A DNA stretch of 64,000 nt from Flavobacterium endophyticum (lineage in GTDB: Bacteria; Bacteroidota; Bacteroidia; Flavobacteriales; Flavobacteriaceae). Below, piece by piece: positions 1 through 64,000 of the stretch. Within the stretch, counting starts at the first letter, position 1, and each line of letters opens with the position of its first letter. The stretch lies in assembly GCF_003634455.1 (NCBI RefSeq), contig NZ_RBLC01000002.1, positions 1 through 64,000 on the forward strand, written 5' to 3'. Under the pieces are notes generated by a model. It saw nothing but the letters and a program-made list of their open reading frames with translations, ran no database searches and had not been told where the DNA came from. Both the position numbers and the translations under genes were made by a program.

Positions 1-1
1 C

Positions 2-3000
2 CTTTGCGGCAATACTGCCGTACATACCCAGACAGTGACCGTGGCTGATACGCAGGCTCCTGTATTTGCAGGAACATTGCCTGCTGCCAGCATAAATGCT
101 GCCTGCGGAAACATCCCGGCTGCGGCTACGCTTACTGCAACCGATGCCTGCGGAAGCGCGACTGTGACATTTGCCGAGACAAGGACAGACGGTGCCTGCG
201 CCGGAAGCTATACGCTTACAAGAAAATGGACGGCTACCGACCTATGCGGGAACACTGCCGTACACACACAAACAGTGACCGTGACAGATACGCAGGCTCC
301 GACATTCAATGGAACCCTTCCTTCAAACATAACGGCTTCATGTAATAATATCCCGGCTGCGGCTACGTTAACTGCAACCGATGCCTGCGGAACTGCAACG
401 GTGACATTCGCCGAGACAAGAACCGATGGTGCCTGCGCCGGAAGCTATACCCTTACAAGAAAATGGACGGCTACCGATCTTTGCGGCAATACTGCCGTAC
501 ATACCCAGACAGTGACCGTGACTGATACCCAGGCTCCTGTATTCGCAGGAACATTGCCATCAAACATTACGGCAGCTTGCGGAAACATCCCGGCTGCGGC
601 TACGCTTACTGCAACCGATGCCTGCGGAAGCGCGACTGTGACATTTGCGGAGACAAGGACAGACGGTGCCTGTGCCGGAAGCTACACGCTTACAAGAAAA
701 TGGACGGCTACCGACCTATGCGGGAACACTGCCGTACACACACAAACAGTGACCGTGACAGATACGCAGGCTCCGACATTCAATGGAACCCTTCCTTCAA
801 ACATAACGGCTTCATGTAATAATATCCCGGCTGCGGCTACGTTAACTGCAACCGATGCCTGCGGAACTGCAACGGTGACATTCGCTGAGACTAGGACCGA
901 TGGTGCCTGCGCCGGAAGCTACACCCTTACAAGAAAATGGACGGCTACCGACCTTTGCGGAAATACTGCGGTACATACCCAGACAGTGACCGTGACTGAT
1001 ACGCAGGCTCCGACATTCAATGGAACCCTTCCTTCAAACATAACGGCTTCATGTAATAATATCCCGGCTGCGGCTACGTTAACTGCAACTGATGCTTGCG
1101 GAAGTGCGACTGTAACTTTTGCTGAAACTAGAACCGATGGTGCCTGCGCCGGAAGCTATATCCTGACAAGAAAATGGACCGCTGCCGATCTTTGCGGCAA
1201 TACTGCAGAGCATACTCAGACAGTGACCGTGACCGATACCCAGGCTCCTGTATTTGTAGGGACACCTCCTGCTGATGTTGCTGTATCTTGCAGTAACATA
1301 CCTGCAGCGGCTACGCTTACTGCAACCGATGCCTGCGGAACTGCGACTGTAACATTCGCCGAGACAAGGACCGATGGTGCCTGCGCTGGAAGCTATACCC
1401 TTACTAGAAAATGGACGGCTGCCGACCTTTGCGGAAATACTGCGGAGCATACTCAGACAGTGACCGTGACCGATACCCAGGCTCCTGTATTTACAGGAAC
1501 ATTGCCTGCGGCTGAAGTGGCTGCGTCTTGCGACAATATCCCGGCTGCGGCTGTATTGACTGCAACCGATGCTTGCGGAAGTGCGACTGTAACTTTTGCT
1601 GAAACTAGAACCGATGGTGCCTGCGCCGGAAGCTATATCTTGACAAGAAAATGGACGGCTACCGACCTTTGCGGAAATACTGCGGAGCATACACAAACAG
1701 TGACCGTGACTGATACCCAGGCTCCTGTATTTGCAGGAACATTGCCTGCGGCTGAAGTGGCTGCGTCTTGCGACAATATCCCGGCTGCGGCTACGTTAAC
1801 TGCAACTGATGCTTGCGGGACTGCAACGGTGACATTCGCTGAGACCAGGACTGACGGTGCCTGCGCCGGAAGCTATACCCTTACTAGAAAATGGACGGCT
1901 GCCGACCTTTGCGGAAATACTGCGGAGCATACTCAGACAGTGACCGTGACCGATACCCTGGCTCCTGTATTTACAGGAACATTGCCTGCGGCTGAAGTGG
2001 CTGCGTCTTGCGACAATATCCCGGCTGCAGCTACGTTAACTGCAACTGATGCTTGCGGAAGTGCGACTGTAACTTTTGCCGAGACAAGAACCGATGGTGC
2101 ATGCGCCGGAAGCTATACGCTTACAAGAAAATGGACGGCTGCCGACCTTTGCGGAAATACTGCGGAGCATACGCAAACAGTCACCGTGACCGATACCCAG
2201 GCTCCTGTATTTGCAGGAACATTGCCTGCGGCTGAAGTGGCTGCGTCTTGCGACAATATCCCGGCTGCGGCTGTATTGACTGCGACTGATGCCTGCGGAA
2301 GCGCGACTGTGACTTTTGCCGAGACAAGGACCGATGGTGCCTGCGCTGGAAGCTATACCCTTACTAGAAAATGGACGGCTGCCGACCTTTGCGGAAATAC
2401 AGCCGAGCATACTCAGACAGTAACCGTAACCGATACCCAGGCTCCTGTATTTGCAGGAACACTGCCTGCGGCTGAAGTGGCTGCGTCTTGCGACAATATC
2501 CCGGCTCCGGCTGTATTGACTGCAACTGATGCTTGCGGAAGTGCGACTGTAACTTTTGCTGAAACTAGAACTGATGGTGCTTGCGCCGGAAGCTACACGC
2601 TTACAAGAAAATGGACGACTGCCGACCTTTGCGGCAATACTGCAGAGCATACTCAGACAGTGACCGTGACCGATACCCAGGCTCCTGTATTTGTAGGGAC
2701 ACCTCCTGCTGATGTTGCTGTATCTTGCAGTAACATACCTGCAGCGGCTACGCTTACTGCAACCGATGCCTGCGGAACTGCGACTGTAACATTCGCCGAG
2801 ACAAGGACCGATGGTGCCTGCGCTGGAAGCTATACCCTTACAAGAAAATGGACGGCTGCCGACCTTTGCGGAAATACTGCGGAGCATACTCAGACAGTGA
2901 CCGTGACCGATACCCAGGCTCCTGTATTTGCAGGAACATTGCCTGCGGCTGAAGTGGCTGCGTCTTGCGACAATATCCCGGCTGCGGCTGTATTGACTGC

Positions 3001-5152
3001 GACTGATGCTTGCGGAAGTGCGACTGTAACATTCGCCGAGACAAGGACCGATGGTGCCTGCGCTGGAAGCTATACCTTGACAAGAAAATGGACGGCTGCC
3101 GACCTTTGCGGAAATACAGCCGAGCATACTCAGACAGTAACCGTAACCGATACCCAGGCTCCTGTATTTGCAGGAACACTGCCTGCGGCTGAAGTGGCTG
3201 CGTCTTGCGACAATATCCCGGCTCCGGCTGTATTGACTGCAACCGATGCTTGCGGAAGTGCGACTGTAACTTTTGCTGAAACTAGAACTGATGGTGCTTG
3301 CGCCGGAAGCTACACGCTTACAAGAAAATGGACGACTGCCGACCTTTGCGGAAATACTGCGGAGCATACGCAAACAGTGACCGTGACTGATACCCAGGCT
3401 CCTGTATTTGCAGGAACATTGCCTGCGGCTGAAGTGGCTGCGTCTTGCGACAATATCCCGGCTCCGGCTGTATTGACTGCAACCGATGCTTGCGGAAGTG
3501 CGACTGTAACTTTTGCTGAAACTAGAACCGATGGTGCCTGCGCTGGAAGCTATATCCTGACAAGAAAATGGACCGCTGCCGATCTTTGCGGCAATACTGC
3601 AGAGCATACTCAGACAGTGACCGTGACCGATACCCAGGCTCCTGTATTTGTAGGGACACCTCCTGCTGATGTTGCTGTATCTTGCAGTAACATACCTGCA
3701 GCGGCTACGCTTACTGCAACCGATGCCTGCGGAACTGCGACTGTAACATTCGCCGAGACAAGGACCGATGGTGCCTGCGCTGGAAGCTATACCCTTACTA
3801 GAAAATGGACGGCTGCCGACCTTTGCGGAAATACAGCCGAGCATACTCAGACAGTAACCGTAACCGATACCCAGGCTCCTGTATTTGCAGGAACACTGCC
3901 TGCGGCTGAAGTGGCTGCGTCTTGCGACAATATCCCGGCTCCGGCTGTATTGACTGCAACTGATGCTTGCGGAAGTGCGACTGTAACTTTTGCTGAAACT
4001 AGAACTGATGGTGCTTGCGCCGGAAGCTACACGCTTACAAGAAAATGGACGACTGCCGACCTTTGCGGAAATACTGTAGAACATATCCAGACAATAACGG
4101 TAAGCGATACGCAAGCCCCTACATTTGTTGAGACTGTACCGGCAGACGTTACCGTAGCTTGTGGAGCAATTCCAACAGCAGTAACTCTAACGGCAACTGA
4201 CAACTGTAGCCTTGCAACAGTTACGATGACAGAAACTACAGCGAATGGAGCTTGTACTGGTGATTCAGTGATAACAAGAACTTGGATTGCTACTGACTTA
4301 TGTGGAAATACAACTTCAGCAACCCAAACCATCACAGTAGAAGATAATACTGCTCCATCATTAATTACTCCTTTTGAAGGAACGATAAATGTAGTTTGTA
4401 GTGCTATTCCAGATGCGCCAGCTTTACAATTCACAGACTCTTGTTCTTCAGTAGAAAATGTTATATTTGATGAACAGATTGAAAATCAGACAGCAACAGG
4501 TTATACTATCGTGAGAACTTGGTCTGCATCTGACAGCTGTGGCAATTCTAATACATTTACACAAACTGTAAATGTTACGATAACAAGCCCAACACAAACA
4601 ATTCCTAGCGAACTGTGTGTCGAGGATCTTTCAATTGATTTGTTCACATTGCTTGATGGTTCAGTAGAAACAACAGGTACATGGGTTGATACTAATAATT
4701 CAGGCGGATTGCAAGGAAGTACATTTGATCCTGCGCAAGTTGCACTTGGAGATTACATCTTGAGCTATGTTATCGCTAATGGCGATTGTCCTAGAACTAT
4801 TCAAGTCAACATGAATGTAAATGACGAATGTATCGTTTTAGCGCCTTGCGAAATCATCGTACACAATGCAATATCACCAAATGGAGATACTCTAAATGAG
4901 TTCTTTATGATTGAAGGTCTTGATTGTTACCCAAATAATACGGTAGAAATCTATAATCGTTGGGGTGTTTTAGTATTCGATGCCCAAGGATATGATAATA
5001 CAAATAAAGTATTCAGAGGAATATCAGAAGGTCGAGCAACAGTTAAAAAATCAGAAGAATTGCCTGATGGAACATACTACTACGTACTTAAATACGTAGA
5101 TGCTGATGGAAAATCTAGAGAAAAAGCAAGCTATCTATATATTAATAGATAA
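2..5152 (+). CDS. SprB-like giant repeat adhesin, 3' part (type IX secretion, gliding-motility C-terminal domain)
   Basis: The reading frame is open from the first full codon at base 2, so the start lies upstream of the window and this is only the C-terminal part of a very large cell-surface protein. It consists of 17 near-identical domains of 79 or 80 residues. Each begins around TQAPVF, ends around TVTVTD, and carries four cysteines (in SCDN, DACG, GACAG and DLCGN), so two disulfides are possible. Two diverged copies follow (about 4109-4570), then a linker and a C-terminal domain with ISPNGD, YNRWG and PDGTYYYVL. That is the gliding-motility-associated (CHU_C, type B) T9SS signal. The next gene is a PorP/SprF protein, as for F. 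johnsoniae sprB-sprF. Expected role: adhesin exported to the surface and moved by the gliding motor. Exact substrate unknown. The window edge hides the signal peptide. Confidence 0.9.
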   Translation, partial: LCGNTAVHTQTVTVADTQAPVFAGTLPAASINAACGNIPAAATLTATDACGSATVTFAETRTDGACAGSYTLTRKWTATDLCGNTAVHTQTVTVTDTQAPTFNGTLPSNITASCNNIPAAATLTATDACGTATVTFAETRTDGACAGSYTLTRKWTATDLCGNTAVHTQTVTVTDTQAPVFAGTLPSNITAACGNIPAAATLTATDACGSATVTFAETRTDGACAGSYTLTRKWTATDLCGNTAVHTQTVTVTDTQAPTFNGTLPSNITASCNNIPAAATLTATDACGTATVTFAETRTDGACAGSYTLTRKWTATDLCGNTAVHTQTVTVTDTQAPTFNGTLPSNITASCNNIPAAATLTATDACGSATVTFAETRTDGACAGSYILTRKWTAADLCGNTAEHTQTVTVTDTQAPVFVGTPPADVAVSCSNIPAAATLTATDACGTATVTFAETRTDGACAGSYTLTRKWTAADLCGNTAEHTQTVTVTDTQAPVFTGTLPAAEVAASCDNIPAAAVLTATDACGSATVTFAETRTDGACAGSYILTRKWTATDLCGNTAEHTQTVTVTDTQAPVFAGTLPAAEVAASCDNIPAAATLTATDACGTATVTFAETRTDGACAGSYTLTRKWTAADLCGNTAEHTQTVTVTDTLAPVFTGTLPAAEVAASCDNIPAAATLTATDACGSATVTFAETRTDGACAGSYTLTRKWTAADLCGNTAEHTQTVTVTDTQAPVFAGTLPAAEVAASCDNIPAAAVLTATDACGSATVTFAETRTDGACAGSYTLTRKWTAADLCGNTAEHTQTVTVTDTQAPVFAGTLPAAEVAASCDNIPAPAVLTATDACGSATVTFAETRTDGACAGSYTLTRKWTTADLCGNTAEHTQTVTVTDTQAPVFVGTPPADVAVSCSNIPAAATLTATDACGTATVTFAETRTDGACAGSYTLTRKWTAADLCGNTAEHTQTVTVTDTQAPVFAGTLPAAEVAASCDNIPAAAVLTATDACGSATVTFAETRTDGACAGSYTLTRKWTAADLCGNTAEHTQTVTVTDTQAPVFAGTLPAAEVAASCDNIPAPAVLTATDACGSATVTFAETRTDGACAGSYTLTRKWTTADLCGNTAEHTQTVTVTDTQAPVFAGTLPAAEVAASCDNIPAPAVLTATDACGSATVTFAETRTDGACAGSYILTRKWTAADLCGNTAEHTQTVTVTDTQAPVFVGTPPADVAVSCSNIPAAATLTATDACGTATVTFAETRTDGACAGSYTLTRKWTAADLCGNTAEHTQTVTVTDTQAPVFAGTLPAAEVAASCDNIPAPAVLTATDACGSATVTFAETRTDGACAGSYTLTRKWTTADLCGNTVEHIQTITVSDTQAPTFVETVPADVTVACGAIPTAVTLTATDNCSLATVTMTETTANGACTGDSVITRTWIATDLCGNTTSATQTITVEDNTAPSLITPFEGTINVVCSAIPDAPALQFTDSCSSVENVIFDEQIENQTATGYTIVRTWSASDSCGNSNTFTQTVNVTITSPTQTIPSELCVEDLSIDLFTLLDGSVETTGTWVDTNNSGGLQGSTFDPAQVALGDYILSYVIANGDCPRTIQVNMNVNDECIVLAPCEIIVHNAISPNGDTLNEFFMIEGLDCYPNNTVEIYNRWGVLVFDAQGYDNTNKVFRGISEGRATVKKSEELPDGTYYYVLKYVDADGKSREKASYLYINR
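50..4108 (+). repeat. 17 tandem in-frame adhesin repeats (237/240 bp)
   Basis: Seventeen units start at the codon for T in TQAP. Ten are 240 bp and seven are 237 bp, and the total of 4059 bp matches the distance from 50 to 4109 exactly. Length differences are confined to one loop (PAAEVAASCDN versus PADVAVSCSN or PSNITASCNN). The units are much richer in G+C than the unique 3' end of the same gene. Conserved codons make long shadow reading frames on both strands. Confidence 0.95.
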
Positions 5153-5160
5153 AGTCTAAC

Positions 5161-5184
5161 TTCCAGGGATGTAAGTCCCTGGAA
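5161..5184 (+). other. Intercistronic hairpin between adhesin and sprF-like gene
   Basis: A perfect 9-bp stem (TTCCAGGGA paired with TCCCTGGAA) with a 6-base loop lies 8 bases after the adhesin stop and 17 bases before the sprF-like start. No T run follows, so it is not a standard terminator. An mRNA stability or processing element that sets relative expression within the operon is a reasonable inference. Confidence 0.55.
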
Positions 5185-5201
5185 CTAAACAAACAAAATA
5201 A

Positions 5202-6113
5202 ATGAAAACAAAATTTTTATTTTTCGCTTTAATGTTGGCAGGTTTTGCAGGTTTTGCGCAACAAGATGCACAATACACGCAGTATATGTACAACACTATT
5301 AATATAAATCCGGCTTATGCTGGTTCAAGAGGCGTCATGAGCATTTTTGGCCTTCACAGAACCCAATGGGTTGGATTAGACGGTGCTCCTGTGACCAATG
5401 CAGTTTCTTTAAATACTCCTATTAATAATAGTAAATTAGGTGTTGGACTTTCTTTTGTCAATGACAGGATCGGTCCAACTGACGAAAATACAATTTCGGC
5501 AGACATCTCTTATACTGTAAAGACATCGGAAACGTATAATCTTTCATTTGGTATCAAAGGAACAGCAAACCTATTCAGCTTAGACGTAAACAAATTAAAT
5601 CCAGCCGATGCAGGAGATCCGCATTTGCAAAATTTCAACAATAATTTTACGCCAAACGTTGGTGCCGGAGTTTATTTTCACTCCGATAAATTGTATGTAG
5701 GTCTTTCTGTGCCTAACTTTTTCGAATCGACTCGATATGAAGACAATTCTGTTTCTGTATACAAAGAAAGAATGAATTTCTACTTAATCGGAGGGTATGT
5801 ATTCGACTTAAGCCCTACTATCAAATTCAAGCCCGCTTTCCTTATGAAAACAATTGAAGGGGCTCCCCTACAGCTTGATGTGTCTGGGAACTTTTTGTTC
5901 AACGACAAATTTACGATTGGAGCTGCCTGGAGATGGGATGCCGCGGTAAGCGCAATGGCCGGTTTTCAAGTTACCGATGGAATATTCGTAGGGTACGGAT
6001 ACGATCTAGAAACGACAAAACTGTCCAACTACAACTCGGGCTCACATGAGGTGTTCCTACGATTCGAGCTTTTCAACAAATTCAACAAAGTAACTTCACC
6101 TAGGTTCTTCTAA
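5202..6113 (+). CDS. PorP/SprF family type IX secretion outer-membrane protein
   Basis: A 303-residue protein with a cleavable signal peptide (ends GFAGFAQQ). The opening QDAQYTQYMYN and INPAYAGSRG is the hallmark of the PorP/SprF family. The remainder reads as alternating beta strands, as expected of an outer-membrane barrel of about 300 residues. In F. johnsoniae SprF is needed to export SprB, and proteins with type B C-terminal signals are generally encoded next to a SprF paralogue. The gene starts 49 bases after the adhesin stop and is co-directional, so it is most likely the dedicated export or anchoring partner of that adhesin. It is one of many paralogues in such genomes, so no gene symbol is given. 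Confidence 0.9.
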   Translation: MKTKFLFFALMLAGFAGFAQQDAQYTQYMYNTININPAYAGSRGVMSIFGLHRTQWVGLDGAPVTNAVSLNTPINNSKLGVGLSFVNDRIGPTDENTISADISYTVKTSETYNLSFGIKGTANLFSLDVNKLNPADAGDPHLQNFNNNFTPNVGAGVYFHSDKLYVGLSVPNFFESTRYEDNSVSVYKERMNFYLIGGYVFDLSPTIKFKPAFLMKTIEGAPLQLDVSGNFLFNDKFTIGAAWRWDAAVSAMAGFQVTDGIFVGYGYDLETTKLSNYNSGSHEVFLRFELFNKFNKVTSPRFF

Positions 6114-6125
6114 TACTGCGTAATT

Positions 6126-8069
6126 ATGAAAATCAAATTTACATATATAGCTTTTTTAAGCATCATCTGTATCAGCGGATATTCTCAAAAAGCGGCTGTA
6201 GCATCAGCGGATAAGGAATACGAAAAATACGCTTACGTCGATGCAATAAAAACATACGAGCGTGTTGCAGAAAAAGGATACAAATCGCAAGACATGCTTC
6301 AGAAGCTTGGAAATTCTTATTATTTCAATGCTGATCTGGAAAATGCCGCGAAATGGTACGGTGAGCTTTTTGCAATGACACAAGATGTAGACGCCGAATA
6401 CTATTATCGTTATTCTCAATCTTTGAAAGGTATCGGTGATTATAGCAAAGCAAACGAAATGCTTGAAAAATTCAACCAAAAGTCGGGCATCGATTCTAGA
6501 GGAAAATTATACGAGGAAAGAAAAAATTATCTAGAAGAAATCAAGAAGAATTCCGGAAGATACAATGTAGAAAATGCAGGTATAAATTCTGAATATTCTG
6601 ATTATGGAAGTGCTTTCTTTGGCGACAAAGTTGTCTTTACTTCTGCTAGAGATACCGGAAATTTCTCGAAAAGACAGCATTCTTGGACCAATCAATATTT
6701 CACAAACATGTATGTTGCCGATATGAGTCCGGAAGGTGCTTTGTCTGCTCCGCAAAAATTTGCGAAAAGCCTGAACACAAAATTCCATGAAGCAACTCCA
6801 GCTTTTACCAAAGATGGAAAGACGATGTACTTTACCCGAAACAATTATAACGACGGAAAAAAAGGAAAAAGTAGCGACAAAGTAACGTTGTTGAAAATCT
6901 ACAAAGCTACGCTGGAAGGTGAAAAATGGACCAATGTAACCGAATTGCCTTTCAACAATAATAACTACAGCGTGGCCCACCCTGCTTTAAGTCCGGATGG
7001 AAAAACATTGTATTTTGCTTCTGACATGCCAGGAACGTTAGGCCAGTCTGATATTTTCAAAGTTAGCATTAATGGTGACGGAAGTTTTGGAACTCCAGAA
7101 AATTTAGGGCCTAAAATCAATACGCCTGGAAGAGAATCTTTTCCTTTTGTATCGGATGAAAACGAATTGTATTTTGCTTCTGATGGTCAGCTTGGCCTTG
7201 GAGGATTCGACATTTTTGTTTCAAAAATTGAAAAAGACGGAAGTTTTAAAGAAGTAAAAAATATCGGAGAACCAGCAAACAGCAAAAAAGACGACTTCGG
7301 ATTTGTTATCAATACAAAAACCAGCAATGGCTTCTTCAGTTCTAACAGAGAAGGCGGAAACGGAAACGATGACATTTACAAATTCCTTGAGACTAAAAAA
7401 TTAGAATTTGCTTGCGAACAGCTTTTATCAGGAATCGTAACAGACATGGAAACGGGAGCTATCCTTCCAAACACAAAAGTGACTTTGTCTGACGAGAAAT
7501 TCAACAAGCTAAAAGAAACTACATCAGATGCTACAGGGAAATATATTTTCGAAGAAGTACAATGTGGTAAAGCGTATTACGTAAAAGCTGAAAAACCAGA
7601 GTATGTTACTAAAGAAGTAAAAGTGACGCTGCCTAAAGAAAGCGGTGAAACCGATCTTCCAATTGCTCTTGAAAAATCAGTTAAGAAAGTCAAAGTGGGT
7701 GATGATTTAGCAAAAACATTTGGAATCAAGATTATTTATTTTGACTTAGACAAATGGAACATCCGACCAGATGCAGCTACAGATTTGGCTAAAATTGTTG
7801 ATGTGATGCGTGAATACCCTACGATGAAAGTAGATGTAAGATCACATACCGACAGCCGACAAACATACAAATACAACGAAAAACTATCCGACAGAAGAGC
7901 AAAATCAACAATTGCTTGGATGATACAAGATGGAATACAAGCTTCGCGATTAACAGGAAAAGGTTATGGCGAAACCCAATTAGTAAACAAATGCGCTGAT
8001 GGAGTTGAATGTTCAGAAGAAGAACATCAGTTAAACAGACGCAGTGAATTTATCATAACTGAATTATAA
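6126..8069 (+). CDS. PorE-like OmpA-family protein (TPR, PD40 propeller, carboxypeptidase-regulatory-like, OmpA)
   Basis: A 647-residue exported protein with its signal peptide ending around GYSQ. Domain order: TPR-like helices (about 25-130), a PD40/WD40-like beta-propeller (about 150-400, with repeated SPDGKTLYFAS and ENELYFASDG motifs), a carboxypeptidase-regulatory-like beta sandwich (about 415-505) and a C-terminal OmpA domain (about 530-645). The OmpA domain keeps the peptidoglycan-binding motif (RSHTDSR, LSDRRA, NRRSEF). This is the architecture of P. gingivalis PorE, which ties the type IX machinery to peptidoglycan. It starts 12 bases after the sprF-like gene and closes the operon; a terminator follows. 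Role inferred: a periplasmic anchor for the SprF/adhesin complex. Confidence 0.88.
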   Translation: MKIKFTYIAFLSIICISGYSQKAAVASADKEYEKYAYVDAIKTYERVAEKGYKSQDMLQKLGNSYYFNADLENAAKWYGELFAMTQDVDAEYYYRYSQSLKGIGDYSKANEMLEKFNQKSGIDSRGKLYEERKNYLEEIKKNSGRYNVENAGINSEYSDYGSAFFGDKVVFTSARDTGNFSKRQHSWTNQYFTNMYVADMSPEGALSAPQKFAKSLNTKFHEATPAFTKDGKTMYFTRNNYNDGKKGKSSDKVTLLKIYKATLEGEKWTNVTELPFNNNNYSVAHPALSPDGKTLYFASDMPGTLGQSDIFKVSINGDGSFGTPENLGPKINTPGRESFPFVSDENELYFASDGQLGLGGFDIFVSKIEKDGSFKEVKNIGEPANSKKDDFGFVINTKTSNGFFSSNREGGNGNDDIYKFLETKKLEFACEQLLSGIVTDMETGAILPNTKVTLSDEKFNKLKETTSDATGKYIFEEVQCGKAYYVKAEKPEYVTKEVKVTLPKESGETDLPIALEKSVKKVKVGDDLAKTFGIKIIYFDLDKWNIRPDAATDLAKIVDVMREYPTMKVDVRSHTDSRQTYKYNEKLSDRRAKSTIAWMIQDGIQASRLTGKGYGETQLVNKCADGVECSEEEHQLNRRSEFIITEL

Positions 8070-8092
8070 TCCTAAATGCCCATAAAAAGCAA

Positions 8093-8123
8093 AAGCATCC
8101 TTGACTAGAAGGATGCTTTTTTT
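8093..8123 (+). terminator. Rho-independent terminator of the adhesin operon
   Basis: A 10-bp perfect stem (AAGCATCCTT with AAGGATGCTT), a 6-base loop and a T run start 23 bases after the OmpA-family gene. Confidence 0.9.
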
Positions 8124-8385
8124 GTTATTTACCCTACTGTAATATATTTTAAAAATATATCCCCATACAATAGTTTTCACACATTCGGTACTGAAAGATT
8201 AATCAAAACAAAAGAACAATCTTTATATGAATCTATTGTATAAACAGCCTAAGCTTCTATAAATAATCCACGAAAATTAAACCCCATCTAATATTAATTA
8301 TCTAAAAAAAATAATTCCTGTTGAATTATTGCAATCAGTAATAAATGAAAGGTGAACGTAAATAACAATCTTTTTAGGCCGCTTC
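8124..8385. other. A+T-rich gene-free stretch
   Basis: Part of the 367-bp gap between two convergent genes. Apart from the terminators at its two ends it holds no supported reading frame, RNA or repeat. It is strongly A+T-rich. Confidence 0.6.
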
Positions 8386-8419
8386 AAAAAAAAGACTGCA
8401 TGAAACTGCAGTCCTTTTT
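8386..8419 (-). terminator. Terminator of the CAP-lipoprotein gene
   Basis: A 7-bp core stem (GACTGCA/TGCAGTC), extended by A-T pairs. On the minus strand it is followed by a run of eight Ts, 17 bases beyond the stop of the 8437-8937 gene. Confidence 0.75.
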
Positions 8420-8436
8420 ACTGAGTCTCGGCTTTT

Positions 8437-8937
8437 TTATTTTTTTATGAACATATTCGTATAATACTTGCGTCCTGTTTCTGGGCTTGTACGAACAGAG
8501 ATTCCGAAATGGGTAAAGTCTCCTTCGATGTTCGCTTTATGGCCAGGACTTTGTAGCCATGCGTGTAATGCAGCTTGTGGCGTTTGATAGTTGTAGGCCA
8601 CGTTTTCATTAACTTTTACCGCTCCAAGTACTTGGATAAGGTTTTGTGATCTTTCTTCAAAAAAAGCATGGTTGACAACGTTATTCTCAATCATGTATTC
8701 ATTGTGTTCCTCAGACTTGTAAGAGATATGATTGATTGGCTGTAGGATTGGCAAATTAACGGATTGCCGGTGTTCGTTGATAATGCGCATTAAATCTAAT
8801 TCTGTGGGATTGTAGTCATAATTCTCTACGAGGGTCGAATTAGGGACATTGTTTTCATCAGAAGAGTCCGAAGAACAGGATAACATAGTGAACAACAGAG
8901 CCATTGGCACTAATGTTCTGAGCATCATTGCTTTCAT
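8437..8937 (-). CDS. CAP-domain (SCP/PR1-like) lipoprotein
   Basis: A 166-residue protein whose leader ends in a lipobox (TMLSC, followed by SSDSSDE), so it is a lipoprotein, probably at the outer membrane. The rest is one CAP domain: an EHRQSVNLPIL helix, HNEYMIENNVVNHAFFEER, and the conserved HAWLQSPGHKANI and TNMFIKK. Bacterial CAP proteins are extracytoplasmic; some bind sterols or lipids or act as proteases, and the role here is unknown. It has its own terminator and no co-directional gene within 185 bases. A second possible start (MMLR) lies three codons downstream. Confidence 0.85.
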   Translation of the reverse strand: MKAMMLRTLVPMALLFTMLSCSSDSSDENNVPNSTLVENYDYNPTELDLMRIINEHRQSVNLPILQPINHISYKSEEHNEYMIENNVVNHAFFEERSQNLIQVLGAVKVNENVAYNYQTPQAALHAWLQSPGHKANIEGDFTHFGISVRTSPETGRKYYTNMFIKK

Positions 8938-9122
8938 AGGTTAAGTAGATTAAGATTTAGATTCAAAAAAGCCTTTGGGAAAACTTTTTCAAATATCAAG
9001 CAAGATCATGATGGGGCACAACTCTTACTTAACGATTCAATATTACAAAAACATCGTTGAACTGCAAAATAAAATCGACGAAATGCATGTTATTATATTT
9101 TTTAGAAGTAAAAACCTACATT

Positions 9123-9764
9123 CTAAGAAGAAAGGCGGTCTTTTTTCCAAACCAAATCTTGAAGTTGAAAACGAATGCGGTCGTGCAATCTATTAGGTCT
9201 TCCCTGCCAAAATTCAATTTCATGGGGTTTCACAAGATAACCTCCCCAATAGGAAGGTCGCGTAATTTCTTTTCCAGAAAATTCCGTTTCGAGAGTACGG
9301 ATTTTATTTTCCAGCACTTCCCTATTCAAAATGACTTCGCTTTGATGAGAAGCAACGGCGCCAAGCTGACTGCCAAAAGGTCGGGAATGGAAATATTCGT
9401 CAGAAACTTGATCTGATGTTTTTTCTGCTTTGCCTTTAATGATTACCTGTCTTTCAGCATAAGGCCAGAAAAAAGACAAGCAGACATTTGGGTTTTCTGC
9501 GATTGATTTCCCTTTTTCCGATTCGTAGTTTGTAAAGAAAATAAAGCCTTCAGACGTAAACTGTTTTAAAAGCACGATTCTTGATTTTGGAAAACCATCT
9601 TGGCCAATCGTAGCAATGGTCATAGCATTGACCTCTTCGGTACCGCCAATAGCCTCGGCTTCATGAAACCAAATAGAAAATAATTCAAAAGGGTTATCAG
9701 GAATAGCGCCTTCGATAAGCTCGCTTTTTTCGTATGATTTTCTGTAGTTGCTTAAGTCTTTCAT
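9123..9764 (-). CDS. pdxH: Pyridoxamine/pyridoxine 5'-phosphate oxidase
   Basis: A 213-residue FMN enzyme that oxidises pyridoxine or pyridoxamine 5'-phosphate to pyridoxal phosphate, the last step of B6 synthesis and salvage. Family motifs are present in order: PNAMT-type VNAMTIATIG, KSRIVLLKQ, FFTNYESEKG, LSFFWPYAERQVIIKG, SRPFGSQLGAVASHQS, PSYWGGYLVKP, EFWQGRPNRLHDRI and a C-terminal KKDRLSS in place of the common ERLAP. The length is normal for the family. A TAACTTTG promoter box lies about 30 bases upstream. Confidence 0.95.
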   Translation of the reverse strand: MKDLSNYRKSYEKSELIEGAIPDNPFELFSIWFHEAEAIGGTEEVNAMTIATIGQDGFPKSRIVLLKQFTSEGFIFFTNYESEKGKSIAENPNVCLSFFWPYAERQVIIKGKAEKTSDQVSDEYFHSRPFGSQLGAVASHQSEVILNREVLENKIRTLETEFSGKEITRPSYWGGYLVKPHEIEFWQGRPNRLHDRIRFQLQDLVWKKDRLSS

Positions 9765-9792
9765 GTTTCTTTAATAGAGAGTTTCTGAAACA

Positions 9793-9800
9793 CAAAGTTA
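9793..9800 (-). promoter_or_regulatory. -7 box upstream of pdxH
   Basis: Minus-strand TAACTTTG matches the Bacteroidota TAnnTTTG -7 element exactly, 28 bases before the pdxH start. No clear -33 TTG is seen at the expected spacing. Confidence 0.45.
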
Positions 9801-9845
9801 CAAAGTTTAAAATGTTGGGATATGATATTTGTCAGTTTAGTTTTG

Positions 9846-9950
9846 AGGTACTAAGGTTCTGAGTCGCTAAGGCACTTAGGCTGGTTTATTTTAGAGAATC
9901 AACTAAGTTGTTTCAATAATGAATTTCTTTTCTTAGAACCTTAGTGCCTA
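9846..9950. repeat. Inverted CTTAG-type intergenic repeat between pdxH and rnz
   Basis: CTAAGGTTCT at 9851-9860 is matched by its exact complement at 9935-9944. GGCACTTAGG at 9871-9880 has a one-mismatch complement at 9939-9948. The right arm runs into the rnz stop codon. It resembles low-complexity CTTAG-rich intergenic repeats of flavobacteria. Confidence 0.6.
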
Positions 9951-10853
9951 AAAAGAAAAACTCTCCCCATCATCTCCCAAAAGCACATTTGGAAAAACGG
10001 TCTCCGCTTCTTCTTTGAACTTTAAAATAGATTCGTATCGTGTAGAATAATGGCCTAAGACAAGATTTTTGGCTTTTGCCTTCAGTGCGATTCTTGCGGC
10101 TTCTTTTGCGGTAGAATGCATCGTTTTTTCCGCCAGCAAGGCTTCGGTTTCTAAAAAGGTAGATTCGTGATACAGCACATCAACATCTTCGATCAAAGGC
10201 AGGATATCTTCATTATAAACCGTATCGGAACAAAAGGCATAGCTTTTCGGTTTTTCGGGATCAAAAGTCAGTTCTGTATTTGGAATGACACGACCGTCTT
10301 CTAAAGTAATATCACCGCCATGCTTGATTTTTCTGTAATAGACTTGGTCTATCTCGTAGTGCTGTACAGCGTCAATATTCAGCCTTCTTTCGCTAAATTT
10401 TTCTTGGAACAAGTAGCCATTTGTATAAATCCTATGTTTTAAGGGAATGGTCTTAACGACAACCTTATCGTCTTCAAAAACGGTTTCAGATACTGTCGAT
10501 TCTAATTCGTGAAAATAGAGATTATAGTTGGTCCATGAATTCGACAGTTTTAGCTGCAGCGTGATGATTTCCTTAATTCCCTTCGGACCGTAAATATGCA
10601 GGTCGTTTACGCGATTCAGGAGCATGTAGGTAGAAACTAGTCCGACCAATCCATACACGTGATCGCCATGAAGGTGCGAAATAAAAATGTGGTTTATTTT
10701 CGAGAATTTGATCTTATTCTTCCGCAACTGGACCTGAGTTCCTTCTCCGCAGTCGATCAAGAACATTCGGTCCCTGATTTCCAATACCTGCGATGTCGGA
10801 TTGGTAATGGTTCGGGGTGTTGCGGCATAACAGCCTAAAATGGTAAGCTTCAT
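9948..10853 (-). CDS. rnz: Ribonuclease Z (tRNA 3' endonuclease)
   Basis: A metallo-beta-lactamase-fold nuclease that removes tRNA 3' trailers. Seen: the SHLHGDHVYGL metal motif, the LIDCGEGTQVQ substrate loop, CSDTVY, LYHESTF and a C-terminal LGHYSTRY. The start at 10853 (MKLTILGC) gives 301 residues, the normal length; an in-frame ATG 17 codons upstream would add a lysine/serine-rich tail foreign to the family. The downstream end overlaps an intergenic repeat. Confidence 0.95.
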   Translation of the reverse strand: MKLTILGCYAATPRTITNPTSQVLEIRDRMFLIDCGEGTQVQLRKNKIKFSKINHIFISHLHGDHVYGLVGLVSTYMLLNRVNDLHIYGPKGIKEIITLQLKLSNSWTNYNLYFHELESTVSETVFEDDKVVVKTIPLKHRIYTNGYLFQEKFSERRLNIDAVQHYEIDQVYYRKIKHGGDITLEDGRVIPNTELTFDPEKPKSYAFCSDTVYNEDILPLIEDVDVLYHESTFLETEALLAEKTMHSTAKEAARIALKAKAKNLVLGHYSTRYESILKFKEEAETVFPNVLLGDDGESFSF

Positions 10854-10921
10854 TTTAATTTTTGATTTTGATTTAAAGACACTAATGACTTCCTCAGAAG
10901 TCATAAATCTAAAATCATAAA

Positions 10922-11254
10922 TTAGAACCCGAGGTCTCTTTCGATTTCCTCCATTTCAATAATATCATGCGCTTCAAGAAGCGTAGGAACGACAATCATC
11001 TCATCAGGAACTTCGTTAAAATCAAAATCGTTAATTACTAAGACAAATGATTTTTTTGCTTTTCTATGTTTGTTAGACAAAGAAAGGAAAGATAATACTT
11101 GGTCAAGCGTTACCTCTTTATCGGCCGAAATATCCAAAATAAGGTTTTGATTTTTAAAACTGCCGTATTCGTTCGTCACTTTTTCAAGGAAGGAATTCAC
11201 ACTCCCTTGAGTATCTTTTATTACGGTAGTATGTCCTTTTTGATCTACTTTCAT
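10922..11254 (-). CDS. Small conserved cytoplasmic protein between pyrB and rnz (STAS-like length and pattern)
   Basis: A 110-residue soluble protein starting MKVDQKG. It has a strand-helix pattern (TTVIKDTQGS, NLILDISAD, SFVLVINDF) ending in an acidic, isoleucine-rich helix. I do not recognise a catalytic motif. The pattern recalls small anti-sigma-antagonist (STAS)-like folds. Homologues are often labelled 'ribonuclease Z' only because they neighbour rnz; no metal-binding motif is present here. The gene lies 68 bases before rnz and 73 bases after pyrB on the same strand, so co-transcription is likely. An upstream ATG (11293) is less plausible. Confidence 0.75.
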   Translation of the reverse strand: MKVDQKGHTTVIKDTQGSVNSFLEKVTNEYGSFKNQNLILDISADKEVTLDQVLSFLSLSNKHRKAKKSFVLVINDFDFNEVPDEMIVVPTLLEAHDIIEMEEIERDLGF

Positions 11255-11327
11255 TTTATTTATTTTATGAAATACGAATTTCCTTTGCAGCAATTCAAAG
11301 TTACAAAGGTTTTTGTCTTTTTGCTAG

Positions 11328-12257
11328 CTATTGCTTGATTTTTGAAGCCAATAAGTAAATCACCGCCATTCGTATTGCCACGCCATTTTCGACTTGGTTT
11401 AAGATGACAGACTGCTGCGAATCGGCTACATCCGAAGAAATCTCAACGCCTCGGTTTATAGGTCCCGGGTGCATGATTACAATTTCTTTGCTCAACGAAT
11501 CTAACAAGGCTTTGTCTACTCCATACTGCTGTGCGTATTCTCTTGTAGAAGGAAAGTAATTCACGTCCATTCGTTCGTTCTGCACGCGTAGCATGTTGGC
11601 CACGTCGCACCATTCTAAAGCTTTTCTCAGATTTGGCTCGACAGTAACTCCTAAAGATTCAATATATTTTGGAATCAGGGTTTTTGGTCCGCAGACTTTT
11701 ACTTCGACTCCCTGCATCTGCAAGGCATAAATATTAGACAGCGCTACTCTTGAATGCAAAATATCGCCTACAATAACTACTTTCTTTCCCGCTACTTCGC
11801 CTAATTTTTCTCTGATAGTAAAAGAATCCAGCAAACCTTGAGTCGGATGCTCATGCGCTCCATCGCCTGCATTGACGATACTCGCATTTACATTCTGAGA
11901 AAGGAAATAAGCCGCTCCTGGATTGGAATGCCTCATTACGACCATATCGACTTTCATCGAAAGGATATTGTTTACGGTATCAATCAAGGTTTCTCCTTTT
12001 TTGACCGAAGACTGGGCTGCCGAAAAACTGATGACATCAGCCGAAAGTCGCTTTTGGGCTAATTCGAACGAAAGCTTGGTTCTTGTACTGTTTTCAAAAA
12101 ATATGTTGGCAATGGTAATATCTCGAAGCGAAGGGACTTTTTTAATCGGACGGTTAATGACTTCCTTAAAATGATCGGCTGTTTCAAAAATAAGGTCAAT
12201 ATCTTGTTTGTTGATATATTTTATTCCTAATAAATGATTTACGCTTAATTCGCTCAT
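11328..12257 (-). CDS. pyrB: Aspartate carbamoyltransferase catalytic subunit
   Basis: A 309-residue enzyme joining carbamoyl phosphate and aspartate in pyrimidine synthesis. The carbamoyl-phosphate motif FENSTRTKLSFE (about 54-65), GDGAHEHPTQGLLD (about 132-145), GDILHSRVA and the HPGPINRG loop are all present. No pyrI regulatory subunit is encoded nearby. It follows pyrR by 43 bases on the same strand, forming a short pyrimidine operon. Confidence 0.96.
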   Translation of the reverse strand: MSELSVNHLLGIKYINKQDIDLIFETADHFKEVINRPIKKVPSLRDITIANIFFENSTRTKLSFELAQKRLSADVISFSAAQSSVKKGETLIDTVNNILSMKVDMVVMRHSNPGAAYFLSQNVNASIVNAGDGAHEHPTQGLLDSFTIREKLGEVAGKKVVIVGDILHSRVALSNIYALQMQGVEVKVCGPKTLIPKYIESLGVTVEPNLRKALEWCDVANMLRVQNERMDVNYFPSTREYAQQYGVDKALLDSLSKEIVIMHPGPINRGVEISSDVADSQQSVILNQVENGVAIRMAVIYLLASKIKQ

Positions 12258-12300
12258 TTTTATATGTGTTGTGTTGTGTTGTTGTTATTTTAAGAACTTA

Positions 12301-12840
12301 TTAGTTGGTCACCAGATAAACCACATCTTCTCCCTCCTGCTCTTTCCAGCTGACCTTTACCTTTTCATTGTTTATAGAATCTACTTGTCGGCCGCGGTAA
12401 TCAGGCTGAATTGGCAGATGGCGGCTAAAACGCCTGTCGATCAACACCAGCAATTCAATCTCAGCCGGTCTTCCGAAAGACTGTATTGCAGTCAAGGCCG
12501 AACGGATGCTTCTTCCGGTATATAAAACATCGTCTATAAAAATCACTTTTTTGTTTTCTACCAAGAAATTAATCTGCGTCTTGTTGGCTTCCAAAGGTTT
12601 TTCGGTCCTGCGGAAATCATCTCTAAAAAAAGTGATGTCCAGATAACCTAAAGCTATTTCCTTTACATGGTATTCATTTTGAAGGATTTCTTTGAGGCGT
12701 TCTGCCAAGAAAGTTCCGCGTGGCTGAATACCAACAAGAATCGTGTCTGAAAAATCGAGATGCTTTTCAATTAACTGGCAGGCCAAACGATGCAGAATGA
12801 TATTGACTTCTTTTGAAGTAAGCAATATTTTTTGACTCAT
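12301..12840 (-). CDS. pyrR: PyrR: pyrimidine operon regulator / uracil phosphoribosyltransferase
   Basis: A 179-residue PRTase-fold protein starting MSQKILL. It carries the PRPP-binding loop VIFIDDVLYTGRSIRSA, the PyrR-type LVGIQPRGTFLAERL and LVLIDRRFSRHLPIQPDYRGR. In Firmicutes PyrR binds pyr mRNA and attenuates transcription; whether the Bacteroidota protein does so is unproved, and I saw no clear attenuator in the 43-base gap before pyrB. A longer start (12876) adds 12 residues not typical of the family. Confidence 0.93.
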   Translation of the reverse strand: MSQKILLTSKEVNIILHRLACQLIEKHLDFSDTILVGIQPRGTFLAERLKEILQNEYHVKEIALGYLDITFFRDDFRRTEKPLEANKTQINFLVENKKVIFIDDVLYTGRSIRSALTAIQSFGRPAEIELLVLIDRRFSRHLPIQPDYRGRQVDSINNEKVKVSWKEQEGEDVVYLVTN

Positions 12841-13016
12841 AATGAAGTGTTGTGTTTGGTTTGTAAAAGTAGGCAAAATTTATTTTTAAGTAAAATTAAA
12901 AATACAGTTTTAGGCCATATGCCAACAGGATCATAATTATATAACCAAAAATACTAATGATGTAATATTTTTCTGTGCAAAATGGAGAACTTTATAAAAA
13001 TAAAAAACTAGAAACC

Positions 13017-13181
13017 ATGAACAAGATATCTAGAATATCCATTATGCTTTTGATACTTCTTTCTTTTTCAAGTTGCGAAGTCGTAGAAGGTATTTTTAAT
13101 CTCGGCGTGGGCGTCGGCATTTTTATTGTTGTTGCCATCATCGCTTTGATCATCTTTATCATCAGCAGATTTAAGAAATAA
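13017..13181 (+). CDS. Small lipoprotein with one membrane helix
   Basis: A 54-residue protein starting at the ATG at 13017. The leader ends in a lipobox (FSSC, followed by EVVEGIFN). A glycine-rich segment and a long isoleucine/valine-rich transmembrane helix follow, with a basic end (SRFKK). Similar short proteins occur widely in flavobacteria and are sometimes mislabelled phosphatidate cytidylyltransferase; this one is far too small for that enzyme. Function unknown. It is a single-gene unit ended by a bidirectional terminator. Confidence 0.7.
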   Translation: MNKISRISIMLLILLSFSSCEVVEGIFNLGVGVGIFIVVAIIALIIFIISRFKK

Positions 13182-13214
13182 AACACCATAACCAAAACCA
13201 ACCATTTTAAACCA

Positions 13215-13245
13215 AAAAATCCCGTACTTTAAGAACGGGATTTTT
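13215..13245. terminator. Bidirectional terminator
   Basis: An 11-bp stem (AAAAATCCCGT/ACGGGATTTTT) with T runs on both strands, between the convergent small-lipoprotein and ABC-F genes. Confidence 0.9.
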
Positions 13246-13267
13246 TTATTTGTATGAGGCTTATTCC

Positions 13268-14989
<1,722 letters not shown>

Positions 14990-15093
14990 TTATTTAATCG
15001 CATTCTAAATAATTGAAGGCATCTATATTTAACTATGCCTTAACAGAGAATCTAGATGCATCTGAATATTTTTGTTTATTAGATCTAAACTAC

Positions 15094-16503
15094 ATGCACA
15101 ATTTGAAAGTTTTTAAAATCGTATCGTTTTCAATTTTCAGCCTGTTCCTAATGGGATCCTGCGAAAAGAAATTCAAAAACGATAATTTTACTGCTTATTT
15201 CGGTGGCGAAGTTACAAATCCTCTAAATCGCTATGTCCTGTTTCTTAAAGACAACAAAGTGATAGATACTATTCCTTTGGACAGGAACAATCGTTTTTTT
15301 AAGAAATTCGATTCTTTGGCTCCTGGATTATACACTTTCAAGCACGAGCCAGAATACCAATATGTTTACTTTGACAAGAACGACAGTATCATGGTACGCA
15401 TGAATTCGAATGACTTTGACGAATCTGTTGTGTTTTGCGGCCGCGGCGAAGAAAAGAACAATTTCTTGATGGAAATGTATCTTAAGAATGAAGAAGACAA
15501 AAACAAAATGTTTACGGTATTTGACTATGACTTGAATAAATTCAACAAATACATCGACTCGGCCTATACTTCTAGAAAAAACTACTATACGACCAAGAAA
15601 GAAGCTTTAAAATGGAGCGATGAGTTTGACCTGTATGCTTTGGCTTCTCTTGATTTTCCTTATTATACGAAAAAAGAAATTTATCCTGTAATTCATGAAA
15701 TCAGGACAGGCGAAAATGTCTCTCAAAAATTACCAAAGAATTTTTATGAATACCGCGACGAGATTGATTACAATAACAAGGACTTGACTAATTTCTCTCC
15801 TTTTGTAAAATATCTTACCTATATGCTCAACAATATGGCTTTGGAAAAAGCGGACGAAAAGGCTTCGGAAGAAGACAAGGCTTTAGACATGAACATCACT
15901 AAGCTTAATATTGCCGACACGCTTTTCAAGAATCCGGAAATAAAAAATACGATCCTAGACAATATTGCTTTTGCTTATCTATTAGAAGACCAGCATATTA
16001 TAAACAATAAAAAATTCCTTGACCGCTATAACCAACTTTCGACGGACAAAGGCAACCAGAATGAAATCATAAAAATAGGGAACGCAATCCAGATGCTAAA
16101 AAATGGCAATCCATTGCCAAAAGTCAGCTTGATTGATTTGAATGGAGAAACCGTCAGCAGCGAGGATGTTGTGAAAGGAAAATGCGTTATCTTTTTCTGG
16201 ACAGAAAATGCAGAATCTCATTTCGAAACCGTCCACAAAAAAGCAATGGAACTAAAAGCTAAATATCCTGCCTATACTTTTATTGCTGTCAATGTTGACG
16301 ACAATCAATCCAAATGGAAGACCAATCTTTCTAAATACAAATTCAGCGATATAGAAGAATTCAGGGTAAAAGATTTTGAGGAATTGAAACAGAAATGGGT
16401 CATTACAAAAATACACCGCGCTATTACCACCAATGCAGACGGAACGATCAACAACGCTTTCGTCAACTTATTTGATGTCAAGTTCATCGAGCATTTGAAA
16501 TAA
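15094..16503 (+). CDS. Thioredoxin-like (TlpA-type) lipoprotein lacking the CXXC motif
   Basis: A 469-residue lipoprotein (lipobox LMGSC, start MHNLKVFK at 15094). An N-terminal beta-rich region of about 110 residues resembles DUF4369-type domains. A long helical middle follows, then a C-terminal thioredoxin fold (about 340-465: LIDLNGETVSSEDV, GKCVIFFWTENAESHF, YTFIAVNVDD). Where TlpA/ResA proteins have WCxxC this one has TENAESH, so it cannot be a thiol oxidoreductase; a binding or scaffold role is possible. It faces the transaldolase gene across a bidirectional terminator. Confidence 0.8.
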   Translation: MHNLKVFKIVSFSIFSLFLMGSCEKKFKNDNFTAYFGGEVTNPLNRYVLFLKDNKVIDTIPLDRNNRFFKKFDSLAPGLYTFKHEPEYQYVYFDKNDSIMVRMNSNDFDESVVFCGRGEEKNNFLMEMYLKNEEDKNKMFTVFDYDLNKFNKYIDSAYTSRKNYYTTKKEALKWSDEFDLYALASLDFPYYTKKEIYPVIHEIRTGENVSQKLPKNFYEYRDEIDYNNKDLTNFSPFVKYLTYMLNNMALEKADEKASEEDKALDMNITKLNIADTLFKNPEIKNTILDNIAFAYLLEDQHIINNKKFLDRYNQLSTDKGNQNEIIKIGNAIQMLKNGNPLPKVSLIDLNGETVSSEDVVKGKCVIFFWTENAESHFETVHKKAMELKAKYPAYTFIAVNVDDNQSKWKTNLSKYKFSDIEEFRVKDFEELKQKWVITKIHRAITTNADGTINNAFVNLFDVKFIEHLK

Positions 16504-16524
16504 TCTCGCGAATAATACTAAATA

Positions 16525-16557
16525 AAAAATCCCGCTTAATTTAGGCGGGATTTTTTT
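16525..16557. terminator. Bidirectional terminator
   Basis: Stem AAAAATCCCGC/GCGGGATTTTT with T runs on both strands, between convergent genes. Confidence 0.9.
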
Positions 16558-16577
16558 ATATCTAAAAGATCATCTTC

Positions 16578-17234
16578 TTATTTATTTCCTTTTTCAAAAT
16601 CAGCAACAAACTGAGCCAATCCTAAATCAGTCAAAGGATGCTTTAGCAATCCTGTGATAGCCGAAAGCGGTCCGGTCATGACATCGGCACCGATTTTAGC
16701 ACAGTTGATAATGTGCATGGTATTTCTAACAGAAGCCGCAAGGATTTCAGTCTCAAAACCAAAGTTATCATAAATCTCACGGATTTCTTGGATCAAGTTT
16801 AAGCCGTCTGTAGAAATATCATCCAAACGACCGATAAACGGAGAGACATAAGTAGCACCTGCTTTTGCAGCCAATAAAGCCTGTCCCGCAGAAAATACCA
16901 AAGTAACATTCGTTCTGATTCCTTTATCTGAAAAATATTTCGCAGCCATTACGCCTTCTTTCGTCATCGGCAGTTTTACCACGATTTGTTCATGCAGTTC
17001 GGCCAACTCTTCACCTTCTTTTACCATTCCGTCAAAATCAAGCGCATTTACTTCGGCACTTACATCACCTTCCACAATATTGCAGATATCTACATAATGT
17101 TTTAGGATGTTGTTTTTTCCTGTAATTCCTTCTTTTGCCATTAATGACGGATTCGTTGTTACGCCATCCAAAACGCCAAGAGCTTGTGCTTCCTTAATTT
17201 GAGCCAAATTAGCCGTGTCAATAAAAAATTTCAT
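16578..17234 (-). CDS. Transaldolase (small TalC/FSA-type)
   Basis: A 218-residue single-domain aldolase of the TalC/FSA group. It starts [10 protein letters not shown] and has the substrate motif GVTTNPSL, the Schiff-base lysine in IVVKLPMT (about residue 87), and SPFIGRLDD. In FSA the residue after SP/AP is a tyrosine; here it is phenylalanine, which favours transaldolase over fructose-6-phosphate aldolase. It acts in the non-oxidative pentose phosphate pathway. A TAATTTTG box at 17303-17310 may be its promoter. Confidence 0.92.
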
Positions 17235-17307
17235 CTGTTATAGTTTAATTTGTGTGTTTACGCTTATAATCAAATCTTGAATAAGATCTCAAAATTCGGT
17301 AGCAAAA

Positions 17308-18111
17308 TTACAATTTATAATGGTTCATCAGCATTTTTTCATAAACTTTATCTGGCAGAACTCTCTTTAGTACAATCGAGAATTTCTGCATAAAAACGCC
17401 TACTTTATAATGTATTTTAGGATCCGGATTTTCGATAATCTTGGCAACAGCTAGCGCCATTTCGTTCGGATTGCTTCCTGAATCCACATGTTCGTCCATC
17501 ATTTTTAGCGTGTCGCCGTATGGCTTTTCATAAGCGGAACCTTTGATCAGCGGCGCGTGGAATCGGCCCGAAGCGATATTGGTTGCAAAGTCGCCTGGAG
17601 CGATATTGGTAATCTTTACGCCAAAATCTTTGACTTCCATGCGCAACGCTTCCGTAATCAGCTCTAAAGCTCCTTTTGAAGCCGAATAGACGCTTCTGTA
17701 CGGCAATCCCATATAGCCAGCTATCGAAGTGATATTAATAATCAAGCCCGATTTCTGTGACCGCATTTGCGGCAGCACAGCTTTCATGACTTCAATAGGC
17801 CCAAAAAAATTGGTTTCGAAGTTGTTCTTTATTTCAGATGTTGGAATTTCTTCTAAAGGTCCCGTAATACCGACACCTGCATTGTTTATTACGACGTCAA
17901 TTCTTCCTGATTTTTGGATGATTTCCGCAACAGCATTCTGGATGCTTTCTACATTTCGAACATCAAGCGCAACTAGAGGAAATTTAGAATCGGTGATGCG
18001 CTTTGGATTACGGCTGGTGCCATAGACGGTATATCCTTTTTGGACGAGGTATTCTCCAATGGATTTTCCGATTCCTGAAGAACCGCCGGTAATTAGTATG
18101 ATTTTAGACAT
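17308..18111 (-). CDS. Short-chain dehydrogenase/reductase
   Basis: A 267-residue classical SDR with TGGSSGIG (about 8-15) for NAD(P), NNAGVG, the catalytic serine in INITSIAGY and the YSASKGA triad. The arginines after the first strand (SRNPKR) favour NADPH. The substrate cannot be read from the sequence; lipids and steroid-like alcohols are common in this subgroup. It lies upstream of the transaldolase gene on the same strand (73-base gap). Confidence 0.9.
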   Translation of the reverse strand: MSKIILITGGSSGIGKSIGEYLVQKGYTVYGTSRNPKRITDSKFPLVALDVRNVESIQNAVAEIIQKSGRIDVVINNAGVGITGPLEEIPTSEIKNNFETNFFGPIEVMKAVLPQMRSQKSGLIINITSIAGYMGLPYRSVYSASKGALELITEALRMEVKDFGVKITNIAPGDFATNIASGRFHAPLIKGSAYEKPYGDTLKMMDEHVDSGSNPNEMALAVAKIIENPDPKIHYKVGVFMQKFSIVLKRVLPDKVYEKMLMNHYKL

Positions 18112-18169
18112 GATAGCTTCTTAGAAATTTGAAGCCAAATTTAGTGTTTATTTTTTATTTCAGAAGACC

Positions 18170-18202
18170 AACCCTTTCAGGGTTCAAAACCCTGAAAGGG
18201 TT
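18170..18202. repeat. Perfect 15-bp inverted repeat (AACCCT... hairpin)
   Basis: AACCCTTTCAGGGTT at 18170-18184 is followed, after a 3-base loop, by its exact complement. Each arm is itself almost palindromic. It sits between the SDR start and the SRP RNA terminator. It looks like a dispersed flavobacterial intergenic repeat; it could also act as a roadblock between the divergent units. Confidence 0.75.
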
Positions 18203-18232
18203 AAAAACAAAAAATCCTCCGCAAAGGGAAGA

Positions 18233-18252
18233 TTAAAAAAAAATGGCAAGCG
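18233..18252 (-). terminator. SRP RNA terminator
   Basis: The closing stem of the SRP RNA is followed on the minus strand by an almost uninterrupted run of Ts, serving as the terminator. Confidence 0.7.
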
Positions 18253-18338
18253 ACCTACATCGCACCGCTACAACCGCTTACCCTTGCTGTGTTCCCACCC
18301 TGGGGGAGTCTGCAGGAGCTGGTCGTGTAGGACTTGCC
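18245..18338 (-). ncRNA. ffs: Signal recognition particle RNA (4.5S-like)
   Basis: On the minus strand the 94-nt segment starts GGCAAGTCC and ends GGTCGCTTGCC, and these ends pair. The apical part reads CCCCCAGGGTGGGAACACAG then CAAGGGTAAG, the Bacteroidota form of the conserved SRP domain IV (CAGG...GGAA..AGCA). A T run follows directly, and a consensus promoter lies immediately upstream. The RNA pairs with Ffh to target nascent membrane proteins. The ends are inferred from base pairing and promoter spacing. Confidence 0.88.
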
Positions 18339-18342
18339 GGTG

Positions 18343-18372
18343 CAAATATACAAAGATTTTATATTTTTGCAA
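18343..18372 (-). promoter_or_regulatory. Bacteroidota housekeeping promoter of the SRP RNA
   Basis: On the minus strand TTG (18372-18370) is followed by exactly 19 bases and then TATATTTG (18350-18343). This is the full TTG-N19-TAnnTTTG consensus of the primary sigma factor. It predicts a start about 5 bases downstream, at the first G of the RNA. Confidence 0.8.
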
Positions 18373-18427
18373 GGCAATTGGCGGTTATAAAATAACGTTG
18401 TATATTGTCCTAATCAATTTTAAAACA

Positions 18428-19489
18428 ATGAAAAAACATAAACTATTAGCATTCATTTTATTAGGGACGGTAATCGTGTCCTGCGGTGATGACGAAAAAG
18501 AGAAAAAAAATTTATTCAGCATTGATTCTGCTAGCTTAAAGGAGTCATATCAGCCTCAAGAATCGCTTTCTTTGATGCTAAAGAACGATAAAAACAAGAC
18601 CATCGACTCTATCATCTATTATGTGAACGAGAAAAGAGCCGGTGCGGTTGTCGGAAACAAGAAATTAGATTTTGCTTTGGCCGATACCAAATTAGGCTAC
18701 CAAAACGTAAAAGCACTTGTCTATTATGAAGGACAAAATGTAGAAACCGAAACCCGAATCGAAGTGGTTTCTAACGTAAAGCCGAAATTGCTTACGTATA
18801 CGATTGTGAATACCTACCCGCACGATGAAACATCGTATACGCAAGGATTGGAATTTTACAGAGATACTTTATTTGAAGGAACCGGACAGCGCGGTACTTC
18901 AAAATTGCTGAAAACCGATTATAAAACTGGGAAAGCCTACCAATCCATCAACTTGGAAGGTCGCTATTTCGGAGAAGGAATTACTATCCTAAACAATAAA
19001 GTGTACCAGCTGACATGGCAAGAAAACATAGGTTTTATCTATAATGCTGATAATCTTAAGCAAATCAAAACTTTTGAGTACTTCAAAAAAGTTGAAGGCT
19101 GGGGATTATGTAACGACGGAAAGTTATTATACCAATCTGACGGTACCGAAAAAATCTGGGTTTTGGATCCGGAAACGATGAAAGAAGCAGATTATATCAA
19201 CGTATATTCTGAAGCAAGCAAGATAAAAGCTGTCAATGAGCTGGAATGGGTAGACGGAAAAATTTACGGAAACGTATACCAAAAAGATGCCGTAGCTGTA
19301 ATCAATCCGAAAACAGGTGCTGTTGAAGGCATTCTTGACTTAAGAGAATTAAAGACTAAAGTCAACATGATAGGCCATGATCCAGGAAACGATGTATTGA
19401 ACGGATTGGCTTATAACCCAAAAACAAAAACGCTTTTTGTCACTGGTAAAAAATGGGACAAAATGTTTGAGATCAAGATTTCAGAATAA
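18428..19489 (+). CDS. Glutaminyl-peptide cyclotransferase lipoprotein
   Basis: A 353-residue lipoprotein (lipobox VIVSC, start MKKHKLL at 18428). After an 80-residue N-terminal Ig-like part comes a beta-propeller of the plant-type glutamine cyclotransferase family, with YPHDETSYTQGLEF, EGTGQRGTSKL, GRYFGEGI, KVYQLTWQE, GWGLCNDGKLLYQSDG, NELEWVDGKIYGNVY and a closing NGLAYNPKTKTLFVTGKKWDKMFE. The family converts N-terminal glutamine to pyroglutamate, which may protect exported proteins. An earlier in-frame start would run into the SRP RNA and is rejected. Confidence 0.92.
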   Translation: MKKHKLLAFILLGTVIVSCGDDEKEKKNLFSIDSASLKESYQPQESLSLMLKNDKNKTIDSIIYYVNEKRAGAVVGNKKLDFALADTKLGYQNVKALVYYEGQNVETETRIEVVSNVKPKLLTYTIVNTYPHDETSYTQGLEFYRDTLFEGTGQRGTSKLLKTDYKTGKAYQSINLEGRYFGEGITILNNKVYQLTWQENIGFIYNADNLKQIKTFEYFKKVEGWGLCNDGKLLYQSDGTEKIWVLDPETMKEADYINVYSEASKIKAVNELEWVDGKIYGNVYQKDAVAVINPKTGAVEGILDLRELKTKVNMIGHDPGNDVLNGLAYNPKTKTLFVTGKKWDKMFEIKISE

Positions 19490-19512
19490 AAATTTGAAAA
19501 TATATTCAGATA

Positions 19513-19542
19513 AAAAAACCGAGCTAAGTGCTCGGTTTTTTT
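19513..19542. terminator. Bidirectional terminator
   Basis: Stem AAAAACCGAGC/GCTCGGTTTTT with a 5-base loop, between convergent genes. Confidence 0.9.
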
Positions 19543-19552
19543 ATGCTGTACA

Positions 19553-20185
19553 TTAGGCTTTCTTTTTCTTTGCCGGTGTGGCTGGCGCCGTACTCGTTGT
19601 TTTTCCTTCTACATATTTTTTATCCGCTGCATTGAAGGCAAAAGTATTCTGTTGTGTCTTGTTCTTCTGTAAGATGTCACCTTCTGGTGTCAAGACAAAC
19701 TCAAAGCCTTCTCTCCTCACCTTTTCTTGCGTTTCCGACGCGTTCTTTAATCGATCAAGAAAAACCTTCTCTGTAATGTTTGTCGTTGTCTGCTGGTTCG
19801 AAAACAGTTTTATTTTTGAAGCCGTATCGTATACTTCAGAAAACAGAATGGTTCTTACTTCGGTCTTTAACTCGGTTTTGGTTGTAATCTCCTCTGTCCA
19901 TGTCAGCAAGTATAAAGGTGTTCCTTTTGCAGTAAAGCCTTTAAGTGTACAATCTTTCGGCAGACTTTTTTCATCAACAGTCTTGATTCCGATTGTATCT
20001 TTTTTGGCTTTGTTATTAATAAACAGGTAGAAATTTCCTTTTACGACTTCTGCCGTAAGATTGTCTGCTTTTGCCAAGGCAGCCGAAGCTGGTTTTGTAG
20101 CGGCTTTCTTTTTGGATCCTTTTTTCTGTCCGTAGCTAAAGGCAGCAGTAAGTACGAGTAAGATTAAAAATGCGGTCTTTTTCAT
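19553..20185 (-). CDS. Secreted protein of unknown function with lysine-rich ends
   Basis: A 210-residue protein with a signal peptide (ends AAFSYGQ). A KKGSKKKAATKPASA stretch follows the leader, and the protein ends in a proline/lysine-rich tail (PATPAKKKKA). The middle is strand-rich (GNFYLFINNKAK, PLYLLTWTEE, TILFSEVYD). No family is recognised. The basic tails suggest contact with nucleic acid, acidic polymer or envelope, but nothing proves it. Confidence 0.7.
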   Translation of the reverse strand: MKKTAFLILLVLTAAFSYGQKKGSKKKAATKPASAALAKADNLTAEVVKGNFYLFINNKAKKDTIGIKTVDEKSLPKDCTLKGFTAKGTPLYLLTWTEEITTKTELKTEVRTILFSEVYDTASKIKLFSNQQTTTNITEKVFLDRLKNASETQEKVRREGFEFVLTPEGDILQKNKTQQNTFAFNAADKKYVEGKTTSTAPATPAKKKKA

Positions 20186-20251
20186 AGTATATTTTTTTTG
20201 GAATGCCTAAAATACAAAAAATATAAGACCCTAATTGTTAAAGTAGTGCAC

Positions 20252-20285
20252 AAAAAAAAGCGCAGGGTTCATAACCCTGCGCTTT
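20252..20285 (-). terminator. dnaK terminator
   Basis: A 13-bp perfect stem (20257-20269 with 20273-20285) with a 3-base loop and an 8-T run on the minus strand, just after the dnaK stop. Confidence 0.92.
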
Positions 20286-20306
20286 GAACTATAATTTAAA
20301 AAGCGA

Positions 20307-22196
20307 TTATTTCACTTCTTCGTAGTCAACATCTTGAACGTTGTCACCACCTGCTTCACCTTGCGGCTGTGCATCTTGTGGAGCGCCTTGAGCATCACCT
20401 TGCTTGTACATTTCTTCAGAAGCATTTTTCCATGCCTCGTTGATTTTGTCTAAAGCTGGTTGAATTGTAGCGATGTCTTGGTTAGCATGCGCCATTTTCA
20501 ATTCTGTCAAAGCGTATTCGATAGCTGTTTTGTTCGCATCTGATAATTTCTCACCAAATTCTTTCAACTGACTTTCTGTTTGGAAAATCATGCTGTCCGC
20601 TTCGTTCAATTTCTCGATTTTTTCTCTTGCCGCTTTATCAGAATCAGCATTTGCTTCTGCTTCTTTTTTCATTCTTTCGATTTCTTCTTGAGTCAATCCA
20701 GAAGAAGCTTCAATTCTGATATCGTGAGATTTACCAGTTCCTTTGTCAGTTGCAGAAACTTTGATGATACCGTTAGCATCAATATCAAAAGTTACTTCAA
20801 TTTGTGGAACTCCTCTACCTGCTGGTGGAATTCCATCTAAGTGGAAACGACCGATAGTTTTGTTATCTGCAGCCAAAGCTCTTTCACCTTGCAAAACGTG
20901 GATTTCCACAGATGGCTGGTTGTCAGAAGCTGTTGAGAACACTTGCGATTTTTTGGTTGGGATAGTTGTGTTAGACTCAATTAATTTTGTCATAACACCA
21001 CCCATAGTTTCAATACCTAAAGATAAAGGCGTAACGTCTAACAACAATACATCTTTAACATCTCCAGATAAAACTCCTCCTTGGATTGCAGCACCGATAG
21101 CTACAACCTCATCAGGGTTAACTCCTTTTGACGGTTTTTTGTTGAAGAATTTCTCTACTTCTTCTTGGATTCTTGGGATTCTTGTAGAACCACCAACCAA
21201 GATAACTTCGTCGATATCTGAAATGCTCAAGCCAGCATCTTTTAATGCTTTAGCAACTGGAGCCATAGAACGTTTTACTAACGCGTCAGTCAATTGGTCA
21301 AACTTCGCTCTAGTCAAAGTTTTCACTAAGTGTTTAGGTCCTGTAGCTGTTGCAGTAACGTATGGCAAGTTGATTTCTGTTTGAGCAGAAGATGACAATT
21401 CAATTTTAGCTTTTTCAGCAGCTTCTTTTAGACGTTGCAAAGACATTGGGTCAAGACGCAAATCCAAACCTTCTTCTGATTTGAATTCTTCAGCCAACCA
21501 ATCAATAATAGTTTGGTCAAAGTCATCTCCACCTAAGTGCGTATCTCCGTTTGTAGACAATACTTCGAAAACTCCGTCTCCTAATTCAAGGATAGAGATA
21601 TCAAAAGTACCACCACCTAAATCGTAAACTGCAATTTTTTGATCCGTACCTTTTTTATCCAAACCGTATGCTAAAGCTGCAGCAGTTGGCTCGTTGATGA
21701 TACGCATTACTTTCAAACCAGCAATTTCACCAGCCTCTTTTGTAGCCTGACGTTGTGCATCGTTGAAATAAGCAGGAACAGTAATAACTGCTTCTGTAAC
21801 TGTTTGACCTAAATAATCCTCAGCTGTTTTCTTCATTTTTTGAAGTGTCATGGCTGATAATTCTTGTGGCGTATAAAGACGGCCGTCAATGTCAACACGT
21901 GGCGTGTCATTGTCACCTCTTACAACACTGTAAGGTACATTTTTAGCTTCTGTAGCGCTTTCAGAGAATTTATTTCCCATGAAACGTTTGATTGAAGCAA
22001 CAGTTTTTGTTGGATTGGTCACTGCTTGTCTTTTGGCAGGATCACCAACTTTGATTTCTCCACCTTCAACAAATGCAATTACTGATGGCGTTGTTCTTTT
22101 TCCTTCAGCATTAGGAATTACAACTGGTTCGCTTCCTTCCATAACAGAAACGCAAGAGTTTGTTGTTCCTAAGTCAATTCCGATTATTTTACCCAT
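20307..22196 (-). CDS. dnaK: Molecular chaperone DnaK (Hsp70)
   Basis: A 629-residue Hsp70. It has the N-terminal [12 protein letters not shown], the [10 protein letters not shown] phosphate loop and [13 protein letters not shown]. The substrate-binding domain has [13 protein letters not shown], followed by a helical lid and a glycine/glutamine-rich tail ending [10 protein letters not shown]. It works with DnaJ and GrpE in protein folding. dnaJ and grpE are not adjacent; the gene is monocistronic, with its own terminator and a sigma-54-like promoter element upstream. Confidence 0.98.
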
Positions 22197-22247
22197 TTTT
22201 ATATATATTTTGTTTCTATACTAATTTTTGAACTCGTGAACAATTAG

Positions 22248-22263
22248 ACAATCTTTGTGCCAA
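22248..22263 (-). promoter_or_regulatory. Sigma-54-like -24/-12 element upstream of dnaK
   Basis: The minus strand reads TTGGCAC, five bases, then TTGT. The sigma-54 consensus is TTGGCAC-N5-TTGC, so only the final base differs, and the GG to G(C/T) spacing is correct. It would start transcription about 40 bases before the dnaK ATG. Use of sigma-54 here is an inference. Confidence 0.45.
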
Positions 22264-22343
22264 GACAAAAAATAATTAAAATTGTCAGTTTTTGTTAAAA
22301 TTGGCATTTATAAATATGACAAGATGACATTTTTAAACTGTTT

Positions 22344-23312
22344 TTATTTCTCAAAATACTCAAAACCGTCAATGATATCGAGGTAAACGCCGTCAAAATT
22401 AGCTTCTAAAATTTTGTCCAGATAAGAATCATTGTTCTTATAAATAATTTTCTGCCAGTCTTCATTCCAATATTTCACTTTGAAATTTCCAGGCCAATCC
22501 GGATTTACCGCCGCCATCCAGTTGGGTTTTGACGTATTCCAAGAAGGCTGCCAATAGTAGCGGTAATCTTCGGCTTCTCCAATAGACATATAACAGATTA
22601 CCAAACGTTTTCCGCCGTTGGCTTTCTCTCGCAATTGGCTGATTTCTGTAGCCGTAAATTGTTCCTCGTTCAAAAACAAATCCATTATAATCGCATCATA
22701 ATTCGTCGCTTTTACGGCGTTTATAAAAGCCGTTTTCGATGTAAAGTTTTCAGTATTGATCAAATACAAGAAATTTTTTGCCTGTGACAAGTTTGTGATT
22801 ACGGCAGTATTGGAATTATTGGGAACCGTAGTCGGGATTACGGTCAAATTCCGTTGTGGCGCGGCATAAGAAATATAGCCGTTTATTGCATTCGTTTGAT
22901 AGGAGTTGTTCATTTTTGAAGCCGTTGAACAATAATCCGTTACTAAAATGGTCTTGCCTTTGCTCTTTGAAAGGTTTAAAAAGCTTTTTACATAATTTGA
23001 AATATCCGCAGGAGTTGCTTGATCGTCATTGTCATATCCGTAAAACAGATCTTCTTGTCCGTTTCCGTCGATGGCATTTAAATAAGCTTGGGCAGGAAGG
23101 CCGTCTGCTTCTCCGTTTTCAGAAACCAATTCGATTCCGTTTTGCGGAATGACAGCAAAACCAGGCCTGATGCCTTTTGCCTTTTGGCTGATTCCGATGA
23201 CAAAATCGCGCATGTCTTGTCTAAAATTGCGCTCTTCTGAAGGAGACGAGTCATTGTCTTTATCACAACTCAAAAAGGTAACTGCCACTAGCAGGACGAT
23301 TATTCTTTTCAT
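22344..23312 (-). CDS. GH114-like (endo-alpha-1,4-polygalactosaminidase/TM1410-type) lipoprotein
   Basis: A 322-residue lipoprotein (lipobox TFLSC). The rest looks like a TIM barrel of the GH114/TM1410 group: FVIGISQKAKG, LFYGYDNDD, KTILVTDYCST, TNYDAIIMDLFLNEEQFT, KRLVICYMSIGEAEDYRYYW, and C-terminal NFDGVYLDIIDGFEYFE with acidic residues at strand ends. GH114 enzymes cut galactosamine-containing exopolysaccharides. The activity here is unproved and many family members are uncharacterised. It is a single gene between dnaK and the 23.4-27.6 kb group. Confidence 0.78.
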   Translation of the reverse strand: MKRIIVLLVAVTFLSCDKDNDSSPSEERNFRQDMRDFVIGISQKAKGIRPGFAVIPQNGIELVSENGEADGLPAQAYLNAIDGNGQEDLFYGYDNDDQATPADISNYVKSFLNLSKSKGKTILVTDYCSTASKMNNSYQTNAINGYISYAAPQRNLTVIPTTVPNNSNTAVITNLSQAKNFLYLINTENFTSKTAFINAVKATNYDAIIMDLFLNEEQFTATEISQLREKANGGKRLVICYMSIGEAEDYRYYWQPSWNTSKPNWMAAVNPDWPGNFKVKYWNEDWQKIIYKNNDSYLDKILEANFDGVYLDIIDGFEYFEK

Positions 23313-23382
23313 ATCTTTTTTTAGAAGATAACGGAAGTAAGTGCGTTTTAGTCTGCCAAAAACAAAGCATTGCTCAGTTTAA

Positions 23383-23805
23383 TTATACTCGATAATAGAT
23401 CAGCAACTGAAATAGGCCAAACGCATAATATCCATATAAGATTTCTGAATGCCAATCGGCAGTTGGTAAGAGCAAGTAAACTACTACTAAGGCTAAAATT
23501 AAAAAAATACTCAAGAATGGCACAAGCTTATTTCTCTTAAAAATCATCAGTACGGCCTGAAAGATAGCAACAGAGAAAATAGCTAAAAACAATAAAAATA
23601 GTGCTGGAATTCCTTTGCTTATATTTTGCGCTGAATAAATTGCGATGCCAAAACCGCTAAACGTTTTGTATTTTACGGCATTTGCAAAATTACCATCCAT
23701 AAAATCTGCCGTAGTTTCACTTTCTGTTAGTTTTAGAAACGGAAGCAATAAAATCAGTAAAGAAATTATCGAGACTACCCTAGTATTAAAAAACATTGCC
23801 TTCAT
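23383..23805 (-). CDS. Small polytopic membrane protein
   Basis: A 140-residue protein with about four hydrophobic segments (near 9-25, 65-90, 96-113 and 122-138) and an extracytoplasmic loop after the first. No family is recognised. Its ATG overlaps the stop of the upstream beta-propeller gene by 4 bases, so the two are translationally coupled. Confidence 0.7.
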   Translation of the reverse strand: MKAMFFNTRVVSIISLLILLLPFLKLTESETTADFMDGNFANAVKYKTFSGFGIAIYSAQNISKGIPALFLLFLAIFSVAIFQAVLMIFKRNKLVPFLSIFLILALVVVYLLLPTADWHSEILYGYYAFGLFQLLIYYRV

Positions 23806-25067
23806 ATTTTGCCCTTAAGATCATGACTAAATAGCATAGGGTTTTGAAACTTGCTCAAATCCAACGCAAATTCTTTAGAATAAAACTTCCAAGGCGAATT
23901 GGCGAAGAAATACAGCTTATTGCCTTTGAGCATCGACAGTACCGGCTCATTAAATTCCGGACGGTTATTGTCTAGGGTGGTAAAGCCTGTCAGCTGCTTC
24001 TGGTTTTTATCCAGCTTGTATTGAACGATGCGTATCGGCTGCACACCATTGTGAATCGCAATCAGCGAATTGTCATAATACGTCAGGCCGTCGATGCCTT
24101 TTTTGGTACTGCCTTTCGGAAATTCCAGCCATGACCTATCAGCATTGTTTTTGATGTCTACTGCTACAATTCCGCTCAGGTAATCTGCCACAAACAGTTT
24201 TGTATTCTCCGTATTGAGAGCTATTCCCTGAAGGCTGAGCGCTTCTCCGTTAAGGCTGAGCCATTCCGTAATCGTATCTTTCTCGATCTTATAAACAATC
24301 GGCTTTTCGCTGTCGGTGCTATAGACCACGTTGTTTTTAGCAACTACCAAATCGCCAAAAAGATGTTCCCCGCCAACAGAAAACCGCTTTACGATGGCTT
24401 TGGTCTTGATGTCAATTTGTAAGATCTCTGCTTTTCCTTTTAGTGCTTTCGAGTATTTTTCCATTTCGGGCAAGGCGCCAGTAGCCGCCCATAAATATTT
24501 CTCGTCTTTGTCTGCTTTGATTGAAAAAACCGCCAAGATGTTTTTGCCGGTAAGCCAGTCGGTACACTTTCCTGTCTTAGGATTGAAAGAAACGATTTTT
24601 CTTTTTCGGATGCTTGTTGCCAGCCAGGTCTTTGATTTCTCCAGAAACAGCAATCCTTCGGGATGCAGGTCTTTTTCGGATAAGGAAATCACCTTCTTTG
24701 AATTCTTGATTTCTTTTTCCAGCTCGGCTTTCAACAATAGGGTCTTTTTATAGGCGGCTGTAGTTTCTAGGCTCTTGAAGTCGGCATCCTTTTCAAATTC
24801 AGTCTTGTTGTTTGTCAGTACCAATTTCTCCAAATACAAATTGGCTTCTTCGACACTCCCGTTTAAGGCATGTGCCGCTGCTAGGTTATACGTAAATGTC
24901 GGGTGCGATGGTCTCAGGCTGTCTAGCTTTAGAGTCAATGCTAAAAAAGACTTATAGTCTTTAGCTTCATAAGCTTTTACGCTCTGTCCGTACACCTCGT
25001 TCAATGTCTGTGCTTTGGCATACGCGCCAAACAATACAACAACTAGTATAAGCACATATCTTTTCAT
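23802..25067 (-). CDS. Exported TPR plus SMP-30-like beta-propeller protein
   Basis: A 421-residue protein with a signal peptide (ends AYAKAQ). TPR-like helices (about 25-120: TYNLAAAHALNGSVEEANLYLEKL) are followed by a six-bladed propeller (about 130-410: HPEGLLFLEKSKTWLATS, LFGDLVVAKNNVVYSTDS, LQGIALNTENTKLFVADY, IDGLTYYDNSLIAIHNG). This resembles SMP-30/gluconolactonase or NHL folds, without a recognisable catalytic set. It ends 4 bases inside the membrane-protein gene and starts 2 bases after the carboxypeptidase stop, so all three form one operon. Confidence 0.75.
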   Translation of the reverse strand: MKRYVLILVVVLFGAYAKAQTLNEVYGQSVKAYEAKDYKSFLALTLKLDSLRPSHPTFTYNLAAAHALNGSVEEANLYLEKLVLTNNKTEFEKDADFKSLETTAAYKKTLLLKAELEKEIKNSKKVISLSEKDLHPEGLLFLEKSKTWLATSIRKRKIVSFNPKTGKCTDWLTGKNILAVFSIKADKDEKYLWAATGALPEMEKYSKALKGKAEILQIDIKTKAIVKRFSVGGEHLFGDLVVAKNNVVYSTDSEKPIVYKIEKDTITEWLSLNGEALSLQGIALNTENTKLFVADYLSGIVAVDIKNNADRSWLEFPKGSTKKGIDGLTYYDNSLIAIHNGVQPIRIVQYKLDKNQKQLTGFTTLDNNRPEFNEPVLSMLKGNKLYFFANSPWKFYSKEFALDLSKFQNPMLFSHDLKGKI

Positions 25068-25069
25068 GG

Positions 25070-27568
25070 CTAGTCGACTAAAAACAAGGCATTGCTAAAC
25101 AGTAAATTTCCGTTTTCCCAAAATCCCCTGAAAAGCGGATTGTCGATCATATAGATTACCTGTCCTTTGCCGATCGGCTCTACAGCAAAAGAAGCTGTAT
25201 TCTCTAGTTTCTTTTTGAGGTTCTTGCCGATAAAGCCAAAGCTTTTGTAGTGTTCAGGAACATACGCCACATTCCATACATTTTTCAATATCTTAAAATG
25301 CTTGTCCGATGTTTTCAGGCTGTAATAGGTATCGCCCAGTCCGTACGAAAGCGGGTGCGTCTTGTCCAATACATTTTCTACGATGGCTCCAGGAACGGCG
25401 TTGGAAATCGAACGCCTTTCCGCATTCTGGTATTGCTGAAAGCGCAATTTCAATGCTTCTTCATTGCTTTCTTTTTTGGCTTCGTCTTTCTCTTCGTCGG
25501 TGGCATATTGCGTAAGGCTGTAGCCTTCCCTGTCTTCAAACAAGCTTAGGGCATTTTGCAGGGCAATTACCTTCCCCCCTTTTGAAATAAAGTCATCGAT
25601 ATTTTTCTTCTGGCTGTCGGACAGGTCATACCAGCCATCAGGCAAGATCAAGGTGGTAAATTCGGAGAGGCTGATTCTCCTGAGATCGTTTACATCTACA
25701 ATACTGACAGGATAATTGATGATCTGGTCCATATAAAACCAAACCTGTCCGAAATCGGTCGGGCTGATAGTGCTGCCGCTTAGAAGCAAGACTTTCGGCG
25801 CACGCAGCAACGGATAGTTTTCACCGCCTAAATCGCTTCCGCTGACAGAAAAGCCGCTCTTGATAACGTTATAGTCCGATTTCTCAATCAATAAGCTCTC
25901 CAATGTCTTTTCAAAATCAGGCAGTTGGCGATTGTCCGATTTCAATACGATGAGATCGCCCAGCCCTATCTTGATAGCGCCAAAAGCAGATGCCTTTCTT
26001 GAAGAACGTACCTTGATATTTTTTCGCAATAGTCCAGCCGCAATTTTAGCTGAAACCCTGCTGTTCCACGGAATATAAAAGGCAAAAGCATTTTCGGCAA
26101 CAATCTTATCTGGGTGATTGAGCTGGGTCTTGGATTTTACTGACAGCGCATTTTTTAAAGCATAGCTTTCAATGCCGAAAGCATGCGGCAAGGCCCAAGC
26201 CGTAATGTCGTAAGACAAGCTGTCGGACAATCGCTGGTTCGGCTCAAACAATACCTGCGTCAAGACCGATTTTGGCTGGCTCGCCTGAATCACCATATCG
26301 TTGGGCTCAATCGTGAACGGCTTGTCTTTGTCGGATTGATAGTGATAGCCCGACAGCTTTTTGGTTTCGTCGGCATACGCAAACTCAATACCGTTCTGTT
26401 GCAGCAATACCGCCAGCTGTTCTGACTTGCCGTTATTTTTTATGACATAGGTCTTGTATTTTCCTTTGGGGTTTTGGCGGCTGTCTTTAAAATACGCCTT
26501 GAAATCCGCAATCAGCTTTTCCTTTCTGTTCGATGCTGTTTCTACAGCAGTCAATACGGCAACTGAATGATGATTGATCCTGTCCTGCAAGGTAAGGATG
26601 CTTCCGTTCTGCATCATTACAGCACGTCCGGCACCGATGCCTCCTTGTTCGTAGGTCATTCCGATAGCACCATTAAAACTCGGATAGGTATCGCCATAGC
26701 TTGGATAAAACAAATCAAAGCGCTCTCTAGTATAATAGCTCCAGCCTTGGGCATCGAATTTTTTAGAGGTATTCTCGCCAATAGCGTTATGGAAATCGCG
26801 TTGGGGCTTGGTGATAAAGTCATGAAACGGTTCTGCCGCCGGCGGAAAAAAGTAAGGCTCGTTATAGCCCATTTCATGAACGTCTACATGCACTTGCGGC
26901 ATCCATTGGTTGTACACTACCATGCGCTGCTGCGTCTCGACTTGTGTCTGCCACGCCCAGTCCCTATTGAGATCGTAGGCATAATGATTCTGTCTTCCGC
27001 CCGGCCATGGTTCCATGTGTTCCCTATCCGCTAATTCCGTATGTATGTTTTTTCCAGAAATATCACGGAGCCAGTTGCCATATCGTGAAAAACCGTCAGG
27101 GTTTAGGCACGGGTCTAAAATAATGACCGTATTCTCGAGCCACTTTTTAGTTTCTACATTCTGAGGATTGAGCAGTTCATACGCTACTTTCATGGCGCTT
27201 TCTGCCGCACCTATTTCATTGCCGTGTACGTTAAAGCTTAACCAGACAATCGCTTTTTCATTTGCAGTGGCAGGTTTTTTATCGGTCATGCCAATCGAAT
27301 ACAGGTGATTTTCTCGAATGCTTTCTAAGTTTTTCAAGTTGTCCGGCGTCGAAATATAATAGGTATTCAGGGTGCGTCCTTGCGAAGTAAAGCCATACGG
27401 ATTATGCTGTATCCAATTAGAATTGGCAACTAGATGAGCGTAATAAGATTCGAGTTCGCTATAAAAGCTGACCTGCTTTCCGTAATTCGGCAAAAATTCT
27501 GCTGGACTCTTGATTTGTGCCCTACTTGATAAACAAGACAGCATCAAGACAATGAATAGTTTTTTCAT
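25070..27568 (-). CDS. Exported M14-family zinc carboxypeptidase
   Basis: An 832-residue protein starting MKKLFIVLM (27568) with a short signal peptide. The catalytic domain (about 35-370) has the zinc motif FNVHGNEIG (H and E about 115/118), DLNRDWAW, the third zinc histidine in QVHVDVHEMGYNEPYFFPP and a TYEQGG region for the catalytic glutamate. The C-terminal 450 residues include a glutamine-amidotransferase-like fold often appended to this group (TLILPDGWYDLSD, GGKVIALQNA). Likely role: trimming extracellular peptides. First gene of a three-gene operon. An upstream ATG (27640) would precede the signal peptide by 24 residues and is rejected. Confidence 0.9.
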   Translation of the reverse strand: MKKLFIVLMLSCLSSRAQIKSPAEFLPNYGKQVSFYSELESYYAHLVANSNWIQHNPYGFTSQGRTLNTYYISTPDNLKNLESIRENHLYSIGMTDKKPATANEKAIVWLSFNVHGNEIGAAESAMKVAYELLNPQNVETKKWLENTVIILDPCLNPDGFSRYGNWLRDISGKNIHTELADREHMEPWPGGRQNHYAYDLNRDWAWQTQVETQQRMVVYNQWMPQVHVDVHEMGYNEPYFFPPAAEPFHDFITKPQRDFHNAIGENTSKKFDAQGWSYYTRERFDLFYPSYGDTYPSFNGAIGMTYEQGGIGAGRAVMMQNGSILTLQDRINHHSVAVLTAVETASNRKEKLIADFKAYFKDSRQNPKGKYKTYVIKNNGKSEQLAVLLQQNGIEFAYADETKKLSGYHYQSDKDKPFTIEPNDMVIQASQPKSVLTQVLFEPNQRLSDSLSYDITAWALPHAFGIESYALKNALSVKSKTQLNHPDKIVAENAFAFYIPWNSRVSAKIAAGLLRKNIKVRSSRKASAFGAIKIGLGDLIVLKSDNRQLPDFEKTLESLLIEKSDYNVIKSGFSVSGSDLGGENYPLLRAPKVLLLSGSTISPTDFGQVWFYMDQIINYPVSIVDVNDLRRISLSEFTTLILPDGWYDLSDSQKKNIDDFISKGGKVIALQNALSLFEDREGYSLTQYATDEEKDEAKKESNEEALKLRFQQYQNAERRSISNAVPGAIVENVLDKTHPLSYGLGDTYYSLKTSDKHFKILKNVWNVAYVPEHYKSFGFIGKNLKKKLENTASFAVEPIGKGQVIYMIDNPLFRGFWENGNLLFSNALFLVD

Positions 27569-27650
27569 AAAACAGTTAATAAGAATCCAAATGTAAAGAA
27601 ATTTCGTTTTGGAAGGCGAAAATTCTGAACGGCAACCCATTTATCGCAGT
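27569..27650. other. Upstream region of the carboxypeptidase gene
   Basis: A short unique segment between the start of the M14 gene and the tandem repeat. No clear promoter box was found, so the promoter may lie within or beyond the repeat. Confidence 0.4.
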
Positions 27651-28112
27651 TGACAGCTTCTCCCAAGCTGAAACAAGCTGTCAACTCTGTTAGACACCTC
27701 AAAATGACCTCACTTTAGCCTGTCAACTCTGTTAGACACCTTAAAACGACCTCACTTTAGCCTGTCAACTCTGTTAGACACCTCAAAACGACCTCACTTT
27801 AACCTGTCAACTCTGTTAGACACCTCAAAATGACCTCACTTTAGCCTGTCAACTCTGTTAGACAGTCTCTCCCGAGCTGAAACAAGCCGTCAACTCTGTT
27901 AGACACCTCAAAACGACCTCACTTTAGCCTGTCAACTCTGTTAGACAGTCTCTCCCGAGCTGAAACAAGCCGTCAACTCTGTTAGACACCTCAAAACGAC
28001 CTCACTTTAGCCTGTCAACTCTGTTAGACAGTCTCTCCCGAGCTGAAACAAGCCGTCAACTCTGTTAGACACCTCAAAACGACCTCACTTTAGCCTGTCA
28101 ACTCTGTTAGAC
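27651..28112. repeat. Alternating 42/41-bp tandem repeat with eleven copies of a 16-bp core
   Basis: The core GTCAACTCTGTTAGAC begins at 27680, 27722, 27764, 27806, 27848, 27889, 27931, 27972, 28014, 28055 and 28097. Between cores lies one of two conserved fillers: a CCTCAAAACGACCTCACTTT type (42-bp period) or a CTCTCCCGAGCTGAAACAAG type (41-bp period). The first four units all use filler one; the fillers then alternate, giving three 83-bp composite units. The fillers are repeats themselves and there are no cas genes, so this is not a CRISPR. It carries no reading frame of note. Confidence 0.93.
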
Positions 28113-28165
28113 GACTCGCCATAAACGTATTTTAAGACCTCACCAACATGCCTTATACTTTTTAC

Positions 28166-28223
28166 AACTTTACAACTTGCAACTTTACAACTTGCAACTT
28201 TACGACTTGCAACTTTACGACTT
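28166..28223. repeat. 15-bp tandem repeat, about four copies
   Basis: AACTTTACAACTTGC is repeated at 28166, 28181, 28196 and 28211 (the last cut short), with an A to G change in copies three and four. It lies about 140 bases upstream of sdaA. Confidence 0.85.
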
Positions 28224-28331
28224 TATCAAACCAACCCTCTTTAAATCACCCAATTATATCAAATTTCTAAAATCATCTAGGAATAATGCACATTTAATAA
28301 ATTTACAACGTTTTCGCAATCGTAAAAAAAT

Positions 28332-28339
28332 TATATTTG
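28332..28339 (+). promoter_or_regulatory. sdaA -7 box
   Basis: TATATTTG matches TAnnTTTG exactly, 23 bases before the sdaA ATG. The -33 position holds TTTT-rich sequence rather than a clear TTG. Confidence 0.55.
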
Positions 28340-28362
28340 CGTAAAATTGTCTTGTAATTACT

Positions 28363-29787
28363 ATGGAAGAATGTATCTCGGTATTTGATATGCTTAAGAT
28401 TGGCGTCGGCCCGTCGAGTTCCCACACTTTAGGACCTTGGCGCGGAGCAGAACGCTTTTTGAAAGAGCTTCGTGAAGAAAACATCTTAGGCAAGGTCATC
28501 CGAATCAAAGTAGATTTGTTCGGCTCGCTTTCGCTGACAGGAAAAGGGCATGCTACTGATTTGGCCGTCATGTTAGGCCTGACAGGTGCCGATCCTGAGT
28601 ATATTCCGATTGAGAATATCGATAAAATCATTGCTGAGATCAAGAAAAGCAAGCAATTGCCTTTAGCGGGCGAGACTATGATTCCGTTTGACATGGAAGC
28701 GGATATCGTATTTAATAAAAACTTCCTTCCTTTCCACTCTAACGGATTTTCTTTTACCGCCTATACTGCCGATAGCGAATACGAATCGACGTTCTATTCT
28801 ATTGGCGGCGGCTTTGTCGTAAAAGAAGAAAGAGCGAATGCGATTAAAAAGGAGGCCATAAAATGCGCCTTTCCTTTCCCGATACAAAATGCGGTAGAAC
28901 TGCTTGATTATACCATCAAGGAAAACAAAAGCATTTCTGAAATCGTTTATGAAAACGAAAAGTCAATGCGCACGGAAGAAAACATCCACAGCGAATTGAT
29001 GCGCATCTGGAATACCATGCTCGAATGCATGTACATCGGCTGCCATTCTGAAGGCATCTTGCCTGGCGGACTCAACGTACGCCGACGTGCTTTCGACATG
29101 CACCAGAACCTTATCGGACTGGCCAATTACAGCAATCCGCAAGAATGGTTGGAGACTATTCGCAAGACAGAAGTAAAATTCCGCCAGATCCTAAAATGGG
29201 TCAGCTGTTTTGCACTGGCAGTCAACGAAGTGAATGCTTCACTTGGAAGAGTCGTAACGGCTCCGACCAACGGAAGCGCTGGCGTTATTCCGGCCGTCTT
29301 GATGTACTATATGGTGATTGAAAACCACCAAGCGGGAGAAAAAGAAATCAAGCAGTTTTTGATGGTGGCTGGCGAAATCGGCAGTATCTTTAAAAAAGGC
29401 GCTACGATTTCCGCAGCAATGGGCGGTTGTCAGGCCGAAATCGGAGTTTCTTCTGCCATGGCAGCAGCAGCTTTGTGCGAACTGATGGGCGGCGAACCGG
29501 CACAAGTACTTATGGCTGCAGAAATTGCAATGGAACATCATTTGGGAATGACCTGCGACCCGATTGGCGGCTTGGTTCAGATTCCGTGTATCGAAAGAAA
29601 TACCATGGGCGCTATCAAGGCCATCAACGCCGCAGAATTAGCCCTAGAAACTGATCCTAAGAATGCCAAAGTGCCTTTAGACAAGGTTATCAATACGATG
29701 TGGGAAACGGCAAAAGATATGAATACGAAATATAAGGAAACTTCCGAAGGTGGTTTGGCCATCAGCGTCAACATGGCTGACTGTTAG
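28363..29787 (+). CDS. sdaA: L-serine ammonia-lyase (single-chain, Fe-S)
   Basis: A 474-residue enzyme that deaminates serine to pyruvate. The beta domain comes first ([21 protein letters not shown], about 6-26). The catalytic domain follows, with [28 protein letters not shown], the glycine-rich [19 protein letters not shown] and [19 protein letters not shown]; the cysteines there fit the labile [4Fe-4S] cluster of this family. Length and domain order match E. coli SdaA. It is monocistronic, with repeats upstream. Confidence 0.96.
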
Positions 29788-30060
29788 AGATATTCCAATA
29801 CTTTACTTAAAACCTGAAAAACAAAATCTTTGAGGTCTTTTGTGAGCACCTATACAAGTACAAAATATAATACGCCTTTAAAATAGTAGAATTTTAGGAG
29901 AAGCATAAAAAAGATGTAAACATATATTTAGTTTATACTTCGCTTAATATATATTTGTTCTTTATCCTAAGAGTTACTATGATCGTATAAAAATATTCTG
30001 TTTTTTGTTTTTTAACTATACCAGTAAAACCAATTACTATAATACCTAAAACTATTAATT
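29788..30060. promoter_or_regulatory. Intergenic region with a candidate promoter for the lipocalin-like gene
   Basis: TATATTTG at 29950-29957 is an exact -7 box about 100 bases before the next ATG. The rest is A+T-rich with no supported gene. Confidence 0.4.
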
Positions 30061-30516
30061 ATGAAAAAAATATTATTTATTTTAATAACATCCTTATTTA
30101 TTCTATCATGTTCATCTGATGATGATAGCGCTACTGACAATATAGATACATACCGACCACTAATAGGTAAATGGGTATTAGAAAAATCAACTCAATATAA
30201 AGCTGATGGAACTGTTTATAATGTTTCTAATGTTTTACTACCTTGCAATGATCTTTCTACACTTGAGTATAAAACAAATGGTCAATGCATAAGAACAACA
30301 TTTCGTATGAGTAACGGGGCTACTGAGTGTACATTAAGTAATGTATCGATTGGTTTATGGTATTATTCACCATTAAATGGCTATTTAATAAGCACTTTTA
30401 ATACCTCTGCAGAATTGCTATTTACGGATGAAAATCATTACAAGCTAAGAACCTATAATGATGTCGTTAACCCTCAGTATCGTTACACTGATACCCAATG
30501 GCGTAAAATTAATTAA
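30061..30516 (+). CDS. Lipocalin-like lipoprotein
   Basis: A 151-residue lipoprotein (lipobox LFILSC, followed by an acidic SSDDDSATD tether). The domain opens with PLIGKWVLEKST, continues with LEYKTNGQCIRTTF, WYYSPLNGYLI and LLFTDENHYKLRTY, and ends YTDTQWRKI. This is the small lipocalin-like (DUF4923/DUF5004-type) pattern common in Bacteroidota. Ligand unknown. Base use is more A+T-rich than its neighbours. Confidence 0.75.
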   Translation: MKKILFILITSLFILSCSSDDDSATDNIDTYRPLIGKWVLEKSTQYKADGTVYNVSNVLLPCNDLSTLEYKTNGQCIRTTFRMSNGATECTLSNVSIGLWYYSPLNGYLISTFNTSAELLFTDENHYKLRTYNDVVNPQYRYTDTQWRKIN

Positions 30517-30552
30517 TTTCTGATATTTGAGTCTGCTTAAATTCTATTCCCT

Positions 30553-31905
30553 TTGAAAAAAATTCTAATCATTGACGACGAAGAAAAATTAAGAAGCCTG
30601 ATGGCCCGTATTATCGGCCTTGAAGGTTTTGAAGTCGTAGAAGCCGGAGATTGCAAATCTGGATTAAAGAAACTAGAACAGCAGCTTTTTGATGTCGTGC
30701 TCTGCGATGTCAAGCTTCCCGACGGAAACGGCGTCGACCTGACCATTGCCATCAAAGAAAAATCGCCACAGACCGAAGTGATCTTGCTGACGGCCTACGG
30801 AAATATTCCCGATGGCGTTCAAGCGATAAAAAACGGTGCTTTTGATTATATTGTAAAAGGCGACGACAACAATAAGATCATTCCCCTGCTCCATCGTGCC
30901 ATCGAAAAAAGTAATCTGACCCAAAGAATTGCCCAGCTAGAAGCCAAACTGGACACCAAGCTTTCGTTTGACGGAATCATAGGAAGCTCCAAATCACTGC
31001 AGCAATCTATCGAACTAGCGAGAAAAGTAGCACCTACAGACACGACTGTTTTGTTGACAGGAGAAACAGGAACAGGAAAAGAAGTTTTTGCTTCCGCCAT
31101 TCACCAATCGAGCTTGCGAAAGAATCAACCTTTTGTCGCCATCAACTGTTCCGCTTTCAGTCATGATTTATTAGAAAGCGAAATGTTTGGCCATATTGCC
31201 GGTTCTTTTACGGGAGCCTCAAAAGACAAGAAGGGATTGTTTGAAGAAGCCAACAACGGAACCATATTTTTAGATGAAGTCGGTGAAATGGCCCTAGATC
31301 TTCAGGCAAAATTATTGCGTGTCATCGAAAACGGGGAGTTTATAAAAGTCGGTGAAAGCAAGCCAACCAAAGTCAATGTAAGGATTATTGCCGCTACCAA
31401 CAGAGATCTGGCTAAAGAAATAGAGGCAGGCCATTTTAGGCAGGATTTATTCTACCGTCTTTCGGTATTCCAAATCCAATTGCCCGCTTTGCGAGAACGA
31501 GTTGCAGATATAGAGCCTTTGGCGAATCATTTCCTGCATTTCTTTGCTTTGAAAACCAATAAAAAGATCAAATCCTTTTCAGGAGAATTCATACAGCTGT
31601 TAAAACTGCATACTTGGCCCGGCAACATCCGAGAACTGAAAAATGTCTTGGAACGCAGCGTCATATTAGAAACGGAAAACATTTTGACTACCGATTGCCT
31701 TCCTTTGGAAATCCAGCAATTGAAAGCTTCTGAAACAACAGGAGAAGCACCTGTCTTATCCGCTTTTTCTCTAGCTTCTGCCGAAAAAATTCATATCCAA
31801 AAGGTATTAAACTATACCAACCACAATAAAACAGAAACTGCAAAGCTGCTAAATATTGCCCTGACGACCTTATACAGGAAGCTTGAGGAATACAAAATCA
31901 GCTAA
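30553..31905 (+). CDS. NtrC-type sigma-54-dependent response regulator of the kdp island
   Basis: A 450-residue activator starting from TTG. The receiver domain (1-120) has the acidic pocket IIDDEE and phospho-acceptor D52 (VVLCDVKLPDGNG). The AAA+ domain (about 140-380) has Walker A GETGTGKE, a sigma-54 loop reading GSFTGA (classical GAFTGA) and Walker B GTIFLDEVGE, followed by a Fis-type helix-turn-helix (KTETAKLLNIALTTLYRKLEEYKI). It lies directly upstream of the kdp genes and appears to replace the OmpR-type KdpE of other bacteria. Its kinase partner is probably the one at 39593-41323. A terminator follows it. Confidence 0.9.
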   Translation: MKKILIIDDEEKLRSLMARIIGLEGFEVVEAGDCKSGLKKLEQQLFDVVLCDVKLPDGNGVDLTIAIKEKSPQTEVILLTAYGNIPDGVQAIKNGAFDYIVKGDDNNKIIPLLHRAIEKSNLTQRIAQLEAKLDTKLSFDGIIGSSKSLQQSIELARKVAPTDTTVLLTGETGTGKEVFASAIHQSSLRKNQPFVAINCSAFSHDLLESEMFGHIAGSFTGASKDKKGLFEEANNGTIFLDEVGEMALDLQAKLLRVIENGEFIKVGESKPTKVNVRIIAATNRDLAKEIEAGHFRQDLFYRLSVFQIQLPALRERVADIEPLANHFLHFFALKTNKKIKSFSGEFIQLLKLHTWPGNIRELKNVLERSVILETENILTTDCLPLEIQQLKASETTGEAPVLSAFSLASAEKIHIQKVLNYTNHNKTETAKLLNIALTTLYRKLEEYKIS

Positions 31906-31928
31906 ATACCTATCATTTTGAAAGTGCC

Positions 31929-31956
31929 AACCCTATCATTTCGATAGGGTTTTTCT
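31929..31956 (+). terminator. Terminator after the sigma-54 regulator gene
   Basis: A 9-bp stem (AACCCTATC/GATAGGGTT) with a 5-base loop and T-rich tail. It separates the regulator from the kdp structural genes, implying a separate kdp promoter. Confidence 0.8.
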
Positions 31957-32066
31957 TTTGGCATACGTCCCAATAAAATGTAAAGCATAGGAAACAAGCG
32001 CTTTAGCAGTCCTGCCAAAAAATTGGACTCTAATTTGGCATAAGGCTTCGAAAATAACTTAATCAT

Positions 32067-32348
32067 ATGAAAAATTTCAATGATAGCCTTATCAAAAAAA
32101 TGGAGCGCTTGGCAGAAATTACCATCAGCAGTCTCCAATTAGGTAAAATGGCTCGAACAAAAAGATGCCTTGCCCTAGCCGAAGAATTGCTTGTCAAAGG
32201 CAATGTAGAAATGAAAAACGCAATTACGAATGTCTATCTGTTTTCGGTTTCGCATTATATGGAAATGAACCGATTGAAGATTTCGCAATTGTTGCCGATT
32301 TCGCTGCACAAGGAATATGTAAAACAAATTAATACTTCTGGAGTATGA
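32067..32348 (+). CDS. Small helical protein at the head of the kdp operon
   Basis: A 93-residue soluble, mostly helical, basic protein (IKKMERLAEITISSLQLGK, KRCLALAEELLVKGN, LHKEYVKQINTSGV). No catalytic motif. I recall similar proteins upstream of kdp in other Bacteroidota, where their role is unknown. Its stop codon overlaps the ATG of the next small gene, which shows translational coupling and supports it being real. Confidence 0.7.
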   Translation: MKNFNDSLIKKMERLAEITISSLQLGKMARTKRCLALAEELLVKGNVEMKNAITNVYLFSVSHYMEMNRLKISQLLPISLHKEYVKQINTSGV

Positions 32349-32428
32349 CAATTGCTATCCTCACCATCGTAGGGCTGCTCTGCTTTGCCCTTTTTTATGT
32401 ATCGATTTACTATTTTGATAAAATCTAA
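32345..32428 (+). CDS. 27-residue single-helix membrane peptide
   Basis: The reading frame encodes MTIAILTIVGLLCFALFYVS followed by IYYFDKI, essentially one transmembrane helix. Its ATG overlaps the stop of the upstream gene and it ends 4 bases before the KdpF-like ATG. The position suggests a second small subunit or regulator of the Kdp complex. It is too short for homology to be decisive. Confidence 0.6.
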   Translation: MTIAILTIVGLLCFALFYVSIYYFDKI

Positions 32429-32432
32429 AATT

Positions 32433-32510
32433 ATGATAGCCTTATTTCTTATTGCCCTCGCTGTTTTTGCCTATATCATCTATGTCTTACTCAAACCTGA
32501 AAAATTTTAA
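32433..32510 (+). CDS. kdpF: KdpF-like small subunit of the potassium ATPase
   Basis: A 25-residue peptide with a single transmembrane helix (MIALFLIALAVFAYIIYVLL) and a KPEKF end, matching the size, position and Y-x-L-x-x-(A/P)-E-x-F ending of KdpF. KdpF stabilises the KdpABC complex. kdpA begins 3 bases downstream. Confidence 0.8.
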   Translation: MIALFLIALAVFAYIIYVLLKPEKF

Positions 32511-32513
32511 AAA

Positions 32514-34202
32514 ATGAACACAGAAATTATAGGAATTATAGCCATGTTTGTCCTGACCCTGATTTTAGCCATACCATTAGGGAGGTACATCGCCAAAGTG
32601 TACTTAGGACAAAAGACTTTTTTAGACCCTGTCTTTGTCCCGATTGAAACTCTATTCTACAAAGTCAGCGGCATTGATGCTAAAAAAGAAATGAACTGGA
32701 AACAGCACATGGTCGCATTACTGGCCATCAATGTAGTCTGGTTTGCCTTAGGAATGATCGTACTGCTCTGCCAAGGCTGGCTGCCGCTCAATCCAGACAA
32801 TAATCCAAACATGACGCCCGATTTGGCGTTTAATACGATTATTTCCTTTTTGGTCAACTGCAACCTGCAGCACTATTCTGGAGAAACGGGCGTAAGCTAC
32901 CTCAGCCAGCTCTTCTTGATGTTCCTGCAGTTTGTTTCTGCCGGAATCGGATTGGCCGCAGCGGCTGTCTTGTTCAATGCGTTAAAAGAAAGAACGACAG
33001 AAACCCTTGGTAACTTTTACAATTATTTTATCAAGTCATGTACTCGAATCTTATTGCCAATTTCCGTAATCGTAGCAACCGTGCTGCTTTTTAACGGAAC
33101 TCCGATGACTTTTGAAGGCAAGCAAGAAATGACAACATTACAAGGAGATGCTGTTCAAGTTTCGACAGGTCCTGTTGCCGCTTTTACTGCCATAAAACAC
33201 GTAGGAACAAACGGTGGAGGATTTTTCGGTACCAATTCTGCTCATCCGCTTGAAAACCCTAATTACCTGACCAATATAGTCGAGATGATCGCCCAAATGA
33301 TTGTTCCGTTTGCTATGGTATTTGCCTTAGGATTCTATTTGAACCGAAGAAAATTATCTTGGATGATTTTTGGCGTAATGACTATCGGATTCCTAGCATT
33401 GACAATTCCGACTGTTATTACCGAAATGAACGGAAATCCTGCCATTACCCAAATGGGAATCGACACTACAGCTGGTGCGACCGAAGGAAAAGAAGTGCGT
33501 TTTGGAGCAGCAGCCTCTGGCTATTGGAGCATTGCGACAACCGTAATCTCTACAGGTTCTGTCAACTCGATGCACGACAGCGCGATGCCTTTGTCTGGAA
33601 TGAACCAGCTTCTTGCCATGATGGTCAACTGCTTTTATGGCGGATGCGGTGTCGGAATCTTAAACTTCTACATCTTTATTATCCTAGCTGTATTTATCAG
33701 CGGATTGATGGTCGGAAGAACTCCCGAGTTTCTAGGTAAAAAAATCGAAGCCCGAGAAATGAAGATTGCCATGATTATCGCATTGTTGCATCCTTTCCTG
33801 ATCTTGGTTGGCGTTGCTTTGTCAACCGCTTTTCCTGAACAAGGAGCCAGCACGTTGAACAATCCAGGATTCCACGGATTCAGCGAGATATTGTATGAGT
33901 TCACTTCCTCTGCAGCCAATAACGGAAGTGGTTTCGAAGGACTTGGCGACAACAATCCATGGTGGAATATTACAACCGGAATTGTCTTATTGCTTTCAAG
34001 ATTCCTTCCGATAATCGGACCCGTAGCTATAGCCGGAATTTTAGCCTCTAAAAAACATATTCCTGAAAGCGCGGGAACTTTAAAAACCGACACATCAACG
34101 TTTGGACTTATGGTTTTTGCCGTGATCTTTATTATCGCTGCCTTATCCTTCTTCCCTTCCTTGACGCTAGGACCGATTGCAGAATATTTCACTCTTTATT
34201 AA
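32514..34202 (+). CDS. kdpA: Potassium-transporting ATPase subunit A (channel-like)
   Basis: A 562-residue polytopic membrane protein with about ten helices, descended from a potassium channel; it binds and conducts K+. Selectivity-loop motifs are present (NCNLQHYSGETG, HVGTNGGGFFGTNSAHPLENP, NCFYGGCGVG, SAANNGSGFEG). Normal length. It is followed by kdpB after 20 bases. Confidence 0.97.
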   Translation: MNTEIIGIIAMFVLTLILAIPLGRYIAKVYLGQKTFLDPVFVPIETLFYKVSGIDAKKEMNWKQHMVALLAINVVWFALGMIVLLCQGWLPLNPDNNPNMTPDLAFNTIISFLVNCNLQHYSGETGVSYLSQLFLMFLQFVSAGIGLAAAAVLFNALKERTTETLGNFYNYFIKSCTRILLPISVIVATVLLFNGTPMTFEGKQEMTTLQGDAVQVSTGPVAAFTAIKHVGTNGGGFFGTNSAHPLENPNYLTNIVEMIAQMIVPFAMVFALGFYLNRRKLSWMIFGVMTIGFLALTIPTVITEMNGNPAITQMGIDTTAGATEGKEVRFGAAASGYWSIATTVISTGSVNSMHDSAMPLSGMNQLLAMMVNCFYGGCGVGILNFYIFIILAVFISGLMVGRTPEFLGKKIEAREMKIAMIIALLHPFLILVGVALSTAFPEQGASTLNNPGFHGFSEILYEFTSSAANNGSGFEGLGDNNPWWNITTGIVLLLSRFLPIIGPVAIAGILASKKHIPESAGTLKTDTSTFGLMVFAVIFIIAALSFFPSLTLGPIAEYFTLY

Positions 34203-34222
34203 TCAACTGATTTTCAAAAAAA

Positions 34223-36268
34223 ATGAAAACTCAAAATAAATCACTGTTTCAAAAAGAACTGCTGAAAGAAGCTTTTGCCCAGTCTTTTCTGAAACTTAAT
34301 CCGGCAACGCTGTTCCGAAATCCGATTATGTTTACTGTAGAAATCGGAACCGCTGTCATGCTTTGCGTTTGCCTTTGGATTCTCACAGGAGAACAGTCAC
34401 AAGGCAGTTTTGTCTACAACTTCACGGTATTCATCATTTTGTTGTTTACCTTGCTGTTTGCTAATTTTGCAGAAGCAATCGCGGAAGCAAGAGGAAAAGC
34501 ACAAGCGGACAGCTTGCGAAAAACCAGAGAAGAAACGCCTGCAAAGAAAATTTTTCCGATTGGAGAAATGTATGTTGATGAATTGCAAATCGTACCATCC
34601 TCTAGCCTTGCCAAAGGCGATATTTTCATCTGCGAAGCGGGCGACACGATTCCGACCGACGGAGAAATCATTGAAGGCCTTGCCACTATCGACGAAAGCG
34701 CCATTACGGGAGAAAGTGCTCCTGTAATCAGAGAAGCTGGAGGTGATAAAAGCTCCGTAACAGGCGGTACAAAAGTACTTTCTGACAAGATTAAAGTCAA
34801 AGTTACCACAGAACCAGGCGAAAGCTTTTTGGACAAAATGATTGCCTTGGTCGAAGGGGCTTCACGCCAAAAAACGCCAAATGAGATTGCCTTGACTATC
34901 TTATTAGCAGGTTTTACCTTGGTTTTTATCATTGTCTGCGTCACTTTAAAACCTTTTGCTGATTATGCCAACATCACAATAACCATCGCTTCTTTTATTT
35001 CATTGTTTGTCTGCTTGATCCCGACAACCATCGGTGGATTGTTGTCAGCCATTGGTATTGCTGGAATGGACAGAGCCTTACGTGCCAACGTGATTACAAA
35101 ATCTGGAAAAGCAGTAGAAACTGCTGGTGATATTGACGTACTGCTTTTAGACAAGACAGGAACCATCACGATCGGAAACAGAAAAGCAACTCATTTTTAT
35201 CCTACAACTGGCGTATCCGAGAGCGAATTTATAAAAGCAAGCATTCTTTCGTCTTTAGCCGATGAAACCCCAGAAGGTAAATCAATTATAGAATTAGCAG
35301 GCAAAGAAGCATCAAAAAACCTTTCTGTAAAAGGAGCCACTTTGATAAAATTTACTGCCGAAACACGAAGCAGCGGTGTTAATCTTCCTGATGGTACAAA
35401 AATCCGAAAAGGAGCTTATGATTCTATCCGAAAACTAAGTGAATATGCCGGACATACATTTCCAAAAGACACTGCTGAAAAGGTAACCGAAATTTCTAGC
35501 AACGGAGGAACGCCTTTGGTCGTTTCTGAAAACGATAAAGTATTAGGCGTAATTGAACTGCAAGACATCATCAAGCCTGGAATCCAAGAACGTTTTGAGC
35601 GCTTGCGAAAAATGGGAGTCAAAACAGTAATGGTAACAGGAGATAATCCGCTGACCGCCAAATTCATTGCTGAAAAAGCCGGAGTCGATGATTTTATTGC
35701 CGAAGCCAAACCTGAGGATAAGATGAATTACATCAAAGAAGAACAGATGCGCGGCAAGCTTGTCGCGATGATGGGTGACGGAACAAACGATGCTCCTGCC
35801 CTTGCGCAAGCCGATGTAGGCGTTGCCATGAACAGCGGTACCCAAGCTGCCAAAGAAGCCGGAAACATGGTAGACTTAGATAATGACCCTACCAAACTGA
35901 TTGAAATCGTAGAAATCGGAAAACAATTGCTGATGACTCGAGGAACCTTGACCACTTTTAGTATCGCCAACGACGTAGCCAAATATTTCGCTATCATCCC
36001 TGCCCTGTTCATTACCGCAATTCCAGCCTTGCAAGGACTAAACATCATGCACTTGCACAGCCCTGAAAGCGCTATCCTATCAGCTGTTATCTTTAATGCC
36101 ATAGTGATTCCGTTTTTGATTCCGCTGGCTTTAAAAGGGGTGACTTACAAACCAATCGGTGCCTCTGCTTTATTGAGAAGAAACCTTTTGTACTATGGCC
36201 TGGGAGGTATCATTGTTCCTTTCATCGGAATAAAAATTATTGACATTATCGTGACATTCTTCATCTAA
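34223..36268 (+). CDS. kdpB: Potassium-transporting ATPase subunit B (P-type ATPase)
   Basis: A 681-residue P-type ATPase that drives K+ uptake through KdpA. Seen: TGES in the actuator domain (AITGESAPV), the phosphorylated aspartate in [10 protein letters not shown] (about 311), nucleotide-domain KGA, and the hinge motif [20 protein letters not shown]. Normal length. Confidence 0.98.
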
Positions 36269-36280
36269 TACACTACAGAA

Positions 36281-36841
36281 ATGAAAAATTATATAGTAAT
36301 AGGAATCAAATTAACCTTGGCAACCATCGTTTTCTTCGCTGGAATTTACACGCTGTTCATCTTTGGAATAGCCCAGATAGCACCAAACCAGGGAAAAGGA
36401 ATTGTGGTTGAAAGCAACGGGAAGAAATTCTATAAAAACATTGGCCAGTCTTTTACCGATGCTAAATATTTTAATTCTAGGCCGTCTGCCGTAGGATATA
36501 ACGCAGCGGGTTCTGGCGGAAGCAATAAAGGACCAAGCAATCCTGAATATCTGGCAGAAGTCCAAAAAAGAATCGACACCTTCCTGATCCAAAACCCTGA
36601 TATAAAAGCAAATGAAATTCCTGCCGATCTGGTTACCGCCAGCGGCAGCGGATTAGACCCAAACATTTCGGTACAAGGTGCAAAAGTACAGATCAAGCGT
36701 ATTGCAAAAACTAGAAACATTGAAGAGTCAAAACTAGAAAAGCTTATTGCTGAAAATACAGAAAAGCCGCTCCTAGGCGTATTTGGTCCAGAAAAAATAA
36801 ACGTATTACAATTAAACATCGGTTTAGATAAACTAAAATAA
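36281..36841 (+). CDS. kdpC: Potassium-transporting ATPase subunit C
   Basis: A 186-residue protein with one N-terminal membrane helix and a periplasmic domain carrying the family motifs YFNSRPSA, GSGLDPNISVQGA and IAENTEKPLLGVFGPEKINVLQLN. It stabilises the KdpAB complex. It overlaps nothing and is followed by the porin gene after 2 bases. Confidence 0.97.
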   Translation: MKNYIVIGIKLTLATIVFFAGIYTLFIFGIAQIAPNQGKGIVVESNGKKFYKNIGQSFTDAKYFNSRPSAVGYNAAGSGGSNKGPSNPEYLAEVQKRIDTFLIQNPDIKANEIPADLVTASGSGLDPNISVQGAKVQIKRIAKTRNIEESKLEKLIAENTEKPLLGVFGPEKINVLQLNIGLDKLK

Positions 36842-36843
36842 AA

Positions 36844-37929
36844 ATGAAAAATTTAGCTACCACAGCTTTTATCGCAATAACTTCTTTCGCAGGAGCCCAA
36901 ACCGACACGCTGAAAAAATCAGAATCGCCTTTGAAAATTTCAGGCTATGTAGAAGCCTATTATGCCTATGATTTTGGAGCGCCTGAAAACAATACCCGAC
37001 CAGGATTCATCTATTCACATAACAGACATAACGAAGTCGCCTTAAACTTAGGTTTCATCAAGGCCAATTATGAAAAAGACAATGTCAGGGCCAATCTTGC
37101 CATCATGACTGGAACCTATGGCAATGCCAATCTTGCCGCAGAAGAAGGCATCCTTAAAAATATTTATGAAGCCAATGCAGGTGTCAAAATATCAAAAACA
37201 AAAAACCTGTGGGTCGATGCCGGAATTTTTGCCTCGCATATCGGATTTGAAAGTGCCGTCGGCAAAGACTGCTGGACACTAACCCGAAGCATCTTGGCTG
37301 ATAATTCGCCTTATTATGAAAGCGGTGCCAAAATATCCTATACTACCGACAATGGAAAATGGTTTCTTAGCGGGCTTGTCTTAAACGGATGGCAAAGAAT
37401 CCTACGGGTTGACGGCAACAAAACCTTGGCTTTCGGACATCAAGTAACGTATAAACCAAACGCATCTATCACATTGAACAGCAGTTCGTTTGTTGGAAAT
37501 GACAAACCTGATACTGATAAAAGAATGCGCTACTTTCACAATTTATATGGCATCTTTCAGTTAAACGAAAAATGGGGTCTGACAGCGGGTTTTGATATTG
37601 GAGCCGAGCAAAAAGAAAAAGGAAGCGACAGTTATAATTCATGGTATTCTCCTGTCTTGATCGCAAAATATAAGGCTTCAGATAAAGTCAGCATCAGCGC
37701 AAGAGGAGAATATTATGCAGACGAAAACGGCGTAATTATCGCTACTGAAACTCCTAATGGATTTAAAACTTTTGGGTATTCCGTTAACTTTGATTACAGC
37801 ATTTACGATAATGTCGTTTGGAGAATCGAAGCCCGAAGCTTGAACAGCAAAGATGAAATATTCACCGAAAATGGCGATCCTACAAAACAAAACTTTGTAG
37901 CCGTTACCTCATTGGCACTATCGTTTTAA
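36844..37929 (+). CDS. Outer-membrane beta-barrel porin (OmpL/porin-2 type) in the kdp operon
   Basis: A 361-residue protein with a signal peptide (ends SFAGAQ). The mature protein alternates short strands, beginning KISGYVEAYYAYDF and SHNRHNEVALNLGFIKANYE, and ends in the aromatic AVTSLALSF of outer-membrane barrels. This matches the putative porin-2 group. Placed 2 bases after kdpC, it probably supplies an outer-membrane route for potassium; that role is inferred from position only. Confidence 0.82.
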   Translation: MKNLATTAFIAITSFAGAQTDTLKKSESPLKISGYVEAYYAYDFGAPENNTRPGFIYSHNRHNEVALNLGFIKANYEKDNVRANLAIMTGTYGNANLAAEEGILKNIYEANAGVKISKTKNLWVDAGIFASHIGFESAVGKDCWTLTRSILADNSPYYESGAKISYTTDNGKWFLSGLVLNGWQRILRVDGNKTLAFGHQVTYKPNASITLNSSSFVGNDKPDTDKRMRYFHNLYGIFQLNEKWGLTAGFDIGAEQKEKGSDSYNSWYSPVLIAKYKASDKVSISARGEYYADENGVIIATETPNGFKTFGYSVNFDYSIYDNVVWRIEARSLNSKDEIFTENGDPTKQNFVAVTSLALSF

Positions 37930-37946
37930 TACCTAAACACACTATT

Positions 37947-39077
37947 TTGGAAAGTAAAAGAGAAGATAACGTACAGCATTTTTTAAACTTAATCCAAAAA
38001 TCAAGAAGAGGGAAGTTTAAAGTCTACATCGGCATGAGTGCCGGTGTAGGCAAAACTTTTCGGATGCTTCAAGAAGCCCATTCGCTATTAAAAAATGGTA
38101 TTGACGTTAAAATCGGCTACATAGAAACGCACAATCGTAAAGAAACCCACGAACTGCTTGAAGGACTCCCTCTTGTTCCAAGAAGAAAGTTATTCTACAA
38201 AGGAAAAGAGCTGGAGGAAATGGATGTACAGGCCATTATCAGCCTCCGTCCGGAAGTCGTAATTGTAGACGAACTCGCCCACACCAATATCGAAGGCAGC
38301 AAAAATGAAAAACGCTGGCAGGATGTTTTCGAGATACTGGAAGCTGGCATAAATGTAATCAGCGCCGTAAACATCCAGCACATCGAAAGCCTGAACGAGG
38401 AAATAAAATACATTACCGGAATTGAGGTAAAGGAACGCATTCCAGATAGCGTTTTGGCACAGGCCGATGAAGTCGTAAACATCGATTTGACAGCTGACGA
38501 GCTGATTACAAGGCTCAAAGAAGGAAAAATATACAAGACCGAAAAGATTGAAATGGCGCTGAAAAACTTTTTCAAAAGCGAGCACATTCTGCAATTGAGA
38601 GAATTAGCCTTGAAAGAAGTCGCCAGCCAAGTCGAACGAAAAGTAGAAATTGAAGTTCCGAAAAACAAAGGTTCCCGACATGAAAAATTTATGGCCTGTA
38701 TCAGCAGCAACGAGGAAACCGCTAAAAAAGTAATTCGAAAAACAGCCCGCTTGGCAAATTATTACAACAGCAGCAAATGGTATGTACTGTATGTACAGCT
38801 TCCCCGTGAAAGTGCCGATAAGATTCCTTTAGACAAACAGCGCCACCTCATTAACAATTTCAAATTGGCAACCGAATTAGGAGCCGAAGTCATCAAAATT
38901 GAACACACTAAAATTGCCAAAGCAATCATAGAACAAGCCGAAAACAAAGGCATTACGACAGTCTGCATCGGAAAACCCAGAATGAATCTGATGAAGATTA
39001 TTCTTTCCACAAATGCTTTCAAAGAATTATTAAATAAGCTATCTTCGAGTGAAATTGATTTGATTATTCTTAGTTGA
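37947..39077 (+). CDS. KdpD N-terminal sensor protein (KdpD + USP domains, no kinase)
   Basis: A 376-residue soluble protein from a TTG start. The KdpD domain (about 20-230) has a Walker A in YIGMSAGVGKTFRML and VVIVDELAHTN. A universal-stress-protein domain (about 245-375) ends in TVCIGKPRMNLMKIIL. It lacks the membrane and kinase regions of E. coli KdpD; the kinase is encoded separately at 39593. The stop codon lies inside a heptamer repeat flanking the next gene, so the C-terminal end may have been reset by an insertion. Confidence 0.9.
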   Translation: MESKREDNVQHFLNLIQKSRRGKFKVYIGMSAGVGKTFRMLQEAHSLLKNGIDVKIGYIETHNRKETHELLEGLPLVPRRKLFYKGKELEEMDVQAIISLRPEVVIVDELAHTNIEGSKNEKRWQDVFEILEAGINVISAVNIQHIESLNEEIKYITGIEVKERIPDSVLAQADEVVNIDLTADELITRLKEGKIYKTEKIEMALKNFFKSEHILQLRELALKEVASQVERKVEIEVPKNKGSRHEKFMACISSNEETAKKVIRKTARLANYYNSSKWYVLYVQLPRESADKIPLDKQRHLINNFKLATELGAEVIKIEHTKIAKAIIEQAENKGITTVCIGKPRMNLMKIILSTNAFKELLNKLSSSEIDLIILS

Positions 39078-39104
39078 GAATTGAAAGTTTTTAGTTGAAA
39101 GTTT
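39070..39104 (-). repeat. Heptanucleotide repeat, left flank of the four-helix cassette
   Basis: Five contiguous 7-mers on the minus strand (AAACTTT and CAACTAA types, one CAATTCT). They are in the opposite orientation to the block at 39490-39594. The KdpD-N stop codon lies within them. Confidence 0.8.
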
Positions 39105-39123
39105 AAGCCATAAAAAAGTAATT

Positions 39124-39489
39124 ATGAAGAATAGCATTATCAAAGAAAAATCATTTCTGTTTGCTGTGAGAATCGTAAAATTGTATCAGCATATTTCAGA
39201 AAACAAAAAGGAATTTATTTTATCAAAACAATTAGTCAGAAGCGGTACTTCAATTGGAGCAAACATCTGCGAAGCCTTGCAAGGCGCATCAAAAAAAGAT
39301 TTTAGCAACAAGATGAATATTTCGCTGAAAGAAGCACAAGAAACTGAATATTGGCTCCGTTTGTTACACGAAACCCATTATCTATCGGAAAAAGAATTTC
39401 AATCCCTTTACGAAGATAGTGTCGAACTGATCAAAATGCTTACCGCAATTGTCAAGACATCCAGAGTAAACCTAGACAAACCACACTAA
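39124..39489 (+). CDS. Four-helix-bundle protein (23S rRNA intervening-sequence / Avd-like)
   Basis: A 121-residue helical protein of the S23/Avd-like family: FLFAVRIVKLYQHI, LSKQLVRSGTSIGANICEA, KKDFSNKMNISLKEAQETEYWLRLL, SLYEDSVELIKMLTAIVK. The family includes proteins encoded in rRNA intervening sequences and the Avd accessory protein of diversity-generating retroelements; no reverse transcriptase is present here. The gene stands between the two halves of the Kdp sensor and is bracketed by inverted heptamer repeats, so it looks like a cassette inserted into the operon. Confidence 0.88.
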   Translation: MKNSIIKEKSFLFAVRIVKLYQHISENKKEFILSKQLVRSGTSIGANICEALQGASKKDFSNKMNISLKEAQETEYWLRLLHETHYLSEKEFQSLYEDSVELIKMLTAIVKTSRVNLDKPH

Positions 39490-39594
39490 AAACTAGAAAC
39501 TATCCATTCTCAACTATCAACTATAAACTAGAAACTATCCATTCTCAACTATAAACTATCAACTATAAATTATCACCTATAAACTATCAACTGT
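39490..39594 (+). repeat. Heptanucleotide repeat, right flank of the four-helix cassette
   Basis: Fifteen contiguous 7-mers, mainly AAACTAT and CAACTAT with CCATTCT and AAACTAG variants. It begins right at the cassette gene's stop codon and runs into the GTG start codon of the histidine kinase gene. ATTCTCAACT occurs here at 39506 and 39541, and its complement AGTTGAGAAT at 39072. Confidence 0.92.
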
Positions 39595-41323
39595 GCGAAT
39601 TAAAACAAAATTAAGGCTCGGAGTCGGATTACTTTTCTTTATGATTGTCTTGCTTGTGGCTCTGGCCGTAAGACAAGTACACGTTATTGCAAACGACACC
39701 GAAAATATTCTTGTTGCCAATTACAATTCCCTAGACTATTCCCGCAATATGATGAAAGAGCTTGATAAGATCGAAGGTGAAAAACAATCCTTCGAAAATT
39801 TTAATCGCTTTTTGAAATTGCAGAACCAGAATGTCACAGAAATTGGAGAAAAAGAGCTCACCCAAAGCTTGTCTGAAGATGCAAAAGCATTCCAATTACA
39901 GCCCGAAAACAAATCCATTGCCAGTCAGATCCGAAAAGACCTCAACGACATCATGAAAATCAACATGGATGCGATACAGAGAAAAAGCATCGTGGCAAAA
40001 AAAACAGCCGACAGTGCTATCTTTTGGATTTCTATTACAGGCCTCACCTGCTTTATGATTGCTTTTACTTTGCTCATCAACCTGCCTAGCGATATTGCAA
40101 ATCCTATAAAAGACCTGACGGAAAGCATCCGACAAATTGCTGCAAAAAACTATTCCCAACGCGTCAATTTTGAAACACACGATGAATTTGGCAATCTTGC
40201 GAAGTCCTTCAATACAATGGCGGGAAAACTCCAGGAATACAGCGACAGCAATTTGGCCAAGCTGATGATGGAGAAAAAAAGAATCGAAACGCTCATCAAC
40301 AATATGCAAGATCCAGCCATTGGCCTTGATGACAAAAACAACATCCTTTTTGCCAATGAAGAAGCTTTAAAAATCTCGGGGTTGAAAGCGAGCGATATTA
40401 TTGGAAAGTCAGCCAGCGAAGTAGCGCTTTCTAATGACCTTGTCCGTTCGCTGCTACAGCATCTTATTAGTGAAAATACTAAAAAACCACAAGAAACCCT
40501 GAAAATTTATGCCGATAACAAGGAAAGCTATTTCGAAAAACAAGTCGTGCCTATTCTTGTCTTGCCAACAGGCGAAGAAGAAAAAAAACTAATCGGTTCT
40601 TTTATAATCTTGCGTAATGTGACAGCTTATAAAGAACTGGATTTTGCGAAGACGAACTTTATCGCTATGGTGTCGCACGAATTCAAGACGCCAATTGCTT
40701 CCATGAAAATGAGCCTGCAACTGCTTGAAAACGACAGCATCGGAAATTTAAATGAGGAGCAAAAACAATTGGTTTCCAGTATAAAAGACGATGCTAAAAG
40801 ATTGCTGAGGACCACTGGAGAATTATTAAATATTACGCAGGTAGAGACAGGAAAAACACAGCTAAAGATTGAAAACTGTGATCCAAAAACAATTATTGCC
40901 GATGCCGTTGAAGCTACAAAAATATTGACCGAACAAAAAAACATCAGCTTGCATCTGAATCTTCCCGAATTTTTGCCCGAAATAGCTGGCGATCAAGAAA
41001 AAACAACCTGGGTCGTTTCCAATCTGATTTCTAATGCGATCCGTTATTCGTATGAAAACTCAACGGTAGTCATTACCGCAGAAGCTAAAGGAAGTTTTCT
41101 TGAAATAAGCGTTAAAGACAACGGAATCGGGATTTCCCCACAATATAAAAACAAAATCTTTGATAAGTATTTCAGAGTTCCCGGAGCCGAAAAAGAAGGA
41201 ACAGGACTCGGCCTTGCCATCAGCAAAGAATTTATTGAAGCACAAGGAGGAACGATTTCTGTAGAAAGCAATCTAGGATTCGGAAGCGAATTCACTATTA
41301 AATTAAAAACCAGCATTAGCTGA
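39593..41323 (+). CDS. Membrane histidine kinase with HAMP and PAS domains (Kdp sensor kinase)
   Basis: A 576-residue sensor kinase. TM1 is at about 9-26, a periplasmic helical region at 27-145, TM2 at about 148-168, HAMP at about 170-225 and PAS at about 235-345. HisKA has the phosphorylated histidine in FIAMVSHEFKTPIASM (about 363), and HATPase has NLISNAIRYSYEN, VKDNGIGISP and GTGLGLAIS. It lacks the four-helix membrane domain of E. coli KdpD. From its position it likely phosphorylates the NtrC-type regulator and works with the separate KdpD-N protein. The GTG start lies within the heptamer repeat; an upstream start is not available in that repeat. Confidence 0.88.
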   Translation: MRIKTKLRLGVGLLFFMIVLLVALAVRQVHVIANDTENILVANYNSLDYSRNMMKELDKIEGEKQSFENFNRFLKLQNQNVTEIGEKELTQSLSEDAKAFQLQPENKSIASQIRKDLNDIMKINMDAIQRKSIVAKKTADSAIFWISITGLTCFMIAFTLLINLPSDIANPIKDLTESIRQIAAKNYSQRVNFETHDEFGNLAKSFNTMAGKLQEYSDSNLAKLMMEKKRIETLINNMQDPAIGLDDKNNILFANEEALKISGLKASDIIGKSASEVALSNDLVRSLLQHLISENTKKPQETLKIYADNKESYFEKQVVPILVLPTGEEEKKLIGSFIILRNVTAYKELDFAKTNFIAMVSHEFKTPIASMKMSLQLLENDSIGNLNEEQKQLVSSIKDDAKRLLRTTGELLNITQVETGKTQLKIENCDPKTIIADAVEATKILTEQKNISLHLNLPEFLPEIAGDQEKTTWVVSNLISNAIRYSYENSTVVITAEAKGSFLEISVKDNGIGISPQYKNKIFDKYFRVPGAEKEGTGLGLAISKEFIEAQGGTISVESNLGFGSEFTIKLKTSIS

Positions 41324-41324
41324 T

Positions 41325-41759
41325 TCAGCCTTTCCTTCGGGTATCCACAATATAAATGATTTTCCAAGTCTCTTTTTCTTTAAACAATTGGAAAGAATTG
41401 ACTCCCTTGTGGCTTAGCTTTCCGTTGACATAAAACTCATACGGCGTCCATACATGTGCCATAGCGCCATCAACCTGAATTTTATAGGAAAGTAACCGCT
41501 CTTCGAATTTCATCTTGTCAGGAATGCTGACAATCGATTTTATAAAGTCCGAAGCTTTCTCAGTTGACAGCTTAGTCCCTTTTGAGCTTTCAGAAATAGA
41601 CTGCAATATCAGGCCTGCGTCGCAAACCGATTTTATTTTCAGGCTGTCTCTAGAATGAAAACCATCAAAAAAGATTTCTATAGAATGTTTGATTTCTGAT
41701 TCTTGCGCGGCCAAATGCTGAAAAGGCAGCAAGAAAACAATAAAAAGTAATTTCCTCAT
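41325..41759 (-). CDS. Exported NTF2-like (DUF4440-type) protein
   Basis: A 144-residue protein with a signal peptide (ends QHLAAQ) and one NTF2-like cone fold: [48 protein letters not shown], and [23 protein letters not shown]. Such domains bind small molecules or have lost enzyme activity; function unknown. It ends 1 base from the kinase stop, so the two genes converge with no room for a terminator. Confidence 0.8.
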
Positions 41760-41867
41760 GATGAACTATTTAATATTCCAAAGCATAAAGTTAGTATAAA
41801 AAATACGGTTTATGTTACAGCCATAAATAAAGCAATTTGTACATTTACATCTTATAATTTTTACATT

Positions 41868-42686
41868 ATGTCTGTAGCAAAAAAAGATTACAAGAGAATT
41901 ACGACCAAATCGCTGATTGAAATGAAAGCCAATGGCGAAAAAATTTCGATGTTGACTTCCTATGATTTCACCATGGCAAAAATTGTTGATACAGCTGGTG
42001 TTGACGTAATCTTGGTTGGAGATTCTGCCTCAAACGTAATGGCCGGCCACGAAACTACGTTGCCAATTACATTAGACCAGATGATTTATCATGCCTCTAG
42101 TGTTGTAAGGGCGATAACAAGAGCATTAGTAGTAGTCGATTTGCCCTTCGGAAGTTACCAGTCTGATCCTAAAGAGGCCTTGCGTTCTTCCATCCGAATC
42201 ATGAAAGAAAGTGGCGGACATGCTGTTAAGCTAGAAGGCGGAAGCGAAATTAAAGATTCTATAAAAAAGATATTAAATGCTGGAATTCCTGTAATGGGAC
42301 ATTTAGGTTTGACACCGCAATCAATCTATAAGTTTGGTACCTATAGTGTTCGTGCTAAAGAAGATGCAGAAGCTGAAAAATTACTAGAAGATGCCAAACT
42401 GCTTGAAAAATTAGGCTGTTTTGCGCTTGTATTAGAAAAAATCCCTGCCCATTTAGCTGAAAAAGTAGCTCAAAGTATTTCCATACCTGTAATCGGAATC
42501 GGTGCCGGAGGCGGTGTCGACGGGCAAGTTTTGGTAATCCATGACATGCTTGGAATGAACAACGAATTCAGTCCGCGATTCTTGAGAAGATACATGAATT
42601 TATATGAAGGAATGACGACTGCAATCGGACAATATGTTGCCGATGTGAAGTCAAAAGATTTTCCAAACGAGAAAGAACAATACTAA
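41868..42686 (+). CDS. panB: 3-Methyl-2-oxobutanoate hydroxymethyltransferase
   Basis: A 272-residue enzyme that makes ketopantoate from 2-oxoisovalerate and methylene-tetrahydrofolate, the first step of pantothenate synthesis. Seen: [65 protein letters not shown], and [25 protein letters not shown]. Normal length. A pseudouridine synthase gene follows. Confidence 0.97.
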
Positions 42687-42725
42687 TTGTCTTTTGAATA
42701 CCCGAAAATCTAATCTTCAAAAACA

Positions 42726-43415
42726 ATGAAAACGCTTTCCACAAAGGATAATCTTCAAGTCTTGCACGAGGACAATCATATTATTGTCGTCAACAAACGC
42801 GTTGGTGATATCGTCCAAGGCGATAAAACAGGCGACAAGCCTTTGAGCGATGTTGTCAAAGACTATATCAAGGAAAAATACAACAAGCCTGGCGAAGTTT
42901 TTCTCGGTGTCGTACATCGACTAGACAGACCTACTACAGGAATCGTCGTTTTTGCAAGGACATCTAAAGCCTTGACTCGGCTCAACGAATTGTTCAAAAA
43001 CCGGGAAACCCAAAAAACCTATTGGGCTGTCGTAAAAAACAAACCTGCAGAAGCTTCCGCCAAATTAGTCCATTACTTAAAAAGAAACGAAAAGAACAAT
43101 ACTTCAAAAGCCCATTTAAAAGAAGTTCCCGACAGCAAAATTGCCAGCTTAGATTACAAAATAATCAAAGAGCTAAACAATTATGTTGCGCTCGAAATCA
43201 ATCTGCATACGGGCAGGCATCATCAGATTCGCGCACAACTGGCTGCTATCGGTTCGCCAATTAAAGGCGACCTAAAATATGGCGCTGACAGAAGCAATCC
43301 TGATGGTGGCATACATTTGCATGCCAGAAAGCTTGTCTTCATTCATCCCGTGACTAAAGAATCTTTAGAAATAATCGCCCCAGTTCCTAACGACCCTATA
43401 TGGAAAGCGATTTAA
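42726..43415 (+). CDS. RluA-family pseudouridine synthase
   Basis: A 229-residue enzyme with the catalytic aspartate in VVHRLDRPTTGIVVFARTS and the family motif LHTGRHHQIRAQLAAIGSPIKGD. It has no S4 domain, as in RluA/RluC-short or TruC-type members. The target uridine (rRNA or tRNA) cannot be told from the sequence. It starts 39 bases after panB. Confidence 0.93.
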   Translation: MKTLSTKDNLQVLHEDNHIIVVNKRVGDIVQGDKTGDKPLSDVVKDYIKEKYNKPGEVFLGVVHRLDRPTTGIVVFARTSKALTRLNELFKNRETQKTYWAVVKNKPAEASAKLVHYLKRNEKNNTSKAHLKEVPDSKIASLDYKIIKELNNYVALEINLHTGRHHQIRAQLAAIGSPIKGDLKYGADRSNPDGGIHLHARKLVFIHPVTKESLEIIAPVPNDPIWKAI

Positions 43416-43504
43416 TCTTTTTAAGAATAAATAATAGTTTTTTGCGTTAATTTGATAACTTTAAGCCGAAAATTCCCTTAAATTTATACAAAAAAACTAC
43501 CGCT

Positions 43505-44842
43505 ATGAAACTATTAATTTTCTCCTGCCTCCTGATTACGGCAAGCAGTTTTTCGCAAGACCACTTTTCAGGAATCTCTACCTCAAGAAGAGGTGGACTT
43601 TTAAATGCTGCTGCCAACCCGGCAGAACTCGCTAACTTGAAAACCAAATATGAAATTGGTGTCTTTTCAGGAAGCTTTAATCTCTCCAACAACAGGCTTG
43701 GATTTGATGATTTGGTAAGCGGCGATGACCTTGAACAAAAGCTTTTTGAAGGAAACGAAGATGTCGATTTGCGTTTCGACGGCGAAGTCTATGGTCCTGC
43801 ATTTGCTATGAAAATGGACAAATGGGCCTTTTCTTTCGCGACTAAAGCCTACGGAAAAGTCAATTTTACCGACGTAGATCCGACTATTGGTGATGCTGTT
43901 ACGAATGGAGCCTTGAGCGCTATTTTTGGAGCCACGACAATTGAAAGCAATAAAAATCAGCGTGCCAACGGTACGACTTGGGGAGAAATTGCCTTCGGGG
44001 TTTCAAGAAACGTTTATGAAGACGACGAGCACAAATTTAATGTCGGCGTTACGCTAAAGCTATTATTTCCAGGATCGTATGCCAACCTAGGACTCGATCG
44101 ATTTTCTGGAACCATAACAAACAATCTCGGTGATGTTGAAATGACCGATGCTACAGCACGATTGAATATCGCCTATTCTGGAGATTTGGCAGAAAATTTT
44201 ACTGATTTCAGCAATTATACAAGTTCAATTTTTGGAAAATTAAACGGCTTTGCCACAGACCTTGGCGTCAATTATCAATGGAAAGACGATAACGACGGCT
44301 ACAAGATCAATGCTGGTGCTGCAGTGCGCAATATCGGAAGCATGACTTTTAAATCCGACAATAACAACAATACCAATTACGAACTCAACATACCTGCTGG
44401 GCAGTCGCTAGACCTAAACCAGTTTGAAAATGTCGAAAGCTTTGAAGAAATAGAACAAATTCTTTTAGAGAGCGGTTTTTTAACGACAACCTCATCTTCA
44501 CGTGATTTTAAAGTAAAACTGCCAACTGTTTTTTCTGCCTATGCAGATGTGAAAATCATTCCTGATTTCTACGTTACTGTTTTCGGACAGCAAAAAATGA
44601 ACAAAGATGACAGCGACGACCAGATTACGGCGCAAAATGTATTTTCAGTAACGCCAAGATATTCAACAGAAAGCTTTGAAGTGTATGCTCCTTTGGCTTC
44701 TAATGAAATTTCTGGATTTACCGCTGGATTAGGAATCAGGGCCGGAGGATTTTTTATCGGTTCCAGCTCTATCGCTACCGCTTTGATTAATGACGGCGAA
44801 CAGGCAGATTTCTATCTGGGCTTTCGAATAGGCTTGCAATAA
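43505..44842 (+). CDS. Outer-membrane beta-barrel protein (DUF5723-like)
   Basis: A 445-residue protein with a signal peptide (ends ASSFSQD). STSRRGGLLNAAANPAELAN near the N-terminus recalls the FadL/PorV-like 'NPA' plug region. Long alternating strands follow, ending FYLGFRIGLQ. The pattern fits the DUF5723 group of Bacteroidota outer-membrane proteins. Substrate unknown. The aldehyde dehydrogenase gene begins 7 bases later, so the two are probably co-transcribed. Confidence 0.75.
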   Translation: MKLLIFSCLLITASSFSQDHFSGISTSRRGGLLNAAANPAELANLKTKYEIGVFSGSFNLSNNRLGFDDLVSGDDLEQKLFEGNEDVDLRFDGEVYGPAFAMKMDKWAFSFATKAYGKVNFTDVDPTIGDAVTNGALSAIFGATTIESNKNQRANGTTWGEIAFGVSRNVYEDDEHKFNVGVTLKLLFPGSYANLGLDRFSGTITNNLGDVEMTDATARLNIAYSGDLAENFTDFSNYTSSIFGKLNGFATDLGVNYQWKDDNDGYKINAGAAVRNIGSMTFKSDNNNNTNYELNIPAGQSLDLNQFENVESFEEIEQILLESGFLTTTSSSRDFKVKLPTVFSAYADVKIIPDFYVTVFGQQKMNKDDSDDQITAQNVFSVTPRYSTESFEVYAPLASNEISGFTAGLGIRAGGFFIGSSSIATALINDGEQADFYLGFRIGLQ

Positions 44843-44849
44843 TTTAAAA

Positions 44850-46178
44850 ATGATGGATCAAAAGGAAATCAACCGCAGAAAAGAAAAACTCAAGAAATTC
44901 TCCCATACCATTTCGCTCCATGAAGAGGAAATTATCGCCGCATTGCATAAGGATTTCAAGAAGCCTGCTTTTGAAGCATTCCTCACAGAAATAAACGTAG
45001 TACAATCTGATTTAAAGGATACGATAAAAAACATACGTTCGTGGGCACGACCAAAAAGAGTCAGAGCTTCAATACTTAATTTCCCTTCGTCAGATTATAT
45101 TTATACGGAGCCTTACGGAAAGACACTTATCATTTCGCCTTGGAATTATCCTTTCCAATTGGCCATTTGTCCTCTAATTGCTGCGTATGCGGCTGGAAAT
45201 TCTATTGTATTGAAACCTTCGGAATTGACTCCGCACACCTCAAGCCTGATTTCTAAAATTATCAGGGAAACTTTTGAGGTTTCAGAAGTGGTTGCCGTGT
45301 TGGGTGATGCCGATGTTGCCAAAAGCCAGCTCTCCAAACGATGGGATTATATTTTTTTCACTGGAAGCGTTGCTGTAGGGAAAGAAGTGGCTAAAGCGGC
45401 AGCGGCCAACCTCACTCCTGTTACCTTAGAATTAGGCGGGAAAAACCCTTGTATTATTGACAAAAGCGCCAACCTGCAAATAGCCGCAAAACGGATTGTA
45501 TGGGGAAAATTCATCAACGCCGGACAGACATGTATTGCTCCAGATTACCTTCTCATACAAAAAGGCATCAAGGCCAAGTTTATCAGCTTATTGAGACAAG
45601 AAATCAGCAATGCTTTTGGCGAAGATCCAGCGCTTTCTCCTGACTTTACGAGGATTATAAACAAAAAGAACTTCCTCAGACTCATAAGTTTGATTGAAGA
45701 AGGTAAAGTAATTGCGGGCGGAATACATGACGAAGAAATGCTGTATATCGCTCCTACTCTGATTGATGAACCCACGCTAGACAGCAATATCATGAAAGAT
45801 GAGATTTTCGGGCCGTTGCTTCCGCTCCTTTCTTATGAAACCGAAAACGACTTAGAGAAAATTATTTCTAGATACGAAAAGCCGCTTTCTTTATATGCCT
45901 TTACGGAAGATAAGGCCTTTGCCGAACGTATCATCCAGAAATTTTCATTTGGAGGCGGTTGCATAAACGATACCGTAGTCCATTTTTCGAATAAAAGGTT
46001 GCCTTTTGGCGGTGTTGGAAGCAGCGGTATCGGAGCTTATCATGGCAAAAAGAGCTACGAGACATTCTCCCACCAGAAATCAATCGTAAAAAAAGCGACA
46101 TGGCTTGATATTCCCCTACGCTATGCTCCTTATAATAACAAGCTGAAAATGATACGGAAATTGCTGAAATGGTTCTGA
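44850..46178 (+). CDS. Aldehyde dehydrogenase, class 3 type
   Basis: A 442-residue NAD(P)-dependent aldehyde dehydrogenase of the short class-3 group. Seen: the ISPWNYPFQL loop, LKPSELTPHTS, FFTGSVAVGKEV, the general base glutamate in TLELGGKNPCII, the catalytic cysteine in INAGQTCIAPDYLL, and EIFGPLLPLL. The C-terminal PFGGVGSSGIGAYHGKKSYETFSH is typical of fatty-aldehyde oxidisers. Likely oxidises medium or long-chain aldehydes. Confidence 0.95.
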   Translation: MMDQKEINRRKEKLKKFSHTISLHEEEIIAALHKDFKKPAFEAFLTEINVVQSDLKDTIKNIRSWARPKRVRASILNFPSSDYIYTEPYGKTLIISPWNYPFQLAICPLIAAYAAGNSIVLKPSELTPHTSSLISKIIRETFEVSEVVAVLGDADVAKSQLSKRWDYIFFTGSVAVGKEVAKAAAANLTPVTLELGGKNPCIIDKSANLQIAAKRIVWGKFINAGQTCIAPDYLLIQKGIKAKFISLLRQEISNAFGEDPALSPDFTRIINKKNFLRLISLIEEGKVIAGGIHDEEMLYIAPTLIDEPTLDSNIMKDEIFGPLLPLLSYETENDLEKIISRYEKPLSLYAFTEDKAFAERIIQKFSFGGGCINDTVVHFSNKRLPFGGVGSSGIGAYHGKKSYETFSHQKSIVKKATWLDIPLRYAPYNNKLKMIRKLLKWF

Positions 46179-46234
46179 TACCAAAAAAATAAAAAATATT
46201 GATTACTTTCGCGCGACAAACGGACTAATTTACT

Positions 46235-47032
46235 ATGTACAAAATTACTACAACGAAAGAAAAGCTCGAAAACATCAAGCGTGATGGATATTCACTTGAA
46301 TTTGGCGAAGTTCTTTCTCAAACTTTTAATAATTACCAGAAAATTGTCTGGATTACTGGAGCAGGAATATTGCTTGTTTCCATCGTATTCTTGGGAATCA
46401 TAATTGGTTTGGCAGGCGTTTTTGTCGGATTGGATGCTTTTGGTCGCGACATTGCCGACTTCCAGATTCAAAACTTTTCGGCTGCCGGAATCATCGTTAC
46501 CCTTGTAGGCGGCGTGATTGCAGTTGCACTCATCAAGCCTTTTTATGCTGGAATCTTGAGGGTTGCCCATCATGCTGACGCAAGACAGGATTTCGATTTT
46601 TCTACGCTTTTTTATTATTACAAAAGCGAATATTTGAAAGAAATTGTGCTTGCCGGAGTATTGATTGGTATCTGCAGTAATGGTATCAGCACAGCACTAG
46701 AGTTATCTGGAGTTCCGATTATTGGCGCGATAATAAGTTATATTATCTTGCTTCTGACCTTGTTCACTACCCCATTGATCATTTTCGGAAATCTTAAAGC
46801 TGTTGATGCTATTCAAGGAAGCTTGATGCTTGTATCAAAAAATTTCCTTATTCTTTTAGGATTGATGATTTTAGCTGTGGTTTTAGCTTGCTTAGGAATT
46901 TTTGCTTTTTGTATCGGAATTATATTCACCATACCGATTATCTATTCGATGCAGTATATGATTTATGCAAACGCTGTAGGAATCGACGATAAGAATGAAT
47001 TAGATGAAATTGGAAATTCTTCCGAATATTAG
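46235..47032 (+). CDS. Polytopic membrane protein of unknown function
   Basis: A 265-residue protein with a cytoplasmic N-terminus (about 40 residues) and about five to six membrane helices. No transport motif is recognised. The hydrophobic pattern resembles membrane proteins of the DUF975/glycerophosphodiester-phosphodiesterase membrane-domain group, a weak assignment. It is a single gene ended by a bidirectional terminator. Confidence 0.7.
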   Translation: MYKITTTKEKLENIKRDGYSLEFGEVLSQTFNNYQKIVWITGAGILLVSIVFLGIIIGLAGVFVGLDAFGRDIADFQIQNFSAAGIIVTLVGGVIAVALIKPFYAGILRVAHHADARQDFDFSTLFYYYKSEYLKEIVLAGVLIGICSNGISTALELSGVPIIGAIISYIILLLTLFTTPLIIFGNLKAVDAIQGSLMLVSKNFLILLGLMILAVVLACLGIFAFCIGIIFTIPIIYSMQYMIYANAVGIDDKNELDEIGNSSEY

Positions 47033-47049
47033 AATAACACATAATCAAT

Positions 47050-47082
47050 AAAAAACTCCATTAGATTAATGGAGTTTTTTTA
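47050..47082. terminator. Bidirectional terminator
   Basis: A 14-bp stem (47050-47063 with 47067-47080), 3-base loop and T runs on both strands, between convergent genes. Confidence 0.92.
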
Positions 47083-47089
47083 TGCCTAA

Positions 47090-47746
47090 TTATACACAGA
47101 CGATTTTATTTTTTATCGCATATAAAACCAAGCCTATCCTTGTCTTTATTTCCAGTTTGGCAAAGATATTTTCTCTATAGCCGTCAATCGTTTTGGGACT
47201 CAGGCACATTTCGTCTGCAATTTCCTTATAGGTTTTTTCACTGCAAGCACGCTTGATAAAGTCCAATTCTTTTTCTTTAAATTCGAGCTTTTTGTCTTTA
47301 TTATCGATTCTGTTTACTAAAATCCCAGAAACCATTTCCGTAAAAAAGTATCCTTTTTCTATTACGGTTTTTAGCGCATCATAGAAAATTGTAGGTGTTG
47401 TATCTTTCAACAGATAGCCTTTCGCGCCATTCTTGATCATTTTGATGATAATATCTTCTTCATTGTTTACAGAAAGTGCTATCGCCTTATAATCGGGCCT
47501 GTTTTCTTTAAGCCACATCATTGTCCCCAAGCCATCCAGGATAGGCATATTGACATCTAAAAGAATCAAATCGACCTCGATGTCTAAATTCTCTTTTTGC
47601 TCGAGAAACTGTATGAATTCTTTGCCGTTTTCAAAACTATGCGTGACTTCAAAGTCGTTAAAGCTGTTAATCAAAAATTTCAGCGACTGCGAAAACAGCA
47701 GATGGTCGTCTACTATAATGACCTTATTTTTTGTACTAGTTTTCAT
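47090..47746 (-). CDS. NarL/LuxR-type response regulator
   Basis: A 218-residue regulator. The receiver has IIVDDHLLF and phospho-acceptor D64 (LILLDVNMPILDG), with a lysine in GYLLKDTTP. The C-terminal LuxR-type helix-turn-helix is FKEKELDFIKRACSEKTYKE and SPKTIDGYRENIFAKLEI. It is the last gene of a four-gene minus-strand operon and overlaps the kinase gene by 11 bases, so the pair is translationally coupled. Confidence 0.93.
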   Translation of the reverse strand: MKTSTKNKVIIVDDHLLFSQSLKFLINSFNDFEVTHSFENGKEFIQFLEQKENLDIEVDLILLDVNMPILDGLGTMMWLKENRPDYKAIALSVNNEEDIIIKMIKNGAKGYLLKDTTPTIFYDALKTVIEKGYFFTEMVSGILVNRIDNKDKKLEFKEKELDFIKRACSEKTYKEIADEMCLSPKTIDGYRENIFAKLEIKTRIGLVLYAIKNKIVCV

Positions 47747-48524
47747 TGCTTATTCTTTTTGGGTAAGTAAATAATAGCTTGGTTCCTGAATTATCCGACT
47801 CAATCAAAACGGTAGCCCCAATAAGTTTTGCACGGACAATTATATTATTAAGCCCTGAACCGCTGCTTTTTTTCTTTGCATTAAAACCAATTCCGTGGTC
47901 GGTCAGCTTCATTTGTATGGTATCGTTGTCAAGACAGTCAATCTGGAAATCGATTACTTCGCTATGAGAATGTTTTAAAATATTGAGGATGGCTTCTTGG
48001 AAAATCCTGTAGATAATCAATTCATGCTCTACATTTATTTCAGGAAAATCTCCTTTCAGGCTAAAAGTGCAATCAATTTTTTTGAGCTTTCGGATTCGTT
48101 CTAAATCCAATTGTATGGCTTCTAAAAAATTAGATTCGAGTAAGTTATCTCTATTGATTATTCTTGACAAAGTTCTGATTTCGTCTAGTGACTTAGACAA
48201 CATGCCTTTTAAATCGTTTAGGTCGTCTCGGCTGACTTCTTTCTGATTTTGCATGTACAAGTTAATCTGCATGATGCCTACTGATAATATTTGTCCGATG
48301 TTATCGTGAAGCTCCCTGCTGATTTCCGACAATGTCTGGTCTTTCATCTCAATCCTGGATTTCACCAGCTCTGATTGAAAATGAAGATCGGATTCCATCT
48401 TTTCGATTAAAAAATTGGTTTTCTTTTTATGAAAATAGAAAAACAGTACTAGAATCAGTATCAGCAAAGTAAAAAGTACAATGCTTAATGAAATAACTAG
48501 TAATTGTATTTCTTTTCGCTCCAT
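47736..48524 (-). CDS. HisKA_3-type membrane histidine kinase
   Basis: A 262-residue kinase starting MERKEIQ. One N-terminal membrane helix (about 8-30) leads straight into the HisKA_3 domain with H73 in SRELHDNIGQIL, then a HATPase with FQEAILNILKHSHS, DHGIGF and GSGLNNIIVRAKL. It has no sensory domain of its own, so sensing probably comes from the upstream membrane protein or lipoprotein. It pairs with the overlapping NarL-type regulator. Its start overlaps the upstream membrane-protein gene by 28 bases; a longer start at 48617 would overlap far more. Confidence 0.88.
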   Translation of the reverse strand: MERKEIQLLVISLSIVLFTLLILILVLFFYFHKKKTNFLIEKMESDLHFQSELVKSRIEMKDQTLSEISRELHDNIGQILSVGIMQINLYMQNQKEVSRDDLNDLKGMLSKSLDEIRTLSRIINRDNLLESNFLEAIQLDLERIRKLKKIDCTFSLKGDFPEINVEHELIIYRIFQEAILNILKHSHSEVIDFQIDCLDNDTIQMKLTDHGIGFNAKKKSSGSGLNNIIVRAKLIGATVLIESDNSGTKLLFTYPKRISNEN

Positions 48525-49144
48525 ATAAATCCGATTATAAAACAACCGTACATCAAAAGATTTAAAATAAACAGCATCAAGCTGTAAATAGTTTCGTTGC
48601 TTTCTATCAAAAACCACTTAATAGCCAGCATAAAGGGCAAAAAAGGAACATGGAAAAGCAAGACGCCAAGTATAAACCAAAAAAAAATCGATTTTCCGAA
48701 ATTCAAAATTTTCTTTGAGTTAAATATTTCCACAAGGTACAAACATGATAGTATTAAAACAAATATAACTCCAAAAGCAAAACTAAACGTAAATGCCTCA
48801 AATATCGTTTTTTGTATAAAAATAAAATCACATATATAAAAAAGAACAAAAATAATAAGGAGTATATCGGCGAATCTCTTGTGGTTTCGATGAACCAATA
48901 AGTATTTCAAGAGAATCAAATAATAAGTAAAGCTAACAAGTATATAAATATTAAAAACACAATAATTTATGAGTCCTGTCCATCGCGTCAGATTGCTTCC
49001 GACAAATTCCGTCAGGACAGAAAAAAAGATCATGCCTAGCAAAGACTTAGCTTTATGACCAGGGAGTTTGTAAAGAAAAAACAACCCTACAATTCCTGCT
49101 AATAAAGCTAAGTAAATACTATAAAATCTTAAGTTTTCTAACAT
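48497..49144 (-). CDS. Polytopic membrane protein, probable sensor component
   Basis: A 215-residue very hydrophobic protein with about seven predicted helices and short loops. No domain is recognised. Both ends overlap other genes (1 base with the lipoprotein gene, 28 bases with the kinase gene), so it belongs to the kinase operon. A role as the ligand-sensing membrane partner of the sensor-less kinase is inferred from context. Confidence 0.72.
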   Translation of the reverse strand: MLENLRFYSIYLALLAGIVGLFFLYKLPGHKAKSLLGMIFFSVLTEFVGSNLTRWTGLINYCVFNIYILVSFTYYLILLKYLLVHRNHKRFADILLIIFVLFYICDFIFIQKTIFEAFTFSFAFGVIFVLILSCLYLVEIFNSKKILNFGKSIFFWFILGVLLFHVPFLPFMLAIKWFLIESNETIYSLMLFILNLLMYGCFIIGFIWSEKKYNY

Positions 49145-49668
49145 TATTTATTATAAGGATATGTCATTTTTGGAGGATTGCCCATTGATCCGTAATTCAT
49201 TGGAGAAAGATCGGTTATATCATAATGATTTTCCTCTTGGTCAGCTGTGCTATTCGACGTTCCTGTTCCCGCTTTCTGCTCGTCACTTTTTGCTCCTGTC
49301 GGCGAAAGAAATACGGTCGTCATTCCTGCTTTCTCTCCTAATTTCGGATCATTTGGATATTTACCAAAATACATTCTGATACCATCGACTGTATATCCTT
49401 TATTAATTCCTTCCGTTTTCACATAATTAATATATCTCTCTAGTTCTTCTACAGAATACCACACAGCATTGGCATCTTCCCTAATACTATCAACAGTCGC
49501 AGCTTTTGATTGCAATGTATTCATATTATAATTGCTATTCAACTGTAGCGCTAAATCATTTGTAATCAATTGGGTAGGCTTTTCATAAATTCTGTCTTCG
49601 CTGCAAGATTGGAGGAAAAAAGTTAAACAAAATAATCCAGCTAAAAAAATAGTTTTTGAGCTTTTCAT
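49144..49668 (-). CDS. Lipoprotein heading the two-component operon
   Basis: A 174-residue lipoprotein (lipobox FFLQSC). Middle region: DANAVWYSVEELERYINYVKTEG and YTVDGIRMYFGKYPNDPKLG, a pattern seen in flavobacterial secreted proteins of unknown function. The C-terminus is glycine/proline/tyrosine-rich and probably disordered. It shares one base with the next gene (TAATG). A possible extracellular sensor or effector for the operon; function unknown. Confidence 0.75.
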   Translation of the reverse strand: MKSSKTIFLAGLFCLTFFLQSCSEDRIYEKPTQLITNDLALQLNSNYNMNTLQSKAATVDSIREDANAVWYSVEELERYINYVKTEGINKGYTVDGIRMYFGKYPNDPKLGEKAGMTTVFLSPTGAKSDEQKAGTGTSNSTADQEENHYDITDLSPMNYGSMGNPPKMTYPYNK

Positions 49669-49727
49669 GTTTTAAAAGTTTAAGTTGTTAATAAGCAACA
49701 AAACTATCTTAATTGGAAAAATGTTGC

Positions 49728-49749
49728 AAGGGGAAAATTCCCCTTTTTT
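49728..49749 (+). other. Hairpin with T run in a divergent intergenic region
   Basis: AAGGGGAA/TTCCCCTT followed by six Ts on the plus strand, in the leader region of a minus-strand operon, where no plus-strand gene ends. It looks like a plus-strand terminator with no known transcript. Confidence 0.45.
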
Positions 49750-49931
49750 ATCAAGCCTTATTTCTTGTCTGCTCAGGAATAACTATTAAAAAATACAGGA
49801 AATAAGCTCTTTTACATACAATTATAAAAAATCAATTTTATACCGTTGTTTTTTGTGAGAAAGCTGATAAAGTGCGTATATCAAATAACCTTTATACAAC
49901 AAGTTAAGTGCAATTTAAAACCTTACAATCT

Positions 49932-50306
49932 ATGAATCCCTCAATAAACCGAATGATCAATATTCTTTCAAATAGAGTGCTGCGTCTAGAAAAAGTAAAC
50001 AGCGACACTGATTATTCCGACGAAGGTTGGTATGAAGAACAGAAATATGCCCTCTTTTTATATCCAGATTTCAGTTCTGTTTATGTTCTCGAATCCTTCA
50101 GCAATGTTTCAGGCGGAAATTTCTATCTGCCGAATCAAAATACTCAGAAATATAACGGAAAATGGAACGTCTGCGAAGAAGACCAAAAACTCTACCTCGA
50201 ACTGATTTTTGATGATAATTCATCGCAAAAACTAGAAACCGAAAATTTAGGTTATGGAATCCAAAAGCTTGGCGACCAAGTTTGGAATAGGTATCTCATT
50301 AGCTAA
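49932..50306 (+). CDS. Small cytoplasmic protein of unknown function
   Basis: A 124-residue protein from ATG 49932 (MNPSINRMINIL); an in-frame GTG lies eight codons upstream. It is acidic and strand-rich in the middle (KYALFLYPDFSSVYVLESFSN, KWNVCEEDQKLYLELIFDD) and has no leader. This resembles small lipocalin-like or DUF proteins lacking an export signal. No family assigned. Confidence 0.6.
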   Translation: MNPSINRMINILSNRVLRLEKVNSDTDYSDEGWYEEQKYALFLYPDFSSVYVLESFSNVSGGNFYLPNQNTQKYNGKWNVCEEDQKLYLELIFDDNSSQKLETENLGYGIQKLGDQVWNRYLIS

Positions 50307-50533
50307 ATTAGTTATAAGTCATTTTGTAGTGCAATTCTGTCTCGTTTGTTATCCTGAATGCCAATACTAAATATAAAACAAAAAGACAAAAAAGCATTTT
50401 AGCAATAGGATAAAAACATTGCCTTCTTTGCTTCTTTTATGAATTTTAAATATTTGGTCTTTTCTGATTAATTTTCGTTTTTATGAATAATTTTATCTTA
50501 AAAAGTATTTAATTTGTATAAAAACGAACAATT

Positions 50534-51394
50534 ATGAAATGGCAAGGTAGACGTCAGAGTGATAATATGGAAGACCGTAGAGGCTTAGGCTCAACCGGCA
50601 AAGTAGTCGCCGGAGGCGGGATTATTGGTATTATTATATTATTAGTAAATATTTTTGGTGGTGAAAATGCCCAAAATATTGCTCCCATTTTAGAACAATT
50701 GCAACAAGGTCAATCCGCTTCTACAGAGTCCAGGGAATTGACTGCCAAAGAGAAAGAAGAAGGAGAATTTGTAAATGCCCTTCTAGTTGACAATGAAGAT
50801 GTCTGGACTAAAATCTTCAAAGAAAACGGATGGACCTATAAAGCGCCTAAATTAGTTTTATTTAGTGGACAAGTTCAGACGGCCTGCGGCGGAGCCAGCT
50901 CAGCTTCTGGCCCGTTCTATTGTCCAGGCGATCAAAAAGTATATATGGACATGTCGTTTTTTGAAGAGTTAAAATCGAAGTTTGGCGCCAAAGGCGGTGA
51001 TTTTGCTGTAGCTTATGTGGTCGCCCATGAAATTGGACACCACGTACAGACGCTTTTAGGGACTTCTGCAAAAATGAGACAAATGCAACAGGGTCTTAGT
51101 GAAGCCGAAGCCAACAAACTTTCTGTAGCTTTAGAGCTCCAAGCTGATTTTTATGCTGGCGTATGGACACACTACAACGAAGAAATGAACCAAATCTTAG
51201 AACCAGGCGATATTGAAGAAGCCCTAAGCGCCGCAAATGCTGTAGGCGATGATGCCATTCAAAAGAAAATGCAAGGCCAAGTTGTTCCCGATTCTTTTAC
51301 GCATGGAACATCAGAGCAGCGAATGTACTGGTTTAATAAAGGTTTTAAAACCGGTGATATAAAACAAGGTGATACTTTTGCAGAAATAGAATAA
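50534..51394 (+). CDS. YpfJ-type neutral zinc metallopeptidase
   Basis: A 286-residue membrane-anchored zincin. A short cytoplasmic end (KWQGRRQSDNMEDRRG) matches the family start, and one membrane helix lies at about 23-43. The catalytic domain has ACGGASSASGPFYCPGDQKVYMD, the zinc motif VVAHEIGHHVQ, ALELQADFYAGVW (third ligand glutamate) and a closing FTHGTSEQRMYWFNKGF. Substrate unknown. Single gene with its own terminator. Confidence 0.93.
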   Translation: MKWQGRRQSDNMEDRRGLGSTGKVVAGGGIIGIIILLVNIFGGENAQNIAPILEQLQQGQSASTESRELTAKEKEEGEFVNALLVDNEDVWTKIFKENGWTYKAPKLVLFSGQVQTACGGASSASGPFYCPGDQKVYMDMSFFEELKSKFGAKGGDFAVAYVVAHEIGHHVQTLLGTSAKMRQMQQGLSEAEANKLSVALELQADFYAGVWTHYNEEMNQILEPGDIEEALSAANAVGDDAIQKKMQGQVVPDSFTHGTSEQRMYWFNKGFKTGDIKQGDTFAEIE

Positions 51395-51397
51395 AGG

Positions 51398-51426
51398 AAG
51401 AGGATTCAAATGGAATCCTCTTTTTA
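51398..51426 (+). terminator. Terminator of the YpfJ-type gene
   Basis: A 10-bp stem (AAGAGGATTC/GAATCCTCTT) followed by a T run. Confidence 0.85.
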
Positions 51427-51455
51427 AATAAATTAATCCCAATCCCTCAACCAAC

Positions 51456-53897
51456 ATGAAAAAAATTATTTATTTCTTATTGCTAATGAATTTTATAACA
51501 CTTAATGTGTTTTCACAAAATCAATTAATTACCTATGCAAGCCCTCCGGATACATTAGTAGAAAACAATCCTCCATTGCTTGCTCCTTTAACGGGTTTGA
51601 CAGGAATAACACCTGCAAACTATTTGGTAGGCAGAAATACTAAGTATTCCGTCAGAGTTAAAGAAACAGGTTCATCTACTTGGAAAGATTTATTTGTCTA
51701 TAGCACTTTTGTAAATAATACCCATGGAACTTTGACCAAAAGCGAAAGGTCTTCATTTGTAAATTTTGATTTCAGTGGTTCGGTAACAATTGAAATTACC
51801 TTCAATACTCTGCCTGACCTTAATGGTGCTAGCATACTAATAAGACCTTTATCAAGAAATATTATACCAATTATTGAGGATAATAAAATCATTTTTACTT
51901 TAACAAATCCGGGTAAATTTTCGATTGAACCTGGTGGAAATAGATATAGTGGCTTACATCTTTTTGCTAACGGAATTTCAAATTATACAGCTCCTACAGC
52001 ATCTTCAGGATCTGAAGTATATACTTATGAGGCTGGAGAGCATATCTATGACTTAAACCTGAATAATATAAATAAAAAAATCCATATAAGGTCTGGAGCT
52101 GTTTTAATCGTAAGACCCGTTTCCGAAGATTATTCAAATTATAAATCAAGAATAAAATTGCTAGCCAACGACGAAATATACATAGAAGGAGGCGGTGTCT
52201 TAAAAGGCGGAGTGATAGCCGAAGATGTCAGCAATGTAAAAATATATGGTAGAGGTATCATCGACTTAACCAATCACAGAAAACAATACGATGAAGTTTT
52301 TAGCAATTATGACTATATAAGGCCAATAACCTTTTTCAGATGTAATAATGTCCTTGTCGATGGTGTGACACTCAATGACTCTCAAGATGTAAATATGTTT
52401 TTAGGCGATAATAACTATGTTACTATTAATAATGTAAAAGTATTTTCAAGAGCTAGATGGGGAGATGGTATTCACATGAAAGGGTGTATGAATGTTGATA
52501 TTAATGATTGTTTTCTGAGAACTTCAGACGATTGCATTTCTATATATGCTTCTAGATATACTCCGCCAAGTTGGAATGAAACTTATCTTAACAGACCCGC
52601 ATTAAATATAAATGTGCAGAATACTAGTTTATATGCTGATAAGGCGCATCCAATAGAAATAGGCTGGCATGGCAATGAAGAAAGGAATGGCATAGAAGGC
52701 CTAGATATTTACAATTTGTTTTTTAATAATATAGATATCTTAGAACATGATGAGATTTGGATTAATCCTGATGGGACCGTTCGCGAAAATGCGGGAGATT
52801 TCTTGGGCGCCATCTCAATCAACTGTTCAGATGGCAATAAATGCAGTAATTTTTTATTTAAAGACATTAGAGTGGAAGATTTTTCAAATGGAAGATTATT
52901 ATCTGTAAATGTTGAAAGCGGAGGTGTTGGAGCGGCTATGACAGATGGTAAAAGAGTTGAAAATATACGTTTTGAAAATTTGAGTTATAATGGTTACGGG
53001 GAAAAGCCTTCTTCAATAAAAGGATTAAGTTGCGATAGATACGTCAATGGAGTACATTTCGAAAACTTTAAAGTCAACGGAACTTTAATAGAAGACCTTT
53101 CAGACTATAATATTAATGGAGTCAATATGATCAATACAAATGACTTTGCCTACAATATTACCTTTCAAGAAGCTAATAATTTTTCTAATTCTCTAGATTC
53201 TGGCTTATATACTATTAGCAATTTAGATACAAATTTGTACCTGCAAAAAAATCCTAGCCTTCCGTATGCCAATTCTTTAGCTATTGGAAGTACTTCTTTT
53301 GCCGACAATCAAGTTTGGGAAGTAATCAAATTAGGTACAGGACATTACAAAATAAAAAATAACAGCACTGGAAAATTTCTTCAAAACTCAATTGATCTTC
53401 AATCTGTTAACTGTAAAGGAAGATATGTACAACTATCAGACGAATCATCTTCGACATTCCAAGAATGGAAAATTGTTGAAGACGGCCTAGGCTACAAAAT
53501 AAACAATGCCTATACAAGGGCTTATTTACATCGTTCTGATGAAACAAATAGTTATTTATTGGCCTTACCTAAAATTGATAATGAGCCACGTCAAAAATGG
53601 AAATTTACTCCATACACTCCACTCATTCCTTTTGGTAGCCGACTTAAAGCTAATAATCCTAAAAATATTAATGTTTATCCAAACCCTTTAGTTGACTATA
53701 TAAACATTAACAATCTTACAATTAAGAATGCAACATTTAAACTTATAGATTTTCAAGGAAGAATAATAAGCACTAAACAAATAGATACTGAAGATTCTCA
53801 AATCTATGTTGGCAATTTGGCAAATGGTATTTATGTAGTGATGATTGAAGATAATGGCCAAATCATATATTCAAATAAATTTGTAAAATCACTTTAG
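51456..53897 (+). CDS. T9SS-exported pectinase-fold glycoside hydrolase with ricin-type lectin domain
   Basis: An 813-residue secreted protein with a signal peptide (ends NVFSQ). An N-terminal beta sandwich (about 25-190) precedes a parallel beta-helix (about 190-570). The helix has GGGVLKGGVIAEDVSNVKIYG, DGIHMKGCMNVDINDC, a paired aspartate in TSDDCISIYAS and IEIGWHGN, in the order of GH28 polygalacturonase / GH49-type active sites. A ricin-type region follows (about 575-715, with NQVWEV, FQEWKI and RQKWKF). The last 80 residues (VYPNPLVDYI, FKLIDFQGR, LANGIYVVMI) form a type A T9SS signal. Probable polysaccharide hydrolase; substrate unproved. Base composition is more A+T-rich than its neighbours, and there is no SusCD pair nearby, so transfer is possible. 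Confidence 0.85.
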   Translation: MKKIIYFLLLMNFITLNVFSQNQLITYASPPDTLVENNPPLLAPLTGLTGITPANYLVGRNTKYSVRVKETGSSTWKDLFVYSTFVNNTHGTLTKSERSSFVNFDFSGSVTIEITFNTLPDLNGASILIRPLSRNIIPIIEDNKIIFTLTNPGKFSIEPGGNRYSGLHLFANGISNYTAPTASSGSEVYTYEAGEHIYDLNLNNINKKIHIRSGAVLIVRPVSEDYSNYKSRIKLLANDEIYIEGGGVLKGGVIAEDVSNVKIYGRGIIDLTNHRKQYDEVFSNYDYIRPITFFRCNNVLVDGVTLNDSQDVNMFLGDNNYVTINNVKVFSRARWGDGIHMKGCMNVDINDCFLRTSDDCISIYASRYTPPSWNETYLNRPALNINVQNTSLYADKAHPIEIGWHGNEERNGIEGLDIYNLFFNNIDILEHDEIWINPDGTVRENAGDFLGAISINCSDGNKCSNFLFKDIRVEDFSNGRLLSVNVESGGVGAAMTDGKRVENIRFENLSYNGYGEKPSSIKGLSCDRYVNGVHFENFKVNGTLIEDLSDYNINGVNMINTNDFAYNITFQEANNFSNSLDSGLYTISNLDTNLYLQKNPSLPYANSLAIGSTSFADNQVWEVIKLGTGHYKIKNNSTGKFLQNSIDLQSVNCKGRYVQLSDESSSTFQEWKIVEDGLGYKINNAYTRAYLHRSDETNSYLLALPKIDNEPRQKWKFTPYTPLIPFGSRLKANNPKNINVYPNPLVDYININNLTIKNATFKLIDFQGRIISTKQIDTEDSQIYVGNLANGIYVVMIEDNGQIIYSNKFVKSL

Positions 53898-53916
53898 ATT
53901 TTTTCATTTATAAAAC

Positions 53917-53946
53917 TTAGATAGGGTTTTGTATACCCTATCTAAG
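53917..53946. other. Hairpin after the glycoside-hydrolase gene
   Basis: An 11-bp stem (CTTAGATAGGG/CCCTATCTAAG) with a 9-base loop. The T run is weak. Probably a terminator or mRNA 3' end. Confidence 0.55.
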
Positions 53947-53964
53947 CAATAAAAGTTTTAAATC

Positions 53965-53999
53965 AACATTAAAGCCTATGTACAATAGGCTTTAATGTT
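53965..53999. terminator. Probable bidirectional terminator
   Basis: A 15-bp perfect stem (AACATTAAAGCCTAT with its complement) and a 5-base loop, between the convergent hydrolase and comM genes. Confidence 0.65.
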
Positions 54000-54002
54000 T
54001 TA

Positions 54003-54035
54003 TCCAAGCCACCCCTCTCTATCCAAACTTCGATA
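54003..54035 (-). pseudogene. Orphaned C-terminal codons of comM beyond the amber stop
   Basis: In frame with comM and directly past its TAG, the minus strand encodes YRSLDREGWLG and then TAA. These residues are the expected end of the family, so they look like coding sequence detached by a point mutation (or read through by a suppressor). Confidence 0.65.
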
Positions 54036-55535
54036 CTAAATAGCCTCTGCAATATGATTTGAATCTATATCTGCAGCATTTTCTAAGTCAGCTATAGTAC
54101 GGGCTACCTTTAAAATCCGGTCATAAGCTCTGGCTGAAAGATTCAGTCTTTCCATTGCCGACCTTAGCAATTGCTTTGACTTTTCTTCTAGCACACAAAA
54201 TTCTCGAATATGCCTGGAAGTCATCTGCGCATTGTAATTCACCTGGCCGTACTCTAAAAACCTAAGGGCCTGGATTTCTCTTGCCTTGATCACTCTTTCT
54301 CGGATGCTGGCACTGTTCTCCATTTTTCTTTCTTCTGAAAGCTTGTCAAACGGCACGGGAGTTACTTCAATATGAATATCAATCCGATCTAACAAAGGTC
54401 CTGAAATCTTGCTCATATAGCGGTTCATTTCATTTGGAGATGAAGTCATAGAGGCACTTGGATTGTTAAAAAATCCACTCGGACTAGGATTCATACTAGC
54501 AACCAGCATAAATGATGCTGGATAAGTAACCGTAAATTTCGCCCTTGAAATAGTAACTTCTCGATCTTCCAACGGCTGCCGCATGACTTCCAGTACTTCT
54601 CGTTTAAACTCAGGCAACTCATCCAAAAACAAGACACCATTATGCGCCATTGAGATTTCTCCCGGCTGCGGGTAACTTCCGCCGCCTACGAGTGCTACAT
54701 TTGAAATCGTATGATGGGGACTGCGAAACGGCCTTTGGTTCATCAACCCTGCGTCTTTTACTTTTCCAGCTACGCTGTGTATTTTTGTAGTTTCTAAAGC
54801 TTCACGCAATGTCATGGGAGGTAAAATGCTGGGCAGTCGCTTGGCTAGCATCGTCTTGCCAGCTCCAGGCGGACCTATGAGTATAATATTATGTCCTCCT
54901 GCTGCAGCAATTTCCATACAACGCTTGATAGACTCCTGCCCTTTTACATCACTAAAATCAAAATCTGGAAAATCCAATGTCTTATAAAATTCTTCTCGTG
55001 TATCAAAAACAGCAGGCTCCATAGTACTCTTGCCTTCAAAGAAGTCGATAACTTCTTGAACATTTTCGACGCCATACACTTCAAGCTCTGAAACAATAGC
55101 AGCTTCCTTTAAGTTTTGTTTCGGAAGAAAAAATCCTTTAAAACCTTCCTCTTTAGCCTTAATGGCAATTGGCAAAGCTCCGCGAATCGGCTGCAGACTT
55201 CCGTCTAGCGAGAGTTCGCCCATGATAATATACTTATCCACATCATCAGACTGAATCTGTCCTGAAGCCACAAGAATACCTATTGCCAATGTAAGATCAT
55301 AGGCAGAACCTTCTTTTCGCAAATCGGCTGGCGCCATGTTAATCGTGATTTTCTTTCCCGGCAGCTGGTAGCCGTTATTTTTTAATGCCGCAGCTATTCG
55401 GTAGCTGCTTTCTTTGATGGCATTATCGGGCAATCCTACCAAGTGGTAGCCTATGCCTTTGTCTATATTTACTTCAATGGTAATGGTTGTGGCTTCAACG
55501 CCAAAAACGGCGCTTCCGTATACTTTTACTAACAT
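54036..55535 (-). CDS. ComM/YifB-family Mg-chelatase-like AAA+ ATPase, C-terminus cut by an amber codon
   Basis: A 499-residue protein. The N-terminal Lon-S5-like ChlI domain (about 1-165: VFGVEATTITIEVNIDKG, GSAYDLTLAIGIL) precedes a AAA+ Mg-chelatase module (Walker A LIGPPGAGKTMLAKRLPSI, HNGVLFLDELPEF). The helical C-terminal domain is LNLSARAYDRILKVARTIADLE. In H. influenzae and V. cholerae ComM is a hexameric helicase for branch migration in natural transformation. Here the frame stops at TAG after HIAEAI, but the next codons read on as YRSLDREGWLG before a second stop. The family normally has a glutamine at the TAG position, so this is probably a CAG/CAA-derived nonsense change removing about 12 residues. 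Confidence 0.93.
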   Translation of the reverse strand: MLVKVYGSAVFGVEATTITIEVNIDKGIGYHLVGLPDNAIKESSYRIAAALKNNGYQLPGKKITINMAPADLRKEGSAYDLTLAIGILVASGQIQSDDVDKYIIMGELSLDGSLQPIRGALPIAIKAKEEGFKGFFLPKQNLKEAAIVSELEVYGVENVQEVIDFFEGKSTMEPAVFDTREEFYKTLDFPDFDFSDVKGQESIKRCMEIAAAGGHNIILIGPPGAGKTMLAKRLPSILPPMTLREALETTKIHSVAGKVKDAGLMNQRPFRSPHHTISNVALVGGGSYPQPGEISMAHNGVLFLDELPEFKREVLEVMRQPLEDREVTISRAKFTVTYPASFMLVASMNPSPSGFFNNPSASMTSSPNEMNRYMSKISGPLLDRIDIHIEVTPVPFDKLSEERKMENSASIRERVIKAREIQALRFLEYGQVNYNAQMTSRHIREFCVLEEKSKQLLRSAMERLNLSARAYDRILKVARTIADLENAADIDSNHIAEAI

Positions 55536-55731
55536 GGCTTATAAATTATATACGCTAAAATACTAATTTTCTTGTTTCAGCATTGAAAAAAATAAAATCT
55601 AATTCTGTTAAACTCAGTAATAAATGTGGAATAGAAGCATAAATGAAATATTTTTATCTTTTTAATTAAAAACAGAAAACCATTAACTCATTTTTTTCGT
55701 ATAAGTAGAACACCCTTATTATTTGCTTCCA

Positions 55732-56934
55732 ATGATTTCTCCTCAAATACCACACAATGAAAAGGAGCGTCTCGATGCCCTCTTAGCGTATAAAATATTA
55801 GACAGCGCTCCTGAAAAGGATTTTGACGATATCGTCAAGCTTGCTTCTGAAATTTGCCAGACTCCGATTTCAACCATTACTCTTGTCGACAAGGATCGCC
55901 AGTGGTTCAAGTCAAAAATAGGCCTTGAATTTTCTGAAGGAGCTCGAGAAACCTCTTTTTGCGCCCACACGCTAAACAATCCTAAAGAGATGCTTATTAT
56001 TCCTGATTCTTTAGATGACGATCGCTTTTATGATAGTCCGCTGGTGACTGGATTTCCGAACATACGCTGTTATGTAGGAGTTCCTTTGGTAGATCCGAAT
56101 GGCTATGCTTTAGGATCGCTCTGTGTGATTGACAATCACCCTAGAAGCTTGGATAATTTTCAGCTCTTGGCTCTAGAAAAGCTGGCAAATCAAGTCATTA
56201 ATCTTTTAGAATTGCGAAAGAAGAATTTCCAATTGATGGAAAACCACAATATGCTGCTTTCGAAATACAAGGATTTGGAACAATTTGCCTCTATCGTTTC
56301 ACATGATATAAAATCTCCCTTGAACAATATCATGATGCTCGCCAAAATGCTTCAGGAAACCAATCATGATCGATTAGATGACGAAGGAATACAGATGCTA
56401 GATTATATTTATAAGTCGTCTGAAGAGCTAAAAAAACTGGTCGATGCGATTTTGGAATATTATAAATATGATAATGAGCAGGTAATCACCAACGAGAACA
56501 TAAGGCTGAACGATTTTATGCAGTACCTTATCGACATATTGGATACCAAAAATGAATTCGAATTCATATTGCCCGAAAAGAACCATAAGATACAGTCAAA
56601 TAAGATGGCTTTGGGTCAGATTTTTTACAATCTGATCAGTAACAGCATAAAGTACAATGACAAGCCAAAGGGAATCATTTATATTAATTTCTCCGAAACA
56701 GAAGATTATTATGCCATCTCTATTAAAGATAATGGCTGCGGAATTGAGAAGGATAATTACGACAAAATCTTCAACATTTTTGAGACGTTAGGAAAAACAG
56801 ATCGCTTTGCCACAAAAGGCACTGGTATCGGACTTTCAACCGTACAAAAGATGGTCCAAAAATTAAATGGAAAAATAGAACTCGATTCAGAATTGGGCTT
56901 AGGAACTGAATTTAGGATTTTTCTTAAAAAGTAA
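55732..56934 (+). CDS. GAF-domain histidine kinase
   Basis: A 400-residue soluble kinase from ATG 55732 (MISPQIPHNEKERLDALLAY); a TTG three codons upstream is possible. The GAF domain (about 20-165) has the family phrases ISTITLVDKDRQWFKSKIGLE, SFCAHTLN and GVPLVDPNGYALGSLCVID. HisKA has the phosphorylated histidine in ASIVSHDIKSPLNNI; the HATPase has NLISNSIKYNDKP, DNGCGIE and GTGIGLS. No response regulator adjoins it, so it is an orphan kinase sensing an unknown cytoplasmic ligand. Confidence 0.9.
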   Translation: MISPQIPHNEKERLDALLAYKILDSAPEKDFDDIVKLASEICQTPISTITLVDKDRQWFKSKIGLEFSEGARETSFCAHTLNNPKEMLIIPDSLDDDRFYDSPLVTGFPNIRCYVGVPLVDPNGYALGSLCVIDNHPRSLDNFQLLALEKLANQVINLLELRKKNFQLMENHNMLLSKYKDLEQFASIVSHDIKSPLNNIMMLAKMLQETNHDRLDDEGIQMLDYIYKSSEELKKLVDAILEYYKYDNEQVITNENIRLNDFMQYLIDILDTKNEFEFILPEKNHKIQSNKMALGQIFYNLISNSIKYNDKPKGIIYINFSETEDYYAISIKDNGCGIEKDNYDKIFNIFETLGKTDRFATKGTGIGLSTVQKMVQKLNGKIELDSELGLGTEFRIFLKK

Positions 56935-57005
56935 TACCTCCCCATTTTCCATATCTCAGCCAAAATGTTTATATTTAAATATCTTGGCTGATTTTTTTTA
57001 AAACT

Positions 57006-58367
57006 ATGAAGAAACAAAAACTGGTAATTATTGGAGGTGATGCGGCGGGAATGAGTGCTGCGTCCAAAGTACGGAGAGAAAATAAAGAAATAGAGATCAT
57101 TGTCTTTGAAAAATCAGAGTATACCTCCTATTCGGCTTGCGGAATTCCTTATTTTATTTCGGGAAAAATCAGCTCTTCTGAAAAACTTATTGTCAGAAGT
57201 CCGGAGCAATTCAAAAAAAAATACAATATAGATGCGCGTATCTTACACGAAGTACTTGAGGTAGATACTTCCAACAACAGGGTTTTAGTAAAAAACAGCA
57301 CAGAAAAAACACAGTTCTGGGAAAATTATGATAAACTCTTGATTGCTACTGGCGGAAAAGCATACTGTCCTGATGTCGCAAATAGAGATGCTAACGGGAT
57401 CTTTGGTGTATCAACATTGCGAAGCGGTATAAAAATCGACAGCTATATAAAAGATTTCAATCCCAAAAATGCAGTGATTGTCGGCGGTGGCTATATCGGT
57501 TTAGAAATGGCAGAAGCACTGCTCATAAGAGGACTGAAAGTATCCTTGGTCAATCGTTCGGAAGAGATCATGAATACATTAGATCCTGATATGGGAACGC
57601 TAATCCACAAAGCCATGAAAAACCTAGGCGTAACAATCTATTCAAACGAAGAATTGAAGCATTTCGAAACCGAAAAGGATAGAATTTCTGCCGTAGTAAC
57701 CAATAAGCGAACGCTTAAAGCTGATTTGGTTATTTTAGGAATGGGCACTAGCCCAAATACCGCTTTTCTGAAAAACTCTAAAATTGCACTATCCGAAAAA
57801 GGCGCCGTTAAAGTCGCAAGAACACAGCGAACAAATATCCGAAACATTTGGTCTGCTGGTGATTGTGCGGAAACGTTCCATCTCGTGAGCAAAAAACCAT
57901 TTTATGTGTCATTAGGAACAGTGGCCAACAAAACTGGCGTAATTGCCGGAAAGAATATTGCAGGTGGTAAAGCCGTATTTCCGGGCGTAGTAGGCACAGC
58001 AGTGTGCAAAATATGCTCTTACGAAGTAGCGAGAACCGGACTGCTAGAAAAGGAACTACAAAAATTAAATATTGAGTATGTCACTACAACTATACAATCC
58101 AAAACCAGGGCACATTATTATCCTGATGCAAAAGACATCACTGTAAAGTTAATCGCTGACAAAAAAACAGGAAGGCTCTTAGGAGGCCAGATTGTAGGCG
58201 AAGAAGGTGCTGCTAAAAGAATTGATGTTTTAGCGACTGCCTTGACAAACAGGCTTACCTTGAGAAACATTATTGATCTAGATCTGTCGTATGCTCCGCC
58301 CTTCTCACCTGTCTGGGATCCGGTGCAGATTGCAGCAAGAAAATTGATAAGTCAGTTAGGAAAATAA
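57006..58367 (+). CDS. FAD-dependent CoA-disulfide-reductase/NADH-oxidase-like enzyme
   Basis: A 453-residue flavoprotein of the class with one redox cysteine. Seen: the FAD motif VIIGGDAAGMSAASKVRR, redox cysteine near residue 44 (SYSACGIPYFISG), LIATGG, the NAD(P)H motif VIVGGGYIGLEMAEAL, and WSAGDCAE. The C-terminal dimer domain has YAPPFSPVWDPVQIAA. The family covers CoA-disulfide reductases, NADH oxidases and persulfide reductases; without a rhodanese domain the substrate stays open. Confidence 0.9.
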   Translation: MKKQKLVIIGGDAAGMSAASKVRRENKEIEIIVFEKSEYTSYSACGIPYFISGKISSSEKLIVRSPEQFKKKYNIDARILHEVLEVDTSNNRVLVKNSTEKTQFWENYDKLLIATGGKAYCPDVANRDANGIFGVSTLRSGIKIDSYIKDFNPKNAVIVGGGYIGLEMAEALLIRGLKVSLVNRSEEIMNTLDPDMGTLIHKAMKNLGVTIYSNEELKHFETEKDRISAVVTNKRTLKADLVILGMGTSPNTAFLKNSKIALSEKGAVKVARTQRTNIRNIWSAGDCAETFHLVSKKPFYVSLGTVANKTGVIAGKNIAGGKAVFPGVVGTAVCKICSYEVARTGLLEKELQKLNIEYVTTTIQSKTRAHYYPDAKDITVKLIADKKTGRLLGGQIVGEEGAAKRIDVLATALTNRLTLRNIIDLDLSYAPPFSPVWDPVQIAARKLISQLGK

Positions 58368-58397
58368 AAAAAGCCTCAAAATTTGAGGCTTTTTTTA
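58366..58397. terminator. Bidirectional terminator
   Basis: AAAAGCCTCAAA and TTTGAGGCTTTT arms with T runs on both strands, between the convergent flavoprotein and dsbD genes. Confidence 0.9.
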
Positions 58398-60368
58398 TTA
58401 TTTAGTATGTTTTGAAATTCCTGATTTCAACCAAGATTCGTACTCTGTAATATCGGGCGTATAGCCTACAGGCTCATTCAAGTCTTTCCCTTCAGAATCA
58501 AGGATAATATAATAAGGCTGAGCATTCGCTTTATATCTTGTAATCTGGAAATCGCTCCATTTGTTTCCTTTGGTCTTTATTTTTCTGCCTGTTTCCTTAG
58601 AAACGTATTTATCGCTTTCAGGTAGTTCTTGCTTTTCATCCACGTATAAAGAGATCAGCACTACATCGTTTTTAAGTATGGATTGTATCTTGGCGTCCGA
58701 CCATACAAAGTCTTCCATCTTACGGCAGTTCTCACAGCCAAATCCTGTAAAATCGAGTAAAATAGGCTTATTGACTTTTTTGGCATAAGCAACTCCTTGG
58801 TCATAATCCGTAAAAGCAACAATATCATGAACGGCTAATTTTGCACCTTCGGGCAATTCTTCTCCAGAAGAAGCTCCTCCTCCTTTTGAATTACCAACTC
58901 CATAAGGCGACTCACTATAGGTAATTGAAGGCGGGAAACCACTGATAATTTTTAATGGCGCTCCCCAAAGCCCCGGAATCAAATATATCGTAAAAGATAA
59001 TACCAAAAGTCCTAGTGAAAACCTTCCGACCGAAATATGCGAAAGCGGACTATCATGCGGCAGTGTTATTTTTCCAAATAAATAAAGCGCCCAGGCTCCA
59101 AAAACAGCAATCCAAATAGCCAAGAACACTTCTCTTTCTAGCAAATGTGTCTGCATAACCAAATCTGCTTTAGAAAGGAATTTAAAGGCAAAAGCCAATT
59201 CTAGGAACCCTAAAGAAACTTTAACCGTATTCAACCATCCACCTGATTTTGGTAATGAATTCATCCATCCTGGGAATAAGGCAAAAAGCATAAATGGCAA
59301 CGCTAAAGCCAATGAGAAACCAACCATTCCGACAATCGGTGCAATACCGCCTTTTGAGGCAGCTTCCACTAAAAGTGAACCAACGATGGGACCTGTACAA
59401 GAGAAAGAAACTATTGCTAAAGCCAAGGCCATGAAAAAGATTCCGATGAATCCTCCTCTGTCTGCCTGTCGGTCAACTTTATTCGCCCAAGAATTCGGCA
59501 AGACTATTTCAAAAGCACCTAAGAAAGACGATGCAAAAAAGATCAAAAGGATAAAGAAAATGATATTGAACCATACGTTCGTCGACAAGGCATTAAGTGC
59601 ATCAGCACCAAAGATTGCCGTAACCAGCGAACCCAAGATTACATAAATCAGGATAATGGAAATACCGTACAAGATAGCATTTCTGATTCCTTGCGCTTTG
59701 GTCTTGCTTTGTTTTGTAAAAAAGCTTACCGTCATTGGGATCATTGGAAAAACGCATGGTGTCAATAACGCTGCAAAGCCTGAGAAAAAGGCAATTAAAA
59801 AGATCGAAAGCAATCCTTTTTCAGCTTCTTTTGCTGGTGTCTGAGCTACAGTTTGTTCTGTTTTCTTTTCCGTTTTGGTTACTACAGGTTCGGAAAAAGT
59901 CATTACTTCTTGAGCTGCAAGATTTTTTAGATCAAACTCGAAATACTTGTTCTGCTGAATGCAGACTTTTTTGCAGACCTGATACGACAATTCAATCTGA
60001 ATCAGGTTATTTTCTTTATTATTGATTTTTATTTTTTGCTGTAGCTGAACAATATTTTCAAAAAACGTTTCGTCTATCTCAAAAACCTCATTAAATTCTG
60101 TTCTAGTCTTGCTTTCTGTAGCTTTTCCAATAGGCTCAAAATTACCTTCTCCGTTATTCATCAGCACTTCTAGCGGATTGACACCACCTTCTGGCGTAAA
60201 CTGCGAATACATATGCCATTCTGGTTCAATGATTCCATTAAAAGTCAAAAGATATTCTGTATCGGAGGTCTTCTCTATTTTTGAAGTCCATTTTACAGGA
60301 TCTAAAATTTGAGCGTTAGAAGAAATAAAAGCGAAGAAAAAGAACAGTAGGAGGCTTATTTTTTTCAT
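58398..60368 (-). CDS. dsbD: Thiol:disulfide interchange protein DsbD
   Basis: A 656-residue protein with a signal peptide (ends FISSNA). The periplasmic alpha domain (about 22-150) has two cysteines in CKKVCIQQ. Eight or so membrane helices (about 180-480) carry TPCVFPMIPMTVSFFTK and CTGPIVGSLL. A C-terminal thioredoxin domain (about 530-655) has GFGCENCRKMEDFVW. It passes electrons from cytoplasmic thioredoxin to periplasmic disulfides. Its ATG overlaps the tilS stop by 4 bases, so expression is coupled to tilS. Confidence 0.95.
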   Translation of the reverse strand: MKKISLLLFFFFAFISSNAQILDPVKWTSKIEKTSDTEYLLTFNGIIEPEWHMYSQFTPEGGVNPLEVLMNNGEGNFEPIGKATESKTRTEFNEVFEIDETFFENIVQLQQKIKINNKENNLIQIELSYQVCKKVCIQQNKYFEFDLKNLAAQEVMTFSEPVVTKTEKKTEQTVAQTPAKEAEKGLLSIFLIAFFSGFAALLTPCVFPMIPMTVSFFTKQSKTKAQGIRNAILYGISIILIYVILGSLVTAIFGADALNALSTNVWFNIIFFILLIFFASSFLGAFEIVLPNSWANKVDRQADRGGFIGIFFMALALAIVSFSCTGPIVGSLLVEAASKGGIAPIVGMVGFSLALALPFMLFALFPGWMNSLPKSGGWLNTVKVSLGFLELAFAFKFLSKADLVMQTHLLEREVFLAIWIAVFGAWALYLFGKITLPHDSPLSHISVGRFSLGLLVLSFTIYLIPGLWGAPLKIISGFPPSITYSESPYGVGNSKGGGASSGEELPEGAKLAVHDIVAFTDYDQGVAYAKKVNKPILLDFTGFGCENCRKMEDFVWSDAKIQSILKNDVVLISLYVDEKQELPESDKYVSKETGRKIKTKGNKWSDFQITRYKANAQPYYIILDSEGKDLNEPVGYTPDITEYESWLKSGISKHTK

Positions 60369-61675
60369 TTTAAGGTTTCTATTTTTAATATTTCTTGAGT
60401 TGTGTTGTTTACATAAAATCTTCGGTCTGAACGTTTTCCAATAATCCAGACAACCTTATCGTCTGAAATCAGAAGCCAAGTACTTTCTTTTTCGCTCAAA
60501 GACATTTTCTCGTCCTTAAAATACTTGCTGACTTTCTTCTTGCCGTCAATTCCTGCTGGGCAAAAATAATCACCTTCACGCCATTTTCGAATATGCAAGG
60601 GGAACTTTAACGTTTCTTTATCTACGTAAATCGTAGCGGTATCGGATTGTTTTTGAATTTGATCTGCGGCAGAGATTTTCAGATGTATCGGAAATTTTAT
60701 TTCGTCTTCAGAAATTTCATAAATGGCTGAGTCTTTTTCTGAAATAGGCTCTAAAATAAGGTACTCACGGTCTTTCAGCAATCTATAATTTTCTGATACG
60801 ATCACTTTTCCAGACTGAGCATCAACCAATTCATAAATGTCTTGCCAAGCTTTGAAACCGAAAGGCCTGAGCCATTCGAACAAATAGGCTTGATAGTTGG
60901 GAAGCCTCTTCAATTCTGCAATATTGAAATGTTTTTGGTTTTCTTTTTCGGAAACGACTTGCTTATAAATTAAAACGGAAGCGTCTTCTGCCAACGATTT
61001 TACTTGTTGCAGATGGCTTAAAGTGTCTTGGAAAGAATCTAAAAAAGCAGGGTTGAGGCTTTTTAATATCGGAACCACATCATGGCGTAATTTATTTCGT
61101 AAGTATTTATCCGATGAATTGCTGCTGTCTTCGCGCCATTGGATCTTATTTTCAGCAGCAAAATCTTGAATTTCCTCACGACTGAAAGTTAAAAGTGGGC
61201 GAACAATTTTATCGTTCTGAACAGGAATTCCGGTCAAGCCTTCCAAGCCAGTGCCACGGGAAAAATTAATCAGGAAAGTTTCTAAATTATCATCTAAATG
61301 ATGCGCCGTCAACACATAATCTAAGTTGTTTTCTTGAAGTAATTGATGAAACCAAATGTATCGTAACTGACGTGCCGCTACTTGAATGGATAGTTTATTA
61401 TCTTTAGCAAAACTATTTGTATCAAAAGTAGTTACAAATAATTTAAAGTTATTTTCAGAAGCAAAATTTCTGATAAACTCTTCATCTTCGTCGCTTTCTT
61501 TTCCTCTCAACTGAAAATTGCAATGAGCCAGCCAAACCGTATAACCAGACTGCTTCAGCAAGTGCGCTAAAACCATGCTGTCAATGCCTCCACTGAGAGC
61601 CAATAGCAGTTTTTTTTCTCTTAAGAAAGGAAGGTTTTCGGCAAGATATTTCTGAAATTTCAAAAGCATTTTCAA
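60365..61675 (-). CDS. tilS: tRNA(Ile)-lysidine synthase
   Basis: A 436-residue enzyme that modifies the wobble cytidine of tRNA-Ile(CAU) to lysidine; normally essential. Seen: the PP-loop LALSGGIDSMVLAHLL, VLTAHHLDDNLETFLINFSRGTGL, RPLLTFSREEI, WREDSSNSSDKYLRNKLRHDVVPIL, and a C-terminal TilS domain (RKWREGDYFCPAGIDGKKKVSKYFKDEK). The gene follows pabB after 55 bases and overlaps dsbD by 4 bases. Confidence 0.97.
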   Translation of the reverse strand: MKMLLKFQKYLAENLPFLREKKLLLALSGGIDSMVLAHLLKQSGYTVWLAHCNFQLRGKESDEDEEFIRNFASENNFKLFVTTFDTNSFAKDNKLSIQVAARQLRYIWFHQLLQENNLDYVLTAHHLDDNLETFLINFSRGTGLEGLTGIPVQNDKIVRPLLTFSREEIQDFAAENKIQWREDSSNSSDKYLRNKLRHDVVPILKSLNPAFLDSFQDTLSHLQQVKSLAEDASVLIYKQVVSEKENQKHFNIAELKRLPNYQAYLFEWLRPFGFKAWQDIYELVDAQSGKVIVSENYRLLKDREYLILEPISEKDSAIYEISEDEIKFPIHLKISAADQIQKQSDTATIYVDKETLKFPLHIRKWREGDYFCPAGIDGKKKVSKYFKDEKMSLSEKESTWLLISDDKVVWIIGKRSDRRFYVNNTTQEILKIETLK

Positions 61676-61730
61676 AGATAGGAAAAGGAAAAATTAATAC
61701 CTAACAGATACAAAGGCTGTCAGTACAATG

Positions 61731-63020
61731 TTATGTTTCTAATACTTCCCGCATGGCTTTGGCTTTCAGCAAACATTCTTCGTATTCTTTTTCAGGAACG
61801 GATAGCGAGGTTATAGCGCTACCTACAGAAAACGAGACATAATTAATTTCTTCATTGTATAAAATACTTCGGATGACCACATTAAAATCGAAATTATTGT
61901 CTGGCGTAAAATAACCTACCGCACCGCTGTAAAGGCCGCGTTTTGTTTCTTCCAACTCTTCAATAATCTTCATAGCAGAAATTTTCGGCGCTCCAGTCAT
62001 GCTTCCCATCGGAAAAGTGGTCTTGATAATTTCTATAGGAGATTTATCGCTCTCTACAGTCGAAACAACCGTTGAAATCAAATGATGTACTTGCTTGAAA
62101 GTATAGGCCCCACACAACTCTTCGACCTCAACAGAGCCTTTTGAGGCGGTTCGCGACAAATCATTTCGCACAAGATCAACAATCATGATGTTTTCAGAAC
62201 GCTCTTTTTCGTTAGCCAACAATTCTTGCTTTATGCTTTCATCTTCTTGAACGTCTGCGTGCCTTTTTGCAGTTCCTTTGATAGGCTGGGAAATAATCTT
62301 GTCGTTTTCTTTCCGCAAATATCTTTCTGGTGATGCAGACAAAAGAAATTGCTTGTTATTCTTAAAAAATACAGCAAACGGCGGCTCTGAAATTGCATTC
62401 AGGCGCGTGAAGGTTTCGATTGGGTTTAAGGATACATTTTCAGCAAAAAATTCTATGCAGAAATTCGCTTCGTAAATATCACCTCTGTGGATGTGTTCCA
62501 ACATGGTTGAAACTTTTTCAAGATAGCTTTCTTTGGAAATTCGCTGCTGGATTTTGATATCTGATTTTTGACTGATTTCTGATTTCTGATTTCTGATATC
62601 TTCCAAATCTTCCTCTACCTCATCATCACACATATTCAAATATTGGATTTCAAGCTGATCCTCTTTTAGAAGAAAAAGCTTTTTGGGCTGGAAAAAAAAT
62701 ACATCCGGAAAATGCAGTCCGTCATAATTGCTTGATTTTAGTTCCTCTGTATCGTTTTTCAAATCGTAAGAAAGATAGCCAAAAAGCCAGTCTTTTGTAA
62801 TCTGCTGATATTGCTTCAGATCTTCGAAGGCATTATGTTCGTCGGTTTTGACAGACGTAAAAGCATCGACGGCCAGAACAGCATCGAACAAGCTATATTT
62901 TTGATCGTAATTATTGCTATCTAGAAAAATGGCTTCACGAAATTGCTGCGACCAGAGCAAGAGCTGTATTTTAAATTCGGATGGATTTTCTAGCGTTATT
63001 TTTATCGATGTTCTCAAGAG
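61731..63020 (-). CDS. pabB: Aminodeoxychorismate synthase component I (PabB-like chorismate-binding enzyme)
   Basis: About 429 residues from a TTG start that gives RTSIKITLENPSEF; another TTG six codons upstream (63038) is equally possible and there is no ATG. The C-terminal chorismate-binding domain has RGDIYEANFCIEF, SASPERYL, PIKGTAKRH (the PIKGT lysine marks PabB rather than TrpE, which has PIAGT), IMIVDLVRNDLSR, FPMGSMTGAPKISAMKII and RGLYSGAVGYF. It makes 4-amino-4-deoxychorismate for folate with a PabA partner, which is not in the window. First gene of the pabB-tilS-dsbD group. Confidence 0.9.
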   Translation of the reverse strand, partial: LLRTSIKITLENPSEFKIQLLLWSQQFREAIFLDSNNYDQKYSLFDAVLAVDAFTSVKTDEHNAFEDLKQYQQITKDWLFGYLSYDLKNDTEELKSSNYDGLHFPDVFFFQPKKLFLLKEDQLEIQYLNMCDDEVEEDLEDIRNQKSEISQKSDIKIQQRISKESYLEKVSTMLEHIHRGDIYEANFCIEFFAENVSLNPIETFTRLNAISEPPFAVFFKNNKQFLLSASPERYLRKENDKIISQPIKGTAKRHADVQEDESIKQELLANEKERSENIMIVDLVRNDLSRTASKGSVEVEELCGAYTFKQVHHLISTVVSTVESDKSPIEIIKTTFPMGSMTGAPKISAMKIIEELEETKRGLYSGAVGYFTPDNNFDFNVVIRSILYNEEINYVSFSVGSAITSLSVPEKEYEECLLKAKAMREVLET

Positions 63021-63070
63021 CTTTGATTTGAAGAGCAAAATTACGATTAAGTTTTTTATTTTTTAGCGAC

Positions 63071-63108
63071 AAATAAAAACCCGCTTCTTTTGGAAACGGG
63101 TCTTTTTA
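63071..63108 (-). terminator. lpdA terminator
   Basis: An 8-bp stem with one G-U pair (63079-63086 with 63094-63101) and a 7-base loop, followed by a T-rich tract on the minus strand. It separates lpdA from pabB. Confidence 0.75.
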
Positions 63109-63124
63109 TTCAGTTTTTAAACTA

Positions 63125-64000
63125 TTACATGTGAATTGATCTGTTGTCGGTTGCAGCAAGCGCGGCTTCTTTTACAGCTTCAGCATAGGTTGGATGCGCA
63201 TGACTCATTCTTGCAATGTCTTCAGCGGAAGCTTTAAATTCCATCGCAGTTACAGCTTCAGCAATCAAATCGGCAGTTCTGGCTCCAATCATGTGGATGC
63301 CAAGCACCTCATCTGTTTTTGCATCAGCAAGAATTTTCACGAAACCATCTGTATCACCGCTGGCGCGAGAACGCCCAAGGGCTTTGAAAGGAAAGCTTCC
63401 TGCTTTGTACTCTACTCCTGCTTCTTTTAACTGCTCTTCTGTTTTTCCTACAGCAGCAACTTCCGGCCAAGTATAAACAACGCCAGGAATCAGGTTATAA
63501 TCGATATGAGGTTTTTGTCCTGCGATAGTTTCCGCTACAAATACCCCTTCTTCTTCTGCCTTGTGCGCTAGCATAGCACCTTTAATCACGTCGCCGATAG
63601 CGTAGATATTTGGAACTGATGTCTGCAAATGGTCGTTTACTTCAATTTGTCCTCTTTCTGTAATTTTTACGCCTGCTTTGTCAGCATTCAATCCATCGGT
63701 ATACGGACGACGGCCTACAGAAACTAAAGAGTAATCTCCGTCAAGAGTGATTGTTTCACCTTTAGCATTTTCAGCTTGCACTTGAACGCCTTCGCCATTT
63801 CTTTCTACGGATTTCACTTTGTGTGATGTATAGAATTTCATGCCTTGTTTTTTCAAGACTTTTGTCAATTCTTTAGAAAGGCCAGCATCCATTCCAGGAA
63901 TGATTCTGTCTAGATATTCTACTACAGAAACTTGCGCTCCCAAGCGAAGATACACCTGTCCTAATTCAAGTCCGATCACGCCACCGCCAATAACAATAAG
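63125..64000 (-). CDS. lpdA: Dihydrolipoyl dehydrogenase, C-terminal part (gene runs off the window)
   Basis: The frame is open to the window edge, so the FAD-binding N-terminus with the redox disulfide is outside. Present are the NAD motif (IGGGVIGLELGQVYLRLGA), SVGRRPYTDGL, the second FAD contact NIYAIGDVIKGAMLAHKAEEEG, and the dimer domain ending with the catalytic HAHPTYAEAVKEAAL (the histidine-glutamate pair). The enzyme is the E3 subunit of 2-oxoacid dehydrogenases and the glycine cleavage system. No E1 or E2 gene lies in the window. Confidence 0.95.
   Translation of the reverse strand, partial: LIVIGGGVIGLELGQVYLRLGAQVSVVEYLDRIIPGMDAGLSKELTKVLKKQGMKFYTSHKVKSVERNGEGVQVQAENAKGETITLDGDYSLVSVGRRPYTDGLNADKAGVKITERGQIEVNDHLQTSVPNIYAIGDVIKGAMLAHKAEEEGVFVAETIAGQKPHIDYNLIPGVVYTWPEVAAVGKTEEQLKEAGVEYKAGSFPFKALGRSRASGDTDGFVKILADAKTDEVLGIHMIGARTADLIAEAVTAMEFKASAEDIARMSHAHPTYAEAVKEAALAATDNRSIHM

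Follow-up and report, generated by a model that had tools for sequence, protein, structure and literature searches.

An S23 gene between inverted heptamer arrays at a Flavobacterium kdp junction probably belongs to a widespread class of small mobile elements

The heptanucleotide tandem repeats of cyanobacteria are known as STRRs. TAACTGA heptanucleotide repeats lie at gene junctions, occur sporadically in phyla and are missing at the same junction in relatives, as described in the accessible part of PMC4679880; neither "S23" nor "intervening sequence" was found in the main text of that paper. A second described system is formed by the intervening sequences (IVS) of 23S rRNA, for example in Coxiella and Leptospira, in which, so far as the available portion of the source tells, terminal inverted repeats form a stem whose loop holds an S23 open reading frame (ORF), as in the unit analysed here. 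A mobile-element origin, with the ORF needed for mobility, has been proposed for the S23-coding rRNA IVS in the part of PMC4990558 that could be consulted.

We analysed a window of 64,000 nucleotides (G000:C2:1-64000) from the 3.75-Mb genome of Flavobacterium endophyticum, which is assembled in 11 contigs. A unit of 523 bp (39070-39592) lies there between two sensor genes, with the following features:

37947-39077, plus strand: KdpD-N, a non-kinase potassium sensor, upstream neighbour of S23 (PF02702, 4e-93; NF038185 below cut-off)
39070-39107, plus strand: left heptamer array, about 5 TTAGTTG-like units
39072-39081, plus strand: AGTTGAGAAT, left-array copy of the inverted core common to both arrays
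39124-39489, plus strand: S23 (23S_rRNA_IVP) four-helix-bundle protein, 121 aa (PF05635, 6.7e-30; TIGR02436, 2.9e-33)
39490-39592, plus strand: right heptamer array, about 15 AACTATC-like units, inverted relative to the left array (TRF score 146)
39506-39515 (copy 1) and 39541-39550 (copy 2), plus strand: ATTCTCAACT, the inverted core in the right array
39593-41323, plus strand: HAMP/PAS histidine kinase, downstream neighbour of S23

An earlier note on this DNA had described about five and about fifteen heptamers in opposite orientation, sharing a 10-bp inverted sequence and flanking a complete S23/Avd-like gene, and each of these elements was recovered, including an Avd-like fold match for the intact gene. 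Its statement that the KdpD-N stop and the kinase GTG both lie inside the repeats held for the former only. The left array, whose units run TTAGTTG, AGAATTG, AAAGTTT, TTAGTTG and AAAGTTT, covers the last Ser codon and the TGA stop (39075-39077) of KdpD-N; the GTG start (39593), because it directly follows the last right-array unit without a gap, lies at the edge of the array. Similarly, the cassette does separate a sensor gene pair, as had been proposed, but the alternative that it splits a gene was rejected: relatives also carry KdpD-N and the kinase as two separate genes, and thus none was split. An inverted-repeat search delimited arms of 44 nt with 80% complementarity. The arm alignment score was 29, a value reached by none of 90 mismatched pairs (maximum 21), and the best-period z of the flanks was 22. 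Folded as RNA, the unit was mildly stabler than its shuffles (z -1.5; 5 of 100 shuffles did as well). No ORF of at least 60 aa other than S23 lies wholly between the arrays, and the unit has no transposase gene of its own. Elsewhere in the window, a further short-repeat array, CAACTTTACAACTTG, with a period of 15 or 7-8, occupies 28161-28225 and adjoins a 42-bp repeat array (27678-28112); a GATTTCT-type heptamer array without S23 is found at 62550-62601; and about 17 repeats of 240 bp (1-4076), which extend past the window start, probably belong to a repetitive surface protein.

In profile searches, the window S23 matched only families of the PF05635/TIGR02436 type, and we know of no catalytic motif or activity for S23. 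The protein was modelled as four helices (AlphaFold AF2, pLDDT 90.8), and its top Foldseek matches were 2RLD (55% identity) and 2GSC, both crystals containing five chains of one sequence each. The next matches were Avd (4DWL) and a DGR RNP (8UB7), with TM of about 0.76-0.85. Aligned with 4DWL_D, the window S23 gave an E of 0.03 and a TM of 0.76/0.85 (0.85 by target) at 13% identity in the structural alignment, and so shows an Avd-type four-helix fold; 4DWL was not found among its sequence-search matches. Residues invariant in 15 diverse S23 members include Q36, R39, S43, N47, E50 and E73 (window numbering).

KdpD-N was found in 50 of the 121 genus genomes, and 30 of these junctions were read. 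S23 was present at two of them (the window and G111), a gap of 26-27 bp at two and a gap of 75-379 bp without S23 at 18. At the remaining eight, the two genes abut (-1 to 3 bp), so that the empty sites for which a search had been suggested do occur in relatives. The G111 locus shares 94% identity with the window in KdpD-N and 86% in S23; after it, the closest genus S23 relatives are at most 64% identical among the matches listed. G009 (KdpD-N 92%), the closest relative that lacks S23 at kdp, offers no clean empty site, as a different heptamer palindrome lies there, and AGTTGAGAA is common to G009 and the window at the left edge. In the window, G111 and G009, KdpD-N ends in a Ser-stop AGTTGA, and in most of the other genomes its Ser codon is of the TC type; judged by eye, this suggests the array as the source of the final codon and stop of KdpD-N. 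Many of the 75-379-bp gaps hold palindromes of other short repeats, in several words, again by eye, as if the kdp junction (L057-L084) were a recurrent landing place for short-repeat palindromes.

S23 (PF05635) is present in 195 of the 199 genus genomes, with 1-17 copies per genome, and in 232 of the 296 genomes of a Bacteroidota phylum sample. We collected 175 Bacteroidota S23 loci, mostly best-scoring hits, which are not independent and form 69 neighbour clusters. Before counting, L138/L139 were re-oriented and L192/L193/L199-L202 were excluded as fragments or overlapping windows, yet the mis-parsed L096 and the pair L123/L189, which are one place, were all kept in the arm and period counts. 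Own arms paired above the 95% limit set by mismatched arms at 118 of the 175 loci (73/89 in the genus, 45/86 in other Bacteroidota), compared with 1/51 control window genes, and the mean arm score was 19.9 versus 10.8 for mismatched arms; the other 57 loci fell below the limit in this test. The best period at z>4 was 7 at 80 loci, 14 at 25, 8 at 28 and another value at 6. Periods of that strength appeared in 4/175 shuffled flanks and in 28/171 stretches lying 600-750 bp from S23. When the clusters were collapsed, once to the best locus and once to random representatives, the latter gave averages of 46.9 clusters passing the arm limit, 47.1 with period 7/14, 6.2 with period 8 and 11.5 weak ones. 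Left arms of S23 were G-rich (85/98) and right arms C-rich (75/87). At a Riemerella locus (L349), S23 with repeat-like flanks lies between an iron-sulfur assembly gene and sufB.

When named genomes were scanned with a single S23 protein (L145), 80 loci were obtained, spread over 18 named phyla, with 2 unassigned. A strong period of 7/14 was detected in 72/79 of the loci in other phyla, and matched arms exceeded the 95% limit in 29/79 (own mean 20.6 versus 13.0). The matched-arm test is weaker here because many loci share AGTGG/CCACT, so that mismatched arms pair too. Taking the best locus per neighbour cluster and leaving out loci inside host genes, AGTGG/CCACT was found on both sides in 27/46 clusters (30/56 loci), in ten named phyla, and in 0/49 controls 600-750 bp away.

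Four sites on cyanobacterial plasmids exist in filled and empty S23 forms with flank identity of 85-99%:

Site 1: filled in Calothrix (L343/L344), empty in L351-L353; 11 host bp lost
Site 2: filled in Nostoc (L345/L346), empty in L354-L357 and L359; a TTCTA duplication (about 5 bp) is possible
Site 3: filled in Nostoc (L359), empty in L345 and L354-L357; 503 bp gained, ATG duplicated
Site 4: ribonucleotide reductase genes, filled in L348, empty in L358; 13 host bp lost

Where the filled forms carry array plus S23, the empty ones lack the array as well. Site 3 is the cleanest pair, and its 3-bp ATG duplication holds against 3/5 empty sites. The earlier note's proposed search for target-site duplications thus met with a mixed outcome, a duplication being clear at site 3 only, possible at site 2 and absent at sites 1 and 4. 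One operon contains both site 2 and site 3, as neighbouring junctions, and the S23 units that hit them differ in word (GTCAGGA and GGGAAAA). Furthermore, a unit of about 418 bp resembling the one at site 2 (79-82% identity) occurs at unrelated loci in Aulosira (L361) and in Trichormus/Scytonema (L362/L363), three unrelated loci in all, with homology stopping at the unit ends. In the RNA fold of the L361 unit, a 33-bp stem without interruptions encloses the gene (z -5.2; 0/100 shuffles). A relic with an internally deleted S23 unit (L364, 601-733) is seen at the site where L362/L363 hold a full one, and on an Aulosira plasmid inverted AATTCAA heptamers flank an ORF on the other strand (L360, 2230-2735).

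S23 units were also found inside a protein gene. At 29 of 255 loci, after removal of one artefact locus, a second ORF runs uninterrupted through S23 and for 60 nt or more past it, always at one frame offset; in L274 it starts only 76 nt before S23, and as L145 and L263 are identical (100%), the distinct loci number at most 28. The L263 host ORF could be aligned with the solved BrxX/PglX structure 8c45 (residues 272-357 on 211-291 and 507-985 on 303-791), with about 138 extra residues precisely at the S23 position, and 10/10 further host ORFs tested matched PglX (PADLOC). By profile position, S23 lies early, before the DPACGSGH motif, in L263, L264, L272 and L285, and late, near the C terminus, in L265, L277 and L296. 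In addition, pglX ORFs (L263, L269, L296, L315 and others) contain S23-less heptamer arrays at several places; these are read in frame and encode SDQWSV/TDHWPL-like peptides (SGQWSVA or TDHWPLFTGH in L263). The unit is thus tolerated inside pglX and is double-coding there. The spread of pglX itself, a BREX gene, can account for some of the phyla in which these loci occur.

On these data, the unit at 39070-39592 probably belongs to a widespread class of small mobile elements that carry S23 in the loop and inverted arrays of 7/8-nt repeats as arms. Judged from genome comparison alone, the S23 gene and its arms are shown to co-occur, to vary in word between elements, to change unit number fast and to enter stop/start junctions, or pglX in frame, as a single block; they are found in many phyla. 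No movement was observed; what supports it is comparative, namely the filled and empty plasmid sites, the 418-bp unit at three loci and the in-frame pglX insertions. The earlier description of the window unit as a minimal mobile cassette that leaves both neighbours translatable is likewise borne out by the empty kdp sites, the plasmid pairs and the repeated unit.

How such a unit might move is a matter of inference. The arms would pair in RNA or single-stranded DNA, and an S23 oligomer, of which the five copies in both solved crystals may be indicative, would bind the arm hairpin. The bound hairpin could then be brought to a host polymerase or nuclease and copied into a new site, with the arrays presumably lengthening and shortening by slippage. 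Neighbouring genes would stay expressed because insertion spares the stop and start codons, and the stem may be cut from the mRNA as in rRNA. Non-autonomous copies moved in trans, or decayed relics, would explain the arrays that lack S23. That S23 drives movement through hairpin binding is thus an inference.

Of the competing explanations, the one that survives best holds that S23 is a passenger landing in the loops of pre-existing heptamer palindromes, the arrays being an independent element or a slippage product. We regard this as unlikely, although it draws support from the window's own genome, where the AACTATC-type word recurs at about 19 further places, judged from the surrounding 4-5 kb stretches, none of them with a PF05635 match. 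Most arrays with the window's own word lack S23, and among the matches listed six facing pairs without it all have TAGTTGA first and TCAACTA second. The S23-less palindrome at the G009 kdp junction and the solo arrays in the same pglX ORFs fit as well. Moreover, S23 loci within a single genome carry different words. The profile search gave four PF05635 matches in the window's genome. One further copy (L003) has arms that pair with a score of 29, reached by 0/90 mismatched pairs; a degraded copy (L004/L054) lies between GATTTAG-type arrays in inverted orientation; and a copy with gmk-/nadD-type neighbours (L001) has weak arms (score 11, reached by 48/90). The three other copies carry different words, contrary to what would be expected had the same heptamers accompanied every copy. 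Many different words were likewise seen within each of two S23-rich genomes, and L194/L196 of one genome, at 77% DNA identity, have different words by eye. Together with the copies in the window's genome, this pair indicates that arms are not always kept with the gene. A strict tie of repeat word to S23 clade was rejected, as it holds above 55% S23 identity and is lost below. The passenger explanation, however, does not account for the plasmid sites, empty of any array in one form and filled with array and S23 in the other, nor for the same S23 with the same word at three unrelated loci. Arm similarity also follows S23 identity at different genus loci (r 0.47; 0/1000 permutations), a value that unrecognised orthologous loci may inflate, and across Bacteroidota the arms of closely related S23 at different loci are more alike. 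Period agreement with the nearest S23 elsewhere was 117/125 over all Bacteroidota and 48/72 in the genus, the latter near chance for a 52:20 mix.

A retroelement, in which an Avd-like S23 RNP would use a reverse transcriptase supplied in trans, seems to us rather more doubtful still than the passenger. The Avd fold match (4DWL, TM 0.85 by target), the fixed sense orientation, the hairpin ends and the transcription of the unit with its operon are in keeping with it. Nevertheless, RVT_1 occurs in 90/199 genus genomes, against 195/199 for PF05635, and had no match at E 0.001 in the window's genome, which rules against a reverse transcriptase there, although non-RVT_1 or lost enzymes are not excluded.

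We give little credence to S23 as a vertically inherited operon gene whose hairpins are transcript-processing or attenuation signals without mobility. Both neighbours are in the sense of S23 at 141 of 173 Bacteroidota loci (both antisense at 13, mixed at 19) and at 40/51 outside the phylum, and some loci are widely conserved, for example the gmk-nadD type (n=24), with a best period of 8 in 23; a candidate unit of 9 nt there was rejected, the measured period being 8. In twelve gmk-nadD-type loci the arms co-vary, own arms scoring 22.9 versus 20.0 for species-swapped ones (permutation p 0.00035; relatedness not removed). Precise gains and empty sites, which already disfavour this explanation through the filled/empty pairs, stand against it, as do one unit at three unrelated loci and the many loci, copies and phyla in which S23 is found. 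An element of the REP/RAYT or MITE kind, moved in trans by a Y1 or another transposase, is given as little weight: it would fit the palindromic ends and the many copies without S23, but the window's genome has 0 matches to Y1_Tnp (PF01797) at E 0.001, which rules against a RAYT there and leaves other transposase families uncovered.

The earlier note had reported neither transposase nor reverse transcriptase in the unit, and this agrees with S23 as the sole inside ORF and with a genome lacking RVT_1 and Y1, within the families covered. The absence of both makes a DGR-like or RAYT-like helper less likely here but leaves other enzymes possible. If S23 itself proves to drive movement, small mobile elements of this class would be a new kind. 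It is possible, though we hold it only tentatively, that S23 elements are bacterium-wide and have a transposition route of their own, in which a single four-helix protein of no enzymatic appearance and a repeat hairpin suffice while host enzymes do the chemistry, and of which much heptamer content, the rRNA IVS and the PglX inserts are products. This would provide PF05635, a common family of small proteins without a function, with a role and a place in mobility, would connect two old puzzles, S23 intervening sequences and heptanucleotide repeats, and would yield a model element of about 0.4 kb open to direct movement tests. On cyanobacterial plasmids, S23 is found between cas6 and cas4 (type I-D; L347) and between cmr2 and cmr3 (type III-B; L350), and the portion of a large CRISPR survey available to us names "23S rRNA IVP" in a figure legend (PMC10910872). 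Caution is therefore needed in taking S23 for a defence gene by association, since such copies may be insertions and not defence parts.

In the open-licence PMC literature, including the accessible parts of PMC5524665 and PMC6749651 and not covering subscription papers, no paper was found in which S23 genes are connected with heptamer arrays or pglX. Within that open-licence literature, itself only partly accessible, the link between S23 and heptamer arrays appears to be new, the rRNA IVS and heptanucleotide repeats each being already known.

Compared with described systems, S23 units share with insertion sequences, MITEs and REPs their inverted ends, dispersed copies and gene-less copies, but differ in having no recognised transposase and an end-array word that varies by copy. 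Avd, the DGR accessory protein (4DWL, 8UB7), has the same four-helix fold, whereas sequence identity is low and the window's genome lacks the RVT_1 reverse transcriptase. Heptanucleotide STRR/LSSR repeats resemble the window unit in their tandem 7-nt units at gene junctions; the TAACTGA repeats differ in being direct, and are treated as binding sites or slippage products in the accessible part of PMC4679880. The rRNA IVS are of similar size, at 428 nt in the available portion of PMC4990558, compared with about 418 nt for L345/L361 and 523 bp for the window unit, and an IVS-like stem fold is clear in L361 and weak in the window unit. Unlike the rRNA IVS, the S23 units studied sit between protein genes or inside pglX, and that of the window, between kdpD-N and the kinase, lacks the place in a 23S rRNA helix that is a defining IVS feature. 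Arms made of arrays of 7/8-nt repeats may be a further difference. The window unit is best read as a mobile element that has stems built from heptamer arrays and is related to the S23-coding intervening sequences of 23S rRNA.
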